Shown here in pieces: positions 1 through 64,000 of a stretch of DNA of 64,000 nt; the first letter of the stretch is position 1; every line of letters begins with the position of its first letter. Position numbers and translations under genes: made by a program. Where the stretch lies: contig NZ_MASU01000001.1 of NCBI RefSeq assembly GCF_003202235.1, positions 124,001 through 188,000 of the forward strand, given 5' to 3'. Under the pieces are notes generated by a model. That model did no database searches and was not told the origin of the DNA. It saw nothing but the letters and a program-made list of their open reading frames with translations. This DNA is from Prauserella flavalba (lineage in GTDB: Bacteria > Actinomycetota > Actinomycetes > Mycobacteriales > Pseudonocardiaceae).

Positions 1-962
1 CGCTGCCGATGTTCTTCGTCGTCTTCGTGCTCGGCGGGTTCGCGATGGCCACGACCCTGTACGAACCGGCGTTCGCGGTGACGGCGGTGTGGTTCGCCCG
101 CGACCGGGCCCGCGCGGTGCTGGTGCTCACGATCTTCGGCGGGCTCGCCAGTGCGGTGTTCGTTCCGCTGACGGGCGTGCTCGTGTCGTGGCTCGGCTGG
201 CGCGACGCGCTGCTGGCGCTCGCGGTGATCACCGCCGTGGTGACGCTGCCGGTCCACGGCCTGCTGCTGCGCAGGCACCCCGCCGACCTCGGCCTGCACC
301 CCGACGGTGCCGACGGACCGCCGCCGCCGAACGAGACCGCGCCGGAGCCGCCCCGGCGGGCGGTGCTGCGCAGCGCGTCATTCCGCAGGCTCACCCTGTG
401 CTTCGTATGCGGCACCGCGGCGAAGCTGGCCGTGACGGTGGTGCTGGTCGCCTACCTCACCGAACGCGGCTACCCGCTGGGGCTCGCGACGCTCGCGGCG
501 GGCGGCGTCGGGTTGTTCCAGGTGACCGGCCGGGTGCTGGTGACCGCGCTGCGCCGCTGGGTTCCCGAGCACAGGGCGGGCGCGGCGCTCTTCGCCGCGC
601 AGGGCGTGGCGATCGCGCTGCCGCTGACGACCTCGGGACACGGCCCGGCGGCGACCTTGTCGATCGTCGCGTTCGTGGTGCTCTTCGGGCTCGGCTACGG
701 GCTGGCCGAGCTGCTGCGTGGCACGCTCGTGGCCGATTACTACGGGCCGGGACAGTACGCCCGGATCAACGGTGCGCTGGCCGCGTTCGTCGTGGGGGCG
801 CGGGCGGCGGGACCCGCGCTGGCCGGGGTCGCCGTCGCCGGTTTCGGCTACACCCCGGTGTTCGTGGGCTCGGCGCTGCTGGCGTTGGTGAGCGCCGGCG
901 CGTTGCTGTTGGCCCAACGTGCCCACGGCGAGGAGCTTGATCGCCTAGATTCGCTGCCATGA
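1..962 (+). CDS. MFS transporter, 5' truncated by window edge
   Basis: C-terminal part (about 320 residues) of a major facilitator superfamily permease. The reading frame is open through the first bases of the window, so the true start lies upstream. The visible part has at least eight hydrophobic helices, a charged central cytoplasmic loop rich in Pro and Glu (about residues 97-120 of the visible part) and small-residue-rich helices typical of MFS carriers. The substrate cannot be told. The stop codon overlaps the start of the next gene as ATGA at 959-962, so the two are translationally coupled. Confidence 0.85.
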   Translation, partial: LPMFFVVFVLGGFAMATTLYEPAFAVTAVWFARDRARAVLVLTIFGGLASAVFVPLTGVLVSWLGWRDALLALAVITAVVTLPVHGLLLRRHPADLGLHPDGADGPPPPNETAPEPPRRAVLRSASFRRLTLCFVCGTAAKLAVTVVLVAYLTERGYPLGLATLAAGGVGLFQVTGRVLVTALRRWVPEHRAGAALFAAQGVAIALPLTTSGHGPAATLSIVAFVVLFGLGYGLAELLRGTLVADYYGPGQYARINGALAAFVVGARAAGPALAGVAVAGFGYTPVFVGSALLALVSAGALLLAQRAHGEELDRLDSLP

Positions 963-1954
963 AGCGGCTGCGGTCGGGATTCCGGTCTCCCTTGTTCGGC
1001 ACGATCGCGATCGCGGTCGTGCTGTTGCTCGGCATCAGCATCTGGCTGCTCACCGACAGCCGGACCTCCCGCAGCGACGCGCTCCGCACCGGTGGCCTGG
1101 CCGGCGCCTCGGTGGTGGCGCTCTACGCGCTGTGGCTCAACGACCGACGTCGCCGGGTCGAGGAGGCCCGCCAGGAGATCGAGCGGCGCCGCCACGACCT
1201 GGAGACCAACCGGATCTCCGACGAGCGCTTCGCCCGCTCCGTCGAGCTGCTCGGCAACGACGCCGACCAGGTCAGGGTGGGTGCGATGCACGCGCTCGCG
1301 GGGCTCGCGCGCAGCAGGGCCGGCTACACGCAGACGGTGCTCGACGTGCTGTGCGCCTACCTGCGCAGGCCGTTCACGCACCCGCGCTTCGGCAAGACTC
1401 CCAACCCCGAGGACCCCGAGGCCGAGCGCGAACTCCAGGTGCGGCTCACCGCGCAGCGGCTCATCCACGACCTCCTGCCGCCGCACGACGACACCGGGCG
1501 GCCCTCCTACGACCTCGACCTCACCGGCGCCGCGCTGGAGTACCTCGACCTGTCCGGCCGCCGGATGGGCAGCGTGATCCTGCGCTACACCTACCTGCAC
1601 AGCAGCACGAACCTCAGCGGCTGCGTGTTCACCGGGCCCGTGTGGTTCACCGCCGCGACGACGGGCACCGGCAGGTTGTCGGGCCGCTTCCGCTGCTCCG
1701 GCACGACCTTCCGCGAGCGGGCGTGGTTCAGCGGCACCACGTTCAACTCGCTGGCCGACTTCACCGGCACCGCGTTCGAGGCCGAGGCGAACTTCAAGGA
1801 CGCCACGTTCCACGGCGAGGCGAGGTTCGCGGAAGCCACGTTCGGCGACGCGTTCACGTTGCGCGGCACCACGTTCCACGACGACGTCGAACCGCCGGAG
1901 GGCTGGCTCGCCGAGGAGCAGCGCGACGAGACCACGAAGCTTCGCCGCGCCTGA
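959..1954 (+). CDS. Membrane-anchored pentapeptide-repeat-like protein
   Basis: 331-residue protein of unknown function. Two predicted transmembrane helices (about 13-32 and 45-61) are followed by a basic, charged helix (62-90), an alpha-helical middle domain, and a C-terminal stretch (about 240-305) in which Phe recurs about every five residues (TFRERAWF, TFNSLADF, AFEAEANF, TFHGEARF). That spacing is the signature of right-handed beta-helix pentapeptide repeats in actinobacteria. The first helix pair probably anchors the protein with the repeat domain in the cytoplasm; that topology is inference. Coupled by a 4-base overlap to the MFS gene upstream. Confidence 0.75.
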   Translation: MKRLRSGFRSPLFGTIAIAVVLLLGISIWLLTDSRTSRSDALRTGGLAGASVVALYALWLNDRRRRVEEARQEIERRRHDLETNRISDERFARSVELLGNDADQVRVGAMHALAGLARSRAGYTQTVLDVLCAYLRRPFTHPRFGKTPNPEDPEAERELQVRLTAQRLIHDLLPPHDDTGRPSYDLDLTGAALEYLDLSGRRMGSVILRYTYLHSSTNLSGCVFTGPVWFTAATTGTGRLSGRFRCSGTTFRERAWFSGTTFNSLADFTGTAFEAEANFKDATFHGEARFAEATFGDAFTLRGTTFHDDVEPPEGWLAEEQRDETTKLRRA

Positions 1955-1957
1955 TCC

Positions 1958-4258
1958 TCAGTCGAAGAGCGCGGGGAGCGTGCCCTCCCACGCAGTGCTG
2001 AGCTCGTCGAGACCGAAGGTCGCGACGTCCTGGATCTCCAGTGCGCCCGCCTCGGGGTCCACGACACCGGCCCGACGCCACGGCAGGCCGCGCGCGTCGC
2101 ACATCTCCGTGAACCGAAGCTCCTCGCTGCGCGGCACGGCCACCAGCACGCGGCCCGCCGACTCGGAGAACAGCTGCACGAACGGGTCCTGGTCGTCGGC
2201 GAGGATCGCCCTGGCACCGCACTGTCCGATGAGGACCATCTCGACGAGCGCCTGCGCGAGCCCGCCGTCGGAGAGGTCGTGTGCCGCGGAGATCATGCCG
2301 TCGCGCGAACCGGCGACCAGGATCTCGGCCAGCAGCCGCTCGCGCTCGAGGTCGACCTTCGGCGGCAGCCCGCCGAGGTGCCCGTGGATCACGTGTGCCC
2401 ACGCGGAACCGCCGAACTCGTCGCGGGTCTCGCCGAGCAGCAGCAGCGTCTCGCCGGCCTCGTTGCCGATGCCGGTGGGGATGCGCCGCGTCACGTCGTC
2501 GATCACGCCCAGCACGCCGACCACCGGCGTCGGCAGGATCGCCGTGTCGCCGGTCTGGTTGTAGAAACTCACGTTGCCGCCGGTCACCGGCACGCCGAGC
2601 TGCGCGCAGCCGTCGGCAAGACCGTGCACCGCGCGCTCGAACTGCCACATCACGCCCGGGTCGCGCGGGGAGCCGAAGTTGAGGCAGTTGGTGACCGCCA
2701 CCGGCATGGCGCCGCTCGTGGCGACGTTGCGGTACGCCTCGGCGAGCGCGAGCTGCGTGCCCGCGTACGGGTCGAGGTAGACGAAGCGGCTGTTGCAGTC
2801 GGTCGCGACGGCCACGCCACGACCGGTCGACTCGTCGATCCGGATCACGCCGGAGTCGGCGGGCTGCGCGAGCACCGTGTTGCCACGCACGTACCGGTCG
2901 TACTGCTGGGTGACCCATTCCTTCGACGCCAGGTTCGGCGAGGACACGAGCTTCAGCAGCGTGTCGCGCAGCTCGTCCGGAGTGGACGGACGCGCGAGCG
3001 AGTCGGTGGTGTTCGCCTGCACCGTGTCCTGCCCGGCGGGGCGGGCGTACGGCCGGTCGTAGACCGGGCCCTGGTGGGCGACGGTGCGCGGTGGCACGTC
3101 GACCACGGTCTCGCCGCGCCACGTGATGACGAGGTGGTCGCCGTCGGTGACCTCACCGATCTCCGTGGCGATCACGTCCCACTTCGCGCACACGGCCATG
3201 AAGGCGTCCACATCGGACGGAGCGACCACCGCGCACATCCGCTCCTGCGACTCGCTGGAGAGGATCTCGGCCGGCGTCATGTTCTTGGCCCGCAACGGAA
3301 CCTGGTCGAGGTCGATGTACATGCCGCCGTCACCGGCGGCGGCGAGCTCGGACGTGGCGCAGGACAGCCCGGCGCCGCCGAGGTCCTGGATGCCGACCAC
3401 GAGCTTCTTCGCGAACAGCTCGAGGCAGCACTCGATGAGCACCTTCTCGGTGAACGGGTCGCCCACCTGCACGCTCGGCAGCTTCTTGCGGCCGCCGGCC
3501 GTCTCGTCGCCGGAGAACGTGTCGCTCGCCAGCACGGACACGCCGCCGATGCCGTCGAGCCCGGTGCGCGCACCGAAGAGGATGATCTTGTTGCCGGTGC
3601 CCGAGGCGTGTGCGAGATGCAGGTCCTCCACCCGCATCGCGCCGACGCACAGCGCGTTCACCAGCGGGTTGCCCGCATAGCTCTCGTCGAACACCACCTC
3701 GCCGCCGATGTTCGGCAGGCCGAGGCAGTTGCCGTACCCGGCGATGCCTGCCACCACGCCGGGCAGCACGCGCCGCGTGTCGGGCGCGTCGGCAGGGCCG
3801 AAGCGAAGCGGGTCGGCGACGGCGAGCGGGCGCGCGCCCATCGCGAGGATGTCGCGCACGATGCCGCCGACGCCGGTCGCGGCGCCCTGGTAAGGCTCCA
3901 CATAGGACGGGTGGTTGTGGCTCTCGACCTTGAACGTGACCGCCCAGCCGTCGCCGACGTCGACCACACCGGCGTTCTCGCCGATGCCCGCGAGCATCTT
4001 CTCGCGCATCTCGGGCGTGGTGGTCTTGCCGAAGTAGGAGAGGTGCTTCTTCGACGACTTGTACGAGCAGTGCTCGCTCCACATCACCGAGTACATGGCC
4101 AGCTCGGCCTCGGTGGGCCTGCGGCCGAGGATCTCCTTGATGCGCGCGTACTCGTCGTCGGCGAGGCCGAGCTCGACGTACGGCTGAGGGAGGTCCGGGG
4201 TCTCTGCTGCGCGTGCGGTGGTGTCGATGGCGGGCGTGTCGACGTGAGATGGGGCCAC
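1958..4258 (-). CDS. purL: Phosphoribosylformylglycinamidine synthase subunit II (PurL)
   Basis: 766 residues, the length of the small-type PurL that works with separate PurQ and PurS. It converts FGAR, ATP and the ammonia delivered by PurQ into FGAM in step 4 of de novo purine synthesis. The family motif [12 protein letters not shown] lies at 59-70, followed by duplicated AIRS/PurM-like ATP-binding and C-terminal domains (GGAGLSC and HDLSDGGL glycine-rich segments). GTG start at 4258. Its partners purQ and purS are found here at 12.9-13.9 kb, separated from purL by about 8.7 kb of unrelated genes. The 3' end lies only three bases from the end of the convergent pentapeptide-like gene. Confidence 0.97.
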
Positions 4259-4313
4259 GTCACCAGGCTACAAGGCGAAATTCGGTCGCCATCGCCGCAG
4301 GTCGTTCGTAACG

Positions 4314-5945
4314 TTGAGCGACGTGTCCGAAACGCCCTATCCGGCTCCCGGCATCCGGCTCCCCTCGCGGTTGACGCCGGGCAGGCTGCTGCGCGCGATG
4401 CTGCGCGGCCGCCCGTGGCTGGCTGCCGCCGCGATGGTGTTCGGCGCGCTGTGGCTGGTGCCCGGCGCGCTGCTGCCGCTCGTGGTCGGCGCCGCGATCG
4501 ACGGGGGCATCGCGGGCGGCGACACCGCCAGGCTGGTGTGGCTCGCGGTGCTCGTGCTCGGAATCGGCGTGACGCAGGCCGTCTTCGGCGGGGCGATGGA
4601 TTTCCTCTCCGCGGGCATGTGGATGCACGGAGCCTCGACCACGCAGCGGTTGGTGTCCACGCACACGACGCGCCTCGGTGCCTCGCTGCGCGAGCAGGCG
4701 AGCTCGGGCGAGGTGCTGGCCATCACGTCCGCCGACATCGACAAGATCGGTTACGGCTTCGAGGTGATCGGCCGCGTCGTCGGCTCGATCGTGGCGTTCC
4801 TCACGGTCGGCATCGTGCTGCTGACGTACTCGCCGCTGCTCGGCGGCGTCGCGCTCGTCGGCGTGCCGCTGGCGGTGGCCGGGATCGGGCCGCTCATCGC
4901 GCCGTTGCAGCGGAAGCTCGACACGCAGCGCGAGGAGCTGTCGGCGGTCAACGCGCTGGGCTCCGACATCGTCTCCGGCCTGCGGATCCTGCGCGGCATC
5001 GGCGGCGAGCGGCAGTTCCTCGGCCGCTTCCGCACGGCGAGCCAGCGCGTGCGCAGAGCGGGCGTCGACGTGGCGCGCAGCGAGTCGTGGCTCACCGGGG
5101 CCGAGGTGCTGCTGCCAGGGCTGGTCACCGTGGTGATCACGTGGCTCGGCGCGCGGCTGGCCGTCGCGGGCACGATCAGCGTCGGCGAGCTGGTGGCGTT
5201 CTACGGGGCCTCGGCGTTCCTGGTGATCCCGGTGAGCACCACCACGGAAAGCACCGGCGTCTGGGCCTCGGCCTACGTCTCCGCGCGCAAGGCGTGCCGG
5301 CTCCTGAGCCTGCGCCCGCTGCTCGCGGAGCCGTCGGAGCCGGTGCGGCTGCCGGAGGGCCCGCTCGAACCGCACGACGCCGAGAGCGGGTTCACGGCGG
5401 TCGCGGGCAAGCTCACCGTGGTGGACGTCGGCGCTGGGGCCGAGGAGCTCGCGTCGCGGCTCGCGCGCTTCACCGACGCGCGGCGGCCGGTGCTGCTGTC
5501 GGGCGTTCCCGTCGAGCGCGTCGCGCTGGCCGAGCTGCGTGAGCGCGTGGTGTACGCGCACAACCAGGACCTGTGGTTCTCCGGCGTGCTCGCCGACGAG
5601 GTCGCCCCGGACGTGCCGGGGGACGTCTCCGTCGAGACGGCGCTGTGGGCGGCGGACGCGGACGACGTCGTGGCCGCGCTGCCCGACGGACTCGCCGAGC
5701 GCATCGGCGAGCGCGGCAGGGAGGTCTCCGGCGGGCAGCGGCAGCGGCTCAGTCTCGCGCGGGCACTCGCGACCGACGCGGACGTGCTGATCCTCGACGA
5801 GCCGACCTCGGCCGTCGACGCGCACACGGAGGCGCGGATCAGCGAGCGAGTCGCGACGCTGCGGCGCGGCAGGACGACCGTGGTCTTCAGTCAGAGCCCG
5901 CTCTGGGCCGCGGTCGCGGACGAGGTGGTGACGAGGTGCAGCTGA
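4314..5945 (+). CDS. ABC exporter half, degenerate NBD lacking Walker A
   Basis: Type IV ABC exporter half-transporter: six-helix membrane domain (about 35-320) and nucleotide-binding domain (about 345-543). The NBD is unusual. There is no GxxGxGK[ST] P-loop; the corresponding region reads [16 protein letters not shown]. The signature SGGQRQ (472-475 onward) and Walker [10 protein letters not shown] (491-499) are intact, and the H-switch position has VVFSQ instead of a His. The next gene is a partner with the opposite pattern, so this is one half of a heterodimer with a single competent ATP site. TTG start at 4314; GTG at 4323 is an equally plausible start. Substrate unknown. Confidence 0.88.
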
Positions 5946-7723
5946 AGCTTCCCCTCGCGACGAGGGCGGACGCGAGGACGTGGGCGCGGACGACGTTCCG
6001 GGAGAACAGGGCCGACTTCCTGTGGGCGATCGGCCTGTTCGGCCTGGCGACGATCGCCGGCCTCGCGGGCCCGCAGCTGCTCGGCTACCTGGTGGACGAG
6101 GTCGCCCGCGGCTCGGACACGATCGGCATCGACCTGCTGGCGCTCGGCTTCCTGGCGGTGCTGCTGGTGCAGGCCGGGCTCAAGCGGGCGGCCCGCGTGC
6201 GCACCGGCGTGCTGGGCGAGCGGGTGCTGGCCTCGACACGGGAGGAGTTCGTCGCCGCGTCGCTGCGCCTGCCGCTCGGCACGGTCGAGGCCGCGGGCAC
6301 GGGTGACCTGCTCAGCAGGGCGACCTCGGATGTCGAGCGCATCGACAACGCCACCCGCAACGCGGTACCGGAGATCACGATCGCGGCGATCACCGTGGCG
6401 CTCACGGTGACGGCGATGATCGTCACCTCGCCGCTGCTGGCACTGGGCCTGCTGGTGTCGGTGCCCGTGTTGTTCTTCCCGACCCGGTGGTACTGGCGTC
6501 GCTCGCCGAAGACGATCGAGCGGATGCTCGACGCGTGGTCAGGCGTGCAGTCGGGCACGCACGAGTCCGTCGAGGGCGCGCGCACGGCCGAGGCCCTCGG
6601 GCTGGTCGAACGCCGGGTCCGCCTCGGCGAACGCGCGTTGCAGGGTGCGCTGAGCGGGGAGCGCAGGCTGCGGAGGCTCCAGCTGCGGTGGGTGCCGTTC
6701 CTCGAGCTGTCGCACGCGCTGCCCGTCGCGGCCATGCTGCTGCTCGGCGGCTGGGCGTACTCGCAGGACCTGGTCGCGCTGGGCACGATCACCACGATGG
6801 TGCTCTACGTGCAGGCGCTGGCGTCCCCTGTGGACGAGCTGCTGTGGTGGGTCGAGGACTTCGCCGTCGCGGGCACGGCGCTGCGGAGGGTGCTCGGCGT
6901 GCGGACGCGGCCTGAGCCGAAGCGGGGGACCCCGCCACGTGGCAGGGACATCGAGCTGCGCGACGTGCGGTTCGCGTACGGAACGGGTCGGGAGGTGCTG
7001 CACGGCATCGACCTGCGCATCCCGCGCGGGCAGCGGCTCGCGGTGGTGGGCCCTTCCGGGGCGGGCAAGTCGACGCTCGGCAGGCTTCTCGCCGGTATCG
7101 CGGCGCCGACGGCCGGCTCGGTGACGATCGGCGGCGTCGAGGTGTCGACGTTGCCGGACGACGTGCTGCGCGGCGAGGTGCTGTTGCTGACGCAGGAGCA
7201 GCACGTGTTCAGCGGGACACTGCGGGAGAACCTGGTGCTACCGGGCGACGGCGGAAGGCACAGCGGCGCGGAGCGCCTCGATGGGGGGTGGCGGCCGGGC
7301 GACGGGTGGGCCGACGAGGAGCTGCTCGACGCGCTCGGCTCGGTGGGTGCGCGGGAGTGGGCGATGGCGTTGCCGGACGGGCTGGACACGAAGCTCGGCA
7401 CGGGAGCGCACGCGGTGCCCCCTGCGCTGGCGCAGCAGCTCGCGCTGGCGCGCGTGGTGCTGGCCGACCCGCACACGCTGGTGCTCGACGAGGCGACGTC
7501 GCTGCTGGACACGTCGTCGGCAAGGGAGCTGGAGCGGACGCTGGCGAACGTGCTCGCGGGGCGGACCGTGATCGCGATCGCCCACCGGCTGCACACCGCC
7601 GCCTCGGCCGACCGCGTGGCCGTGGTGGAGGACGGCCGGGTCACCGAACTCGGCAGCCATGCCGACCTGCTCGCCGCCGACGGCCCCTACGCCCGCCTGG
7701 TCCACGCCGCCCACGCGGAGTGA
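5936..7723 (+). CDS. ABC exporter half, intact Walker A/B, degenerate signature
   Basis: 595-residue half-transporter that pairs with the preceding gene, which it overlaps by 10 bases (GTG start at 5936, inside the upstream 3' end). A six-helix membrane domain is followed by an NBD with intact A-loop (FAYG), Walker [10 protein letters not shown] (372-380), Q-loop TQEQHVFSG, Walker B LVLDEATS (about 515-522) and H-switch IAHR (His about 550). The LSGGQ signature is replaced by AVPPALAQQ (about 493-501). Paired with the neighbour's intact SGGQ this gives one canonical and one dead ATP site. An open frame extends further upstream, but that part is a shadow of the first gene. Confidence 0.9.
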
Positions 7724-7731
7724 CAACCGCA

Positions 7732-7778
7732 CCCAAGGCCACCTTTGGTGCGCTCAACGCAACAAAGGTGGCCTTGGG
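7732..7778. repeat. Type A palindrome, copy 1 (convergent gene ends)
   Basis: 47-base near-perfect inverted repeat centred at 7755; left arm CCCAAGGCCACCTTTGG, right arm its complement with one mismatch. It lies 8 bases after the ABC exporter stop and 9 bases before the end of the convergent phnE. No T-run follows. Likely a bidirectional transcription terminator belonging to the dispersed family also at 26482, 47007 and 56156 (type A) and 12877, 27214 and 49954 (type B). Confidence 0.85.
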
Positions 7779-7787
7779 GAGCGTTGG

Positions 7788-8591
7788 TCAGGCTCCGATG
7801 CGGCGGCGGATCAGGGCCGAGAGCTGGTCCACCACGATCACGAGGACCAGCACCACCAGGATGTGGGTCACCATCTCGTCGAAGCGGAACAGCTTGATCG
7901 ACTGGTTGATCAGGAAGCCGATGCCGCCGGCGCCGACGAGGCCGAGCACGAGCGACGAGCGCACGTTCACGTCCAGGCGGTAGAGCAGCAGGCCGACCAG
8001 CTGCGGCAACGCCGTCGGCAGCACGGCGTGCGCGGCGACCTGCACCCGGCTCGCGCCATGCACCCACAGCGCGTCGCGCGGGCCGAGGTCCGTCTCCTCC
8101 ATCGCCTCCGCCCACAGCTTGCCCAGCACGCCGGTGTTGTGGAACACGAGCGCGAGCACCCCGGCGAACGGCCCGAGGCCCACGGCCGTCACGAAGATCA
8201 GTGCGAACACCACGTCCGGCACCGACCGCAGGAACGACAGCACCGAGCGCGCCGCCTGGTACGCCGCCGATCCGCTCGTGGTGGCGCGGGCGGCGAGCAG
8301 CGCGAGCACCAGCGCGAACGGCACCGAGAACGTGGTGCCCAGCAGCCCGATGCCGAGGGTGACCAGCGCGGCCTCGAGGCTCGGCCGCAGCACCGTGTCC
8401 CACGTGAGATCCGGTGGCAGCGCCTCGGCGAAGAAGTCGGCGATTCCATCGGCGCCCTGCACGAGCGCGGCGGGCGAGAACCCCGTGGCGTTCCACGCGA
8501 ACACGTGCAGTGCGACGACCGCGGCCGTGATCCCGAGCGCGAGCGGCGACGGCCATCGCCGCCGCGGCGGGGCAGGAGTCGTCACGGTCAT
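7788..8591 (-). CDS. phnE: Phosphonate ABC transporter permease (PhnE-like)
   Basis: 267-residue inner-membrane permease with about six helices and a binding-protein-dependent transport loop (about 180-200) containing the Gly-Ala core of the EAA motif (DALWVHGASRVQVAAHAVLP). The C-terminal segment NVRSSLVLGLVGAGGIG is typical of PhnE/phosphonate permeases. The ATG start at 8591 overlaps the phnC stop as ATGA. Last gene of a minus-strand FAD oxidase-phnD-phnC-phnE operon. An open frame continues upstream through phnC and phnD, but those parts are shadows. Confidence 0.9.
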   Translation of the reverse strand: MTVTTPAPPRRRWPSPLALGITAAVVALHVFAWNATGFSPAALVQGADGIADFFAEALPPDLTWDTVLRPSLEAALVTLGIGLLGTTFSVPFALVLALLAARATTSGSAAYQAARSVLSFLRSVPDVVFALIFVTAVGLGPFAGVLALVFHNTGVLGKLWAEAMEETDLGPRDALWVHGASRVQVAAHAVLPTALPQLVGLLLYRLDVNVRSSLVLGLVGAGGIGFLINQSIKLFRFDEMVTHILVVLVLVIVVDQLSALIRRRIGA

Positions 8592-9289
8592 GCGGCGGTC
8601 CTCTCCGGCAGGTACAGCGCGTCGACGTCGGAGCCGGACACGATCCCCGGCGGTCCGTCGAACGCCACGCGCCCGCCGAGCAGGCCGACGATCCGGTCGG
8701 CCGAGCGGGCGAGCTGCGGCTGGTGCAGCACCGCCGCCACGGCCAGGCCCTCGCTCGCCAGGTCGGCGAGCAGCGTGATCACCTGCTCGGCCGCGCTCGG
8801 GTCCAATGCGGACACGGGCTCGTCGGCGAGCAGCACCCTGGGCCGCCGGCACAGCGCGCGGGCGATCGCGACGCGCTGCTGCTGCCCGCCGGAGAGCCGC
8901 CCGGCGCGTTCCCCCGCGCGGTCGGCGAGTCCGACGCGGTCGAGGCAGCGCATCGCCTCCTCTCGCAGCTCGCGCGGGAACAGCAGGGGAGAGACGGAGC
9001 GGTGCAGCGGCAGCCCGCCCAGCGCGCCTGCGCACACGTTGTCGAGCGCGGTACGCCTGCCGACCAGGTGGATCTTCTGGAACACCATCGCGGACCTGCC
9101 CTCGGTGTGGATCTCGCCCGCGTCCGGCGTCTCCAAGCCCACCACGCAGCGCAGTGCCGTGGACTTTCCCGACCCGTTCGCGCCGAGTACCGCCACGAAC
9201 TCGCCCGCTCGCACCTGGAGGTCGACCCCGGTGAGCACCGGCCGCCCCGCGAACGACTTGGTGAGCTTCCTGATCTCCAGCGCCGCCAT
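8588..9289 (-). CDS. phnC: Phosphonate ABC transporter ATP-binding protein (PhnC-like)
   Basis: 233-residue cytoplasmic ATPase energising the PhnE channel. Walker A GANGSGKST (about 36-44), Q-loop VFQKIHLVG, signature LSGGQQQR, Walker B VLLADEPVSALD and H-switch LHQP are all present. The VFQKxxLVxRxT segment is characteristic of the PhnC group. Three bases separate it from phnD upstream and it overlaps phnE downstream, so the three are one transport unit. Confidence 0.92.
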   Translation of the reverse strand: MAALEIRKLTKSFAGRPVLTGVDLQVRAGEFVAVLGANGSGKSTALRCVVGLETPDAGEIHTEGRSAMVFQKIHLVGRRTALDNVCAGALGGLPLHRSVSPLLFPRELREEAMRCLDRVGLADRAGERAGRLSGGQQQRVAIARALCRRPRVLLADEPVSALDPSAAEQVITLLADLASEGLAVAAVLHQPQLARSADRIVGLLGGRVAFDGPPGIVSGSDVDALYLPERTAA

Positions 9290-9292
9290 GCC

Positions 9293-10201
9293 TCAGACGT
9301 CCCCTTCGGACAGTCCGAGCGTGGAGGCCAGCTCGAACAGCGGCTGGTAGGTCTGCTCGTCGACCTGCGCGAGCGGGCCGGGCGGGTCGACGTCGAGGAA
9401 AGCGCCGACCTTCGCGACATCGGCCGGGCTGAGCTCCAGCAGTGCCGTGCGCACGCGCTCCTTGAACGCCGGGTCGAGGTTGCCGCGCACGGTGATCGGG
9501 TCGTTCGGGATCGGCTCGGACTTCCACAGCTGCCCGAACCTCGACTCGTCGAAGCTGCCTTCCGCCTTCGCGGTCGCCAGCTGCTGGCTGTTGATCTGGG
9601 CGGCGTCCACCTTGCCGTTGGTGAGCGCGAGCAGCGCCTCGGGATGCCCGCCCGCGTAGTCGATCTTCACGTCGGAGTCCTTCAACCCCGCCTCGCGCAG
9701 CGCGTAGCGCGGCAGCGCGTCGCCCGACGTGGAGCCGACGCCGCCGAGCGCGAGCGAACGGCCGCGCAGGTCGGCGACGGTCTTGATCGGCGAGTCCTTC
9801 GGCACCCAGATGCCCGCGGTGTAGGTGGTGAGCTTCCCGTTCGCGTCGGCGAAGGACACCAGCGGCTCCGCGCCGGCCTGCTGGCTGGCGAAGACGTAGC
9901 CGAGCGGGCCGAACTGCGCGATCTCCAGCTGGTCGTTGCGCATCGCCAGCACCTCGGCCGAGTAGTCGTCGACCACCTTCAGCTCCACCGGACAGTCCAA
10001 AGTGGTCTGCAATGCCTTCGCCAGCACCTGGTAGGCGGGCGTGAGCTTGGCCGGGTCCTCGTAGGGCTCGACGCCGAACCGGATCGTGCCGCCGGGGCAC
10101 GTCGCCGCGTCGGCGGACTCGGAGTCCGAACCGCAGGCCGTGAGCGAGAGCGTGAGCAGTGCCGCCGCGCCGAGCGCGACGAAGCGGGGACGGGAGGACA
10201 T
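9293..10201 (-). CDS. phnD: Phosphate/phosphonate-binding lipoprotein (PhnD-like)
   Basis: 302-residue solute-binding protein of the PhnD family. An N-terminal lipoprotein signal peptide ends in the lipobox LTAC (about 19-22, Cys becoming residue 1). The mature part has the PhnD folding pattern: FGVEPYEDP near the start, then LGGVGSTSGDALPRYALREAG in the ligand-binding hinge region. It captures the phosphonate outside the membrane for PhnCE. Lies 19 bases downstream of the FAD oxidase gene with an SD-like AAGGAGAA before the ATG. Confidence 0.92.
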   Translation of the reverse strand: MSSRPRFVALGAAALLTLSLTACGSDSESADAATCPGGTIRFGVEPYEDPAKLTPAYQVLAKALQTTLDCPVELKVVDDYSAEVLAMRNDQLEIAQFGPLGYVFASQQAGAEPLVSFADANGKLTTYTAGIWVPKDSPIKTVADLRGRSLALGGVGSTSGDALPRYALREAGLKDSDVKIDYAGGHPEALLALTNGKVDAAQINSQQLATAKAEGSFDESRFGQLWKSEPIPNDPITVRGNLDPAFKERVRTALLELSPADVAKVGAFLDVDPPGPLAQVDEQTYQPLFELASTLGLSEGDV

Positions 10202-10220
10202 GGGGATTCTCCTTGGGGGA

Positions 10221-11345
10221 TCAGGAAACGAGGTCGTCCAGCACCGTGGGCGCGAGCCCGAGTGCCGTGGTCATGCCGATGCCGGAGGTGACCGCGACGA
10301 CGCGCACACCCTCGGCCGGGGTCTCGACGAGGAAGGGCTCTGGCGCCGAGGCGTACACGCCGCGCCAGCGCTCGCGCACGGTCAGGGCGCCGACGCCGAG
10401 CAGGCGCGCCGTCTCGGCGAGCACCCGCTCGTCGAGCTCCTCACGCCGGTACGGGTTGACGGTCCGCTGGTAGCTGTGGGTGTCACCGATGGTCAGGTCA
10501 CCACCGGGCAGCTGCGTGAGCATGAGGTTCATGCCGATGGCGAGCAGGTCGGGCTGCTCGGCCTCGAAGCGCGCGCGGACGTCGGCGAGGCTCGGGCACG
10601 CCTCGAACCCGGCGTAGCGCAGCATCGAGAGCCCGGTGAGCACCGCGTGCTCGATCTCGCGGCCGTGCGGGTCGGCCACCCGCAGCATCCGCAGCGAGCA
10701 GCGCTGGACCGCCTTGCGCTGCGCCAGTTCGGGGAAGTGCCGGTCGATGTCGTGCCCGACGGCGACCACGACGTGTCCCGCCCGCACGCGGCCCCTGCTC
10801 GTGGCAACCTCTCCGGGCTCGACGACGTGGGCGGTGGTGCCCCAGTGGAAGCGCACACCCCGCTCGGCGAGCAGCCGCGCGATCGCGTGCACGGCCTCGC
10901 GCGGGTCGACGCGGAGGTCCAACGGCAGCACGGCGCCCCCGACCACGTCCTCGCCGACCGGAACCCGGCTCGCCACGCCCGCCGCGTCGAGCAGCCGCAC
11001 CTGCCCGCCCCGGAGCTCGGCGAACTCGCTCAGCACCGCGCACTCGTCGTCGGCGCGGGCGACCACCACCGTGCCGCTCTCGCCGAGCCAGAACCCGGCG
11101 TCCTTGGCCAGGCGCAGCCAGTGCTCGCGGGCGGAGAGCGCGTAACCGAGCGCTGGGCCGTCCTGCGCGGTCACGCAGCCGTGCCCGAAGTTGCGCACCG
11201 ACGCGCCGGTCGCCCACTCGTCGCGTTCGAGCACCACCACCGAGAGCCCGCGTTCCGCGGCCGCGTAGGCGTGCGCGAGGCCGACGATCCCAGCCCCGAT
11301 CACGACGACGTCGGCGGAGTCGAGCGAGCGAGCCAAACTTGTCAT
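10221..11345 (-). CDS. FAD-dependent oxidase of phosphonate catabolism (TIGR03364-type)
   Basis: 374-residue DAO-family flavoenzyme. The N-terminal Rossmann motif VVVIGAGIVGLAHA (13-26) binds FAD and is followed by NFGHG, a hallmark of the TIGR03364 group that recurs beside phosphonatase-like HAD genes. Related enzymes in phosphonate loci have been reported to oxidise 2-aminoethylphosphonate-type amines to phosphonoacetaldehyde; for this protein that is inference from context, because no PhnW transaminase is present here. First gene of the operon and divergent from gntR. The ATG at 11345 lies inside a 14-base palindrome. Confidence 0.85.
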   Translation of the reverse strand: MTSLARSLDSADVVVIGAGIVGLAHAYAAAERGLSVVVLERDEWATGASVRNFGHGCVTAQDGPALGYALSAREHWLRLAKDAGFWLGESGTVVVARADDECAVLSEFAELRGGQVRLLDAAGVASRVPVGEDVVGGAVLPLDLRVDPREAVHAIARLLAERGVRFHWGTTAHVVEPGEVATSRGRVRAGHVVVAVGHDIDRHFPELAQRKAVQRCSLRMLRVADPHGREIEHAVLTGLSMLRYAGFEACPSLADVRARFEAEQPDLLAIGMNLMLTQLPGGDLTIGDTHSYQRTVNPYRREELDERVLAETARLLGVGALTVRERWRGVYASAPEPFLVETPAEGVRVVAVTSGIGMTTALGLAPTVLDDLVS

Positions 11346-11351
11346 GACAAG
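11338..11351. promoter_or_regulatory. Perfect palindrome over FAD oxidase start codon (putative operator)
   Basis: CTTGTCATGACAAG is a perfect 14-base palindrome spanning the start codon of the FAD oxidase gene. The divergent GntR/UTRA regulator is the obvious candidate ligand; binding here would block transcription or initiation of the phn operon. Regulatory role inferred from position and symmetry. Confidence 0.45.
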
Positions 11352-11427
11352 AAAGCTCGGCCATCGATCCAGCCTTAGTCAACACGACCAGGAAGAACGT
11401 TCATGCCTGTTCATCTGCGCTTAACGG

Positions 11428-11449
11428 TTGACTTCAGCTGTATAGTCAA
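11428..11449. promoter_or_regulatory. Inverted repeat upstream of gntR (putative autoregulatory operator)
   Basis: TTGACT, 10 bases, AGTCAA, ending 5 bases before the gntR GTG start at 11455. The spacer contains CAGCTG and TATAGTCAAG. A second TTAGTCAA half-site lies at 11375-11382. Position fits a GntR/UTRA autoregulatory site in the 109-base divergent intergenic region. Confidence 0.4.
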
Positions 11450-11454
11450 GTCTC

Positions 11455-12204
11455 GTGGATGTCCCCCTGCACGAGCAGATCGCCGCCGACCTGCGTCGCC
11501 GCATCTCCTCCGGCGAGCTCCCGGTGGGAGCCGCGGTGCCCTCCGAGTCGCAGCTGTGCACGCAGTGGAACGCCTCGCGCGGCCCGGTGCGGCAGGCGCT
11601 GACGGCGCTACGCGCCGAGGGCATGATCGGCGGCGGCAGGGGCAAACCGCCCGTGGTGCGCAGGCAGGCGCTGAGCCAGCCGTTCGAGACGTTCCTGTCG
11701 TTCTCGCGCTGGGTTCACGGGCTGGGGCGCACGCCGGGGCAGCGGACGCTGGAGGTCGCGCGCAGGCCCGCCACGGCCGAACTCGCCGACGAGCTGGACC
11801 TCGACGAGGGCGACCCGGTGGTGCAGGTGCTGCGCCTGCGGTTCATCGACGAGACGCCGACGATGATCGAGCGCACCACGTTCGTCGAACCCGTCGGGCG
11901 GCTGCTGTACGACTACGACTGCGACTCCGGCTCCATCTACGCCTACCTCGGCGAACAGGGCGTCGACATGAGCAACGCCCGGCACCTGATGGACGCGGTC
12001 GCCGCGGACGCCACCGACAGCGAGTTGCTCGGCATCGACGTCGGCTCGCCCCTGCTGCGGGAGCGGCGCAGGGCCACCGGACTCGACGGCAGGCCCGTCG
12101 AGTACTCCGACGACCGCTACCGGCCCGACCTGGTCAGCTTCGCCATCGAGAACTCACAGCGCGCGCAGCCCGCGTTCGCCAGGAACTGGAGGTCAGCCTC
12201 GTGA
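11455..12204 (+). CDS. GntR-family regulator with UTRA domain (PhnF-like)
   Basis: 249 residues. N-terminal winged helix (about 3-68; SESQLCTQWNASRGPVRQAL is the recognition region) and C-terminal UTRA ligand-binding domain (about 90-240; IERTTFVEP and SPLLRERR motifs). This architecture is the HutC/PhnF class. It is divergent from the phn transport operon and overlaps the phosphonatase-like gene by GTGA, so it probably senses the phosphonate or a catabolite and represses both directions. GTG start chosen for lack of an alternative upstream. Confidence 0.88.
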   Translation: MDVPLHEQIAADLRRRISSGELPVGAAVPSESQLCTQWNASRGPVRQALTALRAEGMIGGGRGKPPVVRRQALSQPFETFLSFSRWVHGLGRTPGQRTLEVARRPATAELADELDLDEGDPVVQVLRLRFIDETPTMIERTTFVEPVGRLLYDYDCDSGSIYAYLGEQGVDMSNARHLMDAVAADATDSELLGIDVGSPLLRERRRATGLDGRPVEYSDDRYRPDLVSFAIENSQRAQPAFARNWRSAS

Positions 12205-12872
12205 TCGAACTCGCCGTCTTCGACATCGCCGGCACCACCGTCGAGGAGCGCAACACCGTGTACGTCGCGCTCGAAGAGGCCGTGGTGGCGGCGGGCGGAG
12301 CGCCGTCGAAGGACGACATCCAGCGCTGGATGGGCGCCGACAAGCGGGAGGCCATCACCGCGATGCTCACCGAGTCCACCGGCCGCGTGCCCTCGGCGGA
12401 CGTGGTGGATGCGGGTCTCGCCGACTTCCGCGCGCGGCTCACCGCCGCCTACGCGGCGACGCCGCCCGTGCCGCTGCCCGGCGTGCCCGAGGCGATCGCC
12501 TCGCTGCGCGCGGCCGGGGCGAAGGTGGCGTTGACGACGGGGTTCGACCGCGAGGTGGTGGACGCACTGCTCAAGACGGTGGGCTGGGACGAGACGGTGA
12601 TCGACGCGGTGGTGTGCGTTGACGACGTGCCCGCGGGCCGCCCGGCGCCGTACATGATCTTCCGGGCGATGGAGCGCACCGGGGTGCGGGACGTGCGCAA
12701 GGTGCTCGTCGCGGGCGACACCGCCCGCGACCTCGAAGCGGGCACCAACGCGGGCGCGGCGTACGTGGTGGGCGTGTTGACGGGCGGCTACACCGCCGCC
12801 GACCTTGGCCGCGTCCGCCACACCCACCTGCTGCCCAGCGTGGCGAACATCCCCGCACTCCTGGGAGTGTGA
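12201..12872 (+). CDS. Phosphonatase-like HAD hydrolase (TIGR03351-type)
   Basis: 223-residue HAD enzyme closest in motif pattern to phosphonoacetaldehyde hydrolase (PhnX). Motif I is DIAGTT (8-13) rather than DxDxT, the cap carries MGADK with Lys48 at the position of the PhnX Schiff-base lysine, and the residue before motif IV is Arg (PAGRPAP), all PhnX traits. It would cleave the C-P bond of phosphonoacetaldehyde or a close analogue to give phosphate. GTG start overlaps the gntR stop by four bases. An open frame continues upstream, but that part is a gntR shadow. Confidence 0.88.
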   Translation: MIELAVFDIAGTTVEERNTVYVALEEAVVAAGGAPSKDDIQRWMGADKREAITAMLTESTGRVPSADVVDAGLADFRARLTAAYAATPPVPLPGVPEAIASLRAAGAKVALTTGFDREVVDALLKTVGWDETVIDAVVCVDDVPAGRPAPYMIFRAMERTGVRDVRKVLVAGDTARDLEAGTNAGAAYVVGVLTGGYTAADLGRVRHTHLLPSVANIPALLGV

Positions 12873-12876
12873 CCGA

Positions 12877-12933
12877 CTGCAGTGAAGGCCACCATCACTG
12901 CGTTGAACGCAGTGATGGTGGCCTTCACTGCAG
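12877..12933. repeat. Type B palindrome, copy 1 (convergent gene ends)
   Basis: 57-base perfect palindrome around a single central G at 12905: 28-base arms beginning CTGCAGTGAAGGCCACC, loop region GCGTTGAACGC. Four bases after the phosphonatase-like gene stop and 14 before the end of convergent purQ. Shares AAGGCCACC and GCGTTSAACGC with type A but carries ATCACT in place of TTTGTT. Confidence 0.9.
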
Positions 12934-12947
12934 CTTGGGGCAGTTGG

Positions 12948-13637
12948 TCAGGCCGTGGTCGCCAGGGGCTTCAGTGCGTCGAGGGCGGAGAAGAAGACGC
13001 CGAGGCCGTCGTCGGACGGGCCGGTGAGCGCGTCGATCGCATGCTCCGGGTGCGGCATGAGACCGACGACGCGGCCGTTCTCGCTCGCGATGCCCGCGAT
13101 GTCGTTGCGGGAGCCGTTGGGGTTGCCGCCGACGTAGCGGAACACCACGCGGCCCTCACCCTCCAGCCGGTCGAGGGTCTCCTGGCTCGCCATGTACCCA
13201 CCCTCGCCGGACTTGAGCGGGATGAGCACCTCGGCGCCCTGGTCGTACCTGGTGCTCCACGCCGTCGCGTTGTTCTCCACGCGCAGCCACTGGTCGCGGC
13301 ACACGAAGTGGAGCTTCTCGTTGCGCACGAGCGCCCCCGGCAGCAGGCCGGCCTCGCACAGGATCTGGAAGCCGTTGCAGATGCCCAGCACCGGCATGCC
13401 CTTCGCGGCGGCCTCCACGACCGACGTCATCACCGGCGCGAACCGGGCGATGGCGCCACAGCGCAGGTAGTCGCCGTAGGAGAACCCGCCCGGCACGATC
13501 ACCGCGTCGACACCCTTGAGGTCGGCGTCTGCGTGCCACAGCGACACGGCCTCCGCGTCGGCGTAGCGCACCGCGCGGGCGGCGTCGACGTCGTCGAGGG
13601 TGCCGGGGAAGGTGATGACGCCGATGCGGGGGCTCAC
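12948..13637 (-). CDS. purQ: Phosphoribosylformylglycinamidine synthase subunit I (PurQ)
   Basis: 229-residue class-I glutamine amidotransferase that supplies ammonia to PurL. The nucleophile elbow LGICNGFQ contains the catalytic Cys (about residue 87), the His of the triad is in MPHPEHA near the C-terminus, and [12 protein letters not shown] is the PurQ-specific segment. GTG start at 13637 overlaps the purS stop by four bases, so PurS and PurQ are made together; PurL is encoded separately at 2-4.3 kb. Confidence 0.97.
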
Positions 13638-13873
13638 GCCTCCACCCTCCGCACGGTCCAGTCCTCGATCACCGGGTTGGCGAGAAAGCCCTCCGCGATC
13701 TTCGCGAGGGTCTCGTCGTCGACGGAGTCGTCGACCTCCAGCTCGAAGTGCTTACCCTGGCGAACCTCGGTGACGCCCTGGAAGCCGAGGCGCGGCAGCG
13801 CTCCGGCCACCGCCTGGCCTTGCGGGTCGAGGATCTCGGGTTTGGGCATGACGTCGACGACTACTCGGGCCAC
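13634..13873 (-). CDS. purS: Phosphoribosylformylglycinamidine synthase subunit PurS
   Basis: 79-residue small subunit needed to assemble PurL and PurQ into the active FGAM synthase and to channel ammonia. Starts [19 protein letters not shown] (GTG at 13873) and has the usual PurS length and fold pattern (two beta-alpha-beta units, KHFELEVD in the second). Immediately upstream of and overlapping purQ. Confidence 0.95.
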
Positions 13874-13984
13874 GACAGGCTGCTCCTAGATTTTCGCAGG
13901 TCGATGCCCATTCAGCGTAGCTCAGGGGCCGAGAGGCCCCCGACACCCCTCGGCCCCGTGCCGACATACCGCCATTTCACCTGG

Positions 13985-14009
13985 GTTGTACATACGTAGG
14001 ACGTACAAC
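13985..14009. promoter_or_regulatory. Inverted repeat upstream of purSQ
   Basis: GTTGTAC, 11 bases, GTACAAC: perfect 7-base arms, about 112-136 bases before the purS start and about 55 bases after the end of the upstream minus-strand gene. It lies in an A/T-richer 190-base gap. It may be an operator for purSQ or a weak terminator of the gene before it; symmetry and location are the only evidence. Confidence 0.3.
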
Positions 14010-14063
14010 TATTCCCCGACGTTGCGTATCTAAGCCCGATTCGCCGGTTTGGCCCAGTGCCCG

Positions 14064-14666
14064 TCAGTGCCAGTGACCGTGCGCGACCGGCGGCCCCTGC
14101 CGCGCGCCGCGCATGGCCCGGCCCGTCACAGGCAGCACGGCGCCGACGAGCGGGATCACCCACAGCAGCAGCGCCACGATCGGCATGCCGACGTAGTCGC
14201 CGCCGTCGTTGCTGAGCAGGTCGATGATCGCGTAGATGTAGTACACCACGGCGATGCCGGTGAGCACAGCGATTATCCAGCGCACGAAGCCGAGCCGGAA
14301 GCACAGCAGCACGGCGAACAAGGCCATCGTCGAAGCGAAGCTGATGCTGAACGAGATCGCGAAGTCGACGTTGCCGGTGATGTCGTCGGAGAAGGCCACG
14401 CCGAGGGTCGCGACGAGCGCGTCGACGTTGTCCGCGCTCGGCCCGCTCCACGAGAGCGCGGCGACGATGTAGGTGAACGCGATCGCGGGGACGCAGAACG
14501 CTGCCGCCACATATGCCATCGCGGTGCTCGGCCGCTGGGGGCCGTAACCGGGCGGGTAGCCGTAGCCGGGCGGAGGCTGCTGGGGGTAGCCGTACGGCTG
14601 CTGCGGATACGGCTGTTGCTGCTGGTATGGCTGCTGCTGGTACCACCCGGGATTCGGCTGGTTCAT
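14064..14666 (-). CDS. Membrane protein with Q/P/Y-rich N-terminus
   Basis: 200 residues, function unknown. Residues 1-45 are low-complexity Gln/Pro/Tyr/Gly (WYQQQPYQQQQPYPQQPYG), followed by about four to five hydrophobic helices (AYVAAAFCVPAIAFTYIVAA; FASTMALFAVLLCF; IIAVLTGIAVVYYIY; IVALLLWVIPLVGAVL). This is a common actinobacterial arrangement of a cytoplasmic disordered tail on a small polytopic protein. ATG at 14666 is preceded by a strong GGGGGAG ribosome-binding site. Monocistronic on minus. Confidence 0.8.
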   Translation of the reverse strand: MNQPNPGWYQQQPYQQQQPYPQQPYGYPQQPPPGYGYPPGYGPQRPSTAMAYVAAAFCVPAIAFTYIVAALSWSGPSADNVDALVATLGVAFSDDITGNVDFAISFSISFASTMALFAVLLCFRLGFVRWIIAVLTGIAVVYYIYAIIDLLSNDGGDYVGMPIVALLLWVIPLVGAVLPVTGRAMRGARQGPPVAHGHWH

Positions 14667-14712
14667 CGGGCTCCCCCCGCCTGCTGGGCGACACGGACGC
14701 GCGCCGCGTCGT

Positions 14713-15213
14713 TCATAGCACGGGAGCTTCGCCGGTGGGCAGCGATTCGCGCGAACGGCCGTGGTGTCGTGGTCCGTGTTCGTCCCGCGTCTGCTCCTCG
14801 ACCTTCTCCAGCAGCGCCTGGAGCGTGGCCTGCTGGGCCTCGGTGAGGCACGCGAAGAGGTCCTCGGCGGCGCCGGCCCTGGCCTGGTGGAGCCGCGTGC
14901 GCATGCGTTTGCCCGAGCCGGTGAGCACGAGCAGGGTCGCGCGGCGGTTGCCGGGATCGACCTGGCGGGTGACCAGCCCGGCCTCCTCAAGCGCGTCGAC
15001 GATCGGGGTGACCGCGCGGGGCACGACGCCCAGCAGCTCGGCCAGCTCGGCCATGCGAGGCGGCCGCTCGAACCGCCCGATCGCGCCGAGCGCCCTGGCC
15101 TGCGCCGGGGTCAGCCCCAGCGGCGCGAGACGTCCCACCTGCCGCACCCTCGCCCGCTTGGCCAGGCGCAGCAGCAGCTCACCGAGGCGGTTCTCGCCGT
15201 CGTCCACATGCAC
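14713..15213 (-). CDS. MarR-family transcriptional regulator
   Basis: 166-residue winged-helix regulator. The DNA-binding core runs from about 30 to 105: AELAELLGVVPRAVTPIVDALEEAGLVTRQ is cut by position as recognition helix plus wing (DPGNRRATLLVLT). The C-terminal tail is long, basic and His-rich. It is divergent from a drug-type ABC exporter at 15277, its probable target. GTG at 15213 or 15207 could be the start; neither has a clear ribosome-binding site. The intergenic gap carries three GGTAA repeats and ACCTAGGT. Confidence 0.87.
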   Translation of the reverse strand: MHVDDGENRLGELLLRLAKRARVRQVGRLAPLGLTPAQARALGAIGRFERPPRMAELAELLGVVPRAVTPIVDALEEAGLVTRQVDPGNRRATLLVLTGSGKRMRTRLHQARAGAAEDLFACLTEAQQATLQALLEKVEEQTRDEHGPRHHGRSRESLPTGEAPVL

Positions 15214-15221
15214 GTGCCCAG

Positions 15222-15256
15222 GGTAACAGAGTCGCGGTAACTGTGAACCTAGGTAA
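15222..15256. promoter_or_regulatory. GGTAA repeats and ACCTAGGT dyad between marR and ABC exporter
   Basis: GGTAA occurs at 15222, 15236 and 15252, and the 8-base palindrome ACCTAGGT at 15247-15254 overlaps the last one. They fill the 63-base divergent gap and are candidate MarR operators; this assignment is inference. Confidence 0.3.
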
Positions 15257-15276
15257 TTAAGAGCTATGCTCGCTAT

Positions 15277-17046
15277 ATGCCGTCTACCGAGGAAGCACGC
15301 GTGCCAGTGCGCCGGATCCTGCGCCTGTTCCGGCCGTACCGGGGCAGGCTCGCCGTCGTCGGCCTGCTCGTGGGGCTCTCGTCGCTCGTGTCCGTGGCGT
15401 CGCCGTTCCTGCTGCGCGAGGTGCTCGACGTCGCCATCCCGCAGCAGCGCACCGGCCTGCTGACCCTGCTCGTGGCGGGCATGCTCGGCGTCGCCGTGGC
15501 CACGAGCGTGTTCAACGTGCTGCAGACCTACCTCTCCACGACGGTCGGCCAGCAGGTCATGCACGGCCTGCGCTCGGAGGTCTACGCCCGGCTGCAGCGC
15601 ATGTCGCTGGCGTTCTTCACGCGAACCCGCACCGGCGAGGTCCAGTCCCGCATCGCCAACGACATCGGCGGCATGCAGTCGACGGTCACCTCCACCGCCA
15701 CCTCGCTGGTCTCCAACGTCACGACCGTCGTGGCCACCGTGGTCGCGATGCTCGCACTCGACTGGCGGCTCACGGTGTTCTCGCTCGCGCTCATGCCCGC
15801 GTTCATCGGGATCAGCCGCCGCGTCGGCTCCGAGCGCAAGAAGATCACCACGCGCAGACAGCAGCAGCTCGCCGCGATGTCGTCGAGCGTGCAGGAGTCG
15901 CTGTCGGTGAGCGGCATCCTGCTCGGCCGCACGATGGGCCGTTCGGCGTCACTGACCGACGAATTCGCCGACGAGTCGCGGCGGCTCGCCCGGCTCGAGG
16001 TCGAGTCGAGCATGGCGGGCCGCTGGCGGATGTCGACCATCCAGATCGTGATGGCGGCGCTGCCCGCACTGCTCTACTGGGCGGCTGGGCTGAGCACCGC
16101 GTTCGGTGCGCCGATGGCGTCGCTGGGCACGCTCGTCGCCTTCGTGACCCTCCAGCAGACGCTCTTCCGGCCCACCATGTCGCTGCTGCAGACGGGCGTG
16201 GAGCTGCAGAGCTCGCTCGCGCTGTTCCAGCGGATCTTCGAGTACCTCGACCTGCCCGTCGACATCGCCGAGCCGAAGAGCCCGGTCGCGCTCGGCGAGG
16301 TGCGCGGCGAGGTCGCGTTCCACGACGCCGGGTTCTCCTACGACGGGACGCACCCGACGCTCTCCGGTATCGACCTCGCCGTACCGCCCGGCGGCAGCCT
16401 CGCGGTGGTCGGTGAGACGGGCTCGGGCAAGACGACGCTGAGCTACCTGGTTCCCCGGCTCTACGACGTCACCGAGGGCAGCGTGACGATCGACGGCGTC
16501 GACGTGCGGGAGCTGAGCTTCGAGACGCTCGCCGGCGCGGTGGGCGTGGTGTCGCAGGAGACCTACCTGCTGCACGCGTCCGTCGCGGACAACCTCCGCT
16601 TCGCCAAACCGGACGCGACCGACGAGGAGCTGTACGAGGCGGCGAGGGCGGCGCAGATCCACGACCACATCGCGGCGCTGCCGGACGGCTACGACACCCT
16701 CGTCGGCGAGCGCGGCTACCGGTTCTCCGGCGGCGAGAAACAGCGGCTCGCGATCGCGCGCACGATCCTGCGTGACCCGCCGATCCTCGTGCTCGACGAG
16801 GCCACCAGCGCGCTCGACACCCAGACCGAGCTGGCCGTGCAGGAGGCCATCACCGCGTTGTCGGCCGGCCGCACGACGATCACGATCGCCCACCGGCTCT
16901 CGACCATCCGCGACGCCGACCAGATCGTGGTGCTCGACGGCGGCCGCGTCGTCGAGCAGGGGACGCACGACGAGTTGCTGGCCGAGGACGGGCGCTACGC
17001 CGGCCTCGTGCGGCGCGACGGCACGCTGGTGGACACCGCCGCGTGA
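15277..17046 (+). CDS. ABC multidrug-type exporter (fused TMD-NBD)
   Basis: 589-residue homodimer-type exporter. Six-helix membrane domain (about 20-310) and NBD with Walker A GETGSGKTT, Q-loop SQETYLLHASV, signature FSGGEKQR, Walker [13 protein letters not shown] and H-switch IAHRLST, all canonical in contrast to the pair at 4.3-7.7 kb. ATG at 15277 has no ribosome-binding site; GTG at 15301 is preceded by GAGGAAG (15289-15295) with 5-base spacing and may be the real start, giving 581 residues. Divergent MarR suggests induction by a toxic small molecule. Confidence 0.9.
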   Translation: MPSTEEARVPVRRILRLFRPYRGRLAVVGLLVGLSSLVSVASPFLLREVLDVAIPQQRTGLLTLLVAGMLGVAVATSVFNVLQTYLSTTVGQQVMHGLRSEVYARLQRMSLAFFTRTRTGEVQSRIANDIGGMQSTVTSTATSLVSNVTTVVATVVAMLALDWRLTVFSLALMPAFIGISRRVGSERKKITTRRQQQLAAMSSSVQESLSVSGILLGRTMGRSASLTDEFADESRRLARLEVESSMAGRWRMSTIQIVMAALPALLYWAAGLSTAFGAPMASLGTLVAFVTLQQTLFRPTMSLLQTGVELQSSLALFQRIFEYLDLPVDIAEPKSPVALGEVRGEVAFHDAGFSYDGTHPTLSGIDLAVPPGGSLAVVGETGSGKTTLSYLVPRLYDVTEGSVTIDGVDVRELSFETLAGAVGVVSQETYLLHASVADNLRFAKPDATDEELYEAARAAQIHDHIAALPDGYDTLVGERGYRFSGGEKQRLAIARTILRDPPILVLDEATSALDTQTELAVQEAITALSAGRTTITIAHRLSTIRDADQIVVLDGGRVVEQGTHDELLAEDGRYAGLVRRDGTLVDTAA

Positions 17047-17050
17047 CCCG

Positions 17051-18520
17051 TCAGCGCCTGCCGTGCAGCCTGCCGATCAGCTTGCCCACCAACGCCTCGG
17101 TCTTGGCGGAGCGGGCGAACGTCGTGAGCGCGATCGGCGCGGTGAAGCGCTGGCGCGCGATCGCCTTGGGCCGAGCGAACTCGCGAAGGCCCTCGGGGCC
17201 GTGGATGCGCCCGAAGCCGGAGTCGCCGAGCCCGCCGAAGGGCAGCGACGCGATGCCCGCGAACGACAGCGGCGCGTTGATCGCCGTCTGTCCCGTGCGC
17301 AGCCGCCGGGCCAGCTCCAGGCCGCGGCGCTTGGAGAACACCGTGGAGCCGAGGCCGTAGACCGAGTCGTTGGCCTTGTCGACGGCCTCGTCCATGTCGC
17401 GGACCTTGGCGATGGTCACCGTGGGGCCGAAGGTCTCCTCGCGCACGGCGGCGGAGTCCTCGGGCACGTCCACGAGCACGGTCGGCTTCACGAAGCGGTC
17501 GCCGACGGCGTTCTTGCCGCCGACGAGCGCCCGCCCTCCGCGCGCGAGCGCGTCGGCGATGTGCCTGCGCACAACGTCGAGCTGGGAGGGCATGGTCATC
17601 GGGCCGTAGTGCTTGCCCGCGTCGACCTTCTTCGCCTTGTCGACCACCTTGGCCACGAAGTCGTCGTAGACCTGCTCGTGGACGTAGACGCGCTCGACCC
17701 CGGCGCACGTCTGGCCCGCGTTGGAGAACGCGCCCCATACGGTCGCGTCGGCGGCGGCCTCGAGGTCGGCGTCGGCGTCGACGATCAGCGGGTCCTTGCC
17801 GCCGGCCTCGATCACGACCGGGGTGAGCGTCTCGGCGGCGGCGGCCATCACCTTCTTGCCGGTGGCCGCGGAGCCGGTGAAGGCGATCTTGTCGACGCCG
17901 GAGCGCGCGAGTGCGGCTCCGGTCGCGCCGAAGCCGGTGACGAGTTGCAGTACCGGGTATTCCGGCACGGCCTCGGCGAACGTGTCGACGAGCCACTTGC
18001 CCACGCCGGGCGTGTACTCGCTGGGCTTGAACACCACCGCGTTGCCCGCCGCAAGCGCGTAGCTGATGGAGCCGAGGGGCGTGTAGACCGGGTAGTTCCA
18101 CGGGCCGATCACGCCGACCACGCCGAGCGGGTGGTACTCGACGGTCGCCGCCTGGTTGGACAGCAGCAGGCCGGGTGCGCGGCGCTGCGAGCCGAGCACC
18201 TTGCGCGCGTTCCTGGCCGCCCACGCGAGATGCTCGATCGCGAGCACGGTCTCCAGCTGCGCGTCGCCCTCGGGCTTGCCGGTCTCCTTGCTGACCACGT
18301 CGCACAGCTCGCCCATCCTGCGCGCCATGCTGCCGCGCCACCTGGCGAGTCGCTCGGCGCGACCGGAGAAGCCGAGCATGTTCCACCAAAGGGCGGCGTT
18401 CCGCGCCTTCGCGACCGCCGCCTCGACCTGCTCGGCGGTGTGCACCGGGTACGTCCCCAGTACCTCGTCCGTTGCCGGGTTGAGCGAGTCGAACGTTTCG
18501 ACTGCCTGCGCTGTGGTCAT
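17051..18520 (-). CDS. NAD(P)-dependent aldehyde dehydrogenase family protein
   Basis: 489 residues. Oxidises an aldehyde to the acid: the catalytic Cys lies in NAGQTCAGVERVYV, the general-base Glu in VIEAGGKDP, the cofactor loop is IAFTGSAATGKK, and GPWNYP and TFGPTVTI are also family motifs. This set (GQTCAGVERV, PLSFAGIASLPFGG) is of the class that includes succinate-semialdehyde and fatty-aldehyde enzymes. ATG at 18520. The C-terminal about 30 residues (KTEALVGKLIGRLHGRR) are an amphipathic basic tail that could contact the membrane. Ends four bases from the convergent ABC gene. Confidence 0.9.
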   Translation of the reverse strand: MTTAQAVETFDSLNPATDEVLGTYPVHTAEQVEAAVAKARNAALWWNMLGFSGRAERLARWRGSMARRMGELCDVVSKETGKPEGDAQLETVLAIEHLAWAARNARKVLGSQRRAPGLLLSNQAATVEYHPLGVVGVIGPWNYPVYTPLGSISYALAAGNAVVFKPSEYTPGVGKWLVDTFAEAVPEYPVLQLVTGFGATGAALARSGVDKIAFTGSAATGKKVMAAAAETLTPVVIEAGGKDPLIVDADADLEAAADATVWGAFSNAGQTCAGVERVYVHEQVYDDFVAKVVDKAKKVDAGKHYGPMTMPSQLDVVRRHIADALARGGRALVGGKNAVGDRFVKPTVLVDVPEDSAAVREETFGPTVTIAKVRDMDEAVDKANDSVYGLGSTVFSKRRGLELARRLRTGQTAINAPLSFAGIASLPFGGLGDSGFGRIHGPEGLREFARPKAIARQRFTAPIALTTFARSAKTEALVGKLIGRLHGRR

Positions 18521-18605
18521 GGCCACAGCGTACGACGGACGCCCCTTACTGGCAATGTGCCAAATACTCTCGGGCGTAGGGTGTGACCCGAGCGGAGGGA
18601 GAACC

Positions 18606-19241
18606 ATGCGAATCGTCCACTTCGGACACGCCTGCGTGCTGCTGGAGACCGACAGCGCCCGAATCCTCATCGACCCCGGCGCCTTCTCCTCCGGCTTCGA
18701 GAACGAGCGGGAGCTGGACGCCGTGCTGATCACGCACCAGCACTTCGACCACATCGACACCGAGAAGCTGCCCGCGGTGCTGGAGGCCAACCCGGACGCG
18801 AAGCTGATCACCGACCCCGGCTCGCGGGAGACGGTCGAGAAGCTCGGCCTGCCGTCCACCACGGCGCAGCCCGGCGACGCCTTCGAGCTCGGCGGCGCGG
18901 CGGTGAACGTGGTCGGCGGCCAGCACGCGACGATCCACGCCGACATCCCGGTGATCCCGAACGTCGGCTTCATCGTCGACCACGGCGCCTTCTACCACCC
19001 CGGCGACTCGTTCTTCGTGCCCGAGCAGAAGATCGACGTGCTCGGCCTGCCGACCGGCGCGCCGTGGCTGAAGGCGGGCGAGGCCGTGGACTACCTGCGG
19101 GCCGTCGCACCGCGGCTGGCCGTGCCGATCCACGAGGCCGTGCTCGCCAACCCGGCCATGCACTACGGCCTGTTCACCAACCTCGCGCCGGACGGGACCG
19201 AGGTCAGGGTGCTGCCGCGAGCCGAGCAGGCAACGCTGTGA
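18606..19241 (+). CDS. MBL-fold metal-dependent hydrolase (UlaG-like)
   Basis: 211-residue metallo-beta-lactamase-fold enzyme. Metal ligands: HFGHACVLLE start strand, THQHFDHID (HxHxDH), GGQHATIH, HPGDSFF and the C-terminal PIHEAVL. This pattern matches the UlaG/YcjI-like L-ascorbate-6-phosphate lactonase-related group; the substrate here is unknown. ATG at 18606 has GGAGGGAGAACC before it. The open frame extends upstream to 18156, but that part is antisense to the aldehyde dehydrogenase. The 3' end overlaps the convergent deacetylase-like gene by 38 bases. Confidence 0.88.
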   Translation: MRIVHFGHACVLLETDSARILIDPGAFSSGFENERELDAVLITHQHFDHIDTEKLPAVLEANPDAKLITDPGSRETVEKLGLPSTTAQPGDAFELGGAAVNVVGGQHATIHADIPVIPNVGFIVDHGAFYHPGDSFFVPEQKIDVLGLPTGAPWLKAGEAVDYLRAVAPRLAVPIHEAVLANPAMHYGLFTNLAPDGTEVRVLPRAEQATL

Positions 19242-19893
19242 CGTAGGTGCGGCTCGCCGCACCGTTCTCCAGCGCCACATCCACGGCGTCGAGGAACGCC
19301 TGCCGCCTGCCCGGCCTGCGCAGGTCCCTCGCGTCGACGCCGAGCCGCACCAGCCCGCCGCGCCTGGCCGCCCTGGCCGCGCTCAGCACCAGCGCGAAGC
19401 AGCGCACGGTCTCGGTGCGCTGGTGCTGGCTGCCGAAGCCCTGCACCCGCGCGCGGGCCACCTCGCCGGTCGTCAGGTCGCGCACGGTCGAGAGGTCGGC
19501 GCACACGCGGAAGCCGTGGTTGCGCAGCGCCTCCAGCGTGCCGCGCGACACCCGCCAGCGCGGCGGGGCGAAGGCACTGGCCCGCAGCCCGGCCCTGTCC
19601 AGCGCCGCCCCGGCCGCGATCAGCCGCAGCCGTGCCTCGTGCGCGGGCAGCGACGCGAACTCGGCCCTGATCCTGTGGTCGTAGCCGTGCAGCAGCACGG
19701 CGTCGCCCTGGCGGACGCGCTGCCGCATCCACTCGGCGACCCGGGGAGACCCGTCCTCGGCGCTCGGGGTGAACAGCATGGAAAGGGCGACCCCGCGCGC
19801 GTCCAGTTGCTCGGCCAGCTCGGCACAGCGGTGCAGAGTCCGGGGTCCGGCACCGGACAGCGACACCAGAAGGGTTGCGTCCACGCACCTCAT
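19204..19893 (-). CDS. DUF2334-like polysaccharide deacetylase-fold protein
   Basis: 229 residues. It has the layout of the YdjC/DUF2334 NodB-like barrel: LLVSLSGAGP start strand, SMLFTPSAED, GDAVLLHGYDHRI (the HGYDH motif places metal-binding His and Asp about residues 80-84) and FAPPRWRVSRGTLEAL. Likely hydrolyses an N-acetyl or related bond in a glycan; substrate unknown. ATG at 19893, GTG at 19884 possible. 70 bases downstream of the TauE-type gene on the same strand. Confidence 0.75.
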   Translation of the reverse strand: MRCVDATLLVSLSGAGPRTLHRCAELAEQLDARGVALSMLFTPSAEDGSPRVAEWMRQRVRQGDAVLLHGYDHRIRAEFASLPAHEARLRLIAAGAALDRAGLRASAFAPPRWRVSRGTLEALRNHGFRVCADLSTVRDLTTGEVARARVQGFGSQHQRTETVRCFALVLSAARAARRGGLVRLGVDARDLRRPGRRQAFLDAVDVALENGAASRTYVTALPARLAAAP

Positions 19894-19963
19894 TAGGCAG
19901 GACGGGCATGACGGCCCGTTGGCGGCGAGGTGAGCTGCGGGTGAAGCCGCCACCAAGAGCGGC

Positions 19964-20875
19964 TCAGCGGTTGGCGGTCTCGCGGATGTCGTCCTCGCCT
20001 GCCAGCGCGTTGATGCGCTTCTCCTCGCGCATCGACCGCACGGCGTTGACCAGCGCGGCGACGATCAGCGCGACCAGGCCGACGTAGACGACGACGATCG
20101 CGGTGCGCGAGGCGCCGAGCGTGGAGAGCAGCAGCCAGCCGTTGGTGAGGATGATCAGCCCGCCCGCCGCGGTGCCGAGCACCCTCGGCGGCAGGTGGTG
20201 GGCGAGCCACGCGCCCAGCGGCGCGGCGATCACACCGCCGACCAGCAGCCCGCCGACCACCACCCAGTTCATCTCCTCGTGGGAGAGGGCGATGAGGAAG
20301 GCCACGCACGCCGACACGGTCACGGCGAACTCGGCGGCGCCGACCGACCCGACGACCTTGCGCGGTTCGAGCCTGCCGCTGGAGAGCAGCGTCGTGGTGG
20401 CGACCGGGCCCCAGCCGCCCCCGCCGGTGGAGTCGATGAAGCCGGCGACCAGCCCAAGGGGAGCGAGGAACTTCGCGCCGGGTCGCTTGTCGGTGATGAG
20501 CTTGCCGAGCTTGAGGAACGCGAACCGGACCAGCACGTAGAGGCCCAGCACGAAGAGGATCGTGCTGATCCACGCGCTCGCGAAGTCCGTGGACAGCGAC
20601 ACCAGCACGAACGCGCCGACCGCTGCACCGATCGCACCCGGCACGGCGAGGATGCCGACCGTCCGCCAGTCGATGTTGCGGAACTTCCAGTGCGAGACGC
20701 CAGAGGCGAGCGACGTGCCGACCTGGGCGAAGTGGGCAGAGGCCGACGCGACCGCGGGTGCGGTGCCGAACGCGACGAGCGCCGTCGTGGACGTCATGCC
20801 GTATCCCATGCCGAGCATGCCGGACACCAGTTGAGCCAGGAATCCGGCGACTCCGAACACCACAAGGGCGAGCAT
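19964..20875 (-). CDS. TauE/SafE-family sulfite/anion exporter
   Basis: 303-residue inner-membrane permease of the DUF81 family with eight or so helices in two inverted halves; GMGYGMTSTTALVAFG and the second-half GFIDSTGGGGWGP are the paired TauE motifs. Homologues export sulfite, sulfoacetate or other organosulfonates; the substrate here is not determined. A C-terminal cytoplasmic tail (REEKRINALAGEDDIRE) is charged. ATG at 20875. Confidence 0.88.
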   Translation of the reverse strand: MLALVVFGVAGFLAQLVSGMLGMGYGMTSTTALVAFGTAPAVASASAHFAQVGTSLASGVSHWKFRNIDWRTVGILAVPGAIGAAVGAFVLVSLSTDFASAWISTILFVLGLYVLVRFAFLKLGKLITDKRPGAKFLAPLGLVAGFIDSTGGGGWGPVATTTLLSSGRLEPRKVVGSVGAAEFAVTVSACVAFLIALSHEEMNWVVVGGLLVGGVIAAPLGAWLAHHLPPRVLGTAAGGLIILTNGWLLLSTLGASRTAIVVVYVGLVALIVAALVNAVRSMREEKRINALAGEDDIRETANR

Positions 20876-21073
20876 GCTGACCTCAGCTTCGCGTGCGGCC
20901 GGGCGCGCTGGACGCTGCCACGGCAGGGGCAGGGACGGGTGTCAGCGGAGCCGGCAGAGCGCGGAATCGACGCGCACCAGATCGACGTGCCTGCGCTGAA
21001 TCAGCGCGATCGATCGCCTGCCCATGACCTCGATCCTGACAGACGCCCACGATGTGGTCCATCGTTTCCCAGA

Positions 21074-22501
21074 TCACAGGATGGGCTGTGGCCGGTAGTC
21101 GGCGGCCTCCGGGAACCGCTTCGCGATCTCCTCCACCCGGCCGACGATCGCCTCCACCTGGGCGCCCGCCGTCCCGGTGAACGAGAGCCGGTCGGCCAGC
21201 AGCGCGTCGAGCGCGGAACGGTCGAGCGGGATGCGCTCGTCGGCGGCGAGCCGGTCGAGCAGGTCGTTCCCGGCCTGGCCCTCGCGCATCGCGAGCGCGA
21301 CGGCCACGGCGTTCTCCTTGATCGCCTCGTGCGCGGTCTCCCTGCCGACCCCGGCCCGCACCGCCGCCATGAGCACCTTCGTGGTCGCCAGGAACGGCAG
21401 GTAGCGGGCGAGCTCGCGGTCGACCACCGCGGGGAAGGCGCCGAACTCGCCGAGCACCGTGAGGAACGTCTCCAGCAGCCCGTCGAGCGCGAAGAACGCG
21501 TCCGGCAGCGCGACCCTGCGCACCACCGAGTCGGAGACGTCGCCCTCGTTCCACTGGTCACCGGCCAGCTCGCCGATCATCGAGAGGTATCCGCGCAGCA
21601 CCACGGCCAGCCCGTTGACCCGCTCGCACGAACGCGTGTTCATCTTGTGCGGCATGGCCGACGAGCCGACCTGGCCGGGCTGGAAGCCCTCGGTGACCAG
21701 CTCGTGCCCCGCCATGAGCCGGATGGTCTTCGCCAGGCTCGACGGCGCCGCCGCCACCTGCACCAGCGCGGAGAGCACGTCGAAGTCGAGCGAGCGCGGA
21801 TAGACCTGCCCGACGCTCGTGAACGCCCGCGAGAAGCCGAGGTGCGCCGCGACGCGCGACTCCAGCTCGGCGAGCTTCGCCTCGTCGCCGAGCAGGTCCA
21901 GCATGTCCTGCGCGGTGCCGACCGGGCCCTTGATGCCGCGCAGCGGGTAGCGGGCGATCAGCTCGTCGAGCCGCTCGAAGGCCACGAGCAGCTCGTCGGC
22001 GGCGGTGGCGAACCGCTTGCCCAGCGTGGTGGCCTGCGCGGCGACGTTGTGCGAACGCCCGGCCATGACCAGCGCCGAGTGGTCGGCGGCGAGCCCGGCG
22101 AGCCTCGTCAGCACGGCCACGGTCCGTGCCCTGACGAGCTCCAGCGAGCGCCGCAGCTGCAGCTGCTCGACGTTCTCGGTGAGGTCACGCGAGGTCATGC
22201 CCTTGTGCACGTGCTCGTGCCCAGCGAGGGCGTTGAACTCCTCGATCCTCGCCTTCACGTCGTGCCTGGTGACCCGCTCGCGCGCGGCGATGGAAGGCAG
22301 GTCCACCCGCTCCAGCACCCGCTCGTAGTCGGCGACGACGCCGTCGGGCACCTCGACGCCGAGCTCGGCCTGCGCCTTGAGCACGGCCAGCCACAGCTCG
22401 CGCTCCAACCGCACCTTGTTGTCCGGCGACCACAGCGCCACCAGCTCGGGAGAGGCGTAGCGACCGGCGAGAACGTTGGGGATGCTGGGCTTGTCCGTCA
22501 C
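21074..22501 (-). CDS. purB: Adenylosuccinate lyase (PurB)
   Basis: 475-residue lyase that releases fumarate from SAICAR and adenylosuccinate. The superfamily signature GSSAMPHKMNTRSCERVNG, with the flexible catalytic loop, is in the middle, GRSHNVAAQATTLGKR carries the catalytic His region and KGMTSRDLTEN the substrate-binding segment. GTG start at 22501. purC, often next to purB in actinobacteria, is not here. Confidence 0.96.
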   Translation of the reverse strand: MTDKPSIPNVLAGRYASPELVALWSPDNKVRLERELWLAVLKAQAELGVEVPDGVVADYERVLERVDLPSIAARERVTRHDVKARIEEFNALAGHEHVHKGMTSRDLTENVEQLQLRRSLELVRARTVAVLTRLAGLAADHSALVMAGRSHNVAAQATTLGKRFATAADELLVAFERLDELIARYPLRGIKGPVGTAQDMLDLLGDEAKLAELESRVAAHLGFSRAFTSVGQVYPRSLDFDVLSALVQVAAAPSSLAKTIRLMAGHELVTEGFQPGQVGSSAMPHKMNTRSCERVNGLAVVLRGYLSMIGELAGDQWNEGDVSDSVVRRVALPDAFFALDGLLETFLTVLGEFGAFPAVVDRELARYLPFLATTKVLMAAVRAGVGRETAHEAIKENAVAVALAMREGQAGNDLLDRLAADERIPLDRSALDALLADRLSFTGTAGAQVEAIVGRVEEIAKRFPEAADYRPQPIL

Positions 22502-22527
22502 GCAGCCAGGCTAACCGGCGGCCCAGG

Positions 22528-22875
22528 TCACAGGTGCAGCGCCGGGTCGGTGGCGAGCGCCGTGAGCTGGGCCGCCGAGGCCGATGGCCCTGGCAGGAAC
22601 TTCTGGCACGCGCCCGGTGGCGGCCGTCGGGTCGTCGTTGGTGCCGTCGGCGCGGTAGTGGTGGGCGGTCACCGCGGTGCGCGTTCCCTCGGCCACGGCG
22701 AGCGCCGCCACCGCCGCCACGGCTTGCGTCGCTCGTCGAGCCACACCCTGCGCAACACCTTGCGGGCGTAGTCGCCGCGAGATGCCAGTCCCGCACAGCA
22801 GGTACGCCGACTGCGCAGCCCCGGCGCATGCGCAACGGCGAACTCGCGGAACCGAGCCTCCAGGATGTCGTTCAT
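22528..22875 (-). pseudogene. Remnant of a SigE-family sigma / anti-sigma pair
   Basis: A 424-base gap between purB and the TetR gene holds broken pieces of a sigma factor. ATG at 22875, preceded by GAGGGGGAC, begins MNDILEARFREFAVAHAPGLR; AYLLCG and then DWHLA follow in other frames; after an apparent deletion DYARKVLRRVWLDERRKPW returns in the first frame. These align with RRTAYMLCGDWHRA and AYVRKTLVRAAIDESRRPW of the intact sigma at 24216. Further on, a second frame gives TRTAVTAHHYRADGTNDD and a third ends ASAAQLTALATDPALHL with a stop at 22528, like the C-terminus of a protein encoded beside such sigma factors. At least three frame changes make it non-functional. Confidence 0.65.
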
Positions 22876-22925
22876 GTCCCCCTCTCGCCCGTTACTCATC
22901 ACCCGGGCGGGAAGGGGTTGCATCC

Positions 22926-23516
22926 TCAGCTCAACGCGTTGCGGAGCATCCTCGCGGCCGCGGCCCTCGGGTCCGGGTTCACCTCGATCAGCGCGTTCAC
23001 GACGGCGCCGTCGACCAGCGCGACCAGCTGTTCCAGCCGCTCCGGGTCGATCGGCACCCCCGACTTCACGAAGATCTCGGTGAGCAGCTCCCGCAGCTCG
23101 CCGGCGAGTGTGCGCATGAGCGGGCGAAGGTAGGGCCTGCGGCCGGTCGCGACGAGCCGCTCGTAGCGCAGCAGCACGGCCTCGTAGTCGGGGTCCTCGC
23201 CGAGCAGCTGGTCGAGCACCAGCTCGACGAGGGTGTCCACGCCACGGTGCTCGGTGCTCAGCCGAGCGAGCTGCTCCCGGCCCCTGGCCAGCTCGGAGCG
23301 GCCGTAGTGCTCCATCGCGGCGGCGATCAGGTCGTCGAGCGAGTCGAAGTAGTAGGTGGTCGACGCGAGCGGCAGCCGGGCCCTGTCGGCGACGGCCCGG
23401 TGCCGGATGGCCTCGAACCCGCCCTCGGTCAGCAGCTCGGCGGCGGCACTGACGAGCGCGGCGCGCCGCCGCTCGCCCTTCGGCGTGCTCGCGGTGCTGC
23501 TGCTCTCGGACGTCAT
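22926..23516 (-). CDS. TetR-family transcriptional regulator
   Basis: 196 residues. N-terminal helix-turn-helix (about 15-62; LPLASTTYYFDSLDDLIAAA is the recognition helix and following segment) and an all-helical ligand domain. Target unknown; neighbours are the sigma remnant and the anti-sigma gene. ATG at 23516; an upstream ATG at 23534 would add MAHLLA. Ends at 22926, 51 bases from the remnant. Confidence 0.9.
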   Translation of the reverse strand: MTSESSSTASTPKGERRRAALVSAAAELLTEGGFEAIRHRAVADRARLPLASTTYYFDSLDDLIAAAMEHYGRSELARGREQLARLSTEHRGVDTLVELVLDQLLGEDPDYEAVLLRYERLVATGRRPYLRPLMRTLAGELRELLTEIFVKSGVPIDPERLEQLVALVDGAVVNALIEVNPDPRAAAARMLRNALS

Positions 23517-23545
23517 GGCGAGCAAGTGTGCCATCCCGGCCCTGG

Positions 23546-24223
23546 TCAGAAGCGACGCGCCAGCGCGTCGGCGATGCGGCCGAGCTCGCCGTCGAGCGGG
23601 GCGGCGCGCGAGGCGGAATCGGGGGTGGCGAGCACGTACACGGTGCCCCCGCTCGCGGTCGGGCGCTGTTCGAGCTCGGCGCCTTCCGGCTGCTCGGGCA
23701 ACTGGAACGCGAGACCCCGCGGCGCGAACACAGCGGTGATCGTCCCGCCCTCGACCGAGTAAGTCGCCGAGTGGGGGCCGTCGGGGCAATCGCCGCCCCC
23801 AGCGACGGCGTCGGCGCCGGCCGGGAGCTCGCCAGCGAGGGCGGTGGCGAGCTCCCGGTCGACTGTGTCGCACCCGAGGGTGCTCTCCCCTTCCACCGCT
23901 CCGCCCTGCTTCGGCACGGTGTTCGGGAAGACCTGTGCGCTGGGAGGACGTCCGGAGTCCGCTCCCGGTTGCTCGCCGGCACCCTCCTGGGCGGGAGCCG
24001 ACGCCGCGGTCGTGTCCGATGCGTTCCCGCCACCCAGCAATACACCCACCGCGCCCGCGCCGCCTCCCAGCAGTACGACCGCGCAGGCGACCCCGGCGAT
24101 CGTGTTGCGGCGGCGCCGGGTGACGCGGCGGGACTCGGCGGCGACGTCGGACGCGCTGAACGTGGGCGGAGGGGCCTCGCCCGCCGCCTCCCGGAACAGT
24201 TCCTTCAGCTCCCGCTCATCCAT
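23546..24223 (-). CDS. Membrane protein co-encoded with sigma factor (putative anti-sigma)
   Basis: 225 residues: short acidic cytoplasmic N-terminus (MDERELKELFREAAGEAPPPTFSASDVAAESRR), basic stop-transfer RRVTRRRR, one helix (about 40-65) and an extracytoplasmic domain with a Ser/Ala/Pro-rich linker and two Cys (LGCDTVDREL, GGGDCPDG). The start overlaps the sigma stop by eight bases. This layout and coupling are usual for the anti-sigma partner of SigE-family factors; there is no zinc-binding HxxxCxxC motif, so a ZAS-type mechanism is unlikely. The frame is open further upstream within sigma, but that part is a shadow. Confidence 0.75.
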   Translation of the reverse strand: MDERELKELFREAAGEAPPPTFSASDVAAESRRVTRRRRNTIAGVACAVVLLGGGAGAVGVLLGGGNASDTTAASAPAQEGAGEQPGADSGRPPSAQVFPNTVPKQGGAVEGESTLGCDTVDRELATALAGELPAGADAVAGGGDCPDGPHSATYSVEGGTITAVFAPRGLAFQLPEQPEGAELEQRPTASGGTVYVLATPDSASRAAPLDGELGRIADALARRF

Positions 24224-24725
24224 GCGTCTCCACCTCCTCGCCGAGTACGTCCCGCAGGTTCGCGAGCCCGCGCGCGGTCTGGCTCTTGACGTTGCCCTCG
24301 CTGCACCCGAGCGCCTGCGCGACGCCGCTGACGTCGAGGCCCTCCAGGTAGCGCAGCACCAGCACCGCACGTTGCCGTGGCGGCACCCTCCGCAGACCGG
24401 CGAGCAGGTCCTCCCTCGTCGCGACGCGCTCGGCGAGCGGCTCGCCCGCCGGTGGCGGCTCGGGCAGCTCGTCGGACTGCCGCTCCCTGCGCCACGGCCT
24501 GCGCGACTCGTCGATGGCGGCCCTGACCAGCGTCTTGCGCACGTACGCGTCGGTCGCCGCCCGGTCGCGGATCTTGCGCCACCGCCGGTGCAGCGCGACA
24601 AAGGCCGTCTGCGCGAGGTCGTCCGCGCGATGCCAGTCGCCACAGAGCATGTACGCGGTGCGGCGCACGGAGTCCCGCTTGGCGGCGAAGTACTCCGCGA
24701 ACTCCTGCTCGTCGCGGTGGTCCAC
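24216..24725 (-). CDS. SigE-family ECF RNA polymerase sigma factor
   Basis: 169 residues. Region 2 (about 6-75: RTAYMLCGDWHRADDLAQTAFVAL is the core) and region 4 (about 110-160; PPRQRAVLVLRYLEGLDVSGVAQALG with the recognition helix GNVKSQTARGLANL). I prefer GTG at 24725, which has GGAGAG eight bases before it and gives the standard N-terminus; the frame stays open to an ATG at 24839. Followed by its membrane partner with an eight-base overlap. Divergent from the aldolase-like gene. Confidence 0.9.
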   Translation of the reverse strand: MDHRDEQEFAEYFAAKRDSVRRTAYMLCGDWHRADDLAQTAFVALHRRWRKIRDRAATDAYVRKTLVRAAIDESRRPWRRERQSDELPEPPPAGEPLAERVATREDLLAGLRRVPPRQRAVLVLRYLEGLDVSGVAQALGCSEGNVKSQTARGLANLRDVLGEEVETHG

Positions 24726-24863
24726 GCGGATGGCTCTCCGGTCCGTTGTGTTGTCGATGGCAGAGACGGAAGTGCAGGCGTCCACGGTTGCACGTCCGGC
24801 CGGATTTTTCCCTCGGAAGAGACCTTGTTGTGAGATCAACTAACGATGTGATGTGATCGGACT

Positions 24864-25898
24864 GTGACCTCCGAAGCGACACCCACTCTCCTCGACTTCC
24901 GATCGGACACGATCACCCGGCCCGATGAGCAGATGCGAGTGGCGATGGCGAGAGCGGAGGTCGGCGACAACGTCATTGACGTCGATCCCACGGTCCGCGA
25001 GCTGGAGCGGCGGGCGGCCGAGACGCTCGGCATGGACGCCGCGCTGTGGACCCCGAGCGGCACGATGGCCAACCTCATCGCCCTGTCGGTGCACCTCGGC
25101 AGGGGCGACCGGTTTCTGGCGACCCGCAACGCGCACGTCCTGACCAACGAGCTCGGCTCCGCGGCGTGGCTGGCGGGCGGGATGCCCGACGTGCTCGAGC
25201 ACGACGCGGGCCCCGGCAGGCCGACGCCGAGGGCGGTGCGCGTCGCGGCCGGCACCCGCGGCGGGCCGTACTACGCGCTGCGCACGACGTTGCTGTGCCT
25301 GGAGAACACGCACAACGCCGCGGGCGGGGCGATCACGCCGCCCGACGAGCACGCGCTGCTGGTCTCCACCGCGCGGGACGAGGGCCTGCTCGTGCACCTC
25401 GACGGGGCGAGGCTGTGGAACGCCGCGGCCGCGCTCGGTCTGCCGCCCGCGGCGCTGACGGTGGGCGTCGACACGGTGTCGGCGTGCTTCAGCAAGGGCC
25501 TCGGCGCCCCGGTCGGCTCCGTGGTCGCGGGCAGCGAGGAGTTCGTCGAGCGGGCGCGGCGGATGCGGCAGATGCTCGGCGGCGGCGTCCGCCAGGGCGG
25601 CGTGCTGGCGGCGGCGTGCCTGGTCGCATTGGACCGGGTCGGCGACCTGACACGGGACCACGCCAACGCCAGGGCGCTCGCGGACGGCTTGCGGGACCTC
25701 GGCTGGGACGTGTCCGAGCCGCAGACCAACATCGTGCTGGCGGCCGTGCCCGACGTGCGGCTCACGCTCGAGTCGCTGCGCTCGCTGGGGATCCTCACGC
25801 TGCCGATGGCGGGCAAGGTGCGGTTCGTGCTGCACCGTGACGTCTCCGCCGACGACGTGGCCGAGGCGCTGGACCGGATCAAGGCGAGCGGCAAGTGA
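24864..25898 (+). CDS. Threonine aldolase / beta-eliminating lyase family
   Basis: 344-residue fold-type I PLP enzyme. FRSDTITRP near the N-terminus, VGDNVIDVDPTVRELE, and the PLP lysine in ACFSKGLGAPVGS match low-specificity L-threonine aldolases, which split L-(allo)threonine into glycine and acetaldehyde. LHLDGARLWNAAAAL holds the Asp that pairs with the PLP nitrogen. GTG start at 24864. Its stop overlaps the following HAD gene by ATGA-like GTGA at 25895-25898, so the two are cotranslated. Confidence 0.87.
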   Translation: MTSEATPTLLDFRSDTITRPDEQMRVAMARAEVGDNVIDVDPTVRELERRAAETLGMDAALWTPSGTMANLIALSVHLGRGDRFLATRNAHVLTNELGSAAWLAGGMPDVLEHDAGPGRPTPRAVRVAAGTRGGPYYALRTTLLCLENTHNAAGGAITPPDEHALLVSTARDEGLLVHLDGARLWNAAAALGLPPAALTVGVDTVSACFSKGLGAPVGSVVAGSEEFVERARRMRQMLGGGVRQGGVLAAACLVALDRVGDLTRDHANARALADGLRDLGWDVSEPQTNIVLAAVPDVRLTLESLRSLGILTLPMAGKVRFVLHRDVSADDVAEALDRIKASGK

Positions 25899-26472
25899 CG
25901 CGCCGCTGGCTGGTGTTCGACTATGGCGAGGTGATCTGCACCAGGACGACGGCGTTGCCCACGCTGGCCGAACGCCTGGGTGTGCCGCTCGCCGAGTTCG
26001 AGCCCGCGTACTGGGCCGGGCGCGACGCCTACGACCGGGGCGCAAGCGACCTGGAGTTCTGGTGCACGGTCGGCGACGCGGTGGGCGTCGGCGTCAGCGA
26101 GCCGCTGTCGGCCGAGCTGACGGAGCTGGACATCGAGGGCTGGGCGCAGGTCTCGCCCGCGACGCTGGAGCTGGTGGAGTCGCTCGCGGAGGCGGGCGCG
26201 GCGCTGGCCCTGCTGTCGAACGCGCCGGTGTCGTTCGCGCGGTTCGCCGAGCGCCAGCCGTGGACGCGGCACTTCCGGGAGCTGATGTTCTCCGGCGACG
26301 TGGGGCTGGCGAAACCGGACGCGGAGATCTTCGAGCTGCTGGTGTCGCGGCTGGACGCGAAGCCGGGCGACTGCCTGTTCTTCGAGACCGGCAGGTGAAC
26401 GTGGACGGAGCCCGCGCCGCGGGCCTCCAGGCCCAGCTCTGGCAGGGCATCCCCGCCGAGCTGCCCGCGTAA
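25895..26472 (+). pseudogene. HAD-family hydrolase with a single-base frameshift near its C-terminus
   Basis: The frame starting GTG at 25895 encodes MTRRWLVFDYGEVICTR (motif I DYGEV), LLSNAP (motif II) and VGLAKPDAEIF (motif III Lys) but stops at 26398 after CLFFETGR. The sequence expected next, DRQVNVDGARAAGLQAQLW, is present in the shifted frame and ends at 26472, nine bases before the type A palindrome. One missing base near 26385 explains it. So the HAD motif IV Asp and C-terminal strand are lost (167 residues instead of about 191). It may be a real mutation or a sequencing error. Cotranslated with the aldolase-like gene. Confidence 0.75.
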
Positions 26473-26481
26473 CTTGACCGC

Positions 26482-26532
26482 CCCCCAAGGCCACCTTTGT
26501 TGCGTTGAACGCAACAAAGGTGGCCTTGGGGG
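26482..26532. repeat. Type A palindrome, copy 2 (convergent gene ends)
   Basis: 51-base perfect palindrome around a central G at 26507, arms starting CCCCCAAGGCCACC and core TTTGTTGCGTTGAACGC. Between the HAD gene (9 bases after the shifted-frame stop) and the end of the convergent DoxX gene (4 bases). Same element as 47007 and 56156. Confidence 0.9.
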
Positions 26533-26536
26533 CAGG

Positions 26537-26887
26537 TCAGGCGAGGCCGAGGAGGACGGCGTTGGCGACCGCGAGCACGCCGAGGCTGGCGGCGGGGGCC
26601 GCGACGGCGGGAGGGTCCTTCGCGCGGAGGTGCCGCAGTACCGTGCCGACCATCAGCACGACGAGACCGATGGACGCCACGAGCGCGGCGGGGCGGAACC
26701 AGAAGCCCACGATGAGTCCCGCCGCCGCGGCCAGCTCCAGCGCGCCGATCGTGCGGTTGACCTGCGTGGACAACCCGAGGTGCCCGGCGTAGGACCGCAG
26801 CGGCTCGACCCCGGCGAGCCGGGCTCCGCCCGCGCTGAGGAACGCCGCCGTCAGCAGGAGCGAGAGCACCCCGATGACGATCGACAT
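26537..26887 (-). CDS. DoxX-family small membrane protein
   Basis: 116 residues with four hydrophobic helices and the DoxX pattern (ALELAAAAGLIVGFWF; LVASIGLVVLMVGTVLRHLRAKD). Members are integral membrane proteins, some linked to quinone or redox processes; the specific role is unknown. ATG at 26887. Lies 13 bases downstream of the small membrane protein at 26901 on the same strand. Confidence 0.85.
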   Translation of the reverse strand: MSIVIGVLSLLLTAAFLSAGGARLAGVEPLRSYAGHLGLSTQVNRTIGALELAAAAGLIVGFWFRPAALVASIGLVVLMVGTVLRHLRAKDPPAVAAPAASLGVLAVANAVLLGLA

Positions 26888-26900
26888 GGGCGGGCTTGGC

Positions 26901-27086
26901 TCAGGGCCGGATCTGCTTCTTCTTGCCGCCGCCCTTGATCGCGCTGTACGCAGCGGTGCCGAGGAACGCGGCACCTCCGATGAGGACGATCCAGAACGCC
27001 GCCTCTACGAGGAAGCCCACCACGGAGCCGATCACCATGAACGCGACCCAGACGAGGAGCAGACCCCCGACGATCTTCCAGAACAT
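26901..27086 (-). CDS. Small two-helix membrane protein
   Basis: 61 residues, function unknown: MFWKIVGGLLLVWVAFMVIG forms the first helix, EAAFWIVLIGGAAFLGTAAY the second, and the tail is basic (KGGGKKKQIRP). ATG at 27086 is preceded by a strong AGGAAGG. The frame is open to 27173 upstream, but there is no signal there. Resembles small actinobacterial hypothetical proteins. Confidence 0.75.
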   Translation of the reverse strand: MFWKIVGGLLLVWVAFMVIGSVVGFLVEAAFWIVLIGGAAFLGTAAYSAIKGGGKKKQIRP

Positions 27087-27213
27087 GACCTTCCTCCGCT
27101 GCACTGTCGAGTAGCCATCCGGTCCATCCCAGGTTGGCATGCCATCGGCCCGGATGACCCTCCGCAAGGCCAACGTTCAGGGAAAACTCCGGGTTCCCCT
27201 TACGCGGCCCACT

Positions 27214-27266
27214 GCAGTGAAGGCCACCATGCCTGCGTTCAACGCAGTGAAGGTGGCCTTCACTGC
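27214..27266. repeat. Type B palindrome, copy 2 (imperfect)
   Basis: 53-base inverted repeat centred at 27240 with arms GCAGTGAAGGCCACC and its complement. The inner arm has ATGCC opposite GTGAA, so five central positions are mismatched. Seven bases after the end of the minus-strand aminotransferase and 128 bases before the next minus-strand gene, so here it sits between co-directional genes, still at a 3' end. The rest of the 187-base gap (27087-27273) shows nothing else. Confidence 0.8.
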
Positions 27267-27273
27267 GGGCGGG

Positions 27274-28437
27274 TCAGAGCCAGGTGCCGAGGCGGCGGAC
27301 GCCCTCCGCGACGTCGGCCTCGGCTCCGGCGAAGGAGAAACGGACGTACCGGCCGCCGTCCACCGGGTCGAAGTCGATGCCGGGCGTGATGGCGACGCCG
27401 GTGTCGGCGAGCAGCCGCTGGCACCAGCTGAGGCTGTCGGCGGTGTGCGCCGACACGTCCACGTACGCGTAGAAGGCGCCGTCGACGGGCGCCACGCGCT
27501 CGAAACCGAGCTCGCGCAGGCCGTCCAGCAGCAGGTCGCGGTTGGACCGGTAGTGCGCGACGTGCCCGTCCAGCTCCGCGTACGACTCCGGCGTGAACGC
27601 GGCGACCGCCGCCTGCTGGGCGAGCGCGGGCGGGCAGATGTTGAAGTTGCCGGTCAGCACGTCGACCGCGCGGTGCAGCCGCTGCGGCACCAGCATCCAG
27701 CCGAGCCGCCAGCCCGTCATCGCGAAGTACTTCGAGAACGAGCCGAGCACCAGCGCCTCACCCGACGTCTGCCACGCGCAGCCGAGCTCGGTCTCGTACG
27801 AGATGCCGTGGTAGATCTCGTCGCTGATCAGCTGCACACCCCGCGACGAGCACCAGCCCGCGATCGCGGCCAGCTCACCGGGTGCCAGGACGGTGCCGGT
27901 GGGGTTGCTGGGGCTCGCGACCACGAGCCCCTTGATCGGGCCCAGCTCGTCGAGCAGCTCGGTGGTGGGCTGGAACCGCGTGTGCTCGTCGGTGGTGAAC
28001 TCCACGACCTCGCAGCCGAGCGCCGAGAGCAGGTTGCGGTAGGCGGGATAGCCGGGCCGCGCCATCGCCACGCGGTCGCCCGCCTCGAACGCCGAGAGGA
28101 ACGACAGCAGGAACCCGCCGGAGGAGCCGGTGGTGACGATGACGTCCTGTGGGCTGACGTCCAGCGAGTACGTGCGCTCGTAGTGCCCGGCGATGGCCTC
28201 GCGCAGCTCGGGGATGCCGAGCTGCACGGTGTAGCCGAGGTCGCCGTCGCGCAGCGCCTTCTCGGCCGCGGCGAGCACGGGCTTCGGCGCGCCCGCCGTG
28301 GGCTGGCCCGCGCACAGTGCGATCACGTCGCCGTGGCTGCGCTGCCGCGCCTGTGCCGCGGAGAGCACCTCCATGACGTGGAACGGCGCCACGTCGGCGC
28401 GCCGCGAGGGGCCGGGGAAGTGTGCGAACTCGACCAT
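27274..28437 (-). CDS. Pyridoxal-phosphate aminotransferase, class I/II
   Basis: 387-residue fold-type I aminotransferase. PLP Lys in GSFSKYFAMTGWRLGW, SNPTGTV (Asn/Pro loop), SDEIYHGISY (Asp/Tyr contacts) and VRFSFAGAE near the C-terminus (substrate-carboxylate Arg). Probably transaminates an amino acid with 2-oxoglutarate; the substrate cannot be read from the sequence. ATG at 28437. Last gene of a minus-strand run with 23-41 base spacings back to the phosphotransferase. Confidence 0.9.
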   Translation of the reverse strand: MVEFAHFPGPSRRADVAPFHVMEVLSAAQARQRSHGDVIALCAGQPTAGAPKPVLAAAEKALRDGDLGYTVQLGIPELREAIAGHYERTYSLDVSPQDVIVTTGSSGGFLLSFLSAFEAGDRVAMARPGYPAYRNLLSALGCEVVEFTTDEHTRFQPTTELLDELGPIKGLVVASPSNPTGTVLAPGELAAIAGWCSSRGVQLISDEIYHGISYETELGCAWQTSGEALVLGSFSKYFAMTGWRLGWMLVPQRLHRAVDVLTGNFNICPPALAQQAAVAAFTPESYAELDGHVAHYRSNRDLLLDGLRELGFERVAPVDGAFYAYVDVSAHTADSLSWCQRLLADTGVAITPGIDFDPVDGGRYVRFSFAGAEADVAEGVRRLGTWL

Positions 28438-28460
28438 GCCGCCGAGGGTAAGGCGGCGCG

Positions 28461-29198
28461 CTACCGGCTCTGCCGGTAGGCCAGCGAGAAGCCGCCGTCG
28501 CGACGGCCGATCGACAGCGACAGCCCGGCAGCGGCCATCAGCAGCAGCACGCCGACGTTCTCGCCCAGCTCCTCGGCGTGGTAGGTCAGCACGTAGACCG
28601 GCCCGCTCTCGCCGCCCGCGATCAGCAGGCCCTGCACCAGTTCCATGCCGAGCGCCGAACCGAGCAGCAGCGCGCAGCCCGCCACGACGAACCACCTCGG
28701 CCTGCCCCGCAGCCTGCTCGCCAGCAGCAACAGCGCCGCCGCCACGAACAGGCCGGCCACCAGACCGGGCAGCAGCCAGTAGAACGGGAAACCGTCGAAC
28801 GTCACCAGCTGCCGCCCGATGCGGTCGAGCCGTTCGTGCAGTTGCGTGTGGTCGTCGAGGGAGAGGGCGGCCAGCAGTGCCGCGCCGCACCACCAGCCCC
28901 ACGACTCGGCCCTCGCGGTTCCACGCGCGAGCGCCGCGGTCACCCCGTACAGGACGGCCGCCACCACCAGCAGGCCCACGCTCCACCACGTCGGCAGGTT
29001 CCCCTCCACGAAGACGTCGAGGTAGAGCTGGATCTCGCCGCGGTCCCTGGTGAGCGGGTGGTGGATCAACGCGGGTACCGCCATGCTCGCCACGTTGAGC
29101 ACCACCGAGACGCCGAGGAGCGCCCACCACACCCGATGCAGCCGCACGGGAGCGAGCGCGGCGAGATCTCTGCTGGTCACGTCTGTCACGGCGGCCAT
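28461..29198 (-). CDS. Polytopic membrane protein of unknown function
   Basis: 245 residues, about seven hydrophobic helices. A conserved-looking acidic loop LSLDDHTQLHERLDRIG between helices and ESGPVYVLTYHAEELGENVGVLL near the end hold Asp, His and Glu residues in or near the membrane, a pattern seen in membrane hydrolases and metal-dependent membrane proteins. I do not recognise the family. Basic C-terminus. Co-directional with the aminotransferase and the secreted repeat protein. Confidence 0.75.
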   Translation of the reverse strand: MAAVTDVTSRDLAALAPVRLHRVWWALLGVSVVLNVASMAVPALIHHPLTRDRGEIQLYLDVFVEGNLPTWWSVGLLVVAAVLYGVTAALARGTARAESWGWWCGAALLAALSLDDHTQLHERLDRIGRQLVTFDGFPFYWLLPGLVAGLFVAAALLLLASRLRGRPRWFVVAGCALLLGSALGMELVQGLLIAGGESGPVYVLTYHAEELGENVGVLLLMAAAGLSLSIGRRDGGFSLAYRQSR

Positions 29199-29239
29199 CC
29201 CTTTTGAGAAGAATGCGCGATTCTAACCGGATGCCCGGC

Positions 29240-29611
29240 TCAGTTGGCGGTGTCCGCGCTGTTCGGCGTCGGCGTGGCGGCCGTGTCGGGCGTGGCGGGC
29301 GTCGCTGGGGTCTTCGGCGTGTTCGCGGTGTTTGCCGTGTCCGCCGTGTTGGGGGTGTTGGCCGTGTTGGCGGTGTTGGTGTCGCGGTCGGCGGGCGAGT
29401 CGACGGCGGAGGCGGCAGGCGAGTCGGCCGACTCTGGCGAGTCGTCACCCGCCTGCTGCTGGGCGTGGTCGACGAGCTGCACCTGCGCGGGCACCTGCTG
29501 GTCGTTGAGCTCCACGTCGGCAGACGCGGTGCCCACGGCCACCAGACCGCCCACCCCGAGCACCGTCGCGGTGGCCGCCACCACGAACCAGGGACGCCTG
29601 TTCTCAGCCAT
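29240..29611 (-). CDS. Secreted low-complexity protein with NT[A/P] repeats
   Basis: 123 residues. The N-terminal signal peptide (about 1-31; VVAATATVLGVGGLVAVGTASA) indicates export; a Gln/Val-rich stretch follows and residues 78-123 are nearly all Asn, Thr, Ala and Pro in repeats such as NTANTANTPNTADT, with no globular fold expected. Possibly a wall-associated spacer, but the function is unknown. 33 bases after the phosphotransferase gene and 41 before the membrane protein. Confidence 0.75.
   Translation of the reverse strand: MAENRRPWFVVAATATVLGVGGLVAVGTASADVELNDQQVPAQVQLVDHAQQQAGDDSPESADSPAASAVDSPADRDTNTANTANTPNTADTANTANTPKTPATPATPDTAATPTPNSADTAN
29243..29380. repeat. Short tandem repeat inside the secreted protein gene
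   Basis: Degenerate tandem array built on gtgttsgcs units (3 codons, Asn-Thr-Ala/Pro on the minus strand), coding residues 78-123 of the secreted protein. Likely variable in copy number by slippage; units are diverged enough that the array is not freshly expanded. Confidence 0.7.
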
Positions 29612-29644
29612 GATCGTTGTCCTTTCCTCGTTACCTTCGGTTTC

Positions 29645-30817
29645 TCACGCGGCGAGCAGGTGCCCGCCGGTCAGCCAGCGCCGGGCGAGGTCGAGCCGCC
29701 GCGCGACCTCGGTGCGCCAGTTCGGTTCCTGCACCCGGTGGGAGCCGGTGGCCAGCGACAGCACCACCGCGGCGACCCGGGTACGCAGGAGGTCGGTGTC
29801 CAGGTGCCTGCCGAACTCACGCAGGCAGTCCGAGGCGAACGCCTCGATCACCGCGGCGCGGTCCGGTCGCACCTGAGCGAGCACGGCGAGGTGCCCGAGC
29901 AGGCAGGCGGGGTCGTCGTAGCGGTCGCCCGCCCCAGCCGTGTCGATGTCGAGCAGCCCGCTGATCTCGCCGTCGCGCACGAGCAGCTGGCTCTCGTAGA
30001 AGTCGCCGTGCACGGCGACGGGCGGTTCCCCGGAGGGCACCACCGCGTCGGCGATCGCGCGCGCCGAGGGACCCGCCTCGGGCAGCACCGCGGCCACCAC
30101 GTCGGCGTAGTGCCCGGCCTGCTCGCCCCAGCCTGGGCGGGCGGGGCGCTCGGCGAGCGCGGCGGGCAGCGAGTGGAGGACGTCGACGATCCGCGCGGGG
30201 TCGAGCTTCACGGTCTCCCCGCTCAGCAGCAGCTGCCGCAGCGAACGCCCCGGAAGGCCCGCGAGCACGAGCAGCCCGTCGCCGGTCCAGCCGAGGCTCT
30301 GCGGCACGCGCGTGCCCTCCGCCGCGCGATGGAGCCGGTGCAGGTCTTCGACCTTGTGCGGCCGCAGCACCTTCACGAACAGGCTCGTCCGCCCGGTCCG
30401 CACCTCCACCACCGCCCGGCGGCACGGGCGGTAGGCCCGCACGCGCAGGCTCACCTGGCCGTCACCGAGACCGAGCCGCTCGACGAGCGAGCCCATCCGC
30501 TTCGCGTCGCACGCGGCGGCCAGGCCCGGCAGCGCGGGGTCGTGAGGGAAGCGCCAGACGCCGATCTCGCGCACGCCGTCGGACATCCGCAGGGCCGCCG
30601 ACGCGTGCCTGGAGTCGGTGGCGCCGAGAGTCTCGGTGCTCTGCCCGCCGTCGGCCCACTCGACGTCCACATGCGCCGCGACCGTCGTGGCGCCCGAGGG
30701 CTGCATGTCGAGGTGCGTGGTGCGCCAGCCGAGCATCCGGCCGCCCGCGACCTCGACGGCCGAGGCCCACAGGAGGTCCAGGTCCGCCCTGCCGGGTGTC
30801 CACCGCGTTTCGCTCAT
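29645..30817 (-). CDS. Phosphotransferase (APH/choline-kinase fold)
   Basis: 390 residues. The C-terminal half has the aminoglycoside-phosphotransferase/kinase catalytic loop VHGDFYESQLLV and the metal Asp in GLLDIDTAGAGDRYDDPA. N-loop RTSLFVKVLRPHK has the ATP Lys. The N-terminal about 130 residues form an extra domain. Similar proteins phosphorylate sugars or aminoglycosides; this one's substrate is unknown. ATG at 30817. Divergent from the AraC gene (gap 108 bases). Confidence 0.85.
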   Translation of the reverse strand: MSETRWTPGRADLDLLWASAVEVAGGRMLGWRTTHLDMQPSGATTVAAHVDVEWADGGQSTETLGATDSRHASAALRMSDGVREIGVWRFPHDPALPGLAAACDAKRMGSLVERLGLGDGQVSLRVRAYRPCRRAVVEVRTGRTSLFVKVLRPHKVEDLHRLHRAAEGTRVPQSLGWTGDGLLVLAGLPGRSLRQLLLSGETVKLDPARIVDVLHSLPAALAERPARPGWGEQAGHYADVVAAVLPEAGPSARAIADAVVPSGEPPVAVHGDFYESQLLVRDGEISGLLDIDTAGAGDRYDDPACLLGHLAVLAQVRPDRAAVIEAFASDCLREFGRHLDTDLLRTRVAAVVLSLATGSHRVQEPNWRTEVARRLDLARRWLTGGHLLAA

Positions 30818-30925
30818 GGACTTCACGATGCCGACGCACCGTGAATCCGATCTGAGTCGCACATTAAGGGCTTTTCATGAAAGGAGGAGTTGGGCCCTCC
30901 CGATGGACGTGGCACGATTTCGCAG

Positions 30926-31354
30926 GTGAGCAGTAGTCCGAACACGGAGCAGCACCTGCGCGACCTCACGCTCCTGCGCCGCGTGCGCGACCGGATCGAC
31001 CGCGAGTACGCCCAGCCGCTGGACGTGGAGGCCCTCGCTCGCGGCGTGCACATGTCGGCGGGGCACCTGAGCCGCGCGTTCCGGCGCGCCTACGGCGAAT
31101 CGCCGTACTCCTACCTGATGACGCGGCGCATCGAACGCGCGATGGCCCTGCTGCGCCGGGGCGATCTCAGCGTCACCGACGTGTGCTTCACGGTCGGCTG
31201 CTCGTCACTGGGCACGTTCAGTACGCGCTTCACCGAGCTGGTGGGAATGCCGCCCAGCACCTACCGCCGGCAGGCCCAGGTGACGGCGGGGATCCCGTCC
31301 TGCGTGGCCAAGCAGGTGACGAGGCCGATCAGGAACCGCGCGCCGGTTACCTAG
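30926..31354 (+). CDS. AraC-family transcriptional regulator (DNA-binding domain only)
   Basis: 142 residues, almost entirely the two helix-turn-helices of AraC (about 25-125: MSAGHLSRAFRRAYGESPYS and VGCSSLGTFSTRFTELVGMP). No N-terminal sensor domain is present. GTG start at 30926; a strong AAGGAGG at 30881-30887 precedes a small upstream frame (ATG at 30903, MDVARFRR) whose TGA overlaps this GTG, so translation may be coupled. Its TAG stop shares CTAG at 31351-31354 with the convergent ESX gene, leaving no intergenic DNA. Confidence 0.82.
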   Translation: MSSSPNTEQHLRDLTLLRRVRDRIDREYAQPLDVEALARGVHMSAGHLSRAFRRAYGESPYSYLMTRRIERAMALLRRGDLSVTDVCFTVGCSSLGTFSTRFTELVGMPPSTYRRQAQVTAGIPSCVAKQVTRPIRNRAPVT

Positions 31355-32484
31355 TAACCCTGGTAGCCACCGCCGCTGGCCATCGAGGCCAGTCCGGGGT
31401 GGCCTTCGAAACCGCCGTAGCGGTCGAAGGTGTAGCGAACCCCGGCGATGATGTTGTCCACCGGGTTGTAGATGTCGTCGTGGCCCGGCAGCTTGTACGC
31501 CTCGAACGTCGGGTCGATGCACTGCATGAGGCCCTTGGACGGGGTGCCCTTGGCGGCGTTGGAGTCCCAGTTGTTGATGGCGTGCGGGTCGCCACCGGAC
31601 TCCTTCTCGATGATCGTCCAGATCTCGTCGATGTTCTCTTCGGTCACCGGAATGCCGTTGGCCTGGAGGATCTTGATGGCCTCGCGGATCCACTGGTCGA
31701 CGTTGCCTGGCGGGGGTCCGCTGGTGGGCGGGCCTCCGCTCGGGCCGAGCCCGCCGCCGCCGGAGGCGCCCCCTCCGGAGCTGCCACCGCCACCGGAGCC
31801 GCCTCCACCGGAGCCGTCGCTGATACCGCCGGTGGCCTGTACCTGTGAACCGGACGAACCCGGCGGCGGCACGGAGGCGAACCCTCCGTCCACGTCGGTC
31901 TTCATGAGCTCCTGTGCCCTGCTGATGGCCTGATTGGACTGGGCGAGCAGCTCGTCGATGCGCGTCGCGGCGTCGGAGGCCGTGCGCTTGTTCTGCTCGT
32001 CGGTGGTCTGGAGGATCTCCTCCGCGGTGGGCGACGGCGCCGCGTCGCGCTCACCGTTCTGGAACTCCTGCATCGCGCTGCGCGCGGCCTGGATCCGGCC
32101 CTCCGCCTCGTTGTTGCGGTTGTCGATGGCCGTGCGCGCGTCTTCCTTGGTGCTCTGGATCTGCCGCTTGAGGTTGGACAGCGTCTCCTGCAGCGACGTC
32201 AGCTCCCGCGCCACCTCGTCGAGCTTGTCCTTGACCTTGTTGCCCGCCGCGGCGACCTTGGCGACGTAGTCGAAGAACGCGTCGGCGGCGGGGCCGTCCC
32301 AGACGCCACCGTCCTGCAGCGGCGCCGCGGCGCTCGTGAGCCCGGCGGTGTGGTCGCCCGCGTTGCGCGACGCCTCGTCGAACTGCCGGGCGACCTCCTG
32401 GATCTCCCCGGGGTTGACCTTGTCGACCCTCGCGGCCCGAGTCTCCACATCGGACCAGTTGGCAGGAATGCCCGCGCCGGCCAT
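31351..32484 (-). CDS. WXG-type N-terminus fused to a lytic transglycosylase domain
   Basis: 377 residues. The first about 200 form a helical hairpin typical of ESX substrates, with a WDG turn (GGVWDGPAADAFFDYV, about residue 60-75) and long coiled coils. A Gly/Ser/Pro-rich linker (about 205-255) leads to a C-terminal lysozyme-like SLT domain: IEKESGGDPHAINN with the catalytic Glu, KGLMQCIDPTFEAY and NPVDNIIAGVRY. So it is likely exported by a type VII system and cuts peptidoglycan. ATG overlaps the preceding stop by one base (TGATG at 32484). Confidence 0.85.
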   Translation of the reverse strand: MAGAGIPANWSDVETRAARVDKVNPGEIQEVARQFDEASRNAGDHTAGLTSAAAPLQDGGVWDGPAADAFFDYVAKVAAAGNKVKDKLDEVARELTSLQETLSNLKRQIQSTKEDARTAIDNRNNEAEGRIQAARSAMQEFQNGERDAAPSPTAEEILQTTDEQNKRTASDAATRIDELLAQSNQAISRAQELMKTDVDGGFASVPPPGSSGSQVQATGGISDGSGGGGSGGGGSSGGGASGGGGLGPSGGPPTSGPPPGNVDQWIREAIKILQANGIPVTEENIDEIWTIIEKESGGDPHAINNWDSNAAKGTPSKGLMQCIDPTFEAYKLPGHDDIYNPVDNIIAGVRYTFDRYGGFEGHPGLASMASGGGYQGY

Positions 32485-32795
32485 CAGACCTCCCTGACGG
32501 TGAGGTTGTCCGCCGCGGTCGCGTCGGCCTCGCCCATCGCGGCGACGGCGTCACGCAGCGCGGTGCTCGCCGCCGTCATGAGCCCGGCGGCGGTTTCGAA
32601 CTCGCTCTGCATGCCGGAGGTGAACGAGCCGAGCGTGCCCGAGACCTTGTCGGGGTTCTCGGGGTCCTCGACGTCCCCGAACGGGCTCTCGCCCTCGACA
32701 CCCTTCATCTTGGCCTTGGACGAGCGGAACTCCTCGGCCAGCCGGTCGAGGCTGCCCGCGGTGATGTTCATCGACTCGGCGTCGTAAACAGGCAC
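32484..32795 (-). CDS. WXG100-like small ESX protein
   Basis: 103-residue all-helical protein with the WXG100 length and a hairpin around LGSFTSGMQSEF, but the central Trp-x-Gly is not kept. It is directly upstream of the WXG-SLT protein (stop/start overlap). It may be its partner, secreted as a dimer or acting as a chaperone-like escort. Start ATG at 32795. Confidence 0.75.
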   Translation of the reverse strand: MPVYDAESMNITAGSLDRLAEEFRSSKAKMKGVEGESPFGDVEDPENPDKVSGTLGSFTSGMQSEFETAAGLMTAASTALRDAVAAMGEADATAADNLTVREV

Positions 32796-32916
32796 GGCTG
32801 CGTCATCTCCCCTTCACACACCCGATCTGTGTCCGCCGGTTCGACGCGTCGATCCCCACGGCGGTTCCGCTCAACCCTACGATGCCGCACCGGTTTTCGC
32901 GCGAGCTTCGGCCGGG

Positions 32917-33702
32917 TCAGACCTCGCCGAGCAGCTCCCAGATCCGGCCTGCGAGCAGCGAATTGTCCGCCGGTGTCACGGTTGCCCAGTTCCGCCCGTC
33001 GCGCTCGGGCCGCACCTGGAAGAGGTAGCGCCCCGCGTCGGTGTCGTAGAAGGCGATCACGCGCTCGGCCCTGCTGATCCGCCCGTCCCGGCCGTGGCGT
33101 TGCGCGCCGAACTGACCGCGCGCGGCCATGCCCATCATCATCCCGGCGAGCTCCTGCGCCTGCCACAGCTCGACGCCCCGGTCCTCCAGCGCGGTCACCA
33201 TCGCCTTCGCGTCGCCGCGGGCGTCGGCGTCGGCGGCCACCAGCACCTCGTGCGGCAGGCTCACCGAGCGGCCCACTCCGGGGCCCAGCTCACCGGCCAC
33301 CGACACGGCGGCCTCGGGCAGGGTCGCGTCGGACGCCGGGATCAGCCACACCTCGTCGCCGTCGACCACCCCCAGCAGCGCCTGGCCGCCGGTGCTCACG
33401 GCGAGCCCCGAGATCTGCCGGTCGGCCCACACCCACAGGTCGATGCTCACCTTCGGCTGCACTAAGAGGTTCAGCATGTCCACAACGTCGGGGGACGCCT
33501 TGTGCCCCCTGGCGAGGCGTCGCCGCGCGAGCGACTCCCACGCCTGCTCGACCAGCGCGGCCCGCTCGGTGTGGGTGACGCCGGGGCTCGGGACGTCCAG
33601 CGCGACATGCCGCCGCGGCAGGCGCTCGGCCTCCCAGAGCATGTCGAACTCCAGCGCGGACAGCACCACGCTGCCATTGCCACCGCCGTCGGGTGTGCTC
33701 AC
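32917..33702 (-). CDS. EspG-family ESX secretion chaperone
   Basis: 261 residues. Fold pattern and motifs (SALEFDMLWEAERLPRRHVAL near the N-terminus; RYLFQVRPERDGRNWATVTPAD at the C-terminus) match EspG, the cytosolic chaperone that binds PE-PPE heterodimers and hands them to type VII secretion. GTG at 33702 overlaps the stop of the PPE-like gene (GTGA). One rare TTA Leu codon (33463-33465). 121 bases before the WXG100-like gene. Confidence 0.82.
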   Translation of the reverse strand: MSTPDGGGNGSVVLSALEFDMLWEAERLPRRHVALDVPSPGVTHTERAALVEQAWESLARRRLARGHKASPDVVDMLNLLVQPKVSIDLWVWADRQISGLAVSTGGQALLGVVDGDEVWLIPASDATLPEAAVSVAGELGPGVGRSVSLPHEVLVAADADARGDAKAMVTALEDRGVELWQAQELAGMMMGMAARGQFGAQRHGRDGRISRAERVIAFYDTDAGRYLFQVRPERDGRNWATVTPADNSLLAGRIWELLGEV

Positions 33703-35414
33703 CGGCGCCCGTCCGCGTCGTCGCCGATGACGTCGGGTGAGACCATGCGCTGGTCGGTGAACAGGTCCTGGTCGTCGACGCCGTAGCGCCGCACGTGCGA
33801 GGCGTCCTCCTCGCCGTCCTGCGGCGCCGCCTTCTCCAGGTAGCCGCCGCGCTGCTTCTCCGAGCGCGGGCTGAGGCGCTCGGAGTTGCGCTGCGCCCGC
33901 TCCTCTTCCTCGGGCAGGTCGCCGATCGCGAGCTGGTGCGGCGAGCGCGTGGCGCCGGGTGCGCTGCGGCCGACTCCTCTGCCCTTGCGGTCGTTGTCGC
34001 CGCTCAACGCGCCCGCGACGCCACCCGCACCGAGGGCCGCCGCACCGGCGCCGAGGTCGTTGAGCGACGCGCCGCCGCGCGGGGTGCCGGTGAAGCCGCC
34101 GCTGCTGACCGTTCCGGCCGGGGTACCGGGCTGGGGCGCCGCGCCGAAGGACTTGCCCTTCGCGAGCGGCTGGTCGTCGGAACCACCGGCGCCGGGCGTG
34201 GCCGGCTTGCCGACGACGCCGCCCGCGGCCGCCGCGGGCGGCGGGACGTTCGCGCCGGGCCCGCCGGTGGCGGGGGTGCCGCCCGAAACCGGCGAGCCGC
34301 CCGGGACGGGAGCGCCGGGCACGCCGGGCGCTCCGCCGACCCTGGGCGGAACGGCAGTGCCCGTGCCGGGCGGCACGGCGCCGGGGGACTTGGTGCCGAC
34401 CACGCCGGTCGCGGGTGGAACGGTGCCGGTCGATCCGGGCACGCCCGTTGGTTGCCCGCCCGGCGTGGGCGGTGTGCTCGTGCTCGGCGGCAGTGGACCG
34501 GTGCCGCTCTGGTGCTGCTGGGGCTGCCGCGTGCCGCCGAGGTACCCGGTGGCCGAAGGCGTCGGCGCCGGGCTCACCGGTGCGCTGCTCGCCGTCGTCG
34601 ACTGCGGAACGGGACGCGGGGCGGAGCCGCCGCTGCCGGTGCTGCGCGCGGGCGGGGCCTGCGCGGCGATGCCGTAGGCGGGCGTGGGCGCGTTGGCGGC
34701 GATCCCACCGCTCGACACCGGTGCTCCCGCGAGCGGAGGCGGCGCCGGGGCGTTGACCCCGACCGCGCCGGCCGCGACCGTGACGTCGCCGGGGCCGCCG
34801 CCCGCGTCGATCTCGCCAGGCAGCCTCGGCCCGGTGTCGGCGTGCACAGCCTGCGGCGAGTCGAGCGACGGCGTGTACGAGAGGTACTCGCCGCTGTCCT
34901 TGGCGTAGGCGTTGAGCGCCTCCAGCGCCTGCTGGCGGGCTTCCCTCGCCTGCGCGACCTTGCGGGCGTTGTCGGTCTCGAAGCCGAGCAGGCTGCCGAT
35001 CGAGTCGAACAGGCCGTAGCCGCCGGCCTGCCGCAGCGTCTCGGAGTCGGGGAGCTTGTGCAGGGTGCGGTTGAACGCCTCGCCCTGCGCGAAGATCTGC
35101 TTCGCCGAGTGGTTGACCCGATCTCCCGCCTGTGCGGAGAAGTCGGCGTTGCGCGCCACGGCGGCACCGGCCTGTGTCGCGGCGGCGCTCTGCCATTCGA
35201 CGCCGAGCTTGCCGAGTTCGGTGCGCAGCGTCTGGTCGGTCTCCGCGAGCGCCTCGCCGACGGCCTTGAGCGCCTCGACGGCGTCGCTGATGCCGCTGAT
35301 GCCGGGGCCGGAGCGGAACCGGTCGATCTCGTCGGCCAGCATGTTGTCGGTGTAGCCGTCGAAACGGTGGTCGCCGATCTTCTTGACGAGCACCGAGATG
35401 TCGAGGTTGTCCAT
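33699..35414 (-). CDS. PPE-like ESX substrate with long Pro/Gly-rich C-terminus
   Basis: 571 residues. The N-terminal about 180 are helical (GISGISDAVEALKAVGEALAETDQTLRTELGKLGVEWQSAAATQAG; the WQSAAA turn resembles the WxSxAA of PPE/WXG hairpins). Residues about 200-440 are low-complexity Pro, Gly, Thr and Ala, and the end (about 480-571) is charged (LPEEEERAQRNSERLSP). The EspG-like gene follows with an overlap and a PE-like gene lies upstream, which suggests a PE-PPE-EspG set. No classical PPE N-terminal Pro-Pro-Glu. Confidence 0.75.
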   Translation of the reverse strand: MDNLDISVLVKKIGDHRFDGYTDNMLADEIDRFRSGPGISGISDAVEALKAVGEALAETDQTLRTELGKLGVEWQSAAATQAGAAVARNADFSAQAGDRVNHSAKQIFAQGEAFNRTLHKLPDSETLRQAGGYGLFDSIGSLLGFETDNARKVAQAREARQQALEALNAYAKDSGEYLSYTPSLDSPQAVHADTGPRLPGEIDAGGGPGDVTVAAGAVGVNAPAPPPLAGAPVSSGGIAANAPTPAYGIAAQAPPARSTGSGGSAPRPVPQSTTASSAPVSPAPTPSATGYLGGTRQPQQHQSGTGPLPPSTSTPPTPGGQPTGVPGSTGTVPPATGVVGTKSPGAVPPGTGTAVPPRVGGAPGVPGAPVPGGSPVSGGTPATGGPGANVPPPAAAAGGVVGKPATPGAGGSDDQPLAKGKSFGAAPQPGTPAGTVSSGGFTGTPRGGASLNDLGAGAAALGAGGVAGALSGDNDRKGRGVGRSAPGATRSPHQLAIGDLPEEEERAQRNSERLSPRSEKQRGGYLEKAAPQDGEEDASHVRRYGVDDQDLFTDQRMVSPDVIGDDADGRR

Positions 35415-35424
35415 TGCCGGGTCC

Positions 35425-36012
35425 TTACCTCGTGGCCTGCAACGTCTGGACGGCGAGCGTGGCGGCCTGTGCGGCCAGGTCACACATCCGCGCCTGGGTG
35501 AACTCGCTCGGATCGGTGGGGTAGAGCTGCGTGCGCAGAATCTGGCCCTTCGCCACGCCGACGAGCGTCTCGCAGTCGCTCGGGCTCGAACCGTCCGCGT
35601 AGTGCGTGAGCGCGGGGAAGCCCTCGACGTCGGTCCGCTCGGTGATCATGCTGTTGTTCTCGCGCTCGCCGTCCACCCACTGCTGCAGGTCGGCGTCCGT
35701 GATCGCCTCGACGTAGAAGCTGTAGTACGGCGCCGTGAGGTCAACGTCGAGCGAGCACGTCGGCCCGTCGCGGCCCTCCGGGTCCGTACGGGGTTCGCTG
35801 TTGACCTTCAGCTGGTCGAGCTGGGCTTCGGTGAACAGGGCGCACGGGTCGACTCCGGCGAGTGACAGTTCGGCGGGGCGCTGCGAGGAGGACCCGGACG
35901 GCGTGACCGTGCCGATCGCGCTGGCCTCGCCGTCGCGCGGGCTCGTGCAGCCCGCGAGCACGAGCGCGGCGAGCACGCCGCCCAGCGCCAGGAGGCTAGG
36001 CCGGGTAGACAC
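35425..36012 (-). CDS. DUF3558 lipoprotein
   Basis: 195 residues. Signal peptide with lipobox VLAGC (Cys about 22), then the DUF3558 domain typical of Pseudonocardiales and mycobacterial outer-surface lipoproteins: DPCALFTEAQLDQL and the paired Cys at GPTCSLDV and PSDCETLVG and ARMCDLAAQ. Its 3' end is 11 bases before the PPE-like gene, and its GTG start lies within the end of the PE-like gene (17-base overlap). Confidence 0.85.
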   Translation of the reverse strand: MSTRPSLLALGGVLAALVLAGCTSPRDGEASAIGTVTPSGSSSQRPAELSLAGVDPCALFTEAQLDQLKVNSEPRTDPEGRDGPTCSLDVDLTAPYYSFYVEAITDADLQQWVDGERENNSMITERTDVEGFPALTHYADGSSPSDCETLVGVAKGQILRTQLYPTDPSEFTQARMCDLAAQAATLAVQTLQATR

Positions 36013-36427
36013 GCCTGTCCCCGAAGCTCGCCGCCTTCTCCTCGTCGTCGAGCTGGTAGGTACCGCCGGCCTTGCGCAGCTGCTCGGCGAGCGAACGTAG
36101 TTCCTGGACGTAGGCCCGCACCTTGCGCTCGTAGGAACCCTCGTCGCCGGCGATGACCTCGTTCCACACCTCGACCACGTTGGTGGACACGACGTCCTCG
36201 GAGGGCGCGTTGATCCGCAGCGCGGAGAGGTGCTGGGCGAGCTTGCCCTGCAGCGCCCCGGCCTGCTCCTCGATGATCCGCGCGACGTCGAGGATCTTGT
36301 CGGGCGCGATCTGGATGTCTCTGGCGCTGGGCACGCCCGGCACCGAGGCGTTGAGCTGCTCGCCACCACCGAACTCGGTGGTGAAGGGCATCAACGACCC
36401 CGGCAGCGCCTCGCGGTTCTCTGACAT
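35996..36427 (-). CDS. PE-like small ESX substrate
   Basis: 143 residues, largely helical hairpin (about 45-115: KILDVARIIEEQAGALQGKLAQ and KVRAYVQELRSLAEQLRKA), with a C-terminal YQLDDE that fits the YxxxD/E type VII export signal. The first of the ESX module on the minus strand. Pairing with the PPE-like product via EspG is inference. ATG at 36427; 121 bases upstream of it show nothing recognisable. Confidence 0.75.
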   Translation of the reverse strand: MSENREALPGSLMPFTTEFGGGEQLNASVPGVPSARDIQIAPDKILDVARIIEEQAGALQGKLAQHLSALRINAPSEDVVSTNVVEVWNEVIAGDEGSYERKVRAYVQELRSLAEQLRKAGGTYQLDDEEKAASFGDRRVYPA

Positions 36428-36548
36428 GCGCGCACCCCCTGCTACGGTCCGTAGCCGGACAGTTTCCCACCGCAGGCTACCAATCCGGATGTGACGGCGA
36501 CCTGAACTTTGACGCACGGCACCGCGCGGGGGTTCCCGCGAGTTCGGC

Positions 36549-37811
36549 TCAGCGCGTGGGCAGCGCGATCTCGCCGCGCACGGCGCGCAGCGCGATGTCG
36601 GTGCGGTGGTGGGCGCCGGGCAGGTGGACCCTGCCGACCCGCTCGTACGCCTGCGCCCGCGCGGCCTCCAGGTCGCCGCCGGTGCCGACCACGGCGAGCA
36701 CGCGGCCGCCGTTGGACACCACGGCGCCGTCGTCGCGGCGGCGGGTTCCCGCGTGCAGCACGCCCTCGGCCTCACCGCCGGTGATGACGTCGCCGGTGCG
36801 GGGCTTGCCGGGGTAGCCGTCGGCGGCGAGCACGACGGTGACGGCGGCGCCCTCCGCCCATTCCAGCGGCGGGTGCTCGGCGAGCCTGCCGGTGGCCGTG
36901 GCGTGCAGCAGCCCGGCGATCGGGGTGCGCAGAAGCGCGAGCACGGCCTGTGTCTCCGGGTCACCGAAGCGGCAGTTGAACTCGATCACCTGCGGTCCGT
37001 CGCTGGTGAGCGCGAGCCCGGCGTAGAGCAGCCCGGAGAACGGGGCCCCGCGCGCGGCGAGCTCGTCCACGACTGGCTGCACGATCGTGGCCACGACGTC
37101 GTCCACCAGGCCCGCGGGTGCCCAGGGCAGCGGCGCGTAGGCGCCCATGCCGCCGGTGTTCGGTCCCGCGTCGCCGTCGCCGACGCGCTTGAAGTCCTGC
37201 GCGGGCAGCAGCGGCACCACGGTGCGGCCGTCGACCAGGCAGAACAGCGAGGCCTCCGGACCGTCGAGGAACGACTCCAGCACCACCGGGTGACCGCCGT
37301 CGAGCAGCATCAGCGCGTGCTTGCGGGCCTGCTCGATGTCCGGCGTGACCACCACGCCCTTGCCGGCGGCGAGCCCGTCGTCCTTGACCACCCACGTGGG
37401 TCCGAAGCGCGCCAGCGCGGCATCGAGGTGCGCGGGGTTGTCCACCACCTCGGCGCGCGCGGTCGGCACCTTCGCGGCGGCCATGACCTCCTTGGCGAAC
37501 GCCTTCGAGCCCTCGATGCGGGCGGCCTCGGCCGAGGGGCCGAAGCACGCGATGCCGGCCCCCCGCACCGCGTCGGCGGCACCGGCGACGAGCGGCACCT
37601 CGGGGCCGATCACCACGAGGTCGGCCTTCCACTCGCCCGCGAGCACCGCGACGGCGGAGGGGTCGGTCAGGTCGACGCCGAGCGGTTCGGCGAGCGCCGC
37701 GATTCCGGCGTTGCCGGGCGCGCAGGCCAGCGCCGTGACCGCCGGGTCGTGCGACGCGGCAAGGACGATGGCATGCTCTCGGGCTCCGGAACCGATAACC
37801 AGGACTCGCAC
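36549..37811 (-). CDS. purD: Phosphoribosylamine-glycine ligase (PurD)
   Basis: 420-residue ATP-grasp ligase making GAR from phosphoribosylamine and glycine. N-terminal [13 protein letters not shown] (phosphate-binding loop), [23 protein letters not shown]-grasp [13 protein letters not shown] and the metal motif [15 protein letters not shown] at 37811. Divergent from the GDPD gene. Monocistronic. Confidence 0.97.
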
Positions 37812-37950
37812 GGGTGTTGAGGGTAATCGCGGGGGTCTCCTGCCGTTCACCGGCATGTCTCCTCGGGGCCGCTGGGGTGTAGGCCGCGCGTCGCGCCGGG
37901 CGGCGACTGTTGCGACGGAAAACCCCGATTTCCCCCAGAAAGGGCTTCAG

Positions 37951-39072
37951 ATGCTTCGACAGCGACTGGCGCTGGTCGCACTGAGCGCGCTCGCCGTGTT
38001 CGGCACCACCAGTGTGGCGAGCACCGCGCAGGCCGCCTCGGACGGCGCCGTGAAGGCGGGCAAGGGGCAGGACGGGCCCGTGATCGTGGCCCACCGCGGC
38101 GCGTCCGGCTACCGGCCGGAGCACACGCTCGCCGCGTACGAGCTGGGCGCGCGCATGGGAGCCGACTTCATCGAGCCGGACCTGGTGATCACCAAGGACG
38201 GTGTGCTCGTCGCCAGGCACGAGCCGGAGATCGGCGGCACCACCGACGTGGCCGAGCGCCCCGAGTTCGCCGACCGCAAGACCACCAAGGAGCTCGACGG
38301 CACACCGGTGACCGGCTGGTTCGCCGAGGACTTCACGCTCGCCGAGCTCAAGACGCTGCGGGCGAAGGAGCGCATCCCCGACCTGCGGCCGAACAACACG
38401 ATCTATGACGGCCGCTTCGAGGTGCCCACGCTCCAGGAGGTGATCGACCTCGCCAGGCGGCTGTCGCGGGAGCTGGGCCGCGAGATCGGCGTGTACCCGG
38501 AGACCAAGCACCCGACGTACTTCCAGCAGGCGGGGCTTCCGCTCGAGCCGCCGCTGGTGCGGACGCTGGAGCGCAACGGCCTCAACCACAGGGGCGCCAA
38601 GGTGATCGTGCAGTCGTTCGAGGTCGCCAACCTCAAGCAGTTGTCGAGTCAGCTGCGCGTGCCGCTGGTGCAGCTGGTCGACTCCTCGGGCGCGCCGTAC
38701 GACTTCGTCGCCTCCGGCGACCCGCGCACCTACGACGACCTGCTGACGCCGAAGGGCTTGCGCGAGGTGGCGGCCTACGCCGACGGCCTCGGGCCCGCCA
38801 AGGACCGCGTGATTCCGAGGGACGAGGACGGCTACCTGCTCGAGCCGACCACGCTGGTCGCCGACGCGCACCGCGCCGGGCTCACCGTGCACCCGTTCAC
38901 GTTCCGCGCGGAGAACAGCTTCCTGCCCGCCGACTTCCGCTCGTCGGACGACCCGGCCGAGTGGGGCGACATCTTCGCCGAGTACGAGGCGTTCCTGGCC
39001 ACCGGCATCGACGGCCTGTTCGCCGACCACCCGGACATCGCCGTGGAGGCGGCCAAGTCCGTCCGGAGGTAA
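37951..39072 (+). CDS. Secreted glycerophosphodiester phosphodiesterase
   Basis: 373 residues. Signal peptide 1-29 (cleavage after TAQA), then the GDPD barrel: IVAHRGASGYRPEHT with catalytic His-Arg, EPDLVITKDGVLV (Glu-Pro-Asp), HEPEIGGTTD, YPETKHPTYF and LFADHPD. Releases glycerol-3-phosphate from extracellular glycerophosphodiesters (deacylated phospholipids, teichoic-acid pieces). Compared with cytosolic GDPDs it has the extra inserts of periplasmic/secreted GlpQ forms. ATG at 37951 with AAAGG upstream. Confidence 0.92.
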   Translation: MLRQRLALVALSALAVFGTTSVASTAQAASDGAVKAGKGQDGPVIVAHRGASGYRPEHTLAAYELGARMGADFIEPDLVITKDGVLVARHEPEIGGTTDVAERPEFADRKTTKELDGTPVTGWFAEDFTLAELKTLRAKERIPDLRPNNTIYDGRFEVPTLQEVIDLARRLSRELGREIGVYPETKHPTYFQQAGLPLEPPLVRTLERNGLNHRGAKVIVQSFEVANLKQLSSQLRVPLVQLVDSSGAPYDFVASGDPRTYDDLLTPKGLREVAAYADGLGPAKDRVIPRDEDGYLLEPTTLVADAHRAGLTVHPFTFRAENSFLPADFRSSDDPAEWGDIFAEYEAFLATGIDGLFADHPDIAVEAAKSVRR

Positions 39073-39076
39073 CCGC

Positions 39077-39472
39077 TCAGCTCGCGTGCGCCGCGGACAC
39101 CTCGTCCGCGGCGCACGCGGGCGTCGAGTACACCTCGATCTTGTGCCGGATGAGCCGCTGGTGCTCACGCAGCTGGGCCAGCTGGTCCTCCACGCGGCGG
39201 TCGTGGGCGCGCAGCACCGCGAGCCGCTCCTCCCGGCATGACTCGCCACCGCGCAGCAACCGCACGAAGCGGAGCATGTCGGCGATCGGCATGTCGGTGT
39301 CGCGAAGGCAGCGCAGCAGGTGGAGCAGGCCGAGGTCGGCGTCGGAGTAGCGGCGACGGCCGCCCGGCGTGCGCTCGATGGGCTCCAGCAACCCGATCTT
39401 CTCGTAGTAGCGCAGCGTGTCGATGCTGAACCCGGTCTTCTCGGTGACCTGCGCCGGAGAGTAGAAGCTCAC
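39077..39472 (-). CDS. MerR-family regulator with NmlR/AdhR-type cysteine
   Basis: 131 residues. N-terminal MerR winged helix (3-70; TGFSIDTLRYYEKIGLLEP) and dimerisation coiled coil (75-115). Cys55 in LLRCLRDTDMP matches the conserved Cys of aldehyde- or electrophile-sensing NmlR/AdhR proteins; there is no metal-binding CxxC loop. Its own promoter (39481-39511) and that of the aldehyde oxidoreductase operon carry the same operator, so it likely activates both in response to an aldehyde. Convergent with GDPD. ATG at 39472, only about two bases from the predicted transcription start. Confidence 0.85.
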   Translation of the reverse strand: MSFYSPAQVTEKTGFSIDTLRYYEKIGLLEPIERTPGGRRRYSDADLGLLHLLRCLRDTDMPIADMLRFVRLLRGGESCREERLAVLRAHDRRVEDQLAQLREHQRLIRHKIEVYSTPACAADEVSAAHAS

Positions 39473-39480
39473 GCATTCCA

Positions 39481-39511
39481 GAGTGACACCTGGAGTGCGC
39501 TCCAGGTCAAG
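39481..39511 (-). promoter_or_regulatory. MerR-type promoter with ACCTGGAG-CTCCAGGT operator (merR)
   Basis: On the minus strand: -35 TTGACC (39511-39506), 19-base spacer holding the perfect dyad ACCTGGAG/CTCCAGGT (39489-39508 overlapping the -35), and -10 CACTCT (39486-39481). Long 19-base spacers with the dyad inside are the hallmark of MerR-activated promoters. The start codon is at 39472, so the message is nearly leaderless. Duplicated at 44219-44249. It overlaps the end of the zinc-ribbon gene. Confidence 0.8.
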
Positions 39512-39692
39512 ACCGCTGACACACTCCGGCGCCGGGACGTCCCCTGGTCACCACGCCCGCACCGGTCACGCGTACCTGCAACGAGCCGCACGCACACCGC
39601 GTCCAGACGGTTTCGCCCTCGGGCGTGCGGTGCCGCGAGACGATCTCGTAGACGTCCGAGTCGGGCCAGCCGCAGAAGGGGCAAGTGCTCAT
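39507..39692 (-). CDS. Small zinc-ribbon protein
   Basis: 61 residues with CPFCGW at the N-terminus and RCACGS in the middle, two knuckles that can bind zinc. Function unknown; the rest is basic. ATG at 39692; an upstream ATG at 39719 would add about nine residues. Divergent from lysR; its end overlaps the merR operator. Confidence 0.6.
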   Translation of the reverse strand: MSTCPFCGWPDSDVYEIVSRHRTPEGETVWTRCACGSLQVRVTGAGVVTRGRPGAGVCQRS

Positions 39693-39766
39693 GAATCCAG
39701 CATGGGACCGTTCGAGCATGCAGGTCCAGGTTGGATTTGTGGACGTGACTGTGAAGAATCGACTTC

Positions 39767-40666
39767 ATGATTGACCTGCGCAGGCTCAGCGTCCTGCGGG
39801 CGGTCGCCCACTACGGCACGGTCACCGCCGCGGCACAGGCGCTGCACCTCACCCCCTCGGCGGCGTCCCAGCAGATCCGCCAGCTCGGCCGCGAACTCGG
39901 CGTCGCACTGCTCGAACCGAACGGCCGCAAGGTGCGGCTCACCGGTGCCGCGCTCGGCCTGCTCTCCCACGCCGACGCGATCGAGGCGCGCTGGCGGCAG
40001 GCCGAGGCGGAGCTGCACGCGACCGGCACCGAGCCCTCCGGCGTGCTGCGGATGGCGGGTTTCCCCACCGTGATGTGCCGTTTCCTGGGGCCGCTCACGG
40101 TCCGGCTGCGCGAGCGGTATCCCGGGCTCGCCGTGCGGTTGCGGGAGACCGAGACGCCGCGCTGTTTCGACCTGCTGTTCAACGGCGACGTGGACCTCGC
40201 CGTGGTCGAGGCGATCCCCGGCAACCCGGCCGCGGGCGACCAGCGTTTCGACCAGCAGCCGCTGCTCGACGACCCGTTCGACCTGCTGCTGCCCGGCGAC
40301 CACCCGCTCGCCGGGCGGCGCTGCGTCGAGCTGTCCGAGGTCGCGGGCGAGCCGTGGATCATCGGTGCGGAAGGCGACGCGTGGCGCGCGCACGTGCTCG
40401 CGGCGTGCTCGGCGGCCGGGTTCAGCCCGAACATCGCCCACGAGGCGTGCGACGCGAGCCTCGTGGCGAGCCTGGTGGACCTGGGCCTCGGCGTCGCGCT
40501 GTTTCCCCGGCTGGCCCAGTTCCAGCCCGACGTGGACGTCCGCCGTATCGAGGTGAGCGGCACCGCGCCGTCGCGCCGGTTCCTCACGTGCACGCGCCGC
40601 GGCGGCAGGGACGCCCCCGCCGTCGCGGCCGCGGTCGAGTTACTGCACGAGGTCACGGCTCGCTGA
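39767..40666 (+). CDS. LysR-family transcriptional regulator
   Basis: 299 residues. N-terminal winged helix (1-60; GTVTAAAQALHLTPSAASQQIRQLG) and type 2 periplasmic-binding ligand domain (90-295). One TTA Leu codon near the 3' end (40640-40642). Its end overlaps that of the paoC-like gene by 14 bases. Target unknown; both the aldehyde oxidoreductase and the zinc-ribbon gene are neighbours. Confidence 0.92.
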   Translation: MIDLRRLSVLRAVAHYGTVTAAAQALHLTPSAASQQIRQLGRELGVALLEPNGRKVRLTGAALGLLSHADAIEARWRQAEAELHATGTEPSGVLRMAGFPTVMCRFLGPLTVRLRERYPGLAVRLRETETPRCFDLLFNGDVDLAVVEAIPGNPAAGDQRFDQQPLLDDPFDLLLPGDHPLAGRRCVELSEVAGEPWIIGAEGDAWRAHVLAACSAAGFSPNIAHEACDASLVASLVDLGLGVALFPRLAQFQPDVDVRRIEVSGTAPSRRFLTCTRRGGRDAPAVAAAVELLHEVTAR

Positions 40667-42773
40667 GCACGGTGGCCAGGCGGATCGGCAGGTTCCGCAC
40701 GCGCCTTCCGGTCGCGTGGAACACCGCGTTGGCGATCGCCGCCGCGACGCCCACCGCGCCGAGCTCCCCGATTCCCTTGGCGCCCAAGGGGTTCGCGAAC
40801 CGGTCGTCGTCCTCCACGAACGCGGCGTCGAGGTCGGGCAGGTCGGCGTTCGCGGGCAGCAGGTACCCGGCGAGGTTCTTCGACACGAACCGTCCGAGCA
40901 CCGGGTCCACATCGGAGTGTTCGAGCAGCGCCTGCCCATAGCCCCACGCGAACCCGCCGGTGAGCTGGCTGTGCGCGGCGAGCGGGTTGAGGATCCGGCC
41001 CGCCGCGTACCGGGTGACGGCCCGCGACAGCCGCACCACGCCGAAGTCGGCGTCAACCCGCACCTCGGCGAAGATCGCGCCGTAGGTGTGCATCGAGTAC
41101 CGCGCCGACCGGCCCGCCGCGAGCGCGTCCTCCTCGGGCGACCAGCGGCCCTCGGCCTCCAGCTCGGTGAGCCCCGACTCGGCGAGCAACCCGGCCAGTG
41201 GTTGCCCCTGCCGCCCGTCGAGCTTGGCGAGCACCTCCCGCGCCGCCGCCTGCACGGCCGAACCGAGCCCCATCGCCGACATCGAGCCCATCGTCCCGGC
41301 GTGCGGAGGGAAGCCGGAGTCGCCGTGGCGCACCTCGACGTCACCGGGGTCGCAGCCCAGCGTCTCGGCGACCACCGCCTGGACCATCGCGGGCAGTCCG
41401 GTGCCGATCTCCTGCATGCCGGTCTCCACGACGATCCGGCCGTCCGCACCGATGCGGACCTTCGCCGACGAGGGGGCGCGGAAGGTGTCCATCGTCGCCG
41501 CGGCGACGCCCCAGCCGACGAGGTCGTTGCCCTCACGCATCGACCTCGGCTCGGGCGAACGCTCCGCCCAGCCGAACCGCTCCGCGCCCTCACGCAGGCA
41601 CTCCACAAGCCTGCGCGAGGAGAACGGCAGGCCCGTCATCGGGTCCACGTCCGGCTCGTTGCGCAGCCGCAGCTCCACCGGGTCGATCCCCAGCTCGTAC
41701 GCGAGTTCGTCCATCGCCGACTCCAGCGCGAACATGCCCGGGCCCTCGTGGGGCGCCCGCATGGGCGTAGGGCCGGGTCGGTCGACACGCTGTACGCGCA
41801 TGCGTGTCTCGATGGCGGGGCTGGCGTAGAGCCACGTGGAGGAGTGCGTGGTGTTCTCCAGGTAGTCGACGGCACGCCCGCTCGCGTTGACGCTGTCGTG
41901 GCGCAGCGCCGTGAGCCTGCCGTCGCGCGTCGCACCGAGGCTCACCGTCTGCCGGGTCGCGGGCTGGTGCCCGGAGAGCGTGAACATCTGCGCCCTCGTC
42001 ATCACCAGCCGCACCGGCCTGCCTGAGACCTTCGCCGCCGCGGCGGCGAGCGGCAGGTGCGGCCACACGTAGCCCTTCGCGCCGAAACCGCCACCGGTGA
42101 ACGGGCACACCACGCGCACGTGCTCGGGCGGCAGGGAGAACAGCGCCGCCATCGTCTGCTGCGCCACCGCCACCGACTGCACCGAGCTGTGCAGCACGAG
42201 CTGCTCGCCCTCCCACCACGCGAGCGTCGCCGACGGCTCGATGGGGCTGTGGTGCCGGTCGGCCGTCGTGTAGGTGGCGGTGACGGTCACGTGGGCCTCG
42301 GCCAGCCCGGCGCCGGCGTCGCCCTTCTCCTCGTCGGTGCCGCCGAGCACGTGCCCGCTGTGCGGCACCACGTCCTCGGCCTCGCCGAACGCGATCGGTT
42401 CCCGCACGCCGGTGTAGGTCGCGCGCACCCGGCTCGCCGCGTACTGGGCCTGCTCCAGCGTCTCGGCGAGCACGATCGCGATCGGCTCGCCCTCGTAGTG
42501 GATCTCCTCGGCCTGCAGCGGTAGCGCCGGGTAACCCAGCGGCGGCGACGGCAGCTCGGCCAGTGTCGGCAGGTCCGCGCGGGTCAGCACGGCCGCCACC
42601 CCGGGACAGTCCCGTGCCTCCGCGGCGTCCAGCTCCGCCAACCGTCCATTCGGGACGGTCGCGGAGACGAGCGCCGCGGCCAGCGCCGACTCGGCGGGCA
42701 CGTCGGCCGCGTACCGCGCGGCGCCGGTGAGCTTCGCGGGCCCGTCGGGCCGCACGAGTCCCTCAGTCGTCAT
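40653..42773 (-). CDS. Molybdenum aldehyde oxidoreductase, large subunit (PaoC/YagR-like)
   Basis: 706 residues, close to the PaoC/YagR length. Mo-pterin (MCD-type) binding GGGFGAKG and RAPHEGPGMFALESAMDELA, TGMQEIGTGLP and the catalytic Glu (about 670) in GAKGIGELGAVG. These are the active-site features of the xanthine-oxidase family. The arrangement of a 2Fe-2S subunit, an FAD subunit carrying extra Cys and this subunit is that of PaoABC rather than xanthine dehydrogenase. ATG at 42773 overlaps the FAD subunit stop (ATGA). Confidence 0.9.
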   Translation of the reverse strand: MTTEGLVRPDGPAKLTGAARYAADVPAESALAAALVSATVPNGRLAELDAAEARDCPGVAAVLTRADLPTLAELPSPPLGYPALPLQAEEIHYEGEPIAIVLAETLEQAQYAASRVRATYTGVREPIAFGEAEDVVPHSGHVLGGTDEEKGDAGAGLAEAHVTVTATYTTADRHHSPIEPSATLAWWEGEQLVLHSSVQSVAVAQQTMAALFSLPPEHVRVVCPFTGGGFGAKGYVWPHLPLAAAAAKVSGRPVRLVMTRAQMFTLSGHQPATRQTVSLGATRDGRLTALRHDSVNASGRAVDYLENTTHSSTWLYASPAIETRMRVQRVDRPGPTPMRAPHEGPGMFALESAMDELAYELGIDPVELRLRNEPDVDPMTGLPFSSRRLVECLREGAERFGWAERSPEPRSMREGNDLVGWGVAAATMDTFRAPSSAKVRIGADGRIVVETGMQEIGTGLPAMVQAVVAETLGCDPGDVEVRHGDSGFPPHAGTMGSMSAMGLGSAVQAAAREVLAKLDGRQGQPLAGLLAESGLTELEAEGRWSPEEDALAAGRSARYSMHTYGAIFAEVRVDADFGVVRLSRAVTRYAAGRILNPLAAHSQLTGGFAWGYGQALLEHSDVDPVLGRFVSKNLAGYLLPANADLPDLDAAFVEDDDRFANPLGAKGIGELGAVGVAAAIANAVFHATGRRVRNLPIRLATVLSEP

Positions 42774-43744
42774 GCCGCCGCCTCCTGGATCGCCCGCACG
42801 GCCGCGCGCTGCGCGAGCGTGACCTTGTACTCGTTGCCAGCCAGCGGCCTCGCCTCGGTGAACGACGCGGCGAGCGCGGACCGCAGCGCGGTGGTGTCGC
42901 CGAGGTCCACGCCTACGAGCGCCGACTCCGCCGCCGTCAGCCGCCACGGCCGGTGGGCGACTCCGCCGAGCGCGAGGCGCACACCGGTGAGTGTGCCGCC
43001 CTCGGCGCGCACGACGGCGGCCACCGACACCACGGCGAACTCGTACGACGCGCGCTCACGCACCTTGAGGTAGTACGAACGCTCGGCGCCGCCGGGCACC
43101 TCCACGGCGGTGATCAGCTCCCCGGCTCGAAGCTCGTTGTGCCGCAACGGTTCGTCGCCGGGCAGCCGGATGAACTCCGAGGCGGGAATCCGCCGCTCAC
43201 TCCGTTCGCCACGCACCACCACGACGGCGTCGAGCGCCGCGAGCGCCACCGCCAGGTCGGAGGGATGGGTGGCGACGCACCGGTCGCTCCAGCCGAAGAT
43301 CGCCGCCGCGCCCGTGTCGCCGTGCAGCGCCGAACACCCGGAGCCCTCCGCGCGCTTGTTGCACGGAACCGCGGTGTCGGCGCGAAAGTACGGGCAGCGC
43401 GTGCGCTGCATGAGGTTCCCGCCGATCGAGGCCATGTTGCGCAGCTGCGCCGACGCCGCCAGCAGCAGCGACTGCGCGAGCACCGGGAACCGCGCCGCCA
43501 CGATCTCGTCGGCCGCGACGTCGCTCATCCGCGCGAGCGCCCCGATGCGCAACACCCCATCGGCGAAGCCGACGTCCCGCAGCGGCAGCCGGTTGATGTC
43601 CACCAGCCGCCGGGGCTCCTCGATGCCCTCCTTGAGCCAGTTGACCAGCTCTGTGCCGCCCGCGATCGGCTGCGTGCCCGGCTCGCCGAGCGCGGCCAGC
43701 GTCTCCTCCAGCCCCCTCACCCGCGTGTAGTCGAACGTCCTCAT
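42770..43744 (-). CDS. Aldehyde oxidoreductase FAD subunit with 4Fe-4S motif (PaoB/YagS-like)
   Basis: 324 residues. CO-dehydrogenase flavoprotein fold (FAD loops IAGGTELVNWLK and IGGNLMQRTRC). Four Cys in the PaoB pattern: Cys117, Cys128 and Cys137 in RCPYFRADTAVPC...GSGC, and Cys156 in SDRCVATHPSD. These bind the extra 4Fe-4S cluster found in PaoB/YagS and absent from ordinary xanthine dehydrogenase FAD subunits. ATG at 43744 overlaps the small-subunit stop. Confidence 0.9.
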   Translation of the reverse strand: MRTFDYTRVRGLEETLAALGEPGTQPIAGGTELVNWLKEGIEEPRRLVDINRLPLRDVGFADGVLRIGALARMSDVAADEIVAARFPVLAQSLLLAASAQLRNMASIGGNLMQRTRCPYFRADTAVPCNKRAEGSGCSALHGDTGAAAIFGWSDRCVATHPSDLAVALAALDAVVVVRGERSERRIPASEFIRLPGDEPLRHNELRAGELITAVEVPGGAERSYYLKVRERASYEFAVVSVAAVVRAEGGTLTGVRLALGGVAHRPWRLTAAESALVGVDLGDTTALRSALAASFTEARPLAGNEYKVTLAQRAAVRAIQEAAA

Positions 43745-44211
43745 CGGACCGCCGCCTTCGACACCGCGGCCACGATCTGCGGGTACGCCGCGCAGCGGCA
43801 GAGGTTGCCGCTCATCCACTCCCGGATCTCGTCCGGCGAGCCCGCGTGCCCCTCGGCGATGCAGCCGACCGCGGACAACACCTGACCCGGCGTGCAGAAC
43901 CCGCACTGGAAGGCGTCGCTCTCGAGGAACGCCCGCTGCACCGGGTGCGGCTCGCCGTCCTCGCCCGCCAGCCCCTCGATGGTGGTGATCTCGGCACCGC
44001 CCACCGTGACCGCGAGCGTCAGGCACGACAGCACCCTGCGGCCGTCGACGAGCACCGTGCAGGCGCCGCACTCGCCCCGGTCGCAGCCCTTCTTCGTCCC
44101 CGTCAGCCCGACCCGGTCGCGCAGTGCGTCGACCAGCGTGGCGCGGGGATCGATCTCGATCTCGCGTTCTTCACCGTTGACCGTCAGCGACAGCCGTGTG
44201 TCCTGGTTCAC
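43741..44211 (-). CDS. Aldehyde oxidoreductase 2Fe-2S subunit (PaoA/YagT-like)
   Basis: 156 residues. Plant-ferredoxin cluster Cys43, Cys48, Cys51 (CDRGECGAC) and Cys63, and the second cluster Cys103, Cys106 (CGFC) with Cys138, Cys140 (LCRC). Unlike E. coli PaoA there is no twin-arginine signal, so the enzyme is probably cytoplasmic. GTG at 44211 is 8 bases downstream of the predicted -10, so the message is essentially leaderless. Confidence 0.92.
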   Translation of the reverse strand: MNQDTRLSLTVNGEEREIEIDPRATLVDALRDRVGLTGTKKGCDRGECGACTVLVDGRRVLSCLTLAVTVGGAEITTIEGLAGEDGEPHPVQRAFLESDAFQCGFCTPGQVLSAVGCIAEGHAGSPDEIREWMSGNLCRCAAYPQIVAAVSKAAVR

Positions 44212-44218
44212 GTGAACC

Positions 44219-44249
44219 AGCGTGCTTCCTGGAGCGCACTCCAGGTCAA
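44219..44249 (-). promoter_or_regulatory. MerR-type promoter with CCTGGAG-CTCCAGG operator (paoABC-like)
   Basis: Minus strand: -35 TTGACC (44249-44244), 19-base spacer with the dyad CCTGGAG, 4 bases, CTCCAGG (44228-44245), -10 CACGCT (44224-44219). Identical layout, spacing to the start codon and -35 to the merR promoter at 39481-39511; only the dyad's 4-base centre differs (CGCA here, TGCG there). Confidence 0.8.
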
Positions 44250-44258
44250 CCGAGTTTT

Positions 44259-45605
<1,347 letters not shown>

Positions 45606-45623
45606 CTAACCGAGGAGTTTCAC

Positions 45624-46274
45624 GTGCGGGGACTGGTGCTGGTTTGCGGGCGAGCCGGGGAGTGGTTCACCGCGCCGGAGGGGGTCAGGACCGAGGCACT
45701 TCCGGCACGGCCGGGCAAGGCGGAGGTGGACCCGCTGCTGGCCTCCGAGCTTGTGGTCGCCGGCTCGGACGCCGACCTCGCGGCTGTCGTCCTTCGCTTG
45801 CTGCGCAAGGAAAAGCTCGACACCACCACGGTCGGCTACGTTCCCGCCGACGCCGACTCGGCGGTGGCCGCGCGGTGGGGGCTGCCGACCGATCGCAGGC
45901 ACGCGCTCGACCTCGCGCTGACCGGTTTCGACCGGCCGGTGCCGCTGATCCGTGACGACGCAGGCGGCGTGTTGCTCGGCGAAGGTGTCGTACGTAACCC
46001 CCGCGGGGTCGCGTACTGCGACGACACGGTCGCCCTTCGCGGTGAGGCCGGCTCGATCGTCGTCCGTCCCGACCTCGAAGGGCCCGGCTTGGTGGCCACC
46101 GTCACGCGCGGCAGGCTCCTCAAGCGGAGGCAGCGATTTCCGGCGAGGGCGTTCCAGCTGGGCGGCGCCCCCTCGGTGCCGGTGTCGGACGGTGTGCCGT
46201 ACCCGAGGCCGATGGAGCGGTGGACCTGGTACCGGCATACCCACGACTTACGTCTGGTCATTGTCGCGCGTTAA
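45624..46274 (+). CDS. Hypothetical protein, possible degenerate kinase fold
   Basis: 216 residues from GTG at 45624, preceded by GAGGAG (six-base spacing); an upstream ATG at 45600 would add eight residues. I do not recognise the family. The segment LVVAGSDADLAAVVLRLLRKE then TVGYVPADADSAVAARWGLP resembles the arrangement of the diacylglycerol/NAD kinase catalytic region (GGDGTxNE... then PxGTxNDxARxLGLP) but lacks the GGDGT motif. One TTA codon (46248-46250) near the C-terminus. Divergent from purA. Confidence 0.75.
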   Translation: MRGLVLVCGRAGEWFTAPEGVRTEALPARPGKAEVDPLLASELVVAGSDADLAAVVLRLLRKEKLDTTTVGYVPADADSAVAARWGLPTDRRHALDLALTGFDRPVPLIRDDAGGVLLGEGVVRNPRGVAYCDDTVALRGEAGSIVVRPDLEGPGLVATVTRGRLLKRRQRFPARAFQLGGAPSVPVSDGVPYPRPMERWTWYRHTHDLRLVIVAR

Positions 46275-46339
46275 CGCGAAAGTGTTGATCCCGTCACTTC
46301 TCTGGGTCACAGTCGGAAAGTATCCAACTACTCAGTGAG

Positions 46340-46990
46340 GTGGCGAAGGTGTCTGTTCCCCGCACTTTCCGTCGTGGCCTGATCGCAGTGGGTTCCGCCC
46401 TCGCGCTGACGATGCCCCTGAGCGGGGGTGTCGCAGGCGCCGAGCCGCCCGGCATCCCCGACGAGGCGACCGCCCGCGCGCAGCTCGGCGAGCTGACCGT
46501 CGCGGCCGACGGCCCGATGGACGGCTACGACCGCGAGCTGTTCCCGCACTGGAGCGACCAGGGCGACTCCTGCAACACGCGCGAGGCCGTGCTCAGGCGC
46601 GACGGCACCGGCGTCGAAACCGGCTCCGACTGCTACCCGACATCGGGCAGCTGGGAAAGCCCCTACGACGGGGCGACCTGGAGCGAGCCCGCCGACGTGG
46701 ACATCGACCACGTGGTACCGCTCGCGGCGGCGTGGCGCAGCGGTGCCGCCGACTGGACGACGGACCGGCGCGAGCAGTTCGCCAACGACCTCTCGGCGCC
46801 ACAGCTGATCGCCGTCACCGACAACGTCAACCAGGAGAAGGGCGACCAGTCGCCGGACGAGTGGAAGCCGCCGGCACAGGACTACTGGTGCACCTACGCG
46901 AGCATGTGGATCACCGTCAAGCACAAATGGGAGCTGACGGTGGACGATGCCGAAAAGGCAGCCCTCACGGAAATGCTCGACGCCTGCTGA
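46340..46990 (+). CDS. Secreted HNH-type nuclease (DUF1524/GmrSD-like)
   Basis: 216 residues. Signal peptide about 1-33 (RRGLIAVGSALALTMPLSGGVAGA), then a domain with VDIDHVVPLAAAW (the catalytic His), two pairs of Cys (DSCNTRE and SDCYPTSG; YWCTYAS and LDAC) that can form disulfides, and NVNQEKGD holding the Asn/Lys of the betabetaalpha-metal fold. So it is an exported nuclease, perhaps for DNA uptake of nutrients or defence. GTG at 46340; GTG at 46349 also possible. 16 bases before a type A palindrome. Confidence 0.82.
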   Translation: MAKVSVPRTFRRGLIAVGSALALTMPLSGGVAGAEPPGIPDEATARAQLGELTVAADGPMDGYDRELFPHWSDQGDSCNTREAVLRRDGTGVETGSDCYPTSGSWESPYDGATWSEPADVDIDHVVPLAAAWRSGAADWTTDRREQFANDLSAPQLIAVTDNVNQEKGDQSPDEWKPPAQDYWCTYASMWITVKHKWELTVDDAEKAALTEMLDAC

Positions 46991-47006
46991 CCCACCTTCG
47001 TATCGG

Positions 47007-47057
47007 CCCCCAAGGCCACCTTTGTTGCGCTCAACGCAACAAAGGTGGCCTTGGGGG
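47007..47057. repeat. Type A palindrome, copy 3 (convergent gene ends)
   Basis: 51-base near-perfect palindrome centred at 47032; arms CCCCCAAGGCCACCTTTGTTGCG with one mismatch by the centre. 16 bases after the HNH gene stop and 12 before the end of the convergent DUF3151 gene. Confidence 0.9.
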
Positions 47058-47069
47058 ACAGTCGGGGGG

Positions 47070-47486
47070 TCAGTCGGCCAGGCCGGTGGCTTTCGCGGCG
47101 GCCGGGTCGGAATCGGCGAGGAACTTCGTGCAGCGGTCGTACTCGTCGGTCTCGCCGATGCGGCCCGCGGCCTTCGCGAGCACCGCGAGCGCACGCAGGA
47201 AGCCCTGGTTGGGACGGTGGTCCCACGGCACCGGGCCGAAGCCCTTCCAGCCCGCGCGGCGGAGCTGGTCGAGACCACGGTGGTAGCCGGTGCGCGCATA
47301 GGCGTACGCGGCGACGATCTCGCCGTCGGCCAGCGCCTTCTCGGCCAGCGCGGCCCACGCCTCGCTGAAGTCCGGGTGCTCCGCAGCGACCTCCGCCGGG
47401 TCCGTTCCCGCGTCCAGCGCCGCCTGCGCGTCGGGACGCTCCGGGAGCTTCGTGGCGGGCGGTTCGAGGAGGTTGCCGTGTGTCAT
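47070..47486 (-). CDS. DUF3151 family protein
   Basis: 138 residues, the usual length. HRGLDQLRRAGWKGFGPVPW and NQGFLRALAVLAKAAGRIGE are the conserved core of this actinobacterial family of unknown function; the helical repeats look TPR-like. ATG at 47486. The 28-residue membrane peptide gene at 47512 is immediately upstream on the same strand. Confidence 0.85.
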   Translation of the reverse strand: MTHGNLLEPPATKLPERPDAQAALDAGTDPAEVAAEHPDFSEAWAALAEKALADGEIVAAYAYARTGYHRGLDQLRRAGWKGFGPVPWDHRPNQGFLRALAVLAKAAGRIGETDEYDRCTKFLADSDPAAAKATGLAD

Positions 47487-47511
47487 GCGGCCATTCTGCA
47501 TCACCCTGCCG

Positions 47512-47598
47512 TCAGAGGAAGACGCTCACCACCAGGCCGCTCCCGGCCAGCACCAGTGCCGCGACGAGCACCGCGGCCACGAGTCGTTTCGGCATCAT
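47512..47598 (-). CDS. 28-residue membrane micropeptide
   Basis: ATG at 47598 (or the next ATG at 47595) encodes MMPKRLVAAVLVAALVLAGS and eight further residues ending VSVFL: one transmembrane helix with basic N-terminus. Too short for most gene finders. It lies 25 bases upstream of the DUF3151 gene and 84 bases from the divergent membrane gene at 47682. Weak GGGGGC before the start. Its reality rests on the helix pattern and the neat fit. Confidence 0.5.
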   Translation of the reverse strand: MMPKRLVAAVLVAALVLAGSGLVVSVFL

Positions 47599-47681
47599 GC
47601 CCCCACTCTGCCGCATGCCGCCGTCACCACATCGTGTTGCCCCTTAGGGGTGACACCTGAATTTCGGGCGTAGCGCTGTCA

Positions 47682-48878
47682 GTGGCAGAGACCACCCGGC
47701 ATGATGCACGGGTGACAAACGCGGCGGCTCTGCCCGACCAGCGCGAATCCGGCCTCCCACGAAGCCCGATCGCCAAGACCGTGCTGTTCTTCCAGCGGCA
47801 CTGGCAGCGGGGTGCTCCCGGCACGCCGACCCCCGAATGGGTCGTCCGGTTCTCCTACGGCATGTGGCTCACGGCGTTCGCCTTCAAGGTCATCGGCGCC
47901 TCGTGGGACATGTCGTGGCACTTCAAGTGGCTGCGCGACGACCTGGCCCCGCCGCATCTGATCAACACCGTGGGCACAGTGATCGTCTGCGTGCTCGTGG
48001 TGATCCACACCTACACCGGCCTCGCGTGCGACCGGCGCTCGCTGCGCCTGATGCAGGCGGGGCTGGTGATGTTCCTGATCGCGGCGCCGCTCGACGTGAT
48101 CAACCACCGCGTCAGCGGGCTCGACCTCACGGCGTGGAGCGCGACGCACGGCCTGCTCTACCTGGGCACCGGTGTGATGCTCGCCGGCGTGATCGCGGGC
48201 TGGCTGCGGGTGTCGCCTCCCGGCAGGACCAGGGCCGTGGTGCTCACCGCGCTGTGGGCGTTCTTCCTGGAGAACACGTTCTTCCCCAACGGTCAGCAGG
48301 AGTACGGCATCCTCGAGCTGCGTTCGTGGGAACGCGGCGAGCCGTACGCGGAGCCGACCCTGCTGCAGTTCGCCGCCGAGGACATCGGCCGCTCCGTCGA
48401 CCGCGAGGCCGTGATCCACTTCGCGCTGCCGATCGAGGACTGGGTGTACCCGCTGTGGGGCATCGGCGTGATGGCGCTGATCCTCGCCGCGGCAAGGCAC
48501 ACGGTGGGCAGGGCGTGGACCGCGACGACCGTCGCGTGCGCCTACGTCGCCTACCGGGCCATCAGCTGGCCGCTCCTGCTGGCCGGCGACTTCCCGACCT
48601 CGACGGTGCCGTTCTACCTGGTGTTCGTGGGCTTGGCCGTGGACCTGGCTTTCCGCGCCGCGAGAGCACGTTTCGCCGTGGGCGCCTTGCTCGTGACGGG
48701 GGTCGGCTACGGCGCGCTGTGGCTGCAGTCGCAGCTGCGGCCGTGGCTGCTGGGCGACGCGCTCACGGAATCGGCGCCGCCCAGTGCGTACTGGACGGCG
48801 CCGATCGTGCTGGTGGGCGTGGCCACGATCTGGTTCGCGGCGGCCCGGCGGGGAAGGTCAGAGCTTCTTGCCCGCTGA
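47682..48878 (+). CDS. Polytopic membrane protein of unknown function
   Basis: 398 residues (GTG at 47682; GTG at 47712 would give 388). About eight hydrophobic helices. MSWHFKWLRDDLAPPHLINT, AAPLDVINHRVSG and SATHGLLYLGTG carry His, Asp and Asn in or beside helices, reminiscent of a membrane metal or hydrophobic-cofactor site. I do not recognise the family. Its end overlaps fba by 21 bases (convergent). Confidence 0.8.
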   Translation: MAETTRHDARVTNAAALPDQRESGLPRSPIAKTVLFFQRHWQRGAPGTPTPEWVVRFSYGMWLTAFAFKVIGASWDMSWHFKWLRDDLAPPHLINTVGTVIVCVLVVIHTYTGLACDRRSLRLMQAGLVMFLIAAPLDVINHRVSGLDLTAWSATHGLLYLGTGVMLAGVIAGWLRVSPPGRTRAVVLTALWAFFLENTFFPNGQQEYGILELRSWERGEPYAEPTLLQFAAEDIGRSVDREAVIHFALPIEDWVYPLWGIGVMALILAAARHTVGRAWTATTVACAYVAYRAISWPLLLAGDFPTSTVPFYLVFVGLAVDLAFRAARARFAVGALLVTGVGYGALWLQSQLRPWLLGDALTESAPPSAYWTAPIVLVGVATIWFAAARRGRSELLAR

Positions 48879-49886
48879 CTTGAGGTTCTCGGCGGCCTCG
48901 ACAACGCGCTTGGCCATCGAGCCTTCGGCGGCCTTGAGGTAGCTGCGCGGGTCGTAGGTCTTCTTGTTGCCGACCTCGCCGTCCACCTTTAGCACGCCGT
49001 CGTAGTTCTTGAAGAAGTGGTCGGCGATGGGCCGGGAGAACGCGTACTGGGTGTCGGTGTCGACGTTCATTTTCACGACGCCGTAGGACACCGCCTCGTG
49101 GATCTCCTCGAGCAGCGAGCCCGAGCCGCCGTGGAAGACCAGCTCGAACGGCTTGGAGCCCTCGGGCAGGCCGAGCTTCTCGGCCGCGACCTGCTGGCCG
49201 CGCTTGAGCACGTCGGGCCGCAGCTGCACGGCACCCGGCTTGTAGGCGCCGTGGACGTTGCCGAACGTCGCGGCGAGCAGGTAGCGGCCCTTGTCGCCGG
49301 AGCCCAGCGCGTCGACGGTCTTCACGAAGTCGCCCTCGGCGGTGTAGAGCTTCTCGTTGATCTCGTTGGAGACGCCGTCCTCCTCGCCCCCGACGACGCC
49401 GATCTCGACCTCGAGGATGATCTTCGCGGCGGCGGCCTTCCGCAGCAGTTCCGCGGCGATGGTCAGGTTCTCGTCGAGGTCGATGGCGGAGCCGTCCCAC
49501 ATGTGGGACTGGAAGAGCGGGTTCTCGCCCCGGTTCACGCGCTCCTGCGAGATCTCGATGAGCGGCCGGACGAAGCCGTCGAGCTTGTCCTTGGGGCAGT
49601 GGTCGGTGTGCAGCGCGACGTTGATCGGGTACTTCGCGGCGACGACGTGGGCGAACTCGGCGAGCGCGGTGGCTCCGGTGACCATGTCCTTGACGGCCTG
49701 GCCCGACGCGAACTCGGCGCCGCCGGTGGAGAACTGGATGATCCCGTCGCTCTCCGCCTCCGCGAAGCCGCGGATGGCCGCGTTCAACGTCTCCGACGAG
49801 GTCACGTTGATGGCCGGGTACGCGAACTCGTTCGCCTTGGCCCGGTCCAGCATCTCGGCATAGACCTCGGGTGTGGCGATGGGCAT
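48858..49886 (-). CDS. fba: Fructose-bisphosphate aldolase, class II
   Basis: 342 residues; zinc-dependent cleavage of fructose-1,6-bisphosphate into DHAP and G3P in glycolysis. Zinc ligands: ALHTDHCPK (His), GNVHGAYKPG and VFHGGSGS. GVVKMNVDTDTQYAF is the phosphate-binding segment. ATG at 49886. Monocistronic; a type B palindrome lies between it and the LLM gene. Confidence 0.96.
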   Translation of the reverse strand: MPIATPEVYAEMLDRAKANEFAYPAINVTSSETLNAAIRGFAEAESDGIIQFSTGGAEFASGQAVKDMVTGATALAEFAHVVAAKYPINVALHTDHCPKDKLDGFVRPLIEISQERVNRGENPLFQSHMWDGSAIDLDENLTIAAELLRKAAAAKIILEVEIGVVGGEEDGVSNEINEKLYTAEGDFVKTVDALGSGDKGRYLLAATFGNVHGAYKPGAVQLRPDVLKRGQQVAAEKLGLPEGSKPFELVFHGGSGSLLEEIHEAVSYGVVKMNVDTDTQYAFSRPIADHFFKNYDGVLKVDGEVGNKKTYDPRSYLKAAEGSMAKRVVEAAENLKSAGKKL

Positions 49887-49953
49887 CGTTGTCCTCCTCG
49901 ACGGTGTCCTTTTGCCCCGCATCCTACGAGCCCGCCCCGGTAGGCGCGGCAGA

Positions 49954-50010
49954 CTGCAGTGAAGGCCACCTTCACTGCGTTCAACGCAGTGAAGGTGGCC
50001 TTCACTGCAG
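49954..50010. repeat. Type B palindrome, copy 3
   Basis: 57-base perfect palindrome centred at 49982, arms CTGCAGTGAAGGCCACCTTC. One base from the stop of the minus-strand LLM gene (50012) and 68 bases upstream of the fba start, i.e. between co-directional genes, at a 3' end. Type B variant with TTCACT in the arm. Confidence 0.9.
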
Positions 50011-50011
50011 A

Positions 50012-50842
50012 TCAGAAGAGGGCTTCGGCGAGAGCTCGGTACGTCGGGAGCGGGTTGGCGTCGTCGGGCAGGTTGTGGAGGCAGACGTGGTCGGCGCCGG
50101 CCTCCAGGTGCGCGTTCAGCCCGCGCGCGATGGTCTGCGCGTCCCCGTGCAGGCCGAGCGCGTCGATGAGCCGGTCGCTGCCGCCGTCGGCGATCTCCGA
50201 CTCCTCCCAGCCGAGCCTGCGCAGGTTGCTCACGTAGTTGCGCAGGTTGAGGTACGGCATGTTGATCGGAGGGCGGGCGATCTCCCGGGCCCGCGCCGCG
50301 TCGGTCTCGAGCACCACCTTGTGCTCGGGCGCCAGGAGCGCGTCGGGGCCGAGGAGCTCGCGGGCCTGCCGCGTGTGCTCCGGTGTGGTCAGGTACGGGT
50401 GCGCGCCAGCCGTGCGCTCGGCGGAGAGCTTGAGCACCTTCGGGCCGAGCGCGGCGAGGGCGCGGCCTTCAACCGGGACTCCGGCCTCGTCCAGCTCGTC
50501 GAGGTAGGAGACGATCTTGTCGTAGGGCTTCTGGTACTCGGCGGTCGCCTCGGGGTGGCCGATGCCGACGCCGAGGAGAAACCGGTCCGGGTGCTTCGCG
50601 GCGATTCGGTGGTAGGAGGCGCCCACGGTCTTCGCGTCGGCGGTCCACATGTTGACGATGCCGGTGGCCACGGCGATCGTGCTGGTCGCGTCGAGCAGAC
50701 TCTCGGCGAGTGCGAGGTCAGCGGGCGGCGACCCACCGATCCAGATCGCGCCGTAACCGAGCTTCTCCACCTCGGCGGCCAGCTCGGGAGTGAGCCCCGC
50801 GGCGCCCCGCCAGATTCCGTACCTTCCCAGTTTCACAGCCAT
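50012..50842 (-). CDS. LLM-class F420-dependent oxidoreductase
   Basis: 276 residues. Bacterial luciferase-like barrel; IWIGGSPPADLALAESLLDATSTIAVATGIVNMW, LLGVGIGHPEATAEYQKPYDKI and GADHVCLHNL match the TIGR03620-like F420-dependent LLM group. Reduces or oxidises an unknown substrate with F420H2 as cofactor, as judged from family membership. ATG at 50842, 41 bases from the divergent aldo/keto reductase. Confidence 0.87.
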   Translation of the reverse strand: MAVKLGRYGIWRGAAGLTPELAAEVEKLGYGAIWIGGSPPADLALAESLLDATSTIAVATGIVNMWTADAKTVGASYHRIAAKHPDRFLLGVGIGHPEATAEYQKPYDKIVSYLDELDEAGVPVEGRALAALGPKVLKLSAERTAGAHPYLTTPEHTRQARELLGPDALLAPEHKVVLETDAARAREIARPPINMPYLNLRNYVSNLRRLGWEESEIADGGSDRLIDALGLHGDAQTIARGLNAHLEAGADHVCLHNLPDDANPLPTYRALAEALF

Positions 50843-50883
50843 GTACCCACCCAACACCCGATCGCGGCGGTTATGTTCCGATC

Positions 50884-51813
50884 ATGGGCAAGATTGGTGA
50901 GATCGAGGTATTCCCGCTGAACCTCGGCGGCAACGTGTTCGGCTGGACGGCGGACGAGGCGACGTCGTTCGAGGTGCTCGACGCCTACACCGCGGCGGGC
51001 GGCAACTTCGTCGACACCGCCGATGTCTACATGGCCAGGGTCGAGGGCAACTCGGGCGGCGAGTCCGAGACGATCATCGGCCGATGGCTCGCGCGCAGGG
51101 GCCGCCGCGACGACGTCGTGATCGCCACCAAGGTCGGCAGCTGGGAGCGCAGGCCCGGGCTCTCGGCGAAGAACATCAAGGAGGCGGCCGAGGACTCGCT
51201 GCGCCGCCTCGGCACCGATCACCTCGACCTCTACTACGCCCACCGCGATGTCGCCGACGTGCCGCTGGAGGAGACGCTCATGGCGTTCGACGCGCTGGTG
51301 CGCGAGGGCAAGGTGCGTTACCTGGGCGCCTCGAACTTCACCGCCGAGCGGCTGCGCGAGGCGCTGGCCGTCTCGGCTGCGAACGGCCTCGCGCGGTTCG
51401 TCGCGGTGCAGCCGCACTACAACCTCGTGGAGCGCGGCTACGAACGCGACCTCGCCCCGCTGGTGCGGGAGGAGGGCCTGGCGACACTGCCGTACTACGC
51501 GCTGGCCAAGGGTTTCCTCACCGGGAAGTACCGGTCGCGCGACGCGTCGGTGGACAGCCCCCGCAGCACCGGCGCGCTGGCCTATCTGGACGCACGCGGC
51601 GAGCGGGCACTCGCCGCGCTCGACGAGGTGGCCGAGGCCCACTCGACGTCGGTCACCGCCGTCGCACTGGCCTGGCTCGCCGCGCAACCGACCGTCGCCG
51701 CGCCGATCGCGAGTGCCCGCGACACTTCCCAGCTCGCCGACCTGCTCGCCTCGACGCGGCTGCGCCTCACGGAGAGCGAGCTGGCGGCCCTCAGCGCTTC
51801 TACCGACCAGTAG
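50884..51813 (+). CDS. Aldo/keto reductase
   Basis: 309 residues, TIM-barrel NADPH-dependent oxidoreductase. NFVDTADVYM (catalytic Asp and Tyr), VVIATKVG (catalytic Lys), YYAHRDVADVPLEETLMAFD (His) and the C-terminal NADP loop PIASARDTSQL are the family motifs. Substrate unknown; first of a run AKR-SDR-PPOX on plus. ATG at 50884. Confidence 0.92.
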   Translation: MGKIGEIEVFPLNLGGNVFGWTADEATSFEVLDAYTAAGGNFVDTADVYMARVEGNSGGESETIIGRWLARRGRRDDVVIATKVGSWERRPGLSAKNIKEAAEDSLRRLGTDHLDLYYAHRDVADVPLEETLMAFDALVREGKVRYLGASNFTAERLREALAVSAANGLARFVAVQPHYNLVERGYERDLAPLVREEGLATLPYYALAKGFLTGKYRSRDASVDSPRSTGALAYLDARGERALAALDEVAEAHSTSVTAVALAWLAAQPTVAAPIASARDTSQLADLLASTRLRLTESELAALSASTDQ

Positions 51814-51868
51814 CCTACTCCGAGTAAGTTGAGGTACCGTGCCTTCAGACCCACCCGAGGAGGCACCA

Positions 51869-52759
51869 ATGGCGTTCCTGTCCCGCTCCGTCAAGAACAG
51901 AGTCGTGCTCATCACCGGGGCCGCACGCGGGATCGGCGCAGGGCTCGCCGAGCGGCTGGCCGCGGACGGCGCGAAGGTGGCCCTCGTCGGCCTCGAGGCC
52001 GACGAGCAGCAGAAGGTCGCCGACCGCATCGGCCCCGCCGCCAAGTCCTGGGAAGCCGACGTCACGAGCTGGGACGCACTGGAGCAGGCCACCAAGGGGG
52101 TCGTCGACCACTTCGGCGGCATCGACATCGTCATCGCCAACGCCGGCATCGCCACGACGGGCTTCGTGCGCTCGGTGGACCCGGCCGCGTTCGAGAAGGT
52201 GATCGAGGTCGACCTGCTCGGTGTGTGGCGCACGTTCCGCGTCACCATGCCGCACGTGATCGAGCGCAAGGGCTACCTGCTGGCGATCTCGTCGCTCGCC
52301 GCGATCACGCACGCGCCCGGCATGGCCAACTACGCCGCCGCCAAGGCCGGTGTCGAGGCGTTCTGCAACAGCCTGCGCGCCGAGGTCGCCCACCTCGGCG
52401 TCAAGGTCGGCGTCGCACACCCGACGTGGATCAGGACCGACCTCGTGGAGAGCGCCGACTCCCACCCCGTGTTCGGGAGGCTGCGGGCGGGTATGCCCGG
52501 CCTGATCGGCAAGACCTACCCGCTCGACGTCGCGCTCGACTGCATCGAGGCCGGCGTGAAGCGGCGGGCCAGGACCATCCACGTGCCGAGGTGGGTCGGC
52601 GGGCTGAAGTTGATCCGCGCGTTCCTGCCGCCGATCGTGGAACTCGGCGCCCGGAGCAGGGTGCCCGCCGCCGACCGGGCCGCGCTGGAGGACATCGCCA
52701 GCCGCGGCGCCCGCGAGGCCGCCGTCACCGGTCACGGCGGCCGAGCCGCGACGAAGTAG
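51869..52759 (+). CDS. Short-chain dehydrogenase/reductase
   Basis: 296 residues. NAD(P) motif VLITGAARGIGAGLAE (about 14-28), NAG loop (NAGIATTGF), catalytic Ser in AISSLAAITH and Tyr-x3-Lys in YAAAKAGVEAF. Oxidoreductase on an unknown alcohol/ketone. ATG at 51869 has CGAGGAGG before it; GTG at 51839 is possible but has no signal. Twelve bases before the PPOX gene. Confidence 0.9.
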   Translation: MAFLSRSVKNRVVLITGAARGIGAGLAERLAADGAKVALVGLEADEQQKVADRIGPAAKSWEADVTSWDALEQATKGVVDHFGGIDIVIANAGIATTGFVRSVDPAAFEKVIEVDLLGVWRTFRVTMPHVIERKGYLLAISSLAAITHAPGMANYAAAKAGVEAFCNSLRAEVAHLGVKVGVAHPTWIRTDLVESADSHPVFGRLRAGMPGLIGKTYPLDVALDCIEAGVKRRARTIHVPRWVGGLKLIRAFLPPIVELGARSRVPAADRAALEDIASRGAREAAVTGHGGRAATK

Positions 52760-52771
52760 GAAGCGAGACGA

Positions 52772-53236
52772 ATGTCCCGGCGCGAACAGATCAGGATGAC
52801 CACGGACGAGGTAGTCGCCTACCTCGCCGAACAGAAGGTCATCAACGTCGCGACGATGAGCCCGAACGGCAGGCCGCACCTCGCCCCGCTCTGGTACGTC
52901 CCGAGGGGCGAGGCCGTGGCCACCTGGACCTACCGCAAGTCGCAGAAGGTCGCCAACCTGCTGCGGCTGCCGCAGGCGACGGTGCTCGTCGAGTCCGGCG
53001 ACTCCTACGAGAAGCTGCGCGGCGTCTCGATGGAATGCGACGTGGAGCTGATCGAGGACACCGACGCGGTGGCGGCGATCGGCACGGAGCTGCTGCTGCG
53101 CTACAGCGACGAGCCGCCGGCCTCCGCCGAGCTGAAGGCCGGCGTCGCACTGCAGGCTCCCAAGCGGGTCGGCCTGCTGCTGACGCCGACCAAGGTCGTC
53201 AGCTGGGACCACACGAAGCTCGGCGGGGTGTACTGA
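52772..53236 (+). CDS. Pyridoxamine-5'-phosphate-oxidase-fold protein (PPOX class)
   Basis: 154 residues. Split-barrel FMN/F420-binding fold: INVATMSPNGRPHLAPLWYVP and WTYRKSQKVANLLRLPQATVLVESG are the cofactor segments typical of the F420-dependent PPOX class in actinobacteria. Exact reaction unknown. Directly after the SDR gene. Confidence 0.87.
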   Translation: MSRREQIRMTTDEVVAYLAEQKVINVATMSPNGRPHLAPLWYVPRGEAVATWTYRKSQKVANLLRLPQATVLVESGDSYEKLRGVSMECDVELIEDTDAVAAIGTELLLRYSDEPPASAELKAGVALQAPKRVGLLLTPTKVVSWDHTKLGGVY

Positions 53237-53306
53237 CCTCTTCGGCCCTGGTTCCCGCGCGCTCCGGCTGCGATGATGGCGTGGATCACTCGACGAGGAG
53301 TGCGCT

Positions 53307-54935
53307 GTGGAGCTACGACTGGAGATCGCTCAGTCGTGGCGGCGGGCCGAGCTCTCCGGGCTGAAGCCGAGCAGTCCCGCCGACCGGCTGGAAGTTCGCG
53401 ACATCGACACCAGCAGCAGACTGCTGCGGGCGGCCACTCCTGTCCTCGACGAGATCGCCAGGCACCTCGACGACACACGGCTGTGCGTGGTGCTCGCCGA
53501 CCGCGACTCCCGCATCGTGGCCAGACGCTTCGGCAAGCGCTCCGTGGAGCGGGTGCTCGACAGCGTCAGCGCCGTGCCCGGCTGCCAGTTCACCGAGGAG
53601 ACCAGCGGCACCAACTCGATCGCGACCCCATACGAGGTGCGCAGGGGCGTCGCCGTGCACGGCGACGAGCACTACCTGGAGGCATTCAAGCAGTTCACCT
53701 GCTACGGCCACCCGATCGTCCACCCCGCCACCAAGCGCCTGGAGGGCGTGCTCGACATCACCGGCCTGGTCGAGGACACCAACCCGCTGCTCGGTCCGTT
53801 CCTCGCGCACGCCGTCGCCGACATCGAGCAGCGCCTGCTCGACGGCTCCAACCAGGCCCAGCAGCGGCTGCTCGCCGCGTTCCAGGCCGCCCAGCACCGC
53901 TCGTCGGCGGTGCTCGCGCTCGGCGAGGACGTGGTGCTCGCCAACAGCACGGCCGTGGATCTCGTCGACGCCTGCGACCACGCGCTCCTGCGCGAGGTCA
54001 GCCGGACGCGGCGCGGCGTGCGCAGGCTGCGGCTGTCCTCCGGCACCGAGGTCGAGGTGCGGATGGAGGCGGTTTCGGTCAACGCCGGGATGCTGTTCGA
54101 ACTGGCCCCGCTGCGGCCGACATACCCGGCCCACGTGCGCAGGCGCGCGCTCGGCGGCGTGCTGCCCGCCGACGCCGAGGACCGGCTCCGCCGCAGCTCG
54201 CTCGCGCGTCGCCGGGTGCTCGTGGCGGGCGAGCCGGGCACCGGGCGCACCGCGGCGACCGCCGTGCTCGCTGGCGCGGAACCACTGGCGAGGCTCGACG
54301 CCGCCGACGTGCCCGTGCTGGGCGAGGCGGCGTGGTGCACCCGGCTGGAGGAGCTCGCGGCAGGGCATCCCGGACTCGTCGCGGTACAGGACGTGCATCT
54401 GCTGCCCGCCGTCCTCGCGGCACGGCTCGCCCGGCTGCTGGACACCTCGCCCGCGTGGTTCGTGCTCACCAGCGGACCGCTCGCCGAACTACGCGACGAG
54501 CACGCCGCACTCGCCGCACGCGTGCACCGGCGGGTCGAGCTGCCCCCGCTGCGCGAACGGCGCGCCGACATCCCCGCGCTCGCCAGGACCCTGCTCGGCG
54601 GGGTCCGCGGCGGCACGTCGCTGCGGCTCACCGCGGGCGCACTCGAACTGCTCGCCGCGCAGCCGTGGCCGGGCAACCTCCGCGAGCTGGAGACCGTGCT
54701 GGAGGAGGCCGCCCAGAGCCGCTCCGCCGGCGACATCACGGCGAGGGACCTCGCGCCGAGCTGCCAGGTGAGCGCCGCATCGCCCCAGCTCACCGGCTGG
54801 GAACAGGCCGAGCACGACGCGATCACCAAGGCGCTCGCCGCCGTCGGCGGCAACAAGGTGCACGCGGCGAAGCAGCTCGGCATCAGCCGCTCCACCCTCT
54901 ACAACCGGATGCGGGCGCTGCGCATCAGCGGCTAG
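53307..54935 (+). CDS. GAF / AAA / Fis-type regulator with degenerate ATPase domain
   Basis: 542 residues built like an NtrC/AcoR enhancer-binding protein. GAF-like sensor (about 40-190; GTNSIATPYEVRRGVAVHGDE and GHPIVHPATKRLEGVLDITG), central AAA-like domain with GEPGTGRT (308-315; the P-loop Lys is Arg) and WPGNLRELETV (about 455), and a C-terminal Fis helix-turn-helix (AAKQLGISRSTLYNRM). No GAFTGA loop, as expected where sigma-54 is absent. GTG at 53307 with GAGGAG. Upstream of the ADH gene and an inverted repeat, its likely target. Confidence 0.87.
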   Translation: MELRLEIAQSWRRAELSGLKPSSPADRLEVRDIDTSSRLLRAATPVLDEIARHLDDTRLCVVLADRDSRIVARRFGKRSVERVLDSVSAVPGCQFTEETSGTNSIATPYEVRRGVAVHGDEHYLEAFKQFTCYGHPIVHPATKRLEGVLDITGLVEDTNPLLGPFLAHAVADIEQRLLDGSNQAQQRLLAAFQAAQHRSSAVLALGEDVVLANSTAVDLVDACDHALLREVSRTRRGVRRLRLSSGTEVEVRMEAVSVNAGMLFELAPLRPTYPAHVRRRALGGVLPADAEDRLRRSSLARRRVLVAGEPGTGRTAATAVLAGAEPLARLDAADVPVLGEAAWCTRLEELAAGHPGLVAVQDVHLLPAVLAARLARLLDTSPAWFVLTSGPLAELRDEHAALAARVHRRVELPPLRERRADIPALARTLLGGVRGGTSLRLTAGALELLAAQPWPGNLRELETVLEEAAQSRSAGDITARDLAPSCQVSAASPQLTGWEQAEHDAITKALAAVGGNKVHAAKQLGISRSTLYNRMRALRISG

Positions 54936-54943
54936 CACTCCAG

Positions 54944-54962
54944 GTGTGCAGGATTTGCACAC
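54944..54962. promoter_or_regulatory. Inverted repeat GTGTGCA-N5-TGCACAC before the alcohol dehydrogenase gene
   Basis: Perfect 7-base arms, 68 bases before the GTG of the ADH and 9 bases after the regulator's stop. Candidate binding site for the preceding GAF/Fis regulator. Confidence 0.45.
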
Positions 54963-55029
54963 TCGCGCGTGGCCGAGCCGTTCGACAATCACGGCACGAC
55001 GTAGCAACGGCGCACGTGAGGAGACAGCT

Positions 55030-56142
55030 GTGAAGACGAAGGCAGCGGTACTGTTCGACGCTGGCAAGCCCTTCGAGATCCTCGAACTCGACCTGGACGG
55101 CCCCGGCCCGGGCGAGGTGCTGATCAAGTACACGGCCGCCGGTCTGTGCCACTCCGACCTGCACCTGATCGACGGTGACCTGGCGCCCCGGTTCCCGATC
55201 ATCGGCGGCCACGAGGGCGCGGGCATCATCGAGGAGGTCGGCCCCGGCGTCACCAAGGTCCAGCCCGGCGACCACGTGGTGTGCAGCTTCATCCCGAACT
55301 GTGGCACGTGCCGCTACTGTGCGACGGGCCGCTCGAACCTGTGCGACATGGGCGCGACGATCCTCGACGGGCACATGCCGGACGGGTCGTTCCGCTTCCA
55401 CTCCGGCGGCCAGGACTTCGGCGCGATGTGCATGCTCGGCACGTTCTCCGAGCGGGCGACGATCTCGCAGCACTCGGTGGTGAAGGTCGACGAGTGGCTG
55501 CCGCTGGAGACGGCGGTGCTGGTGGGCTGCGGTGTCCCGACCGGATGGGCGACCGCGAACTACGCGGGCGGGGTACGCGCGGGCGACACCACGGTCATCT
55601 ACGGCATCGGCGGCATCGGCATCAACGCCGTGCAGGGCGCGGCGCACGCGGGTGCCAAGAACGTCGTGGTGGTGGACCCGGTGGAGTTCAAGCGCGAGAG
55701 CGCGCTGAAGCTCGGCGCGACCCACGCGTTCGCGTCGGCGGGCGAGGCCGCCGAGAAGATCGCCGAGCTGACCTGGGGCCAGATGGCCGACCAGGCGCTG
55801 ATCACGGTGGGCACCGTTGACGAGCAGGTGGTGACCGACGCGTTCAACGCCGTCGGCAAGGGCGGCACCGTGGTGATCACGGGGCTGGCGAACCCGGAGA
55901 AGCTGACCGTGCACGTCTCGGGCGGTGTGCTGACGCTGTTCGAGAAGACGATCAAGGGCACGCTGTTCGGCTCGGCCAACCCGCAGTACGACATCGTCAA
56001 GCTCCTGCGCCTCTACGACGCGGGCAAGCTCAAGCTCGACGAGCTCGTGACGACGAAGTACACCCTGGAGCAGGTCAACGAGGGCTACCAGGACCTGCGT
56101 GACGGCAAGAACGTCCGCGGCGTCATCGTTCACGCCCAGTAA
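55030..56142 (+). CDS. Zinc alcohol dehydrogenase, NDMA-dependent nicotinoprotein type (TIGR03989-like)
   Basis: 370-residue medium-chain zinc ADH. Catalytic zinc CHSD (about 41), GHEGAGIIEEVG, structural zinc Cys (CGTCRYC...SNLCD), NAD loop YGIGGIGINAVQG. The inserted GATILDGHMPDGSFRFHSGGQDFG segment is the pattern I associate with the Rxyl_3153/NDMA-dependent group, in which NAD(H) is held tightly and electrons leave by a carrier such as mycofactocin. GTG at 55030 with GTGAGGAG. Adjacent regulator; a type A palindrome follows. Confidence 0.82.
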   Translation: MKTKAAVLFDAGKPFEILELDLDGPGPGEVLIKYTAAGLCHSDLHLIDGDLAPRFPIIGGHEGAGIIEEVGPGVTKVQPGDHVVCSFIPNCGTCRYCATGRSNLCDMGATILDGHMPDGSFRFHSGGQDFGAMCMLGTFSERATISQHSVVKVDEWLPLETAVLVGCGVPTGWATANYAGGVRAGDTTVIYGIGGIGINAVQGAAHAGAKNVVVVDPVEFKRESALKLGATHAFASAGEAAEKIAELTWGQMADQALITVGTVDEQVVTDAFNAVGKGGTVVITGLANPEKLTVHVSGGVLTLFEKTIKGTLFGSANPQYDIVKLLRLYDAGKLKLDELVTTKYTLEQVNEGYQDLRDGKNVRGVIVHAQ

Positions 56143-56155
56143 CCACCCCAACGCT

Positions 56156-56204
56156 CCCCAAGGCCACCTTTGTTGCGTTCAACGCAACAAAGGTGGCCTT
56201 GGGG
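56156..56204. repeat. Type A palindrome, copy 4 (convergent gene ends)
   Basis: 49-base perfect palindrome centred at 56180; arms CCCCAAGGCCACCTTTGTTGCG. 13 bases after the ADH stop, 5 before the end of the convergent YCII gene. Confidence 0.9.
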
Positions 56205-56209
56205 GCTGT

Positions 56210-56491
56210 TCAGGAGGCCGGGAGCCAGGCGCCGATCACCGGTTTGAACTCGCGGACCTTACGCTGCGCGATCGCGCCTTCGAGGTGGTACGGGTCCTGG
56301 TCGATCAGCTTCTGCAGCTCCTCGCGGTTCTCGGCCTGGTACAGGGCCAGCCCGCCCTTGTCGTCGTCCACCGGGCCCGCGATCGCGACGACCCCCTGCT
56401 CGGCGAGCGACACCAGGAAGTCGCGGTGCCGCGGCCGGACCTCGGCGAACTTCTCCGGCACGTACTCGATTTCGACCAGGAACCAGGCCAC
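56210..56491 (-). CDS. YCII-related family protein
   Basis: 93 residues with the YciI ferredoxin-like fold: FLVEIEYVPE, RPRHRDFLVSLAEQGVVAIAGP (His/Asp site) and DPYHLEGAIAQRKVREFKPVIG. Members can catalyse small cleavages, but the role here is unknown. GTG at 56491 has GGAGG before it. Confidence 0.87.
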   Translation of the reverse strand: MAWFLVEIEYVPEKFAEVRPRHRDFLVSLAEQGVVAIAGPVDDDKGGLALYQAENREELQKLIDQDPYHLEGAIAQRKVREFKPVIGAWLPAS

Positions 56492-56658
56492 TGCGTCCTC
56501 CCGATGATCTAGCGTTGTGCGTAGCTTGCGCACCGTATCGGTACCTGACGGTCATCTGAGAACGCTGGGTAATGCCAGTTCCACCCGATACGCTGAGTGC
56601 GCGTCAGTTTCGTGCTCCACGGAGCTGGAGAACGCCGTCGAGGGATGGGCAGGTTTCG

Positions 56659-57279
56659 ATGCAGGGCAGCGCCGAGCCCATGCGCCAGCGCAACGCCGCA
56701 GCAGCAGGGAGAAACGTCGAGAGCAGTGTCGAGCAGACGCTCGGTCACCTGCGCACGCTGGACGCTCCCTTGCCCAAAGCCCAGCCCTCGGGCCCACTGA
56801 CACTCGAGGACCTCTACCGCCAGCACCGGATGCGGCTGGTGCGCCTCGCCATCCTGCTCGTCGACGAGCCCGCGACCGCCGAGGACGTGGTGCAGGAGGC
56901 CTTCACCGGTCTGCACCGCAACTGGGGCAAGCTCCGCGACGCCGCGGCCGCCGTCGGCTACCTGCGCACGGCCGTGGTGAACGGGTCGCGCAGCGTGCTG
57001 CGCAGGCGCAAGACCGCGCGCGAGTACGTGCCCCCGCACGCCGTGAACGCGCGCTCGGCCGAGAGCCTCGCGATGCTGTCGACCGAGCACCAGGCCGTCG
57101 TCAACGCGCTGTCGAAGCTTCCGCCCCGCCAACGGGAAGTGCTGGTGCTGCGCTACTACGGCGGACTGTCGGAAGCGGAGATCTCCGAGGCGGCGGGCAT
57201 CTCCAAGGGCACCGTCAAGTCCACGGCGAGCCGGGCACTGGAGGCTCTCCAGCGGGCGATGCACGACGGTAGAAACTGA
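56659..57279 (+). CDS. SigE-family ECF RNA polymerase sigma factor
   Basis: 206 residues from ATG 56659 (ATG 56680 also possible; a further open stretch upstream looks like noise). Region 2 (about 50-110; RQHRMRLVRLAILLVDEPATAEDVVQEAFTGL is the core) and region 4 (about 145-200; LPPRQREVLVLRYYGGLSEAEISEAAGISKGTVKSTASRALEAL split by helix turn). No anti-sigma gene follows; nagA begins 66 bases on. Confidence 0.88.
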   Translation: MQGSAEPMRQRNAAAAGRNVESSVEQTLGHLRTLDAPLPKAQPSGPLTLEDLYRQHRMRLVRLAILLVDEPATAEDVVQEAFTGLHRNWGKLRDAAAAVGYLRTAVVNGSRSVLRRRKTAREYVPPHAVNARSAESLAMLSTEHQAVVNALSKLPPRQREVLVLRYYGGLSEAEISEAAGISKGTVKSTASRALEALQRAMHDGRN

Positions 57280-57318
57280 ATAACAAGGTAGCCTCGATAT
57301 TTCGTGAGTTGCCGACAT

Positions 57319-57334
57319 TCTGGTCTGGACCAAT
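57319..57334 (+). promoter_or_regulatory. DasR-responsive element (dre) upstream of nagA
   Basis: TCTGGTCTGGACCAAT agrees with the 16-base dre consensus ACTGGTCTAGACCACT at 13 of 16 positions, including the TGGTCT/GACCA arms. In streptomycetes DasR, a GlcNAc-responsive GntR regulator, represses nag genes through such sites. It is 11 bases before the nagA start, so binding would block initiation. Confidence 0.65.
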
Positions 57335-57345
57335 ATGATGTGGTC

Positions 57346-58503
57346 GTGAACGGCTCCGACGACTTCGTGCTCACCGGCGGGCGGCTGGCCTGCCCCGACG
57401 GCGTACTCGACGACGGCTGGCTCGCCGTCTCGGCAGGCCGGATCGCCGAGCTGGGCACGGGCACGCCTCCCGAAGGCAGGCACGTCGACGTCGGCGGAGC
57501 GCTCGTCGTGCCCGGCTTCGTCGACACGCACTGCCACGGTGGTGGCGGTGCGTCGTTCTCCACCGCCGACCCCGCCGAGGCGGCCAGGGCGATCGCGGCC
57601 CACCGGCGGCACGGCACCACGACCATGCTGGCGAGCCTGGTCTCCGACCAGCTGGGCGTGCTCACCGACCAGCTCGCGGCACTGTCGGAACTGGTCGAGG
57701 ACGGCGAACTGGCAGGCGTGCACCTGGAGGGTCCGTTCATCGCGCAGGCCCGCTGCGGCGCGCACGACCCCGCCGCACTGCGCGAGCCCGACACCAGCGC
57801 GGTCGACTCGCTGCTCGACGCCGGCAGGGGTCACGTCCGCATGGTCACGCTCGCACCCGAGCTGACCGGCGGCATCAAGGCAGTGCGCCAGCTCGCCGAG
57901 TCGGGCGTGATCGCGGCGATCGGGCACACCGACGGCACCGAGGAGCAGATCCGGCCCGCCGTGGACGCCGGTGCGACGGTGGCGACCCACCTCTTCAACG
58001 GTATGCGGCCGCTGCACCACCGGGAACCCGGCCCGGTCGGGGTGCTGCTCGACGACGAGCGGGTGACCGTGGAGCTCATCTGCGACCTCGTCCACGTGCA
58101 TCCCACGGTGGTGCGGCTGGCCGCGCGGCACGCGGGCCGGGACCGGACCGTGCTCGTCACCGACGCGATGTCGGCGACGGACGCCGCAGACGGCACCTAC
58201 TCGCTCGGCAGGCTCGCCGTCGACGTGCGCGGCGGCGTCGCGACGCTCGCGGGCAACGGCGCGCTCGCCGGCAGCACGCTCACGATGGACGCCGCCTTCC
58301 GCAACCTCGTGCACGGCGCGGGGCTGAGCGTCACCGACGCGGTGCGTGCTACCGCGAGTAGACCGGCCGAGCTGCTCGGCATCGCGGACCGCACCGGCCG
58401 GCTGTGTCGCGGCCTGCAGGCCGACCTGGTACTTCTCGGTGATGATCTTTGCCCAATGGGGGTATTGCGCCGCGGCGAATGGGTAACTCCCAGCGACCAC
58501 TAG
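57346..58503 (+). CDS. nagA: N-acetylglucosamine-6-phosphate deacetylase (NagA)
   Basis: 385 residues. Amidohydrolase barrel converting GlcNAc-6-P to glucosamine-6-P and acetate in aminosugar and cell-wall recycling. Metal and substrate residues: VDTHCHGGGG, HLEGPFIA, IGHTDGT, THLFNGMRPLHHREPG and LVTDAMSA. GTG at 57346 (an in-frame GTG at 57340 precedes). A DasR-like site overlaps the leader. Confidence 0.93.
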   Translation: MNGSDDFVLTGGRLACPDGVLDDGWLAVSAGRIAELGTGTPPEGRHVDVGGALVVPGFVDTHCHGGGGASFSTADPAEAARAIAAHRRHGTTTMLASLVSDQLGVLTDQLAALSELVEDGELAGVHLEGPFIAQARCGAHDPAALREPDTSAVDSLLDAGRGHVRMVTLAPELTGGIKAVRQLAESGVIAAIGHTDGTEEQIRPAVDAGATVATHLFNGMRPLHHREPGPVGVLLDDERVTVELICDLVHVHPTVVRLAARHAGRDRTVLVTDAMSATDAADGTYSLGRLAVDVRGGVATLAGNGALAGSTLTMDAAFRNLVHGAGLSVTDAVRATASRPAELLGIADRTGRLCRGLQADLVLLGDDLCPMGVLRRGEWVTPSDH

Positions 58504-58513
58504 ACTCTCCTGG

Positions 58514-59266
58514 GTGGCGGAGTACCGCGTCGACGAGCTCGCCCGCCTCGCGGGCACGACAGTCGGAAACGTACGGGTGTACCAGGACCGCGAGCTGCTT
58601 CCTCCACCCGAGCGACGAGGCCGCGTCGCGCTCTACTCAGACGCGCACCTGGCCCGGCTGCGGGTGATCCTCGGGCTGCTCAAGCGCGGCTACACGTTCG
58701 CGCAGATCCGCGAGCTGCTCACCACGTGGCAGTCGGGCCGCGACCTGGAGGACCTCCTCGGCCTGGAACAGGTGCTGTCGCTGCCGTGGAGCGACGAGCC
58801 GACCGAGCGGATCGCGCTGGCCGACCTGCTCGCCGAGTTCAGCCACCACGGCGTCGACACCGAGGTGATCGCGAGGCTCGTGCGGCTGGGCCTGTTCACC
58901 CACGACGGAGCCGCTCATGTGCTCGTGCGGAGCCCCCGGCTGCTGCACGCGGGAAGGGAGCTGCTCGCCGCGGGTGTGCCGCTGACGGCGCTGCTGGAGA
59001 TCGCCGAGCAGGTGCGGCGGCACACCGACCAGCTCGCCGCGATGTTCCTGCGGATGGTCGACGAGCACGTGGTGCCGGGCCGCGACACGGGCTGGACCCC
59101 CAGCGGCGACGAGATGCCACAGCTCACCCAGCAGGCGAGCAGGCTGAGGCCGCTCGCGCAGTCGGTGGTGACGGCGTTTCTCGCCAAGTCGATGAGCCGC
59201 GCACTCAGCGACTGGCTCACCGAACGCTTCGGCCCGCTGTTCCAGCAGCACTACCCTGAACGGTGA
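58514..59266 (+). CDS. MerR-family transcriptional regulator
   Basis: 250 residues. N-terminal MerR winged helix (1-70; YRVDELARLAGTTVGNVRVYQDRELLPPPER) and a long helical C-terminal domain without the metal-binding Cys of metal sensors. Target unknown. GTG at 58514, 10 bases after nagA; its stop overlaps the start of the next gene (GTGATGA). Confidence 0.9.
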   Translation: MAEYRVDELARLAGTTVGNVRVYQDRELLPPPERRGRVALYSDAHLARLRVILGLLKRGYTFAQIRELLTTWQSGRDLEDLLGLEQVLSLPWSDEPTERIALADLLAEFSHHGVDTEVIARLVRLGLFTHDGAAHVLVRSPRLLHAGRELLAAGVPLTALLEIAEQVRRHTDQLAAMFLRMVDEHVVPGRDTGWTPSGDEMPQLTQQASRLRPLAQSVVTAFLAKSMSRALSDWLTERFGPLFQQHYPER

Positions 59267-59589
59267 TGAGTGACGACCCCGAGCGCCTGCTCGCCGAGGC
59301 GCTGCGCGCGCAGGCGCGCAACGCGCCGCCGGCGAAGCCGAGCACTCCCCGGCGGGAGCCGCCTCCCGTCGTCGAGACGCCCGGAGGGTACGGCCTGCTC
59401 TCCGGAGCCGGTGAGGGGTCGCTCGAACGCGAACGGGCCGCGCTGGACGCGCTCGCGCACCCCGCCCCCGTCCCCGCACCGCCGAGGGCGAGACAGCCGG
59501 AACCGCTGTCGCTGTACTGGATCTTGCTACTGACGTTGTTGCTCGGCCTTGCCTCGGGATGTGTGATCGGCCTGCTCACGCTCTTGTGA
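59266..59589 (+). CDS. Single-helix membrane protein
   Basis: 107 residues, function unknown. Cytoplasmic Pro/Glu/Arg-rich domain (1-85) then one C-terminal helix (SLYWILLLTLLLGLASGCVIG). ATG at 59266 (GTG at 59263) overlaps the MerR stop, suggesting cotranscription. Confidence 0.75.
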   Translation: MSDDPERLLAEALRAQARNAPPAKPSTPRREPPPVVETPGGYGLLSGAGEGSLERERAALDALAHPAPVPAPPRARQPEPLSLYWILLLTLLLGLASGCVIGLLTLL

Positions 59590-59644
59590 ACGCGGGCACT
59601 AAGGCTCATGTGGGCGGTCTCGGCGACCCTGTACCTTGTCCTGC

Positions 59645-60304
59645 GTGATTCTCGCGCAGACACCGGCCCAGATGTCGATCATGCCCGACTGGCTCAATCC
59701 GGAGCACCTGCTCTCGGGCATCGGGCCCGCGGTGGTCGCCGTGCTGTGCCTGATCCTGTTCGCGGAGAGCAGTGTCTTCCCGGTGCTGCCGGGCGACTCG
59801 CTGCTGTTCACGGCCGGTCTGTTCGTCGCGAACGGCAGCCTCGACGTGCCGCTGTGGCTGGTCTGCGTTCTCGCCACCGTCGCGGCGATCATCGGCAACG
59901 TCGTCGGCTACGGCATCGGCTGGAAGGTCGGGCCGAAGCTGTTCAACCGGCCGGACTCGCGGTTCTTCAAACAGGAGTACGTCGACAAGACGCACGCGTT
60001 CCTGGAGAAGCACGGCCCCAAGGCGATCGTGCTGGCCCGGTTCGTGCCGTTCGTGCGCACGTTCATCACGTGGCTGGGCGGCATCGGCCGCATGGACCCG
60101 AAGAAGTACTTCACCTACACGGTCCTCGGCGGCATCCTGTGGGCCGCCGGGCTCATCGTGCTCGGCTCGCTGCTGGGCAACATCGCGTTCATCCGCGACA
60201 ACGTCGACGCGATCTTCCTGCTGATCGTGCTGGTGTCGGTGCTGCCGATCGTCTTCGAGTACCTCAAGGCGCGCCGCGAGAAGCGCACGCCGACCGAGAA
60301 CTGA
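59645..60304 (+). CDS. DedA-family membrane protein
   Basis: 219 residues. FAESSVFPVLPGDSLLF and ARFVPFVRTFITWLGGIGRM are the two conserved DedA motifs (re-entrant loop and Gly/Arg-rich segment); five or so helices. Members flip or transport lipid carriers such as undecaprenyl phosphate. GTG at 59645; a TTG at 59636 would add three residues. Confidence 0.93.
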   Translation: MILAQTPAQMSIMPDWLNPEHLLSGIGPAVVAVLCLILFAESSVFPVLPGDSLLFTAGLFVANGSLDVPLWLVCVLATVAAIIGNVVGYGIGWKVGPKLFNRPDSRFFKQEYVDKTHAFLEKHGPKAIVLARFVPFVRTFITWLGGIGRMDPKKYFTYTVLGGILWAAGLIVLGSLLGNIAFIRDNVDAIFLLIVLVSVLPIVFEYLKARREKRTPTEN

Positions 60305-60307
60305 CGC

Positions 60308-61690
60308 TCACTCCAGGGAGAACATCGACCCGGGGTTGAACAGGCCGTCCGGGTCGAGTGCCCGCTTGAGCTGCCGGTGCACGCGCAGGCCGACGGGGCC
60401 GATCTCGCGTTCGAGCCAGTCCTGCTTGAACTTGCCGACACCGTGCTCGCCGGTCACCGTGCCGCCGAGCGCCAGGCCGAGGTCGAGGATCGCGTCGAAC
60501 GCCTTGCGCGCCCGGTCGAACTCGCCCTCGGCCGCCGCGTCGTAGACCACCGTGGGGTGCATGTTCCCGTCGCCGGCGTGCCCGCAGACGGCGATGCGCA
60601 GGCCCACCTCCTCGCTGATTCGCTCGCAGCCCTCGATGAGGTCGGCGATGCGCGTGCGGGGCACGCACACGTCGTCGGTCATGTTGGCGCCCAGCGCGGC
60701 CAGCGCGTAGTGCACCGAACGGCGGGCCTGCATCAGCAGGTTGCCCTCGGCGAGGTCCTCGGTCGCGTGCGTCATCTCCGCGCCGGCGTCGGCGCACACC
60801 TGCTGCAACGCCGCCAGCTCCCGGTGCGCCACCTCTCCACCGGCGTCGGACTGGCACAGCAGCAGCGCTCCGGAGCGGGAGCCCGCGCCGAGGTCGGTGT
60901 TGAGGTGGTTCTCGACGGCCGCGATCGTGGCGGCGTCCATGATCTCCATGAGCGAGGGCACGAGCCCCTCGCGCACGATCCGGCTCACCGCGGCACCGGC
61001 GTCCCTGGTGGAGGAGAACGCGGCGACGAGCGTGCCCGGCGCCTGCGGTAGCGGCCGCAGGGCGAGGGTGGCCTGCGTGATGACGCCGAGGGTGCCCTCG
61101 CTGCCGACGAAGAGCTTGGTGAGGTCGTAGCCCGCGACGCCCTTCACCGTGCGGCGGCCGGTGCGCAGCAGCGAGCCGTCGGCGAGCACGACCTCGAGCC
61201 CGAGCACGGAGTCGGCGGTGACGCCGTACTTCACGCAGCACAGCCCGCCCGCGTTGGTGGCGAGGTTGCCGCCGATCGTGCACCAGTCGTAGCTGGAGGG
61301 ATCGGGAGGGTAGAACAGGCCGTGCTTGGCGACGGCGTCGCGCAGGTGCAGGTTCACCACGCCGGGCTGGACCACGGCGAGCCGGTTGTCGGCGTCGATC
61401 TCCAGTATCTCGTCGAGCTTGGTGGTCACGAGCACCACGCAGCCCTCGATCGCGTTCGCGCCGCCGCAGATGCCGCTGCCCGCGCCGCGCGGCACGATCG
61501 GAACCCCCGCCTCCGCACAGGCTCGCACGGTCGCCCGCACCCCAGCGACGTCCGACGGCAGCACCACCGCGAGCGGAACCCCTGCGGGGGCCAGCGGCAT
61601 CTCGTCCCTGGAGTAGGCGGCGGTCACGTCCGGATCGGTGAGCACGGCGTCGGCACCGAGCTCCTCGCGCAACGTCGACAGCAGTGTCAT
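60308..61690 (-). CDS. FAD-linked oxidase (GlcD/lactate-dehydrogenase-like)
   Basis: 460 residues. PCMH FAD-binding domain: VPRGAGSGICGGANAIEG and YPPDPSSYDWCTIGGNLATNAGGLCCVKYG; C-terminal cap EHGVGKFKQDWLE. This pattern is D-2-hydroxyacid/glycolate oxidase-type; the substrate is unknown. ATG at 61690. Separated by three bases from the convergent DedA stop. Confidence 0.9.
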   Translation of the reverse strand: MTLLSTLREELGADAVLTDPDVTAAYSRDEMPLAPAGVPLAVVLPSDVAGVRATVRACAEAGVPIVPRGAGSGICGGANAIEGCVVLVTTKLDEILEIDADNRLAVVQPGVVNLHLRDAVAKHGLFYPPDPSSYDWCTIGGNLATNAGGLCCVKYGVTADSVLGLEVVLADGSLLRTGRRTVKGVAGYDLTKLFVGSEGTLGVITQATLALRPLPQAPGTLVAAFSSTRDAGAAVSRIVREGLVPSLMEIMDAATIAAVENHLNTDLGAGSRSGALLLCQSDAGGEVAHRELAALQQVCADAGAEMTHATEDLAEGNLLMQARRSVHYALAALGANMTDDVCVPRTRIADLIEGCERISEEVGLRIAVCGHAGDGNMHPTVVYDAAAEGEFDRARKAFDAILDLGLALGGTVTGEHGVGKFKQDWLEREIGPVGLRVHRQLKRALDPDGLFNPGSMFSLE

Positions 61691-61700
61691 GCCGCCAACG

Positions 61701-62123
61701 CTAGCGCGCCATCCCGTAGACGCGGTCCACCCGCAACCGCAGGACGAGGCGCTGGTCGGCCACCATCGCGGTGCGGTACTCGGCCCAGTCCGGGTGCTCG
61801 CCCCTGATCGCGCGGTAGAGGTCGATCAGCTCCTCCACGGCGTCGTCGTGCTCGTCCTTCGCCACCGCCGACAGTTCGGCGACGCCCTCGGCGACGGCGT
61901 AGGACCAGCCGTCGGCGCTCGACACGTGGTAGCTCGCCCTCGGGTCGCGGCGGAGGTTCTTGGTCTTGGCCCTGCCTTCGGTGATCGAGACGCGCAGGAG
62001 GTCCCGCTCGGGGTCGTAGTGGTGGTTGACGTTGGACAGCTGAGGGCGTCCGTCGCGTTTGAGCGTGACCAGCACGCCGAAGGGCCGCTCGGTGAGTAGC
62101 GCGCGCAGGGGATCTCGGCTCAT
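61701..62123 (-). CDS. PPOX-class F420-dependent enzyme
   Basis: 140 residues. Split-barrel fold: RPFGVLVTLKRDGRPQLSNVNHHYD, SITEGRAKTKNLRRDPRASYHV (FMN/F420 phosphate site) and VYGMAR end. Fits TIGR03618. Upstream on the minus strand of the FAD-linked oxidase; spacing 10 bases, likely cotranscribed. Confidence 0.88.
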   Translation of the reverse strand: MSRDPLRALLTERPFGVLVTLKRDGRPQLSNVNHHYDPERDLLRVSITEGRAKTKNLRRDPRASYHVSSADGWSYAVAEGVAELSAVAKDEHDDAVEELIDLYRAIRGEHPDWAEYRTAMVADQRLVLRLRVDRVYGMAR

Positions 62124-62252
62124 GACCGCGGAACGCGACCAGGTCGCCCGGCATTCCGCTCACACGGGCGGGTGACAGGCCCGGTGGCGTGGAGCACAGC
62201 CCCGGGTAATCGGGTTGCACGAAGCCACGCCGCGGGGACATTCTTGCTTGAG

Positions 62253-62264
62253 GCAACTAGTTGC
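62253..62264. promoter_or_regulatory. Perfect palindrome GCAACTAGTTGC upstream of marR-MFS
   Basis: 12-base perfect dyad, flanked by TTGC/GCAA repeats (TTGCTTGAG left, CGCAAAC right), 38 bases before the MarR start. MarR-family proteins bind such symmetric sites at their own promoter; very likely autoregulation plus control of the pump. Confidence 0.6.
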
Positions 62265-62302
62265 ACGACGCAAACAAGACATCCGAGACGAAAGACCTGC
62301 TC

Positions 62303-62818
62303 ATGGCTCCTGCATCCCAGGACACCGCCCAGCCGACCGAGGCCGAACTCGCCGTCGCCGACGAGCTGGGCGCACAGCTGGTCCGGTTCATGCGGGCGAT
62401 GGCACGGGCGAAGTCGCAGGTCGCGAAGCGGGGCCCGGACGGCATTGAGCGAGCCGCCTACGCGATCCTGTTCACGCTCGTCCACGACGGACCGCAGCGC
62501 ACGAGCCGGCTCGCCGAGTCGTTGCACTCCGACATCTCCACGATCAGCAGGCAGAGCAGCTCGCTCGTCCAGCACGGCCTCGTCGAGCGCACCGCCGACC
62601 CCGAGGACGGCCGCGCCTGCCTGCTGGCGCCCACCGACGAGGGGCTACGGGTGTTCGAGGAGAACCGCAGGCTCCGCGGCCACTGGCTCGCCACGCTGCT
62701 CGCCGACTGGCCCGACGAGGAGCGGCGCACACTCACGCGGCTCATCGACCGGCTCAACACGGGCATCGAGAACTTCGATCCACAGCAGTTCAGCACCACC
62801 GAGGGGGACAACGCATGA
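62303..62818 (+). CDS. MarR-family transcriptional regulator
   Basis: 171 residues. Winged helix with TSRLAESLHSDISTISRQSSSLVQHGLVERT; wing DPEDGRACLLAPT. ATG at 62303 is preferred; an in-frame TTG at 62261 would overlap the operator. Stop overlaps the MFS start by ATGA, so the two form one transcript. Confidence 0.92.
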   Translation: MAPASQDTAQPTEAELAVADELGAQLVRFMRAMARAKSQVAKRGPDGIERAAYAILFTLVHDGPQRTSRLAESLHSDISTISRQSSSLVQHGLVERTADPEDGRACLLAPTDEGLRVFEENRRLRGHWLATLLADWPDEERRTLTRLIDRLNTGIENFDPQQFSTTEGDNA

Positions 62819-64000
62819 CATCCGCCGCCCAGCAGACAGCGGCGCCAGGCGCGGATCCGGACGCCGGACCCAACCTGACCCACCGCCAGATCGTCGTCAT
62901 CCTCATCGGACTGATGACCGGGATGTTCCTGGCCGCACTGGACCAGACCATCGTCGGCACGTCCATCCGCACGATCGCCGACGACCTGAACGGCCTGAGC
63001 CTCCAGGCCTGGATCACCACGGCGTACCTGATCACCGCGACAATCGCCACGCCGATCTACGGCAAGCTCTCCGACATCTACGGCCGCAAGCCGTTCTACC
63101 TCGCGGCGATCTCGATCTTCGTGATCGGTTCGGTGGCGGCGACGTTCGCGCAGTCGATGTACCAGCTCGCGGCGTTCCGCGCCGTGCAGGGCCTCGGCGC
63201 CGGTGGTCTGATGTCGCTCGCGCTGACCATCCTCGGCGACATCGTGCCGCCCCGGCAGCGCGCCCGCTACCAGGGCTTCTTCCTCGCGGTGTTCGGCACG
63301 TCGACGGTGCTCGGCCCCGTGCTGGGCGGGTTCCTCGCCGGGCTCGACTCGTTCGCCGGGATCACGGGCTGGCGCTGGGTGTTCCTCGTCAACGTGCCGC
63401 TGGGCATCATCGCGCTGTTCGTGGTGGCGAAGGTGCTGAACGTGCCGCACCAGCGCCAGCAGCACCGCATCGACTGGTGGGGCGGCCTCGCGCTGGTGAT
63501 CTGCCTCGTGCCGCTGCTGCTCATCGCCGAGCAGGGCCGCGAATGGGGCTGGGGCTCCACGCGTGCCGTGGTCTGCTACGGCATCGGCGCGGTCGGGCTC
63601 GTGCTGTTTCTGTTCGTCGAGCACGTGATGAAGGACGAGGCGCTGATCCCGCTGCGCCTGTTCCGCAACTCGACGTTCACCGTCGCGATCGCGGGCGGCG
63701 TGATCGTCGGTGTCGCCATGTTCGGCTCGATCATGCTGATCCCGCAGTACCTGCAGATCGTGCAGGGCTACACGCCGACCGAGGCCGGTCTGCTGTCGCT
63801 GCCGCTGATGGTCGGCGTCATGACGGGCTCGGTCACGTCGGGCCAGCTGACCTCGCGCACGGGCCGCTACAAGATCTTCCCGGTCGTCGGCACCGCGCTG
63901 ATGACGGCGGGCATGCTGCTGTTCGCGCAGGTGGAGTGGGACAGCCCGATCTGGCAGCCGATGGTCTACATGGCCGTGATCGGCCTCGGCCTCGGTGGCT
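62815..64000 (+). CDS. DHA2-family MFS drug exporter, 3' truncated by window edge
   Basis: The first about 395 residues of a 14-helix EmrB/QacA-type proton antiporter. Motifs: ALDQTIVGTSIRTIADDL (helix 1), GKLSDIYGRKP (motif A), AFRAVQGLGAGG (motif B), TVLGPVLGGFL (motif C). ATG at 62815. The neighbouring MarR gene suggests substrate-induced efflux of a toxic compound. Confidence 0.93.
   Translation, partial: MTSAAQQTAAPGADPDAGPNLTHRQIVVILIGLMTGMFLAALDQTIVGTSIRTIADDLNGLSLQAWITTAYLITATIATPIYGKLSDIYGRKPFYLAAISIFVIGSVAATFAQSMYQLAAFRAVQGLGAGGLMSLALTILGDIVPPRQRARYQGFFLAVFGTSTVLGPVLGGFLAGLDSFAGITGWRWVFLVNVPLGIIALFVVAKVLNVPHQRQQHRIDWWGGLALVICLVPLLLIAEQGREWGWGSTRAVVCYGIGAVGLVLFLFVEHVMKDEALIPLRLFRNSTFTVAIAGGVIVGVAMFGSIMLIPQYLQIVQGYTPTEAGLLSLPLMVGVMTGSVTSGQLTSRTGRYKIFPVVGTALMTAGMLLFAQVEWDSPIWQPMVYMAVIGLGLGG

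Follow-up and report, generated by a model that had tools for sequence, protein, structure and literature searches.

Promoters controlled by MerR-type regulators have a spacer of 19–20 bp between their −35 and −10 elements, as stated in PMC9909328. For the NmlR/AdhR type of regulator, a particular cysteine, numbered Cys54 in Haemophilus influenzae and Cys52 in Bacillus subtilis, is reported in PMC4776306 to be necessary for the formaldehyde response of B. subtilis AdhR and likewise in H. influenzae NmlR, where the mutant is cited as submitted.

We analysed a stretch of 64,000 nucleotides from Prauserella flavalba (the whole stretch is referred to as the window), which contains genes for a MerR regulator with a cysteine at the matching position and for a PaoABC-like oxidoreductase (table 1). 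The initial annotation had described the two as a two-promoter aldehyde regulon. With moderate confidence, we favour a broader explanation, namely that the locus belongs to an actinobacterial NmlR/AdhR-type MerR regulon of electrophile or carbonyl stress that has reductases as its core and that the pao genes have joined in some lineages.

Table 1. Features of the merR–pao locus (positions in the window).
Feature	Position	Strand	Sequence elements or evidence
merR, 131-aa NmlR/AdhR-like MerR regulator with Cys55	39077..39472	-	Pfam MerR_1 60 bits; NCBIfam NmlR 90 bits
merR promoter/operator	39480-39510	-	TTGACC-TGGAGCGCACTCCAGGTGT-CACTCT, 7 nt, GTG at 39472
LysR regulator, convergent with paoC	39767..40666	+	syntenic with merR in relatives
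paoC-like molybdenum subunit, 706 aa	40653..42773	-	NCBIfam PaoC 593 bits; PDB 5y6q_C, 5g5g_C
paoB-like FAD subunit with extra cysteine stretch	42770..43744	-	PDB 5g5g_B 249 bits, 5y6q_B 247 bits
paoA-like [2Fe-2S] small subunit, 156 aa	43741..44211	-	Pfam Fer2_2/Fer2; PDB matches
paoA promoter/operator	44219-44249	-	TTGACC-TGGAGTGCGCTCCAGGAAG-CACGCT, 7 nt, GTG at 44211

Regulator, enzyme and their matching promoters

The best of 17 NCBIfam families for the MerR protein is NmlR (NF041849), and since its score of 90.3 bits lies under the equivalog cut-off of 175, we label the protein as NmlR-like only. The structures most similar to it include H. influenzae HI_0186, and Cys55 aligns with the NmlR cysteine of 5d8c/5e01; this residue is a cysteine in all 73 aligned actinobacterial loci and in 75 of the 80 loci overall. 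Both the assignment to the NmlR/AdhR type and the placing of Cys55 at the reactive position, as proposed initially, are therefore upheld, the former at a score below the cut-off. Orthologues of 63–94% identity occur in eight other genomes out of 150 searched, and each of these eight, all from Pseudonocardiaceae, has the operator described below before merR with at most one mismatch, the layout of palindrome and spacer being the same as judged by eye.

The enzyme is PaoABC-like in all three subunits, in agreement with the initial annotation. The small subunit is most similar among PDB entries to 5y6q_A (240 bits), followed by PaoA itself (5g5g_A, 172 bits), and is devoid of the N-terminal extension, its match starting at profile position 49 of 218; the FAD subunit keeps the PaoB cysteine stretch when aligned to 5g5g_B and 5y6q_B. 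PaoC is the best of 13 NCBIfam families for the large subunit, at a score that leaves the cut-off of 1180 bits unreached, as does the PaoA score of the small subunit (200 against 322 bits). The enzyme is probably cytoplasmic. There is no paoD directly after paoC, the end of which is overlapped by the opposite-strand lysR gene. We do not count lysR as a member of the system, because its synteny with merR holds with or without pao and the search revealed no operator near this gene.

The promoters of merR and paoA, 4.7 kb apart, share TTGACC, a 19-bp spacer enclosing the dyad CCTGGAG-N4-CTCCAGG, and CAC[T/G]CT, and both have the palindrome-in-spacer layout characteristic of MerR targets, just as had been noticed before. 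The GTG start codon had been placed 8–9 bases beyond the −10 element; it is indeed close, being the 8th base in both cases, and such a near-leaderless start is kept in 44 of 63 relatives. An additional ATG, out of frame, occurs 3 nt past the −10 element of merR. The pattern TTGACC-N19-CACKCT has six matches in the 8.09-Mb genome (one for the reversed-pattern control), and only two of them, the promoters of merR and paoA, contain the dyad; the matches at C1:59584 and C6:162428 were left out, as their dyads differ by eye. The 22-mer query TTGACCTGGAGYGCRCTCCAGG, derived from the merR and paoA sites, yields four exact matches (merR, paoA and two others) and one with a single mismatch, against none for the control and 7.7e-6 exact matches expected from base composition, so that a chance match can be ruled out. 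The likeness of the two promoters is accordingly genuine, but the regulon is not confined to them: the same genome contains no fewer than five operators as well as another MerR, and a regulon of just two promoters is rejected.

Further operators and a second MerR clade

Besides merR and paoA, the operator in this genome precedes the gene of the second MerR, that of an LLM oxidoreductase (TIGR03560, 311 bits, cut-off 231) and that of a PPOX oxidoreductase (TIGR03618, 135 bits, cut-off 79), the F420 dependence of both enzymes being predicted from family models only; a weaker operator stands before an aldo/keto reductase gene. Among the sites identified in this genome, which are those with the fewest mismatches, none stands before a thiol-dependent formaldehyde dehydrogenase gene, the classical target of NmlR/AdhR, and this counts to some extent against the explanation favoured here.

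The second MerR represents a clade with the same autoregulatory operator as the Cys55 clade but mostly without the cysteine, having T-K/R-LR at its place. Its NmlR score (96.5 bits) slightly exceeds that of the Cys55 protein; this and the sub-threshold score of the latter weigh against our favoured explanation. The second clade probably shares or cross-regulates targets of the Cys55 MerR, and as it has the same operator, the driver of pao could be either MerR. It is conceivable, although we consider it unlikely, that proteins of the second clade are the main ones acting at the paoA operator, or that both proteins act there, and that the proximity of the Cys55 merR has no bearing on pao. Two other genomes speak for this. 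The dyad upstream of paoA is intact in G017 and degenerate in G064 (as well as in G161; it was not found in G146, G093 and G130), and none of the MerR matches in G017 and G064 (E<=1e-9) exceeds 43% identity to the Cys55 MerR. A cysteine at the critical place is present in neither of the two MerRs of G017 and in one of the three of G064, the latter being 35% identical and having no operator near it, while the second-clade merR carries the exact 21-base operator in both genomes. The sharing of the operator with a second clade counts against our favoured explanation, as does G053, where the Cys55 gene is disrupted and both the second MerR gene and the PPOX gene still have their operators. On the other hand, pao is located just 4.7 kb from the Cys55 merR in the genome studied here, and the −10 element of paoA (CACGCT) resembles that of merR (CACTCT), unlike the TA-type −10 elements of the second-clade and LLM promoters.

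Operator targets across actinobacteria

In 80 merR loci from named genomes, we found 94 operator sites with up to three mismatches, distributed over 67 loci: 45 lie before merR, 35 before aldo/keto reductase genes, 13 before LLM oxidoreductase genes and none before paoA, while one is unassigned. A CMD-family gene carries the operator in one relative, G140, which recalls yraC of the AdhR regulon. The recurrent targets are hence merR itself, aldo/keto reductases and F420-dependent LLM oxidoreductases, and the view of pao as the defining target is not supported. Some loci fit our favoured explanation less well, as 13 of the 80 have no operator at up to three mismatches, nine of the 73 actinobacterial loci have none near merR, and eight Pseudonocardiaceae MerRs of 43–56% identity are without one at up to four mismatches in the stretch fetched.

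These data also bear on the idea of a dedicated system, in which the Cys55 MerR would drive paoABC as its main target from two promoters. The exact operator with equal geometry and start-codon spacing at both promoters, the position of Cys55 and the fitting chemistry of the pao enzyme are in its favour, yet we regard it as improbable, given not only the further operators in the genome but also the distribution of the genes. When the 30 best loci of each family are compared (sets unmatched in identity), the operator is present at 25 for LLM and at two for PaoB, and among the six closest PaoB loci (>=66% identity) the figure is two; no pao match occurs in the fetched flanks of the 80 related merR loci. 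Close orthologues of LLM and merR, found in 10 and nine of 150 genomes, respectively, share six (p ~1e-6, with thresholds chosen after the lists were seen), whereas pao and merR, found in six and nine, share a single one (p 0.31). A conserved pairing of merR with pao is thus rejected, and in the nearest relative identified, pao has disappeared and merR persists with its operator. At E<=1e-110, this pao type is present in one of four genomes of the genus of the window, in two of 19 genomes from the genus to which G064 belongs, and in at least one of 394 in a class-wide sample, where scoring was limited to some five candidates for each genome. The inclusion of pao in the regulon seems to be a lineage-level addition.

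It is very improbable that the paoA operator is a remnant, left by promoter recombination and now without a function: few relatives have an operator at pao, and G084 keeps just a 29-residue PaoA end at that position, but promoter elements, spacing and start codon are all intact at paoA, and the dyad core also precedes pao in G017, G064 and G161.

A putative carbonyl-stress regulon

Under the explanation we favour, the Cys55 MerR would bind the dyad within the 19-bp spacer and repress or hold the promoter, until modification of its thiol by a reactive carbonyl or another electrophile twists the DNA and lets RNA polymerase start. Besides the near-leaderless gene that encodes it, the regulator would control F420-dependent LLM oxidoreductases and aldo/keto reductases in actinobacteria at large; as the PaoABC-like enzyme carries the operator here too, aldehydes may be oxidised as well as reduced. 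The sequences themselves establish the operators with their geometry and conservation, the gene families, the invariance of Cys55 and the existence of two MerR clades, from which binding, activation, an electrophilic signal, a sensor role of Cys55 and the substrate of the pao enzyme are inferred. More tentatively, two paralogous MerRs of actinobacteria, one with and one mostly without the NmlR-type cysteine, might read a single operator at often near-leaderless promoters, with F420 oxidoreductases and aldo/keto reductases replacing the thiol-dependent AdhC arm and single lineages adding enzymes such as the molybdenum aldehyde oxidoreductase. Paper searches, in which subscription literature is thinly covered, returned no description of such a regulon.

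If this is true, the thiol-sensing logic of NmlR/AdhR extends to the control of F420 enzymes, and families known here as numbered subfamilies (TIGR03560 LLM and TIGR03618 PPOX) gain a physiological trigger. The system would further provide a clean case of two paralogues, only one of which has the sensing cysteine, acting on a common operator, and would show how a molybdenum enzyme can enter a regulon by acquiring it. The operator is distinctive enough for targets to be predicted genome by genome.

Comparison with known systems

The regulator shares with NmlR of H. influenzae and Neisseria and with AdhR of B. subtilis the MerR fold, the cysteine position, the placing of the operator in a spacer of 19–20 bp, control of either its own gene or a divergent one, and targets of carbonyl chemistry, including a CMD-type target in one relative. 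It differs in that the targets are F420-dependent oxidoreductases, aldo/keto reductases and a molybdenum aldehyde oxidoreductase, with no adhC/estD-type target among the identified sites, in scoring below the NCBIfam NmlR cut-off, and in the mostly near-leaderless merR. The enzyme has the subunit order of the periplasmic PaoABC of Escherichia coli ([2Fe-2S], FAD, Mo), the cysteine stretch of PaoB and PaoC as the best model of its large subunit; unlike PaoABC, it lacks the N-terminal extension of the small subunit and a paoD directly after paoC, stays below the NCBIfam cut-offs and is preceded by a MerR-type promoter. The closest solved relative of its small and large subunits is the aldehyde oxidase of PDB entry 5y6q, from Methylobacillus, a member of another organism group; this protein roughly equals PaoB as a match for the FAD subunit, and its small subunit is likewise without the leading extension.

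Twin promoters and further operators in the genome

The promoters of merR, the gene of the Cys55 regulator, and of paoA, the first gene of the paoABC-like (pao) cluster, are indeed the same, as the initial annotation had claimed (see table), with TTGACC, a dyad-bearing spacer, CAC[T/G]CT and a GTG start at both. Their 19-bp spacer has the claimed MerR geometry, falling within the 19–20 bp in which MerR proteins bind and activate by DNA twisting according to PMC9909328 (PMC5045206 also deals with MerR operators).

Table. Genes and promoters of the merR–pao region (window coordinates).
Feature	Position	Strand	Details
merR, MerR regulator of 131 residues	39077-39472	-	
merR promoter	39480-39510	-	TTGACC, 19-bp spacer with CCTGGAG-N4-CTCCAGG, CACTCT; 7 nt, GTG
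Zinc-ribbon-like ORF, 61 residues	39507-39692	-	CPFCG...C-C; between merR and lysR
Three-subunit molybdenum oxidoreductase genes	44211 down to 40653	-	order small [2Fe-2S], FAD, molybdenum subunit
paoA promoter	44219-44249	-	TTGACC, 19-bp spacer with CCTGGAG-N4-CTCCAGG, CACGCT; 7 nt, GTG

The pattern TTGACC-N19-CACKCT occurs six times in the 8.09-Mb genome (once for the control), and only the merR and paoA matches contain the dyad. Two promoters of the form TTGACC-N19-CACGCT with other dyads, at C1:59584 and C6:162428 (loci L001 and L006), precede genes that by eye look regulator/ATPase-like and alcohol dehydrogenase-like, and are possibly sites of other MerR proteins. A 22-mer derived from the merR and paoA sites, TTGACCTGGAGYGCRCTCCAGG, has four exact matches in the genome (two of them beyond merR and paoA) versus 7.7e-6 expected by base composition, plus one match at one mismatch; the control gave none. 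The notion of a two-promoter system does not survive this search, as strong operator matches also lie just upstream of a second MerR gene truncated at the end of its contig (C2:727296) and at two genes that family models assign to an F420-dependent LLM oxidoreductase (C9:122368; TIGR03560, 311 bits, cut-off 231) and an F420-dependent PPOX oxidoreductase (C5:162404; TIGR03618, 135 bits, cut-off 79), while a weaker, two-mismatch match faces an aldo/keto reductase (C8:273069). Among the candidates scored, four PaoB-like genes were found at E<=1e-60, and the one in the window is the only one of them at one of these sites.

The regulator and the enzyme

The best NCBIfam model for the regulator is NmlR, with a score (90 bits) below the cut-off of 175, and we thus term the protein NmlR-like. 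H. influenzae HI_0186 is among its closest solved structures, and Cys55 aligns with Cys54 of H. influenzae NmlR and Cys52 of AdhR, both reported in PMC4776306 to be needed for the formaldehyde response. Among the named-genome loci (the best 80 of 531 merR relatives found), this position holds C in 75, R in three, K in one and a gap in one, with C in all 73 actinobacterial loci. The proposed placement of Cys55 is hence corroborated, and the NmlR/AdhR-like character stands as to best model and cysteine, but not as to the family cut-off.

The label PaoABC-like fares similarly: PaoC and PaoA are the best families of the large and small subunits, and the FAD subunit keeps the PaoB cysteine stretch, but the scores fall below both cut-offs (593 versus 1180 and 200 versus 322 bits, respectively). 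Among solved structures, 5y6q and E. coli PaoABC (5g5g) come closest. The GELG motif, which surrounds the expected catalytic glutamate, is kept in the large subunit; no paoD lies directly downstream of the pao genes.

Distribution and targets of the operator

A MerR match at E<=1e-25 occurs in 17 of 150 family genomes. The operator directly precedes merR, with at most one mismatch, in all eight loci of 63–94% MerR identity (own locus excluded), and is absent, at up to four mismatches, from the 15–19.5 kb fetched around eight loci of 43–56% identity. Allowing either reading of the palindrome and up to three mismatches, 63 of the best 80 loci carry it within 90 nt of merR on the merR strand, all among the 73 actinobacterial loci, nine of which have no operator near merR on either strand. 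An in-frame start codon follows the 22-mer by 13–19 nt in 44 of these 63 loci (most commonly by 16 nt, i.e. 7 nt beyond the -10) and no such start is seen in 19. Near-leaderless merR transcripts, suggested initially, would therefore seem common, judging from sequence.

When each operator (up to three mismatches) was assigned to the gene that follows, 67 of the 80 loci yielded 94 sites (45 merR, 35 aldo/keto reductase, 13 LLM oxidoreductase, one unassigned) and 13 loci yielded none. None of the 94 sites precedes paoA, and the pao proteins have no match at E<=1e-12 in the flanks fetched for the 80 merR loci, contig ends having truncated some of these flanks. Within the family, the operator (up to three mismatches, 220 nt upstream) accompanies 25 of the 30 best LLM loci, and it lies within 1.3 kb upstream of paoB in two of the 30 best PaoB loci (zero and one mismatch), the two sets being unmatched (the LLM loci share 63–100% identity with the protein of this genome, most of the PaoB loci no more than 50–56%); when the PaoB set is restricted to the six loci at 66% identity or above, the count is also two. 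Across the 150 genomes, with best candidates per genome scored and thresholds set after the lists were seen, merR (at least 63%; nine genomes) and LLM (at least ~78%; ten genomes) coincide in six (p ~1e-6; without the own genome, five common to eight and nine, p ~1e-5), and pao (at least 66%; six genomes) meets merR in the own genome only (p 0.31). These counts do not support pao as the defining target of the regulator.

The operator (up to one mismatch of a 21-mer) is present in 85 of the 150 genomes, versus the 17 with a MerR resembling that of the window. Thirty of these sites were taken as loci and read strand-aware, with the following genes named by eye: 18 precede a MerR of another clade (MSYSIAEAARRSG..., mostly T-K/R-LRTTGMP at the Cys position), and the others precede five aldo/keto reductase-like, three short-chain dehydrogenase-like, two transporter-like, one LLM-like and one small-domain gene. 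The sites of 12 chosen genomes give a like picture, with PPOX and CMD-family genes in addition. At site 1501 of L039 and L040, from two relatives, an operator-like site (TGGACC) is followed by a gene that by eye is transporter-like. A tree of 47 proteins separates the actinobacterial Cys55 clade (30 rows, support 99/97) from the other clade (11 rows, support 96/97), two rows of which carry Cys at that position; three further rows with Cys, on long branches (L108, L265, L266), are placed outside the 30-row clade, though not securely. The two clades have nearly identical recognition helices (SIDTLRYYE). In G017, a relative with an operator at pao, neither of two MerR matches at E<=1e-9 has Cys at that position, and in the relative G064 one of three does (35% identity, no operator nearby); on sequence alone, either protein may hence act at paoA.

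History of the locus

The genes purD, GDPD, merR, lysR and purA are syntenic in six of eight close relatives' loci, and in a seventh (L097) save for a lysR match; the eighth (L100) has none of the purD, GDPD, lysR and purA neighbours. The zinc-ribbon-like ORF recurs in six of seven syntenic relatives checked and extends at its end into the merR -35, so that read-through may also reach merR. Among these eight loci and the own one, intact pao stands between lysR and purA in the own genome only. In G084 (MerR 94%), merR and its operator are kept, PaoA is reduced to 29 residues of its end, and the place of paoABC (L093, 10117-15391) is occupied by, among others, exporter-like and TetR-like genes (by eye). 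In G053, from the same genus, merR survives as a broken remnant between intact neighbours (L283, G053:C22:813000-832000, near 9421), preceded by an operator-like site (TTGGCC...), and the second MerR and PPOX genes retain their operators there.

Pao lies between GDPD and purA, without merR, in G064, where its promoter, as in G161, has a degenerate dyad, TTGCCTGGAGCGGACTCCA, with a 19-bp spacer to TAGCCT and ATG 8 nt on. The pao genes of G017 have an intact dyad upstream, with TTTACC and TAGCGT, and no dyad was found before pao in G146, G093 and G130. The dyad core is thus present at four of seven close pao loci, full in the own genome and G017 and degenerate in G064 and G161.

Proposed function and relation to known systems

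Operators, promoter geometry, gene families and conservation are evident from the sequences, and we consider it reasonably probable that they reflect an NmlR/AdhR-type MerR regulon with reductases as recurrent targets, which pao has joined in this strain. MerR proteins would bind the CCTGGAG-N4-CTCCAGG dyads, an electrophile would modify Cys55, and the regulon would clear reactive carbonyls by reduction through F420 and aldo/keto enzymes, to which pao may add oxidation here. In a literature search with subscription journals mostly outside its reach, neither the operator itself, nor an NmlR-like MerR governing a regulon of F420 enzymes, nor control of a Pao by a MerR was found described. The window's small subunit, unlike E. 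coli PaoA, has no leading part, so the enzyme is likely to be cytoplasmic. The CMD-family gene behind an operator in the relative G140 (L166, G140:C77) recalls yraC of the AdhR regulon of B. subtilis.
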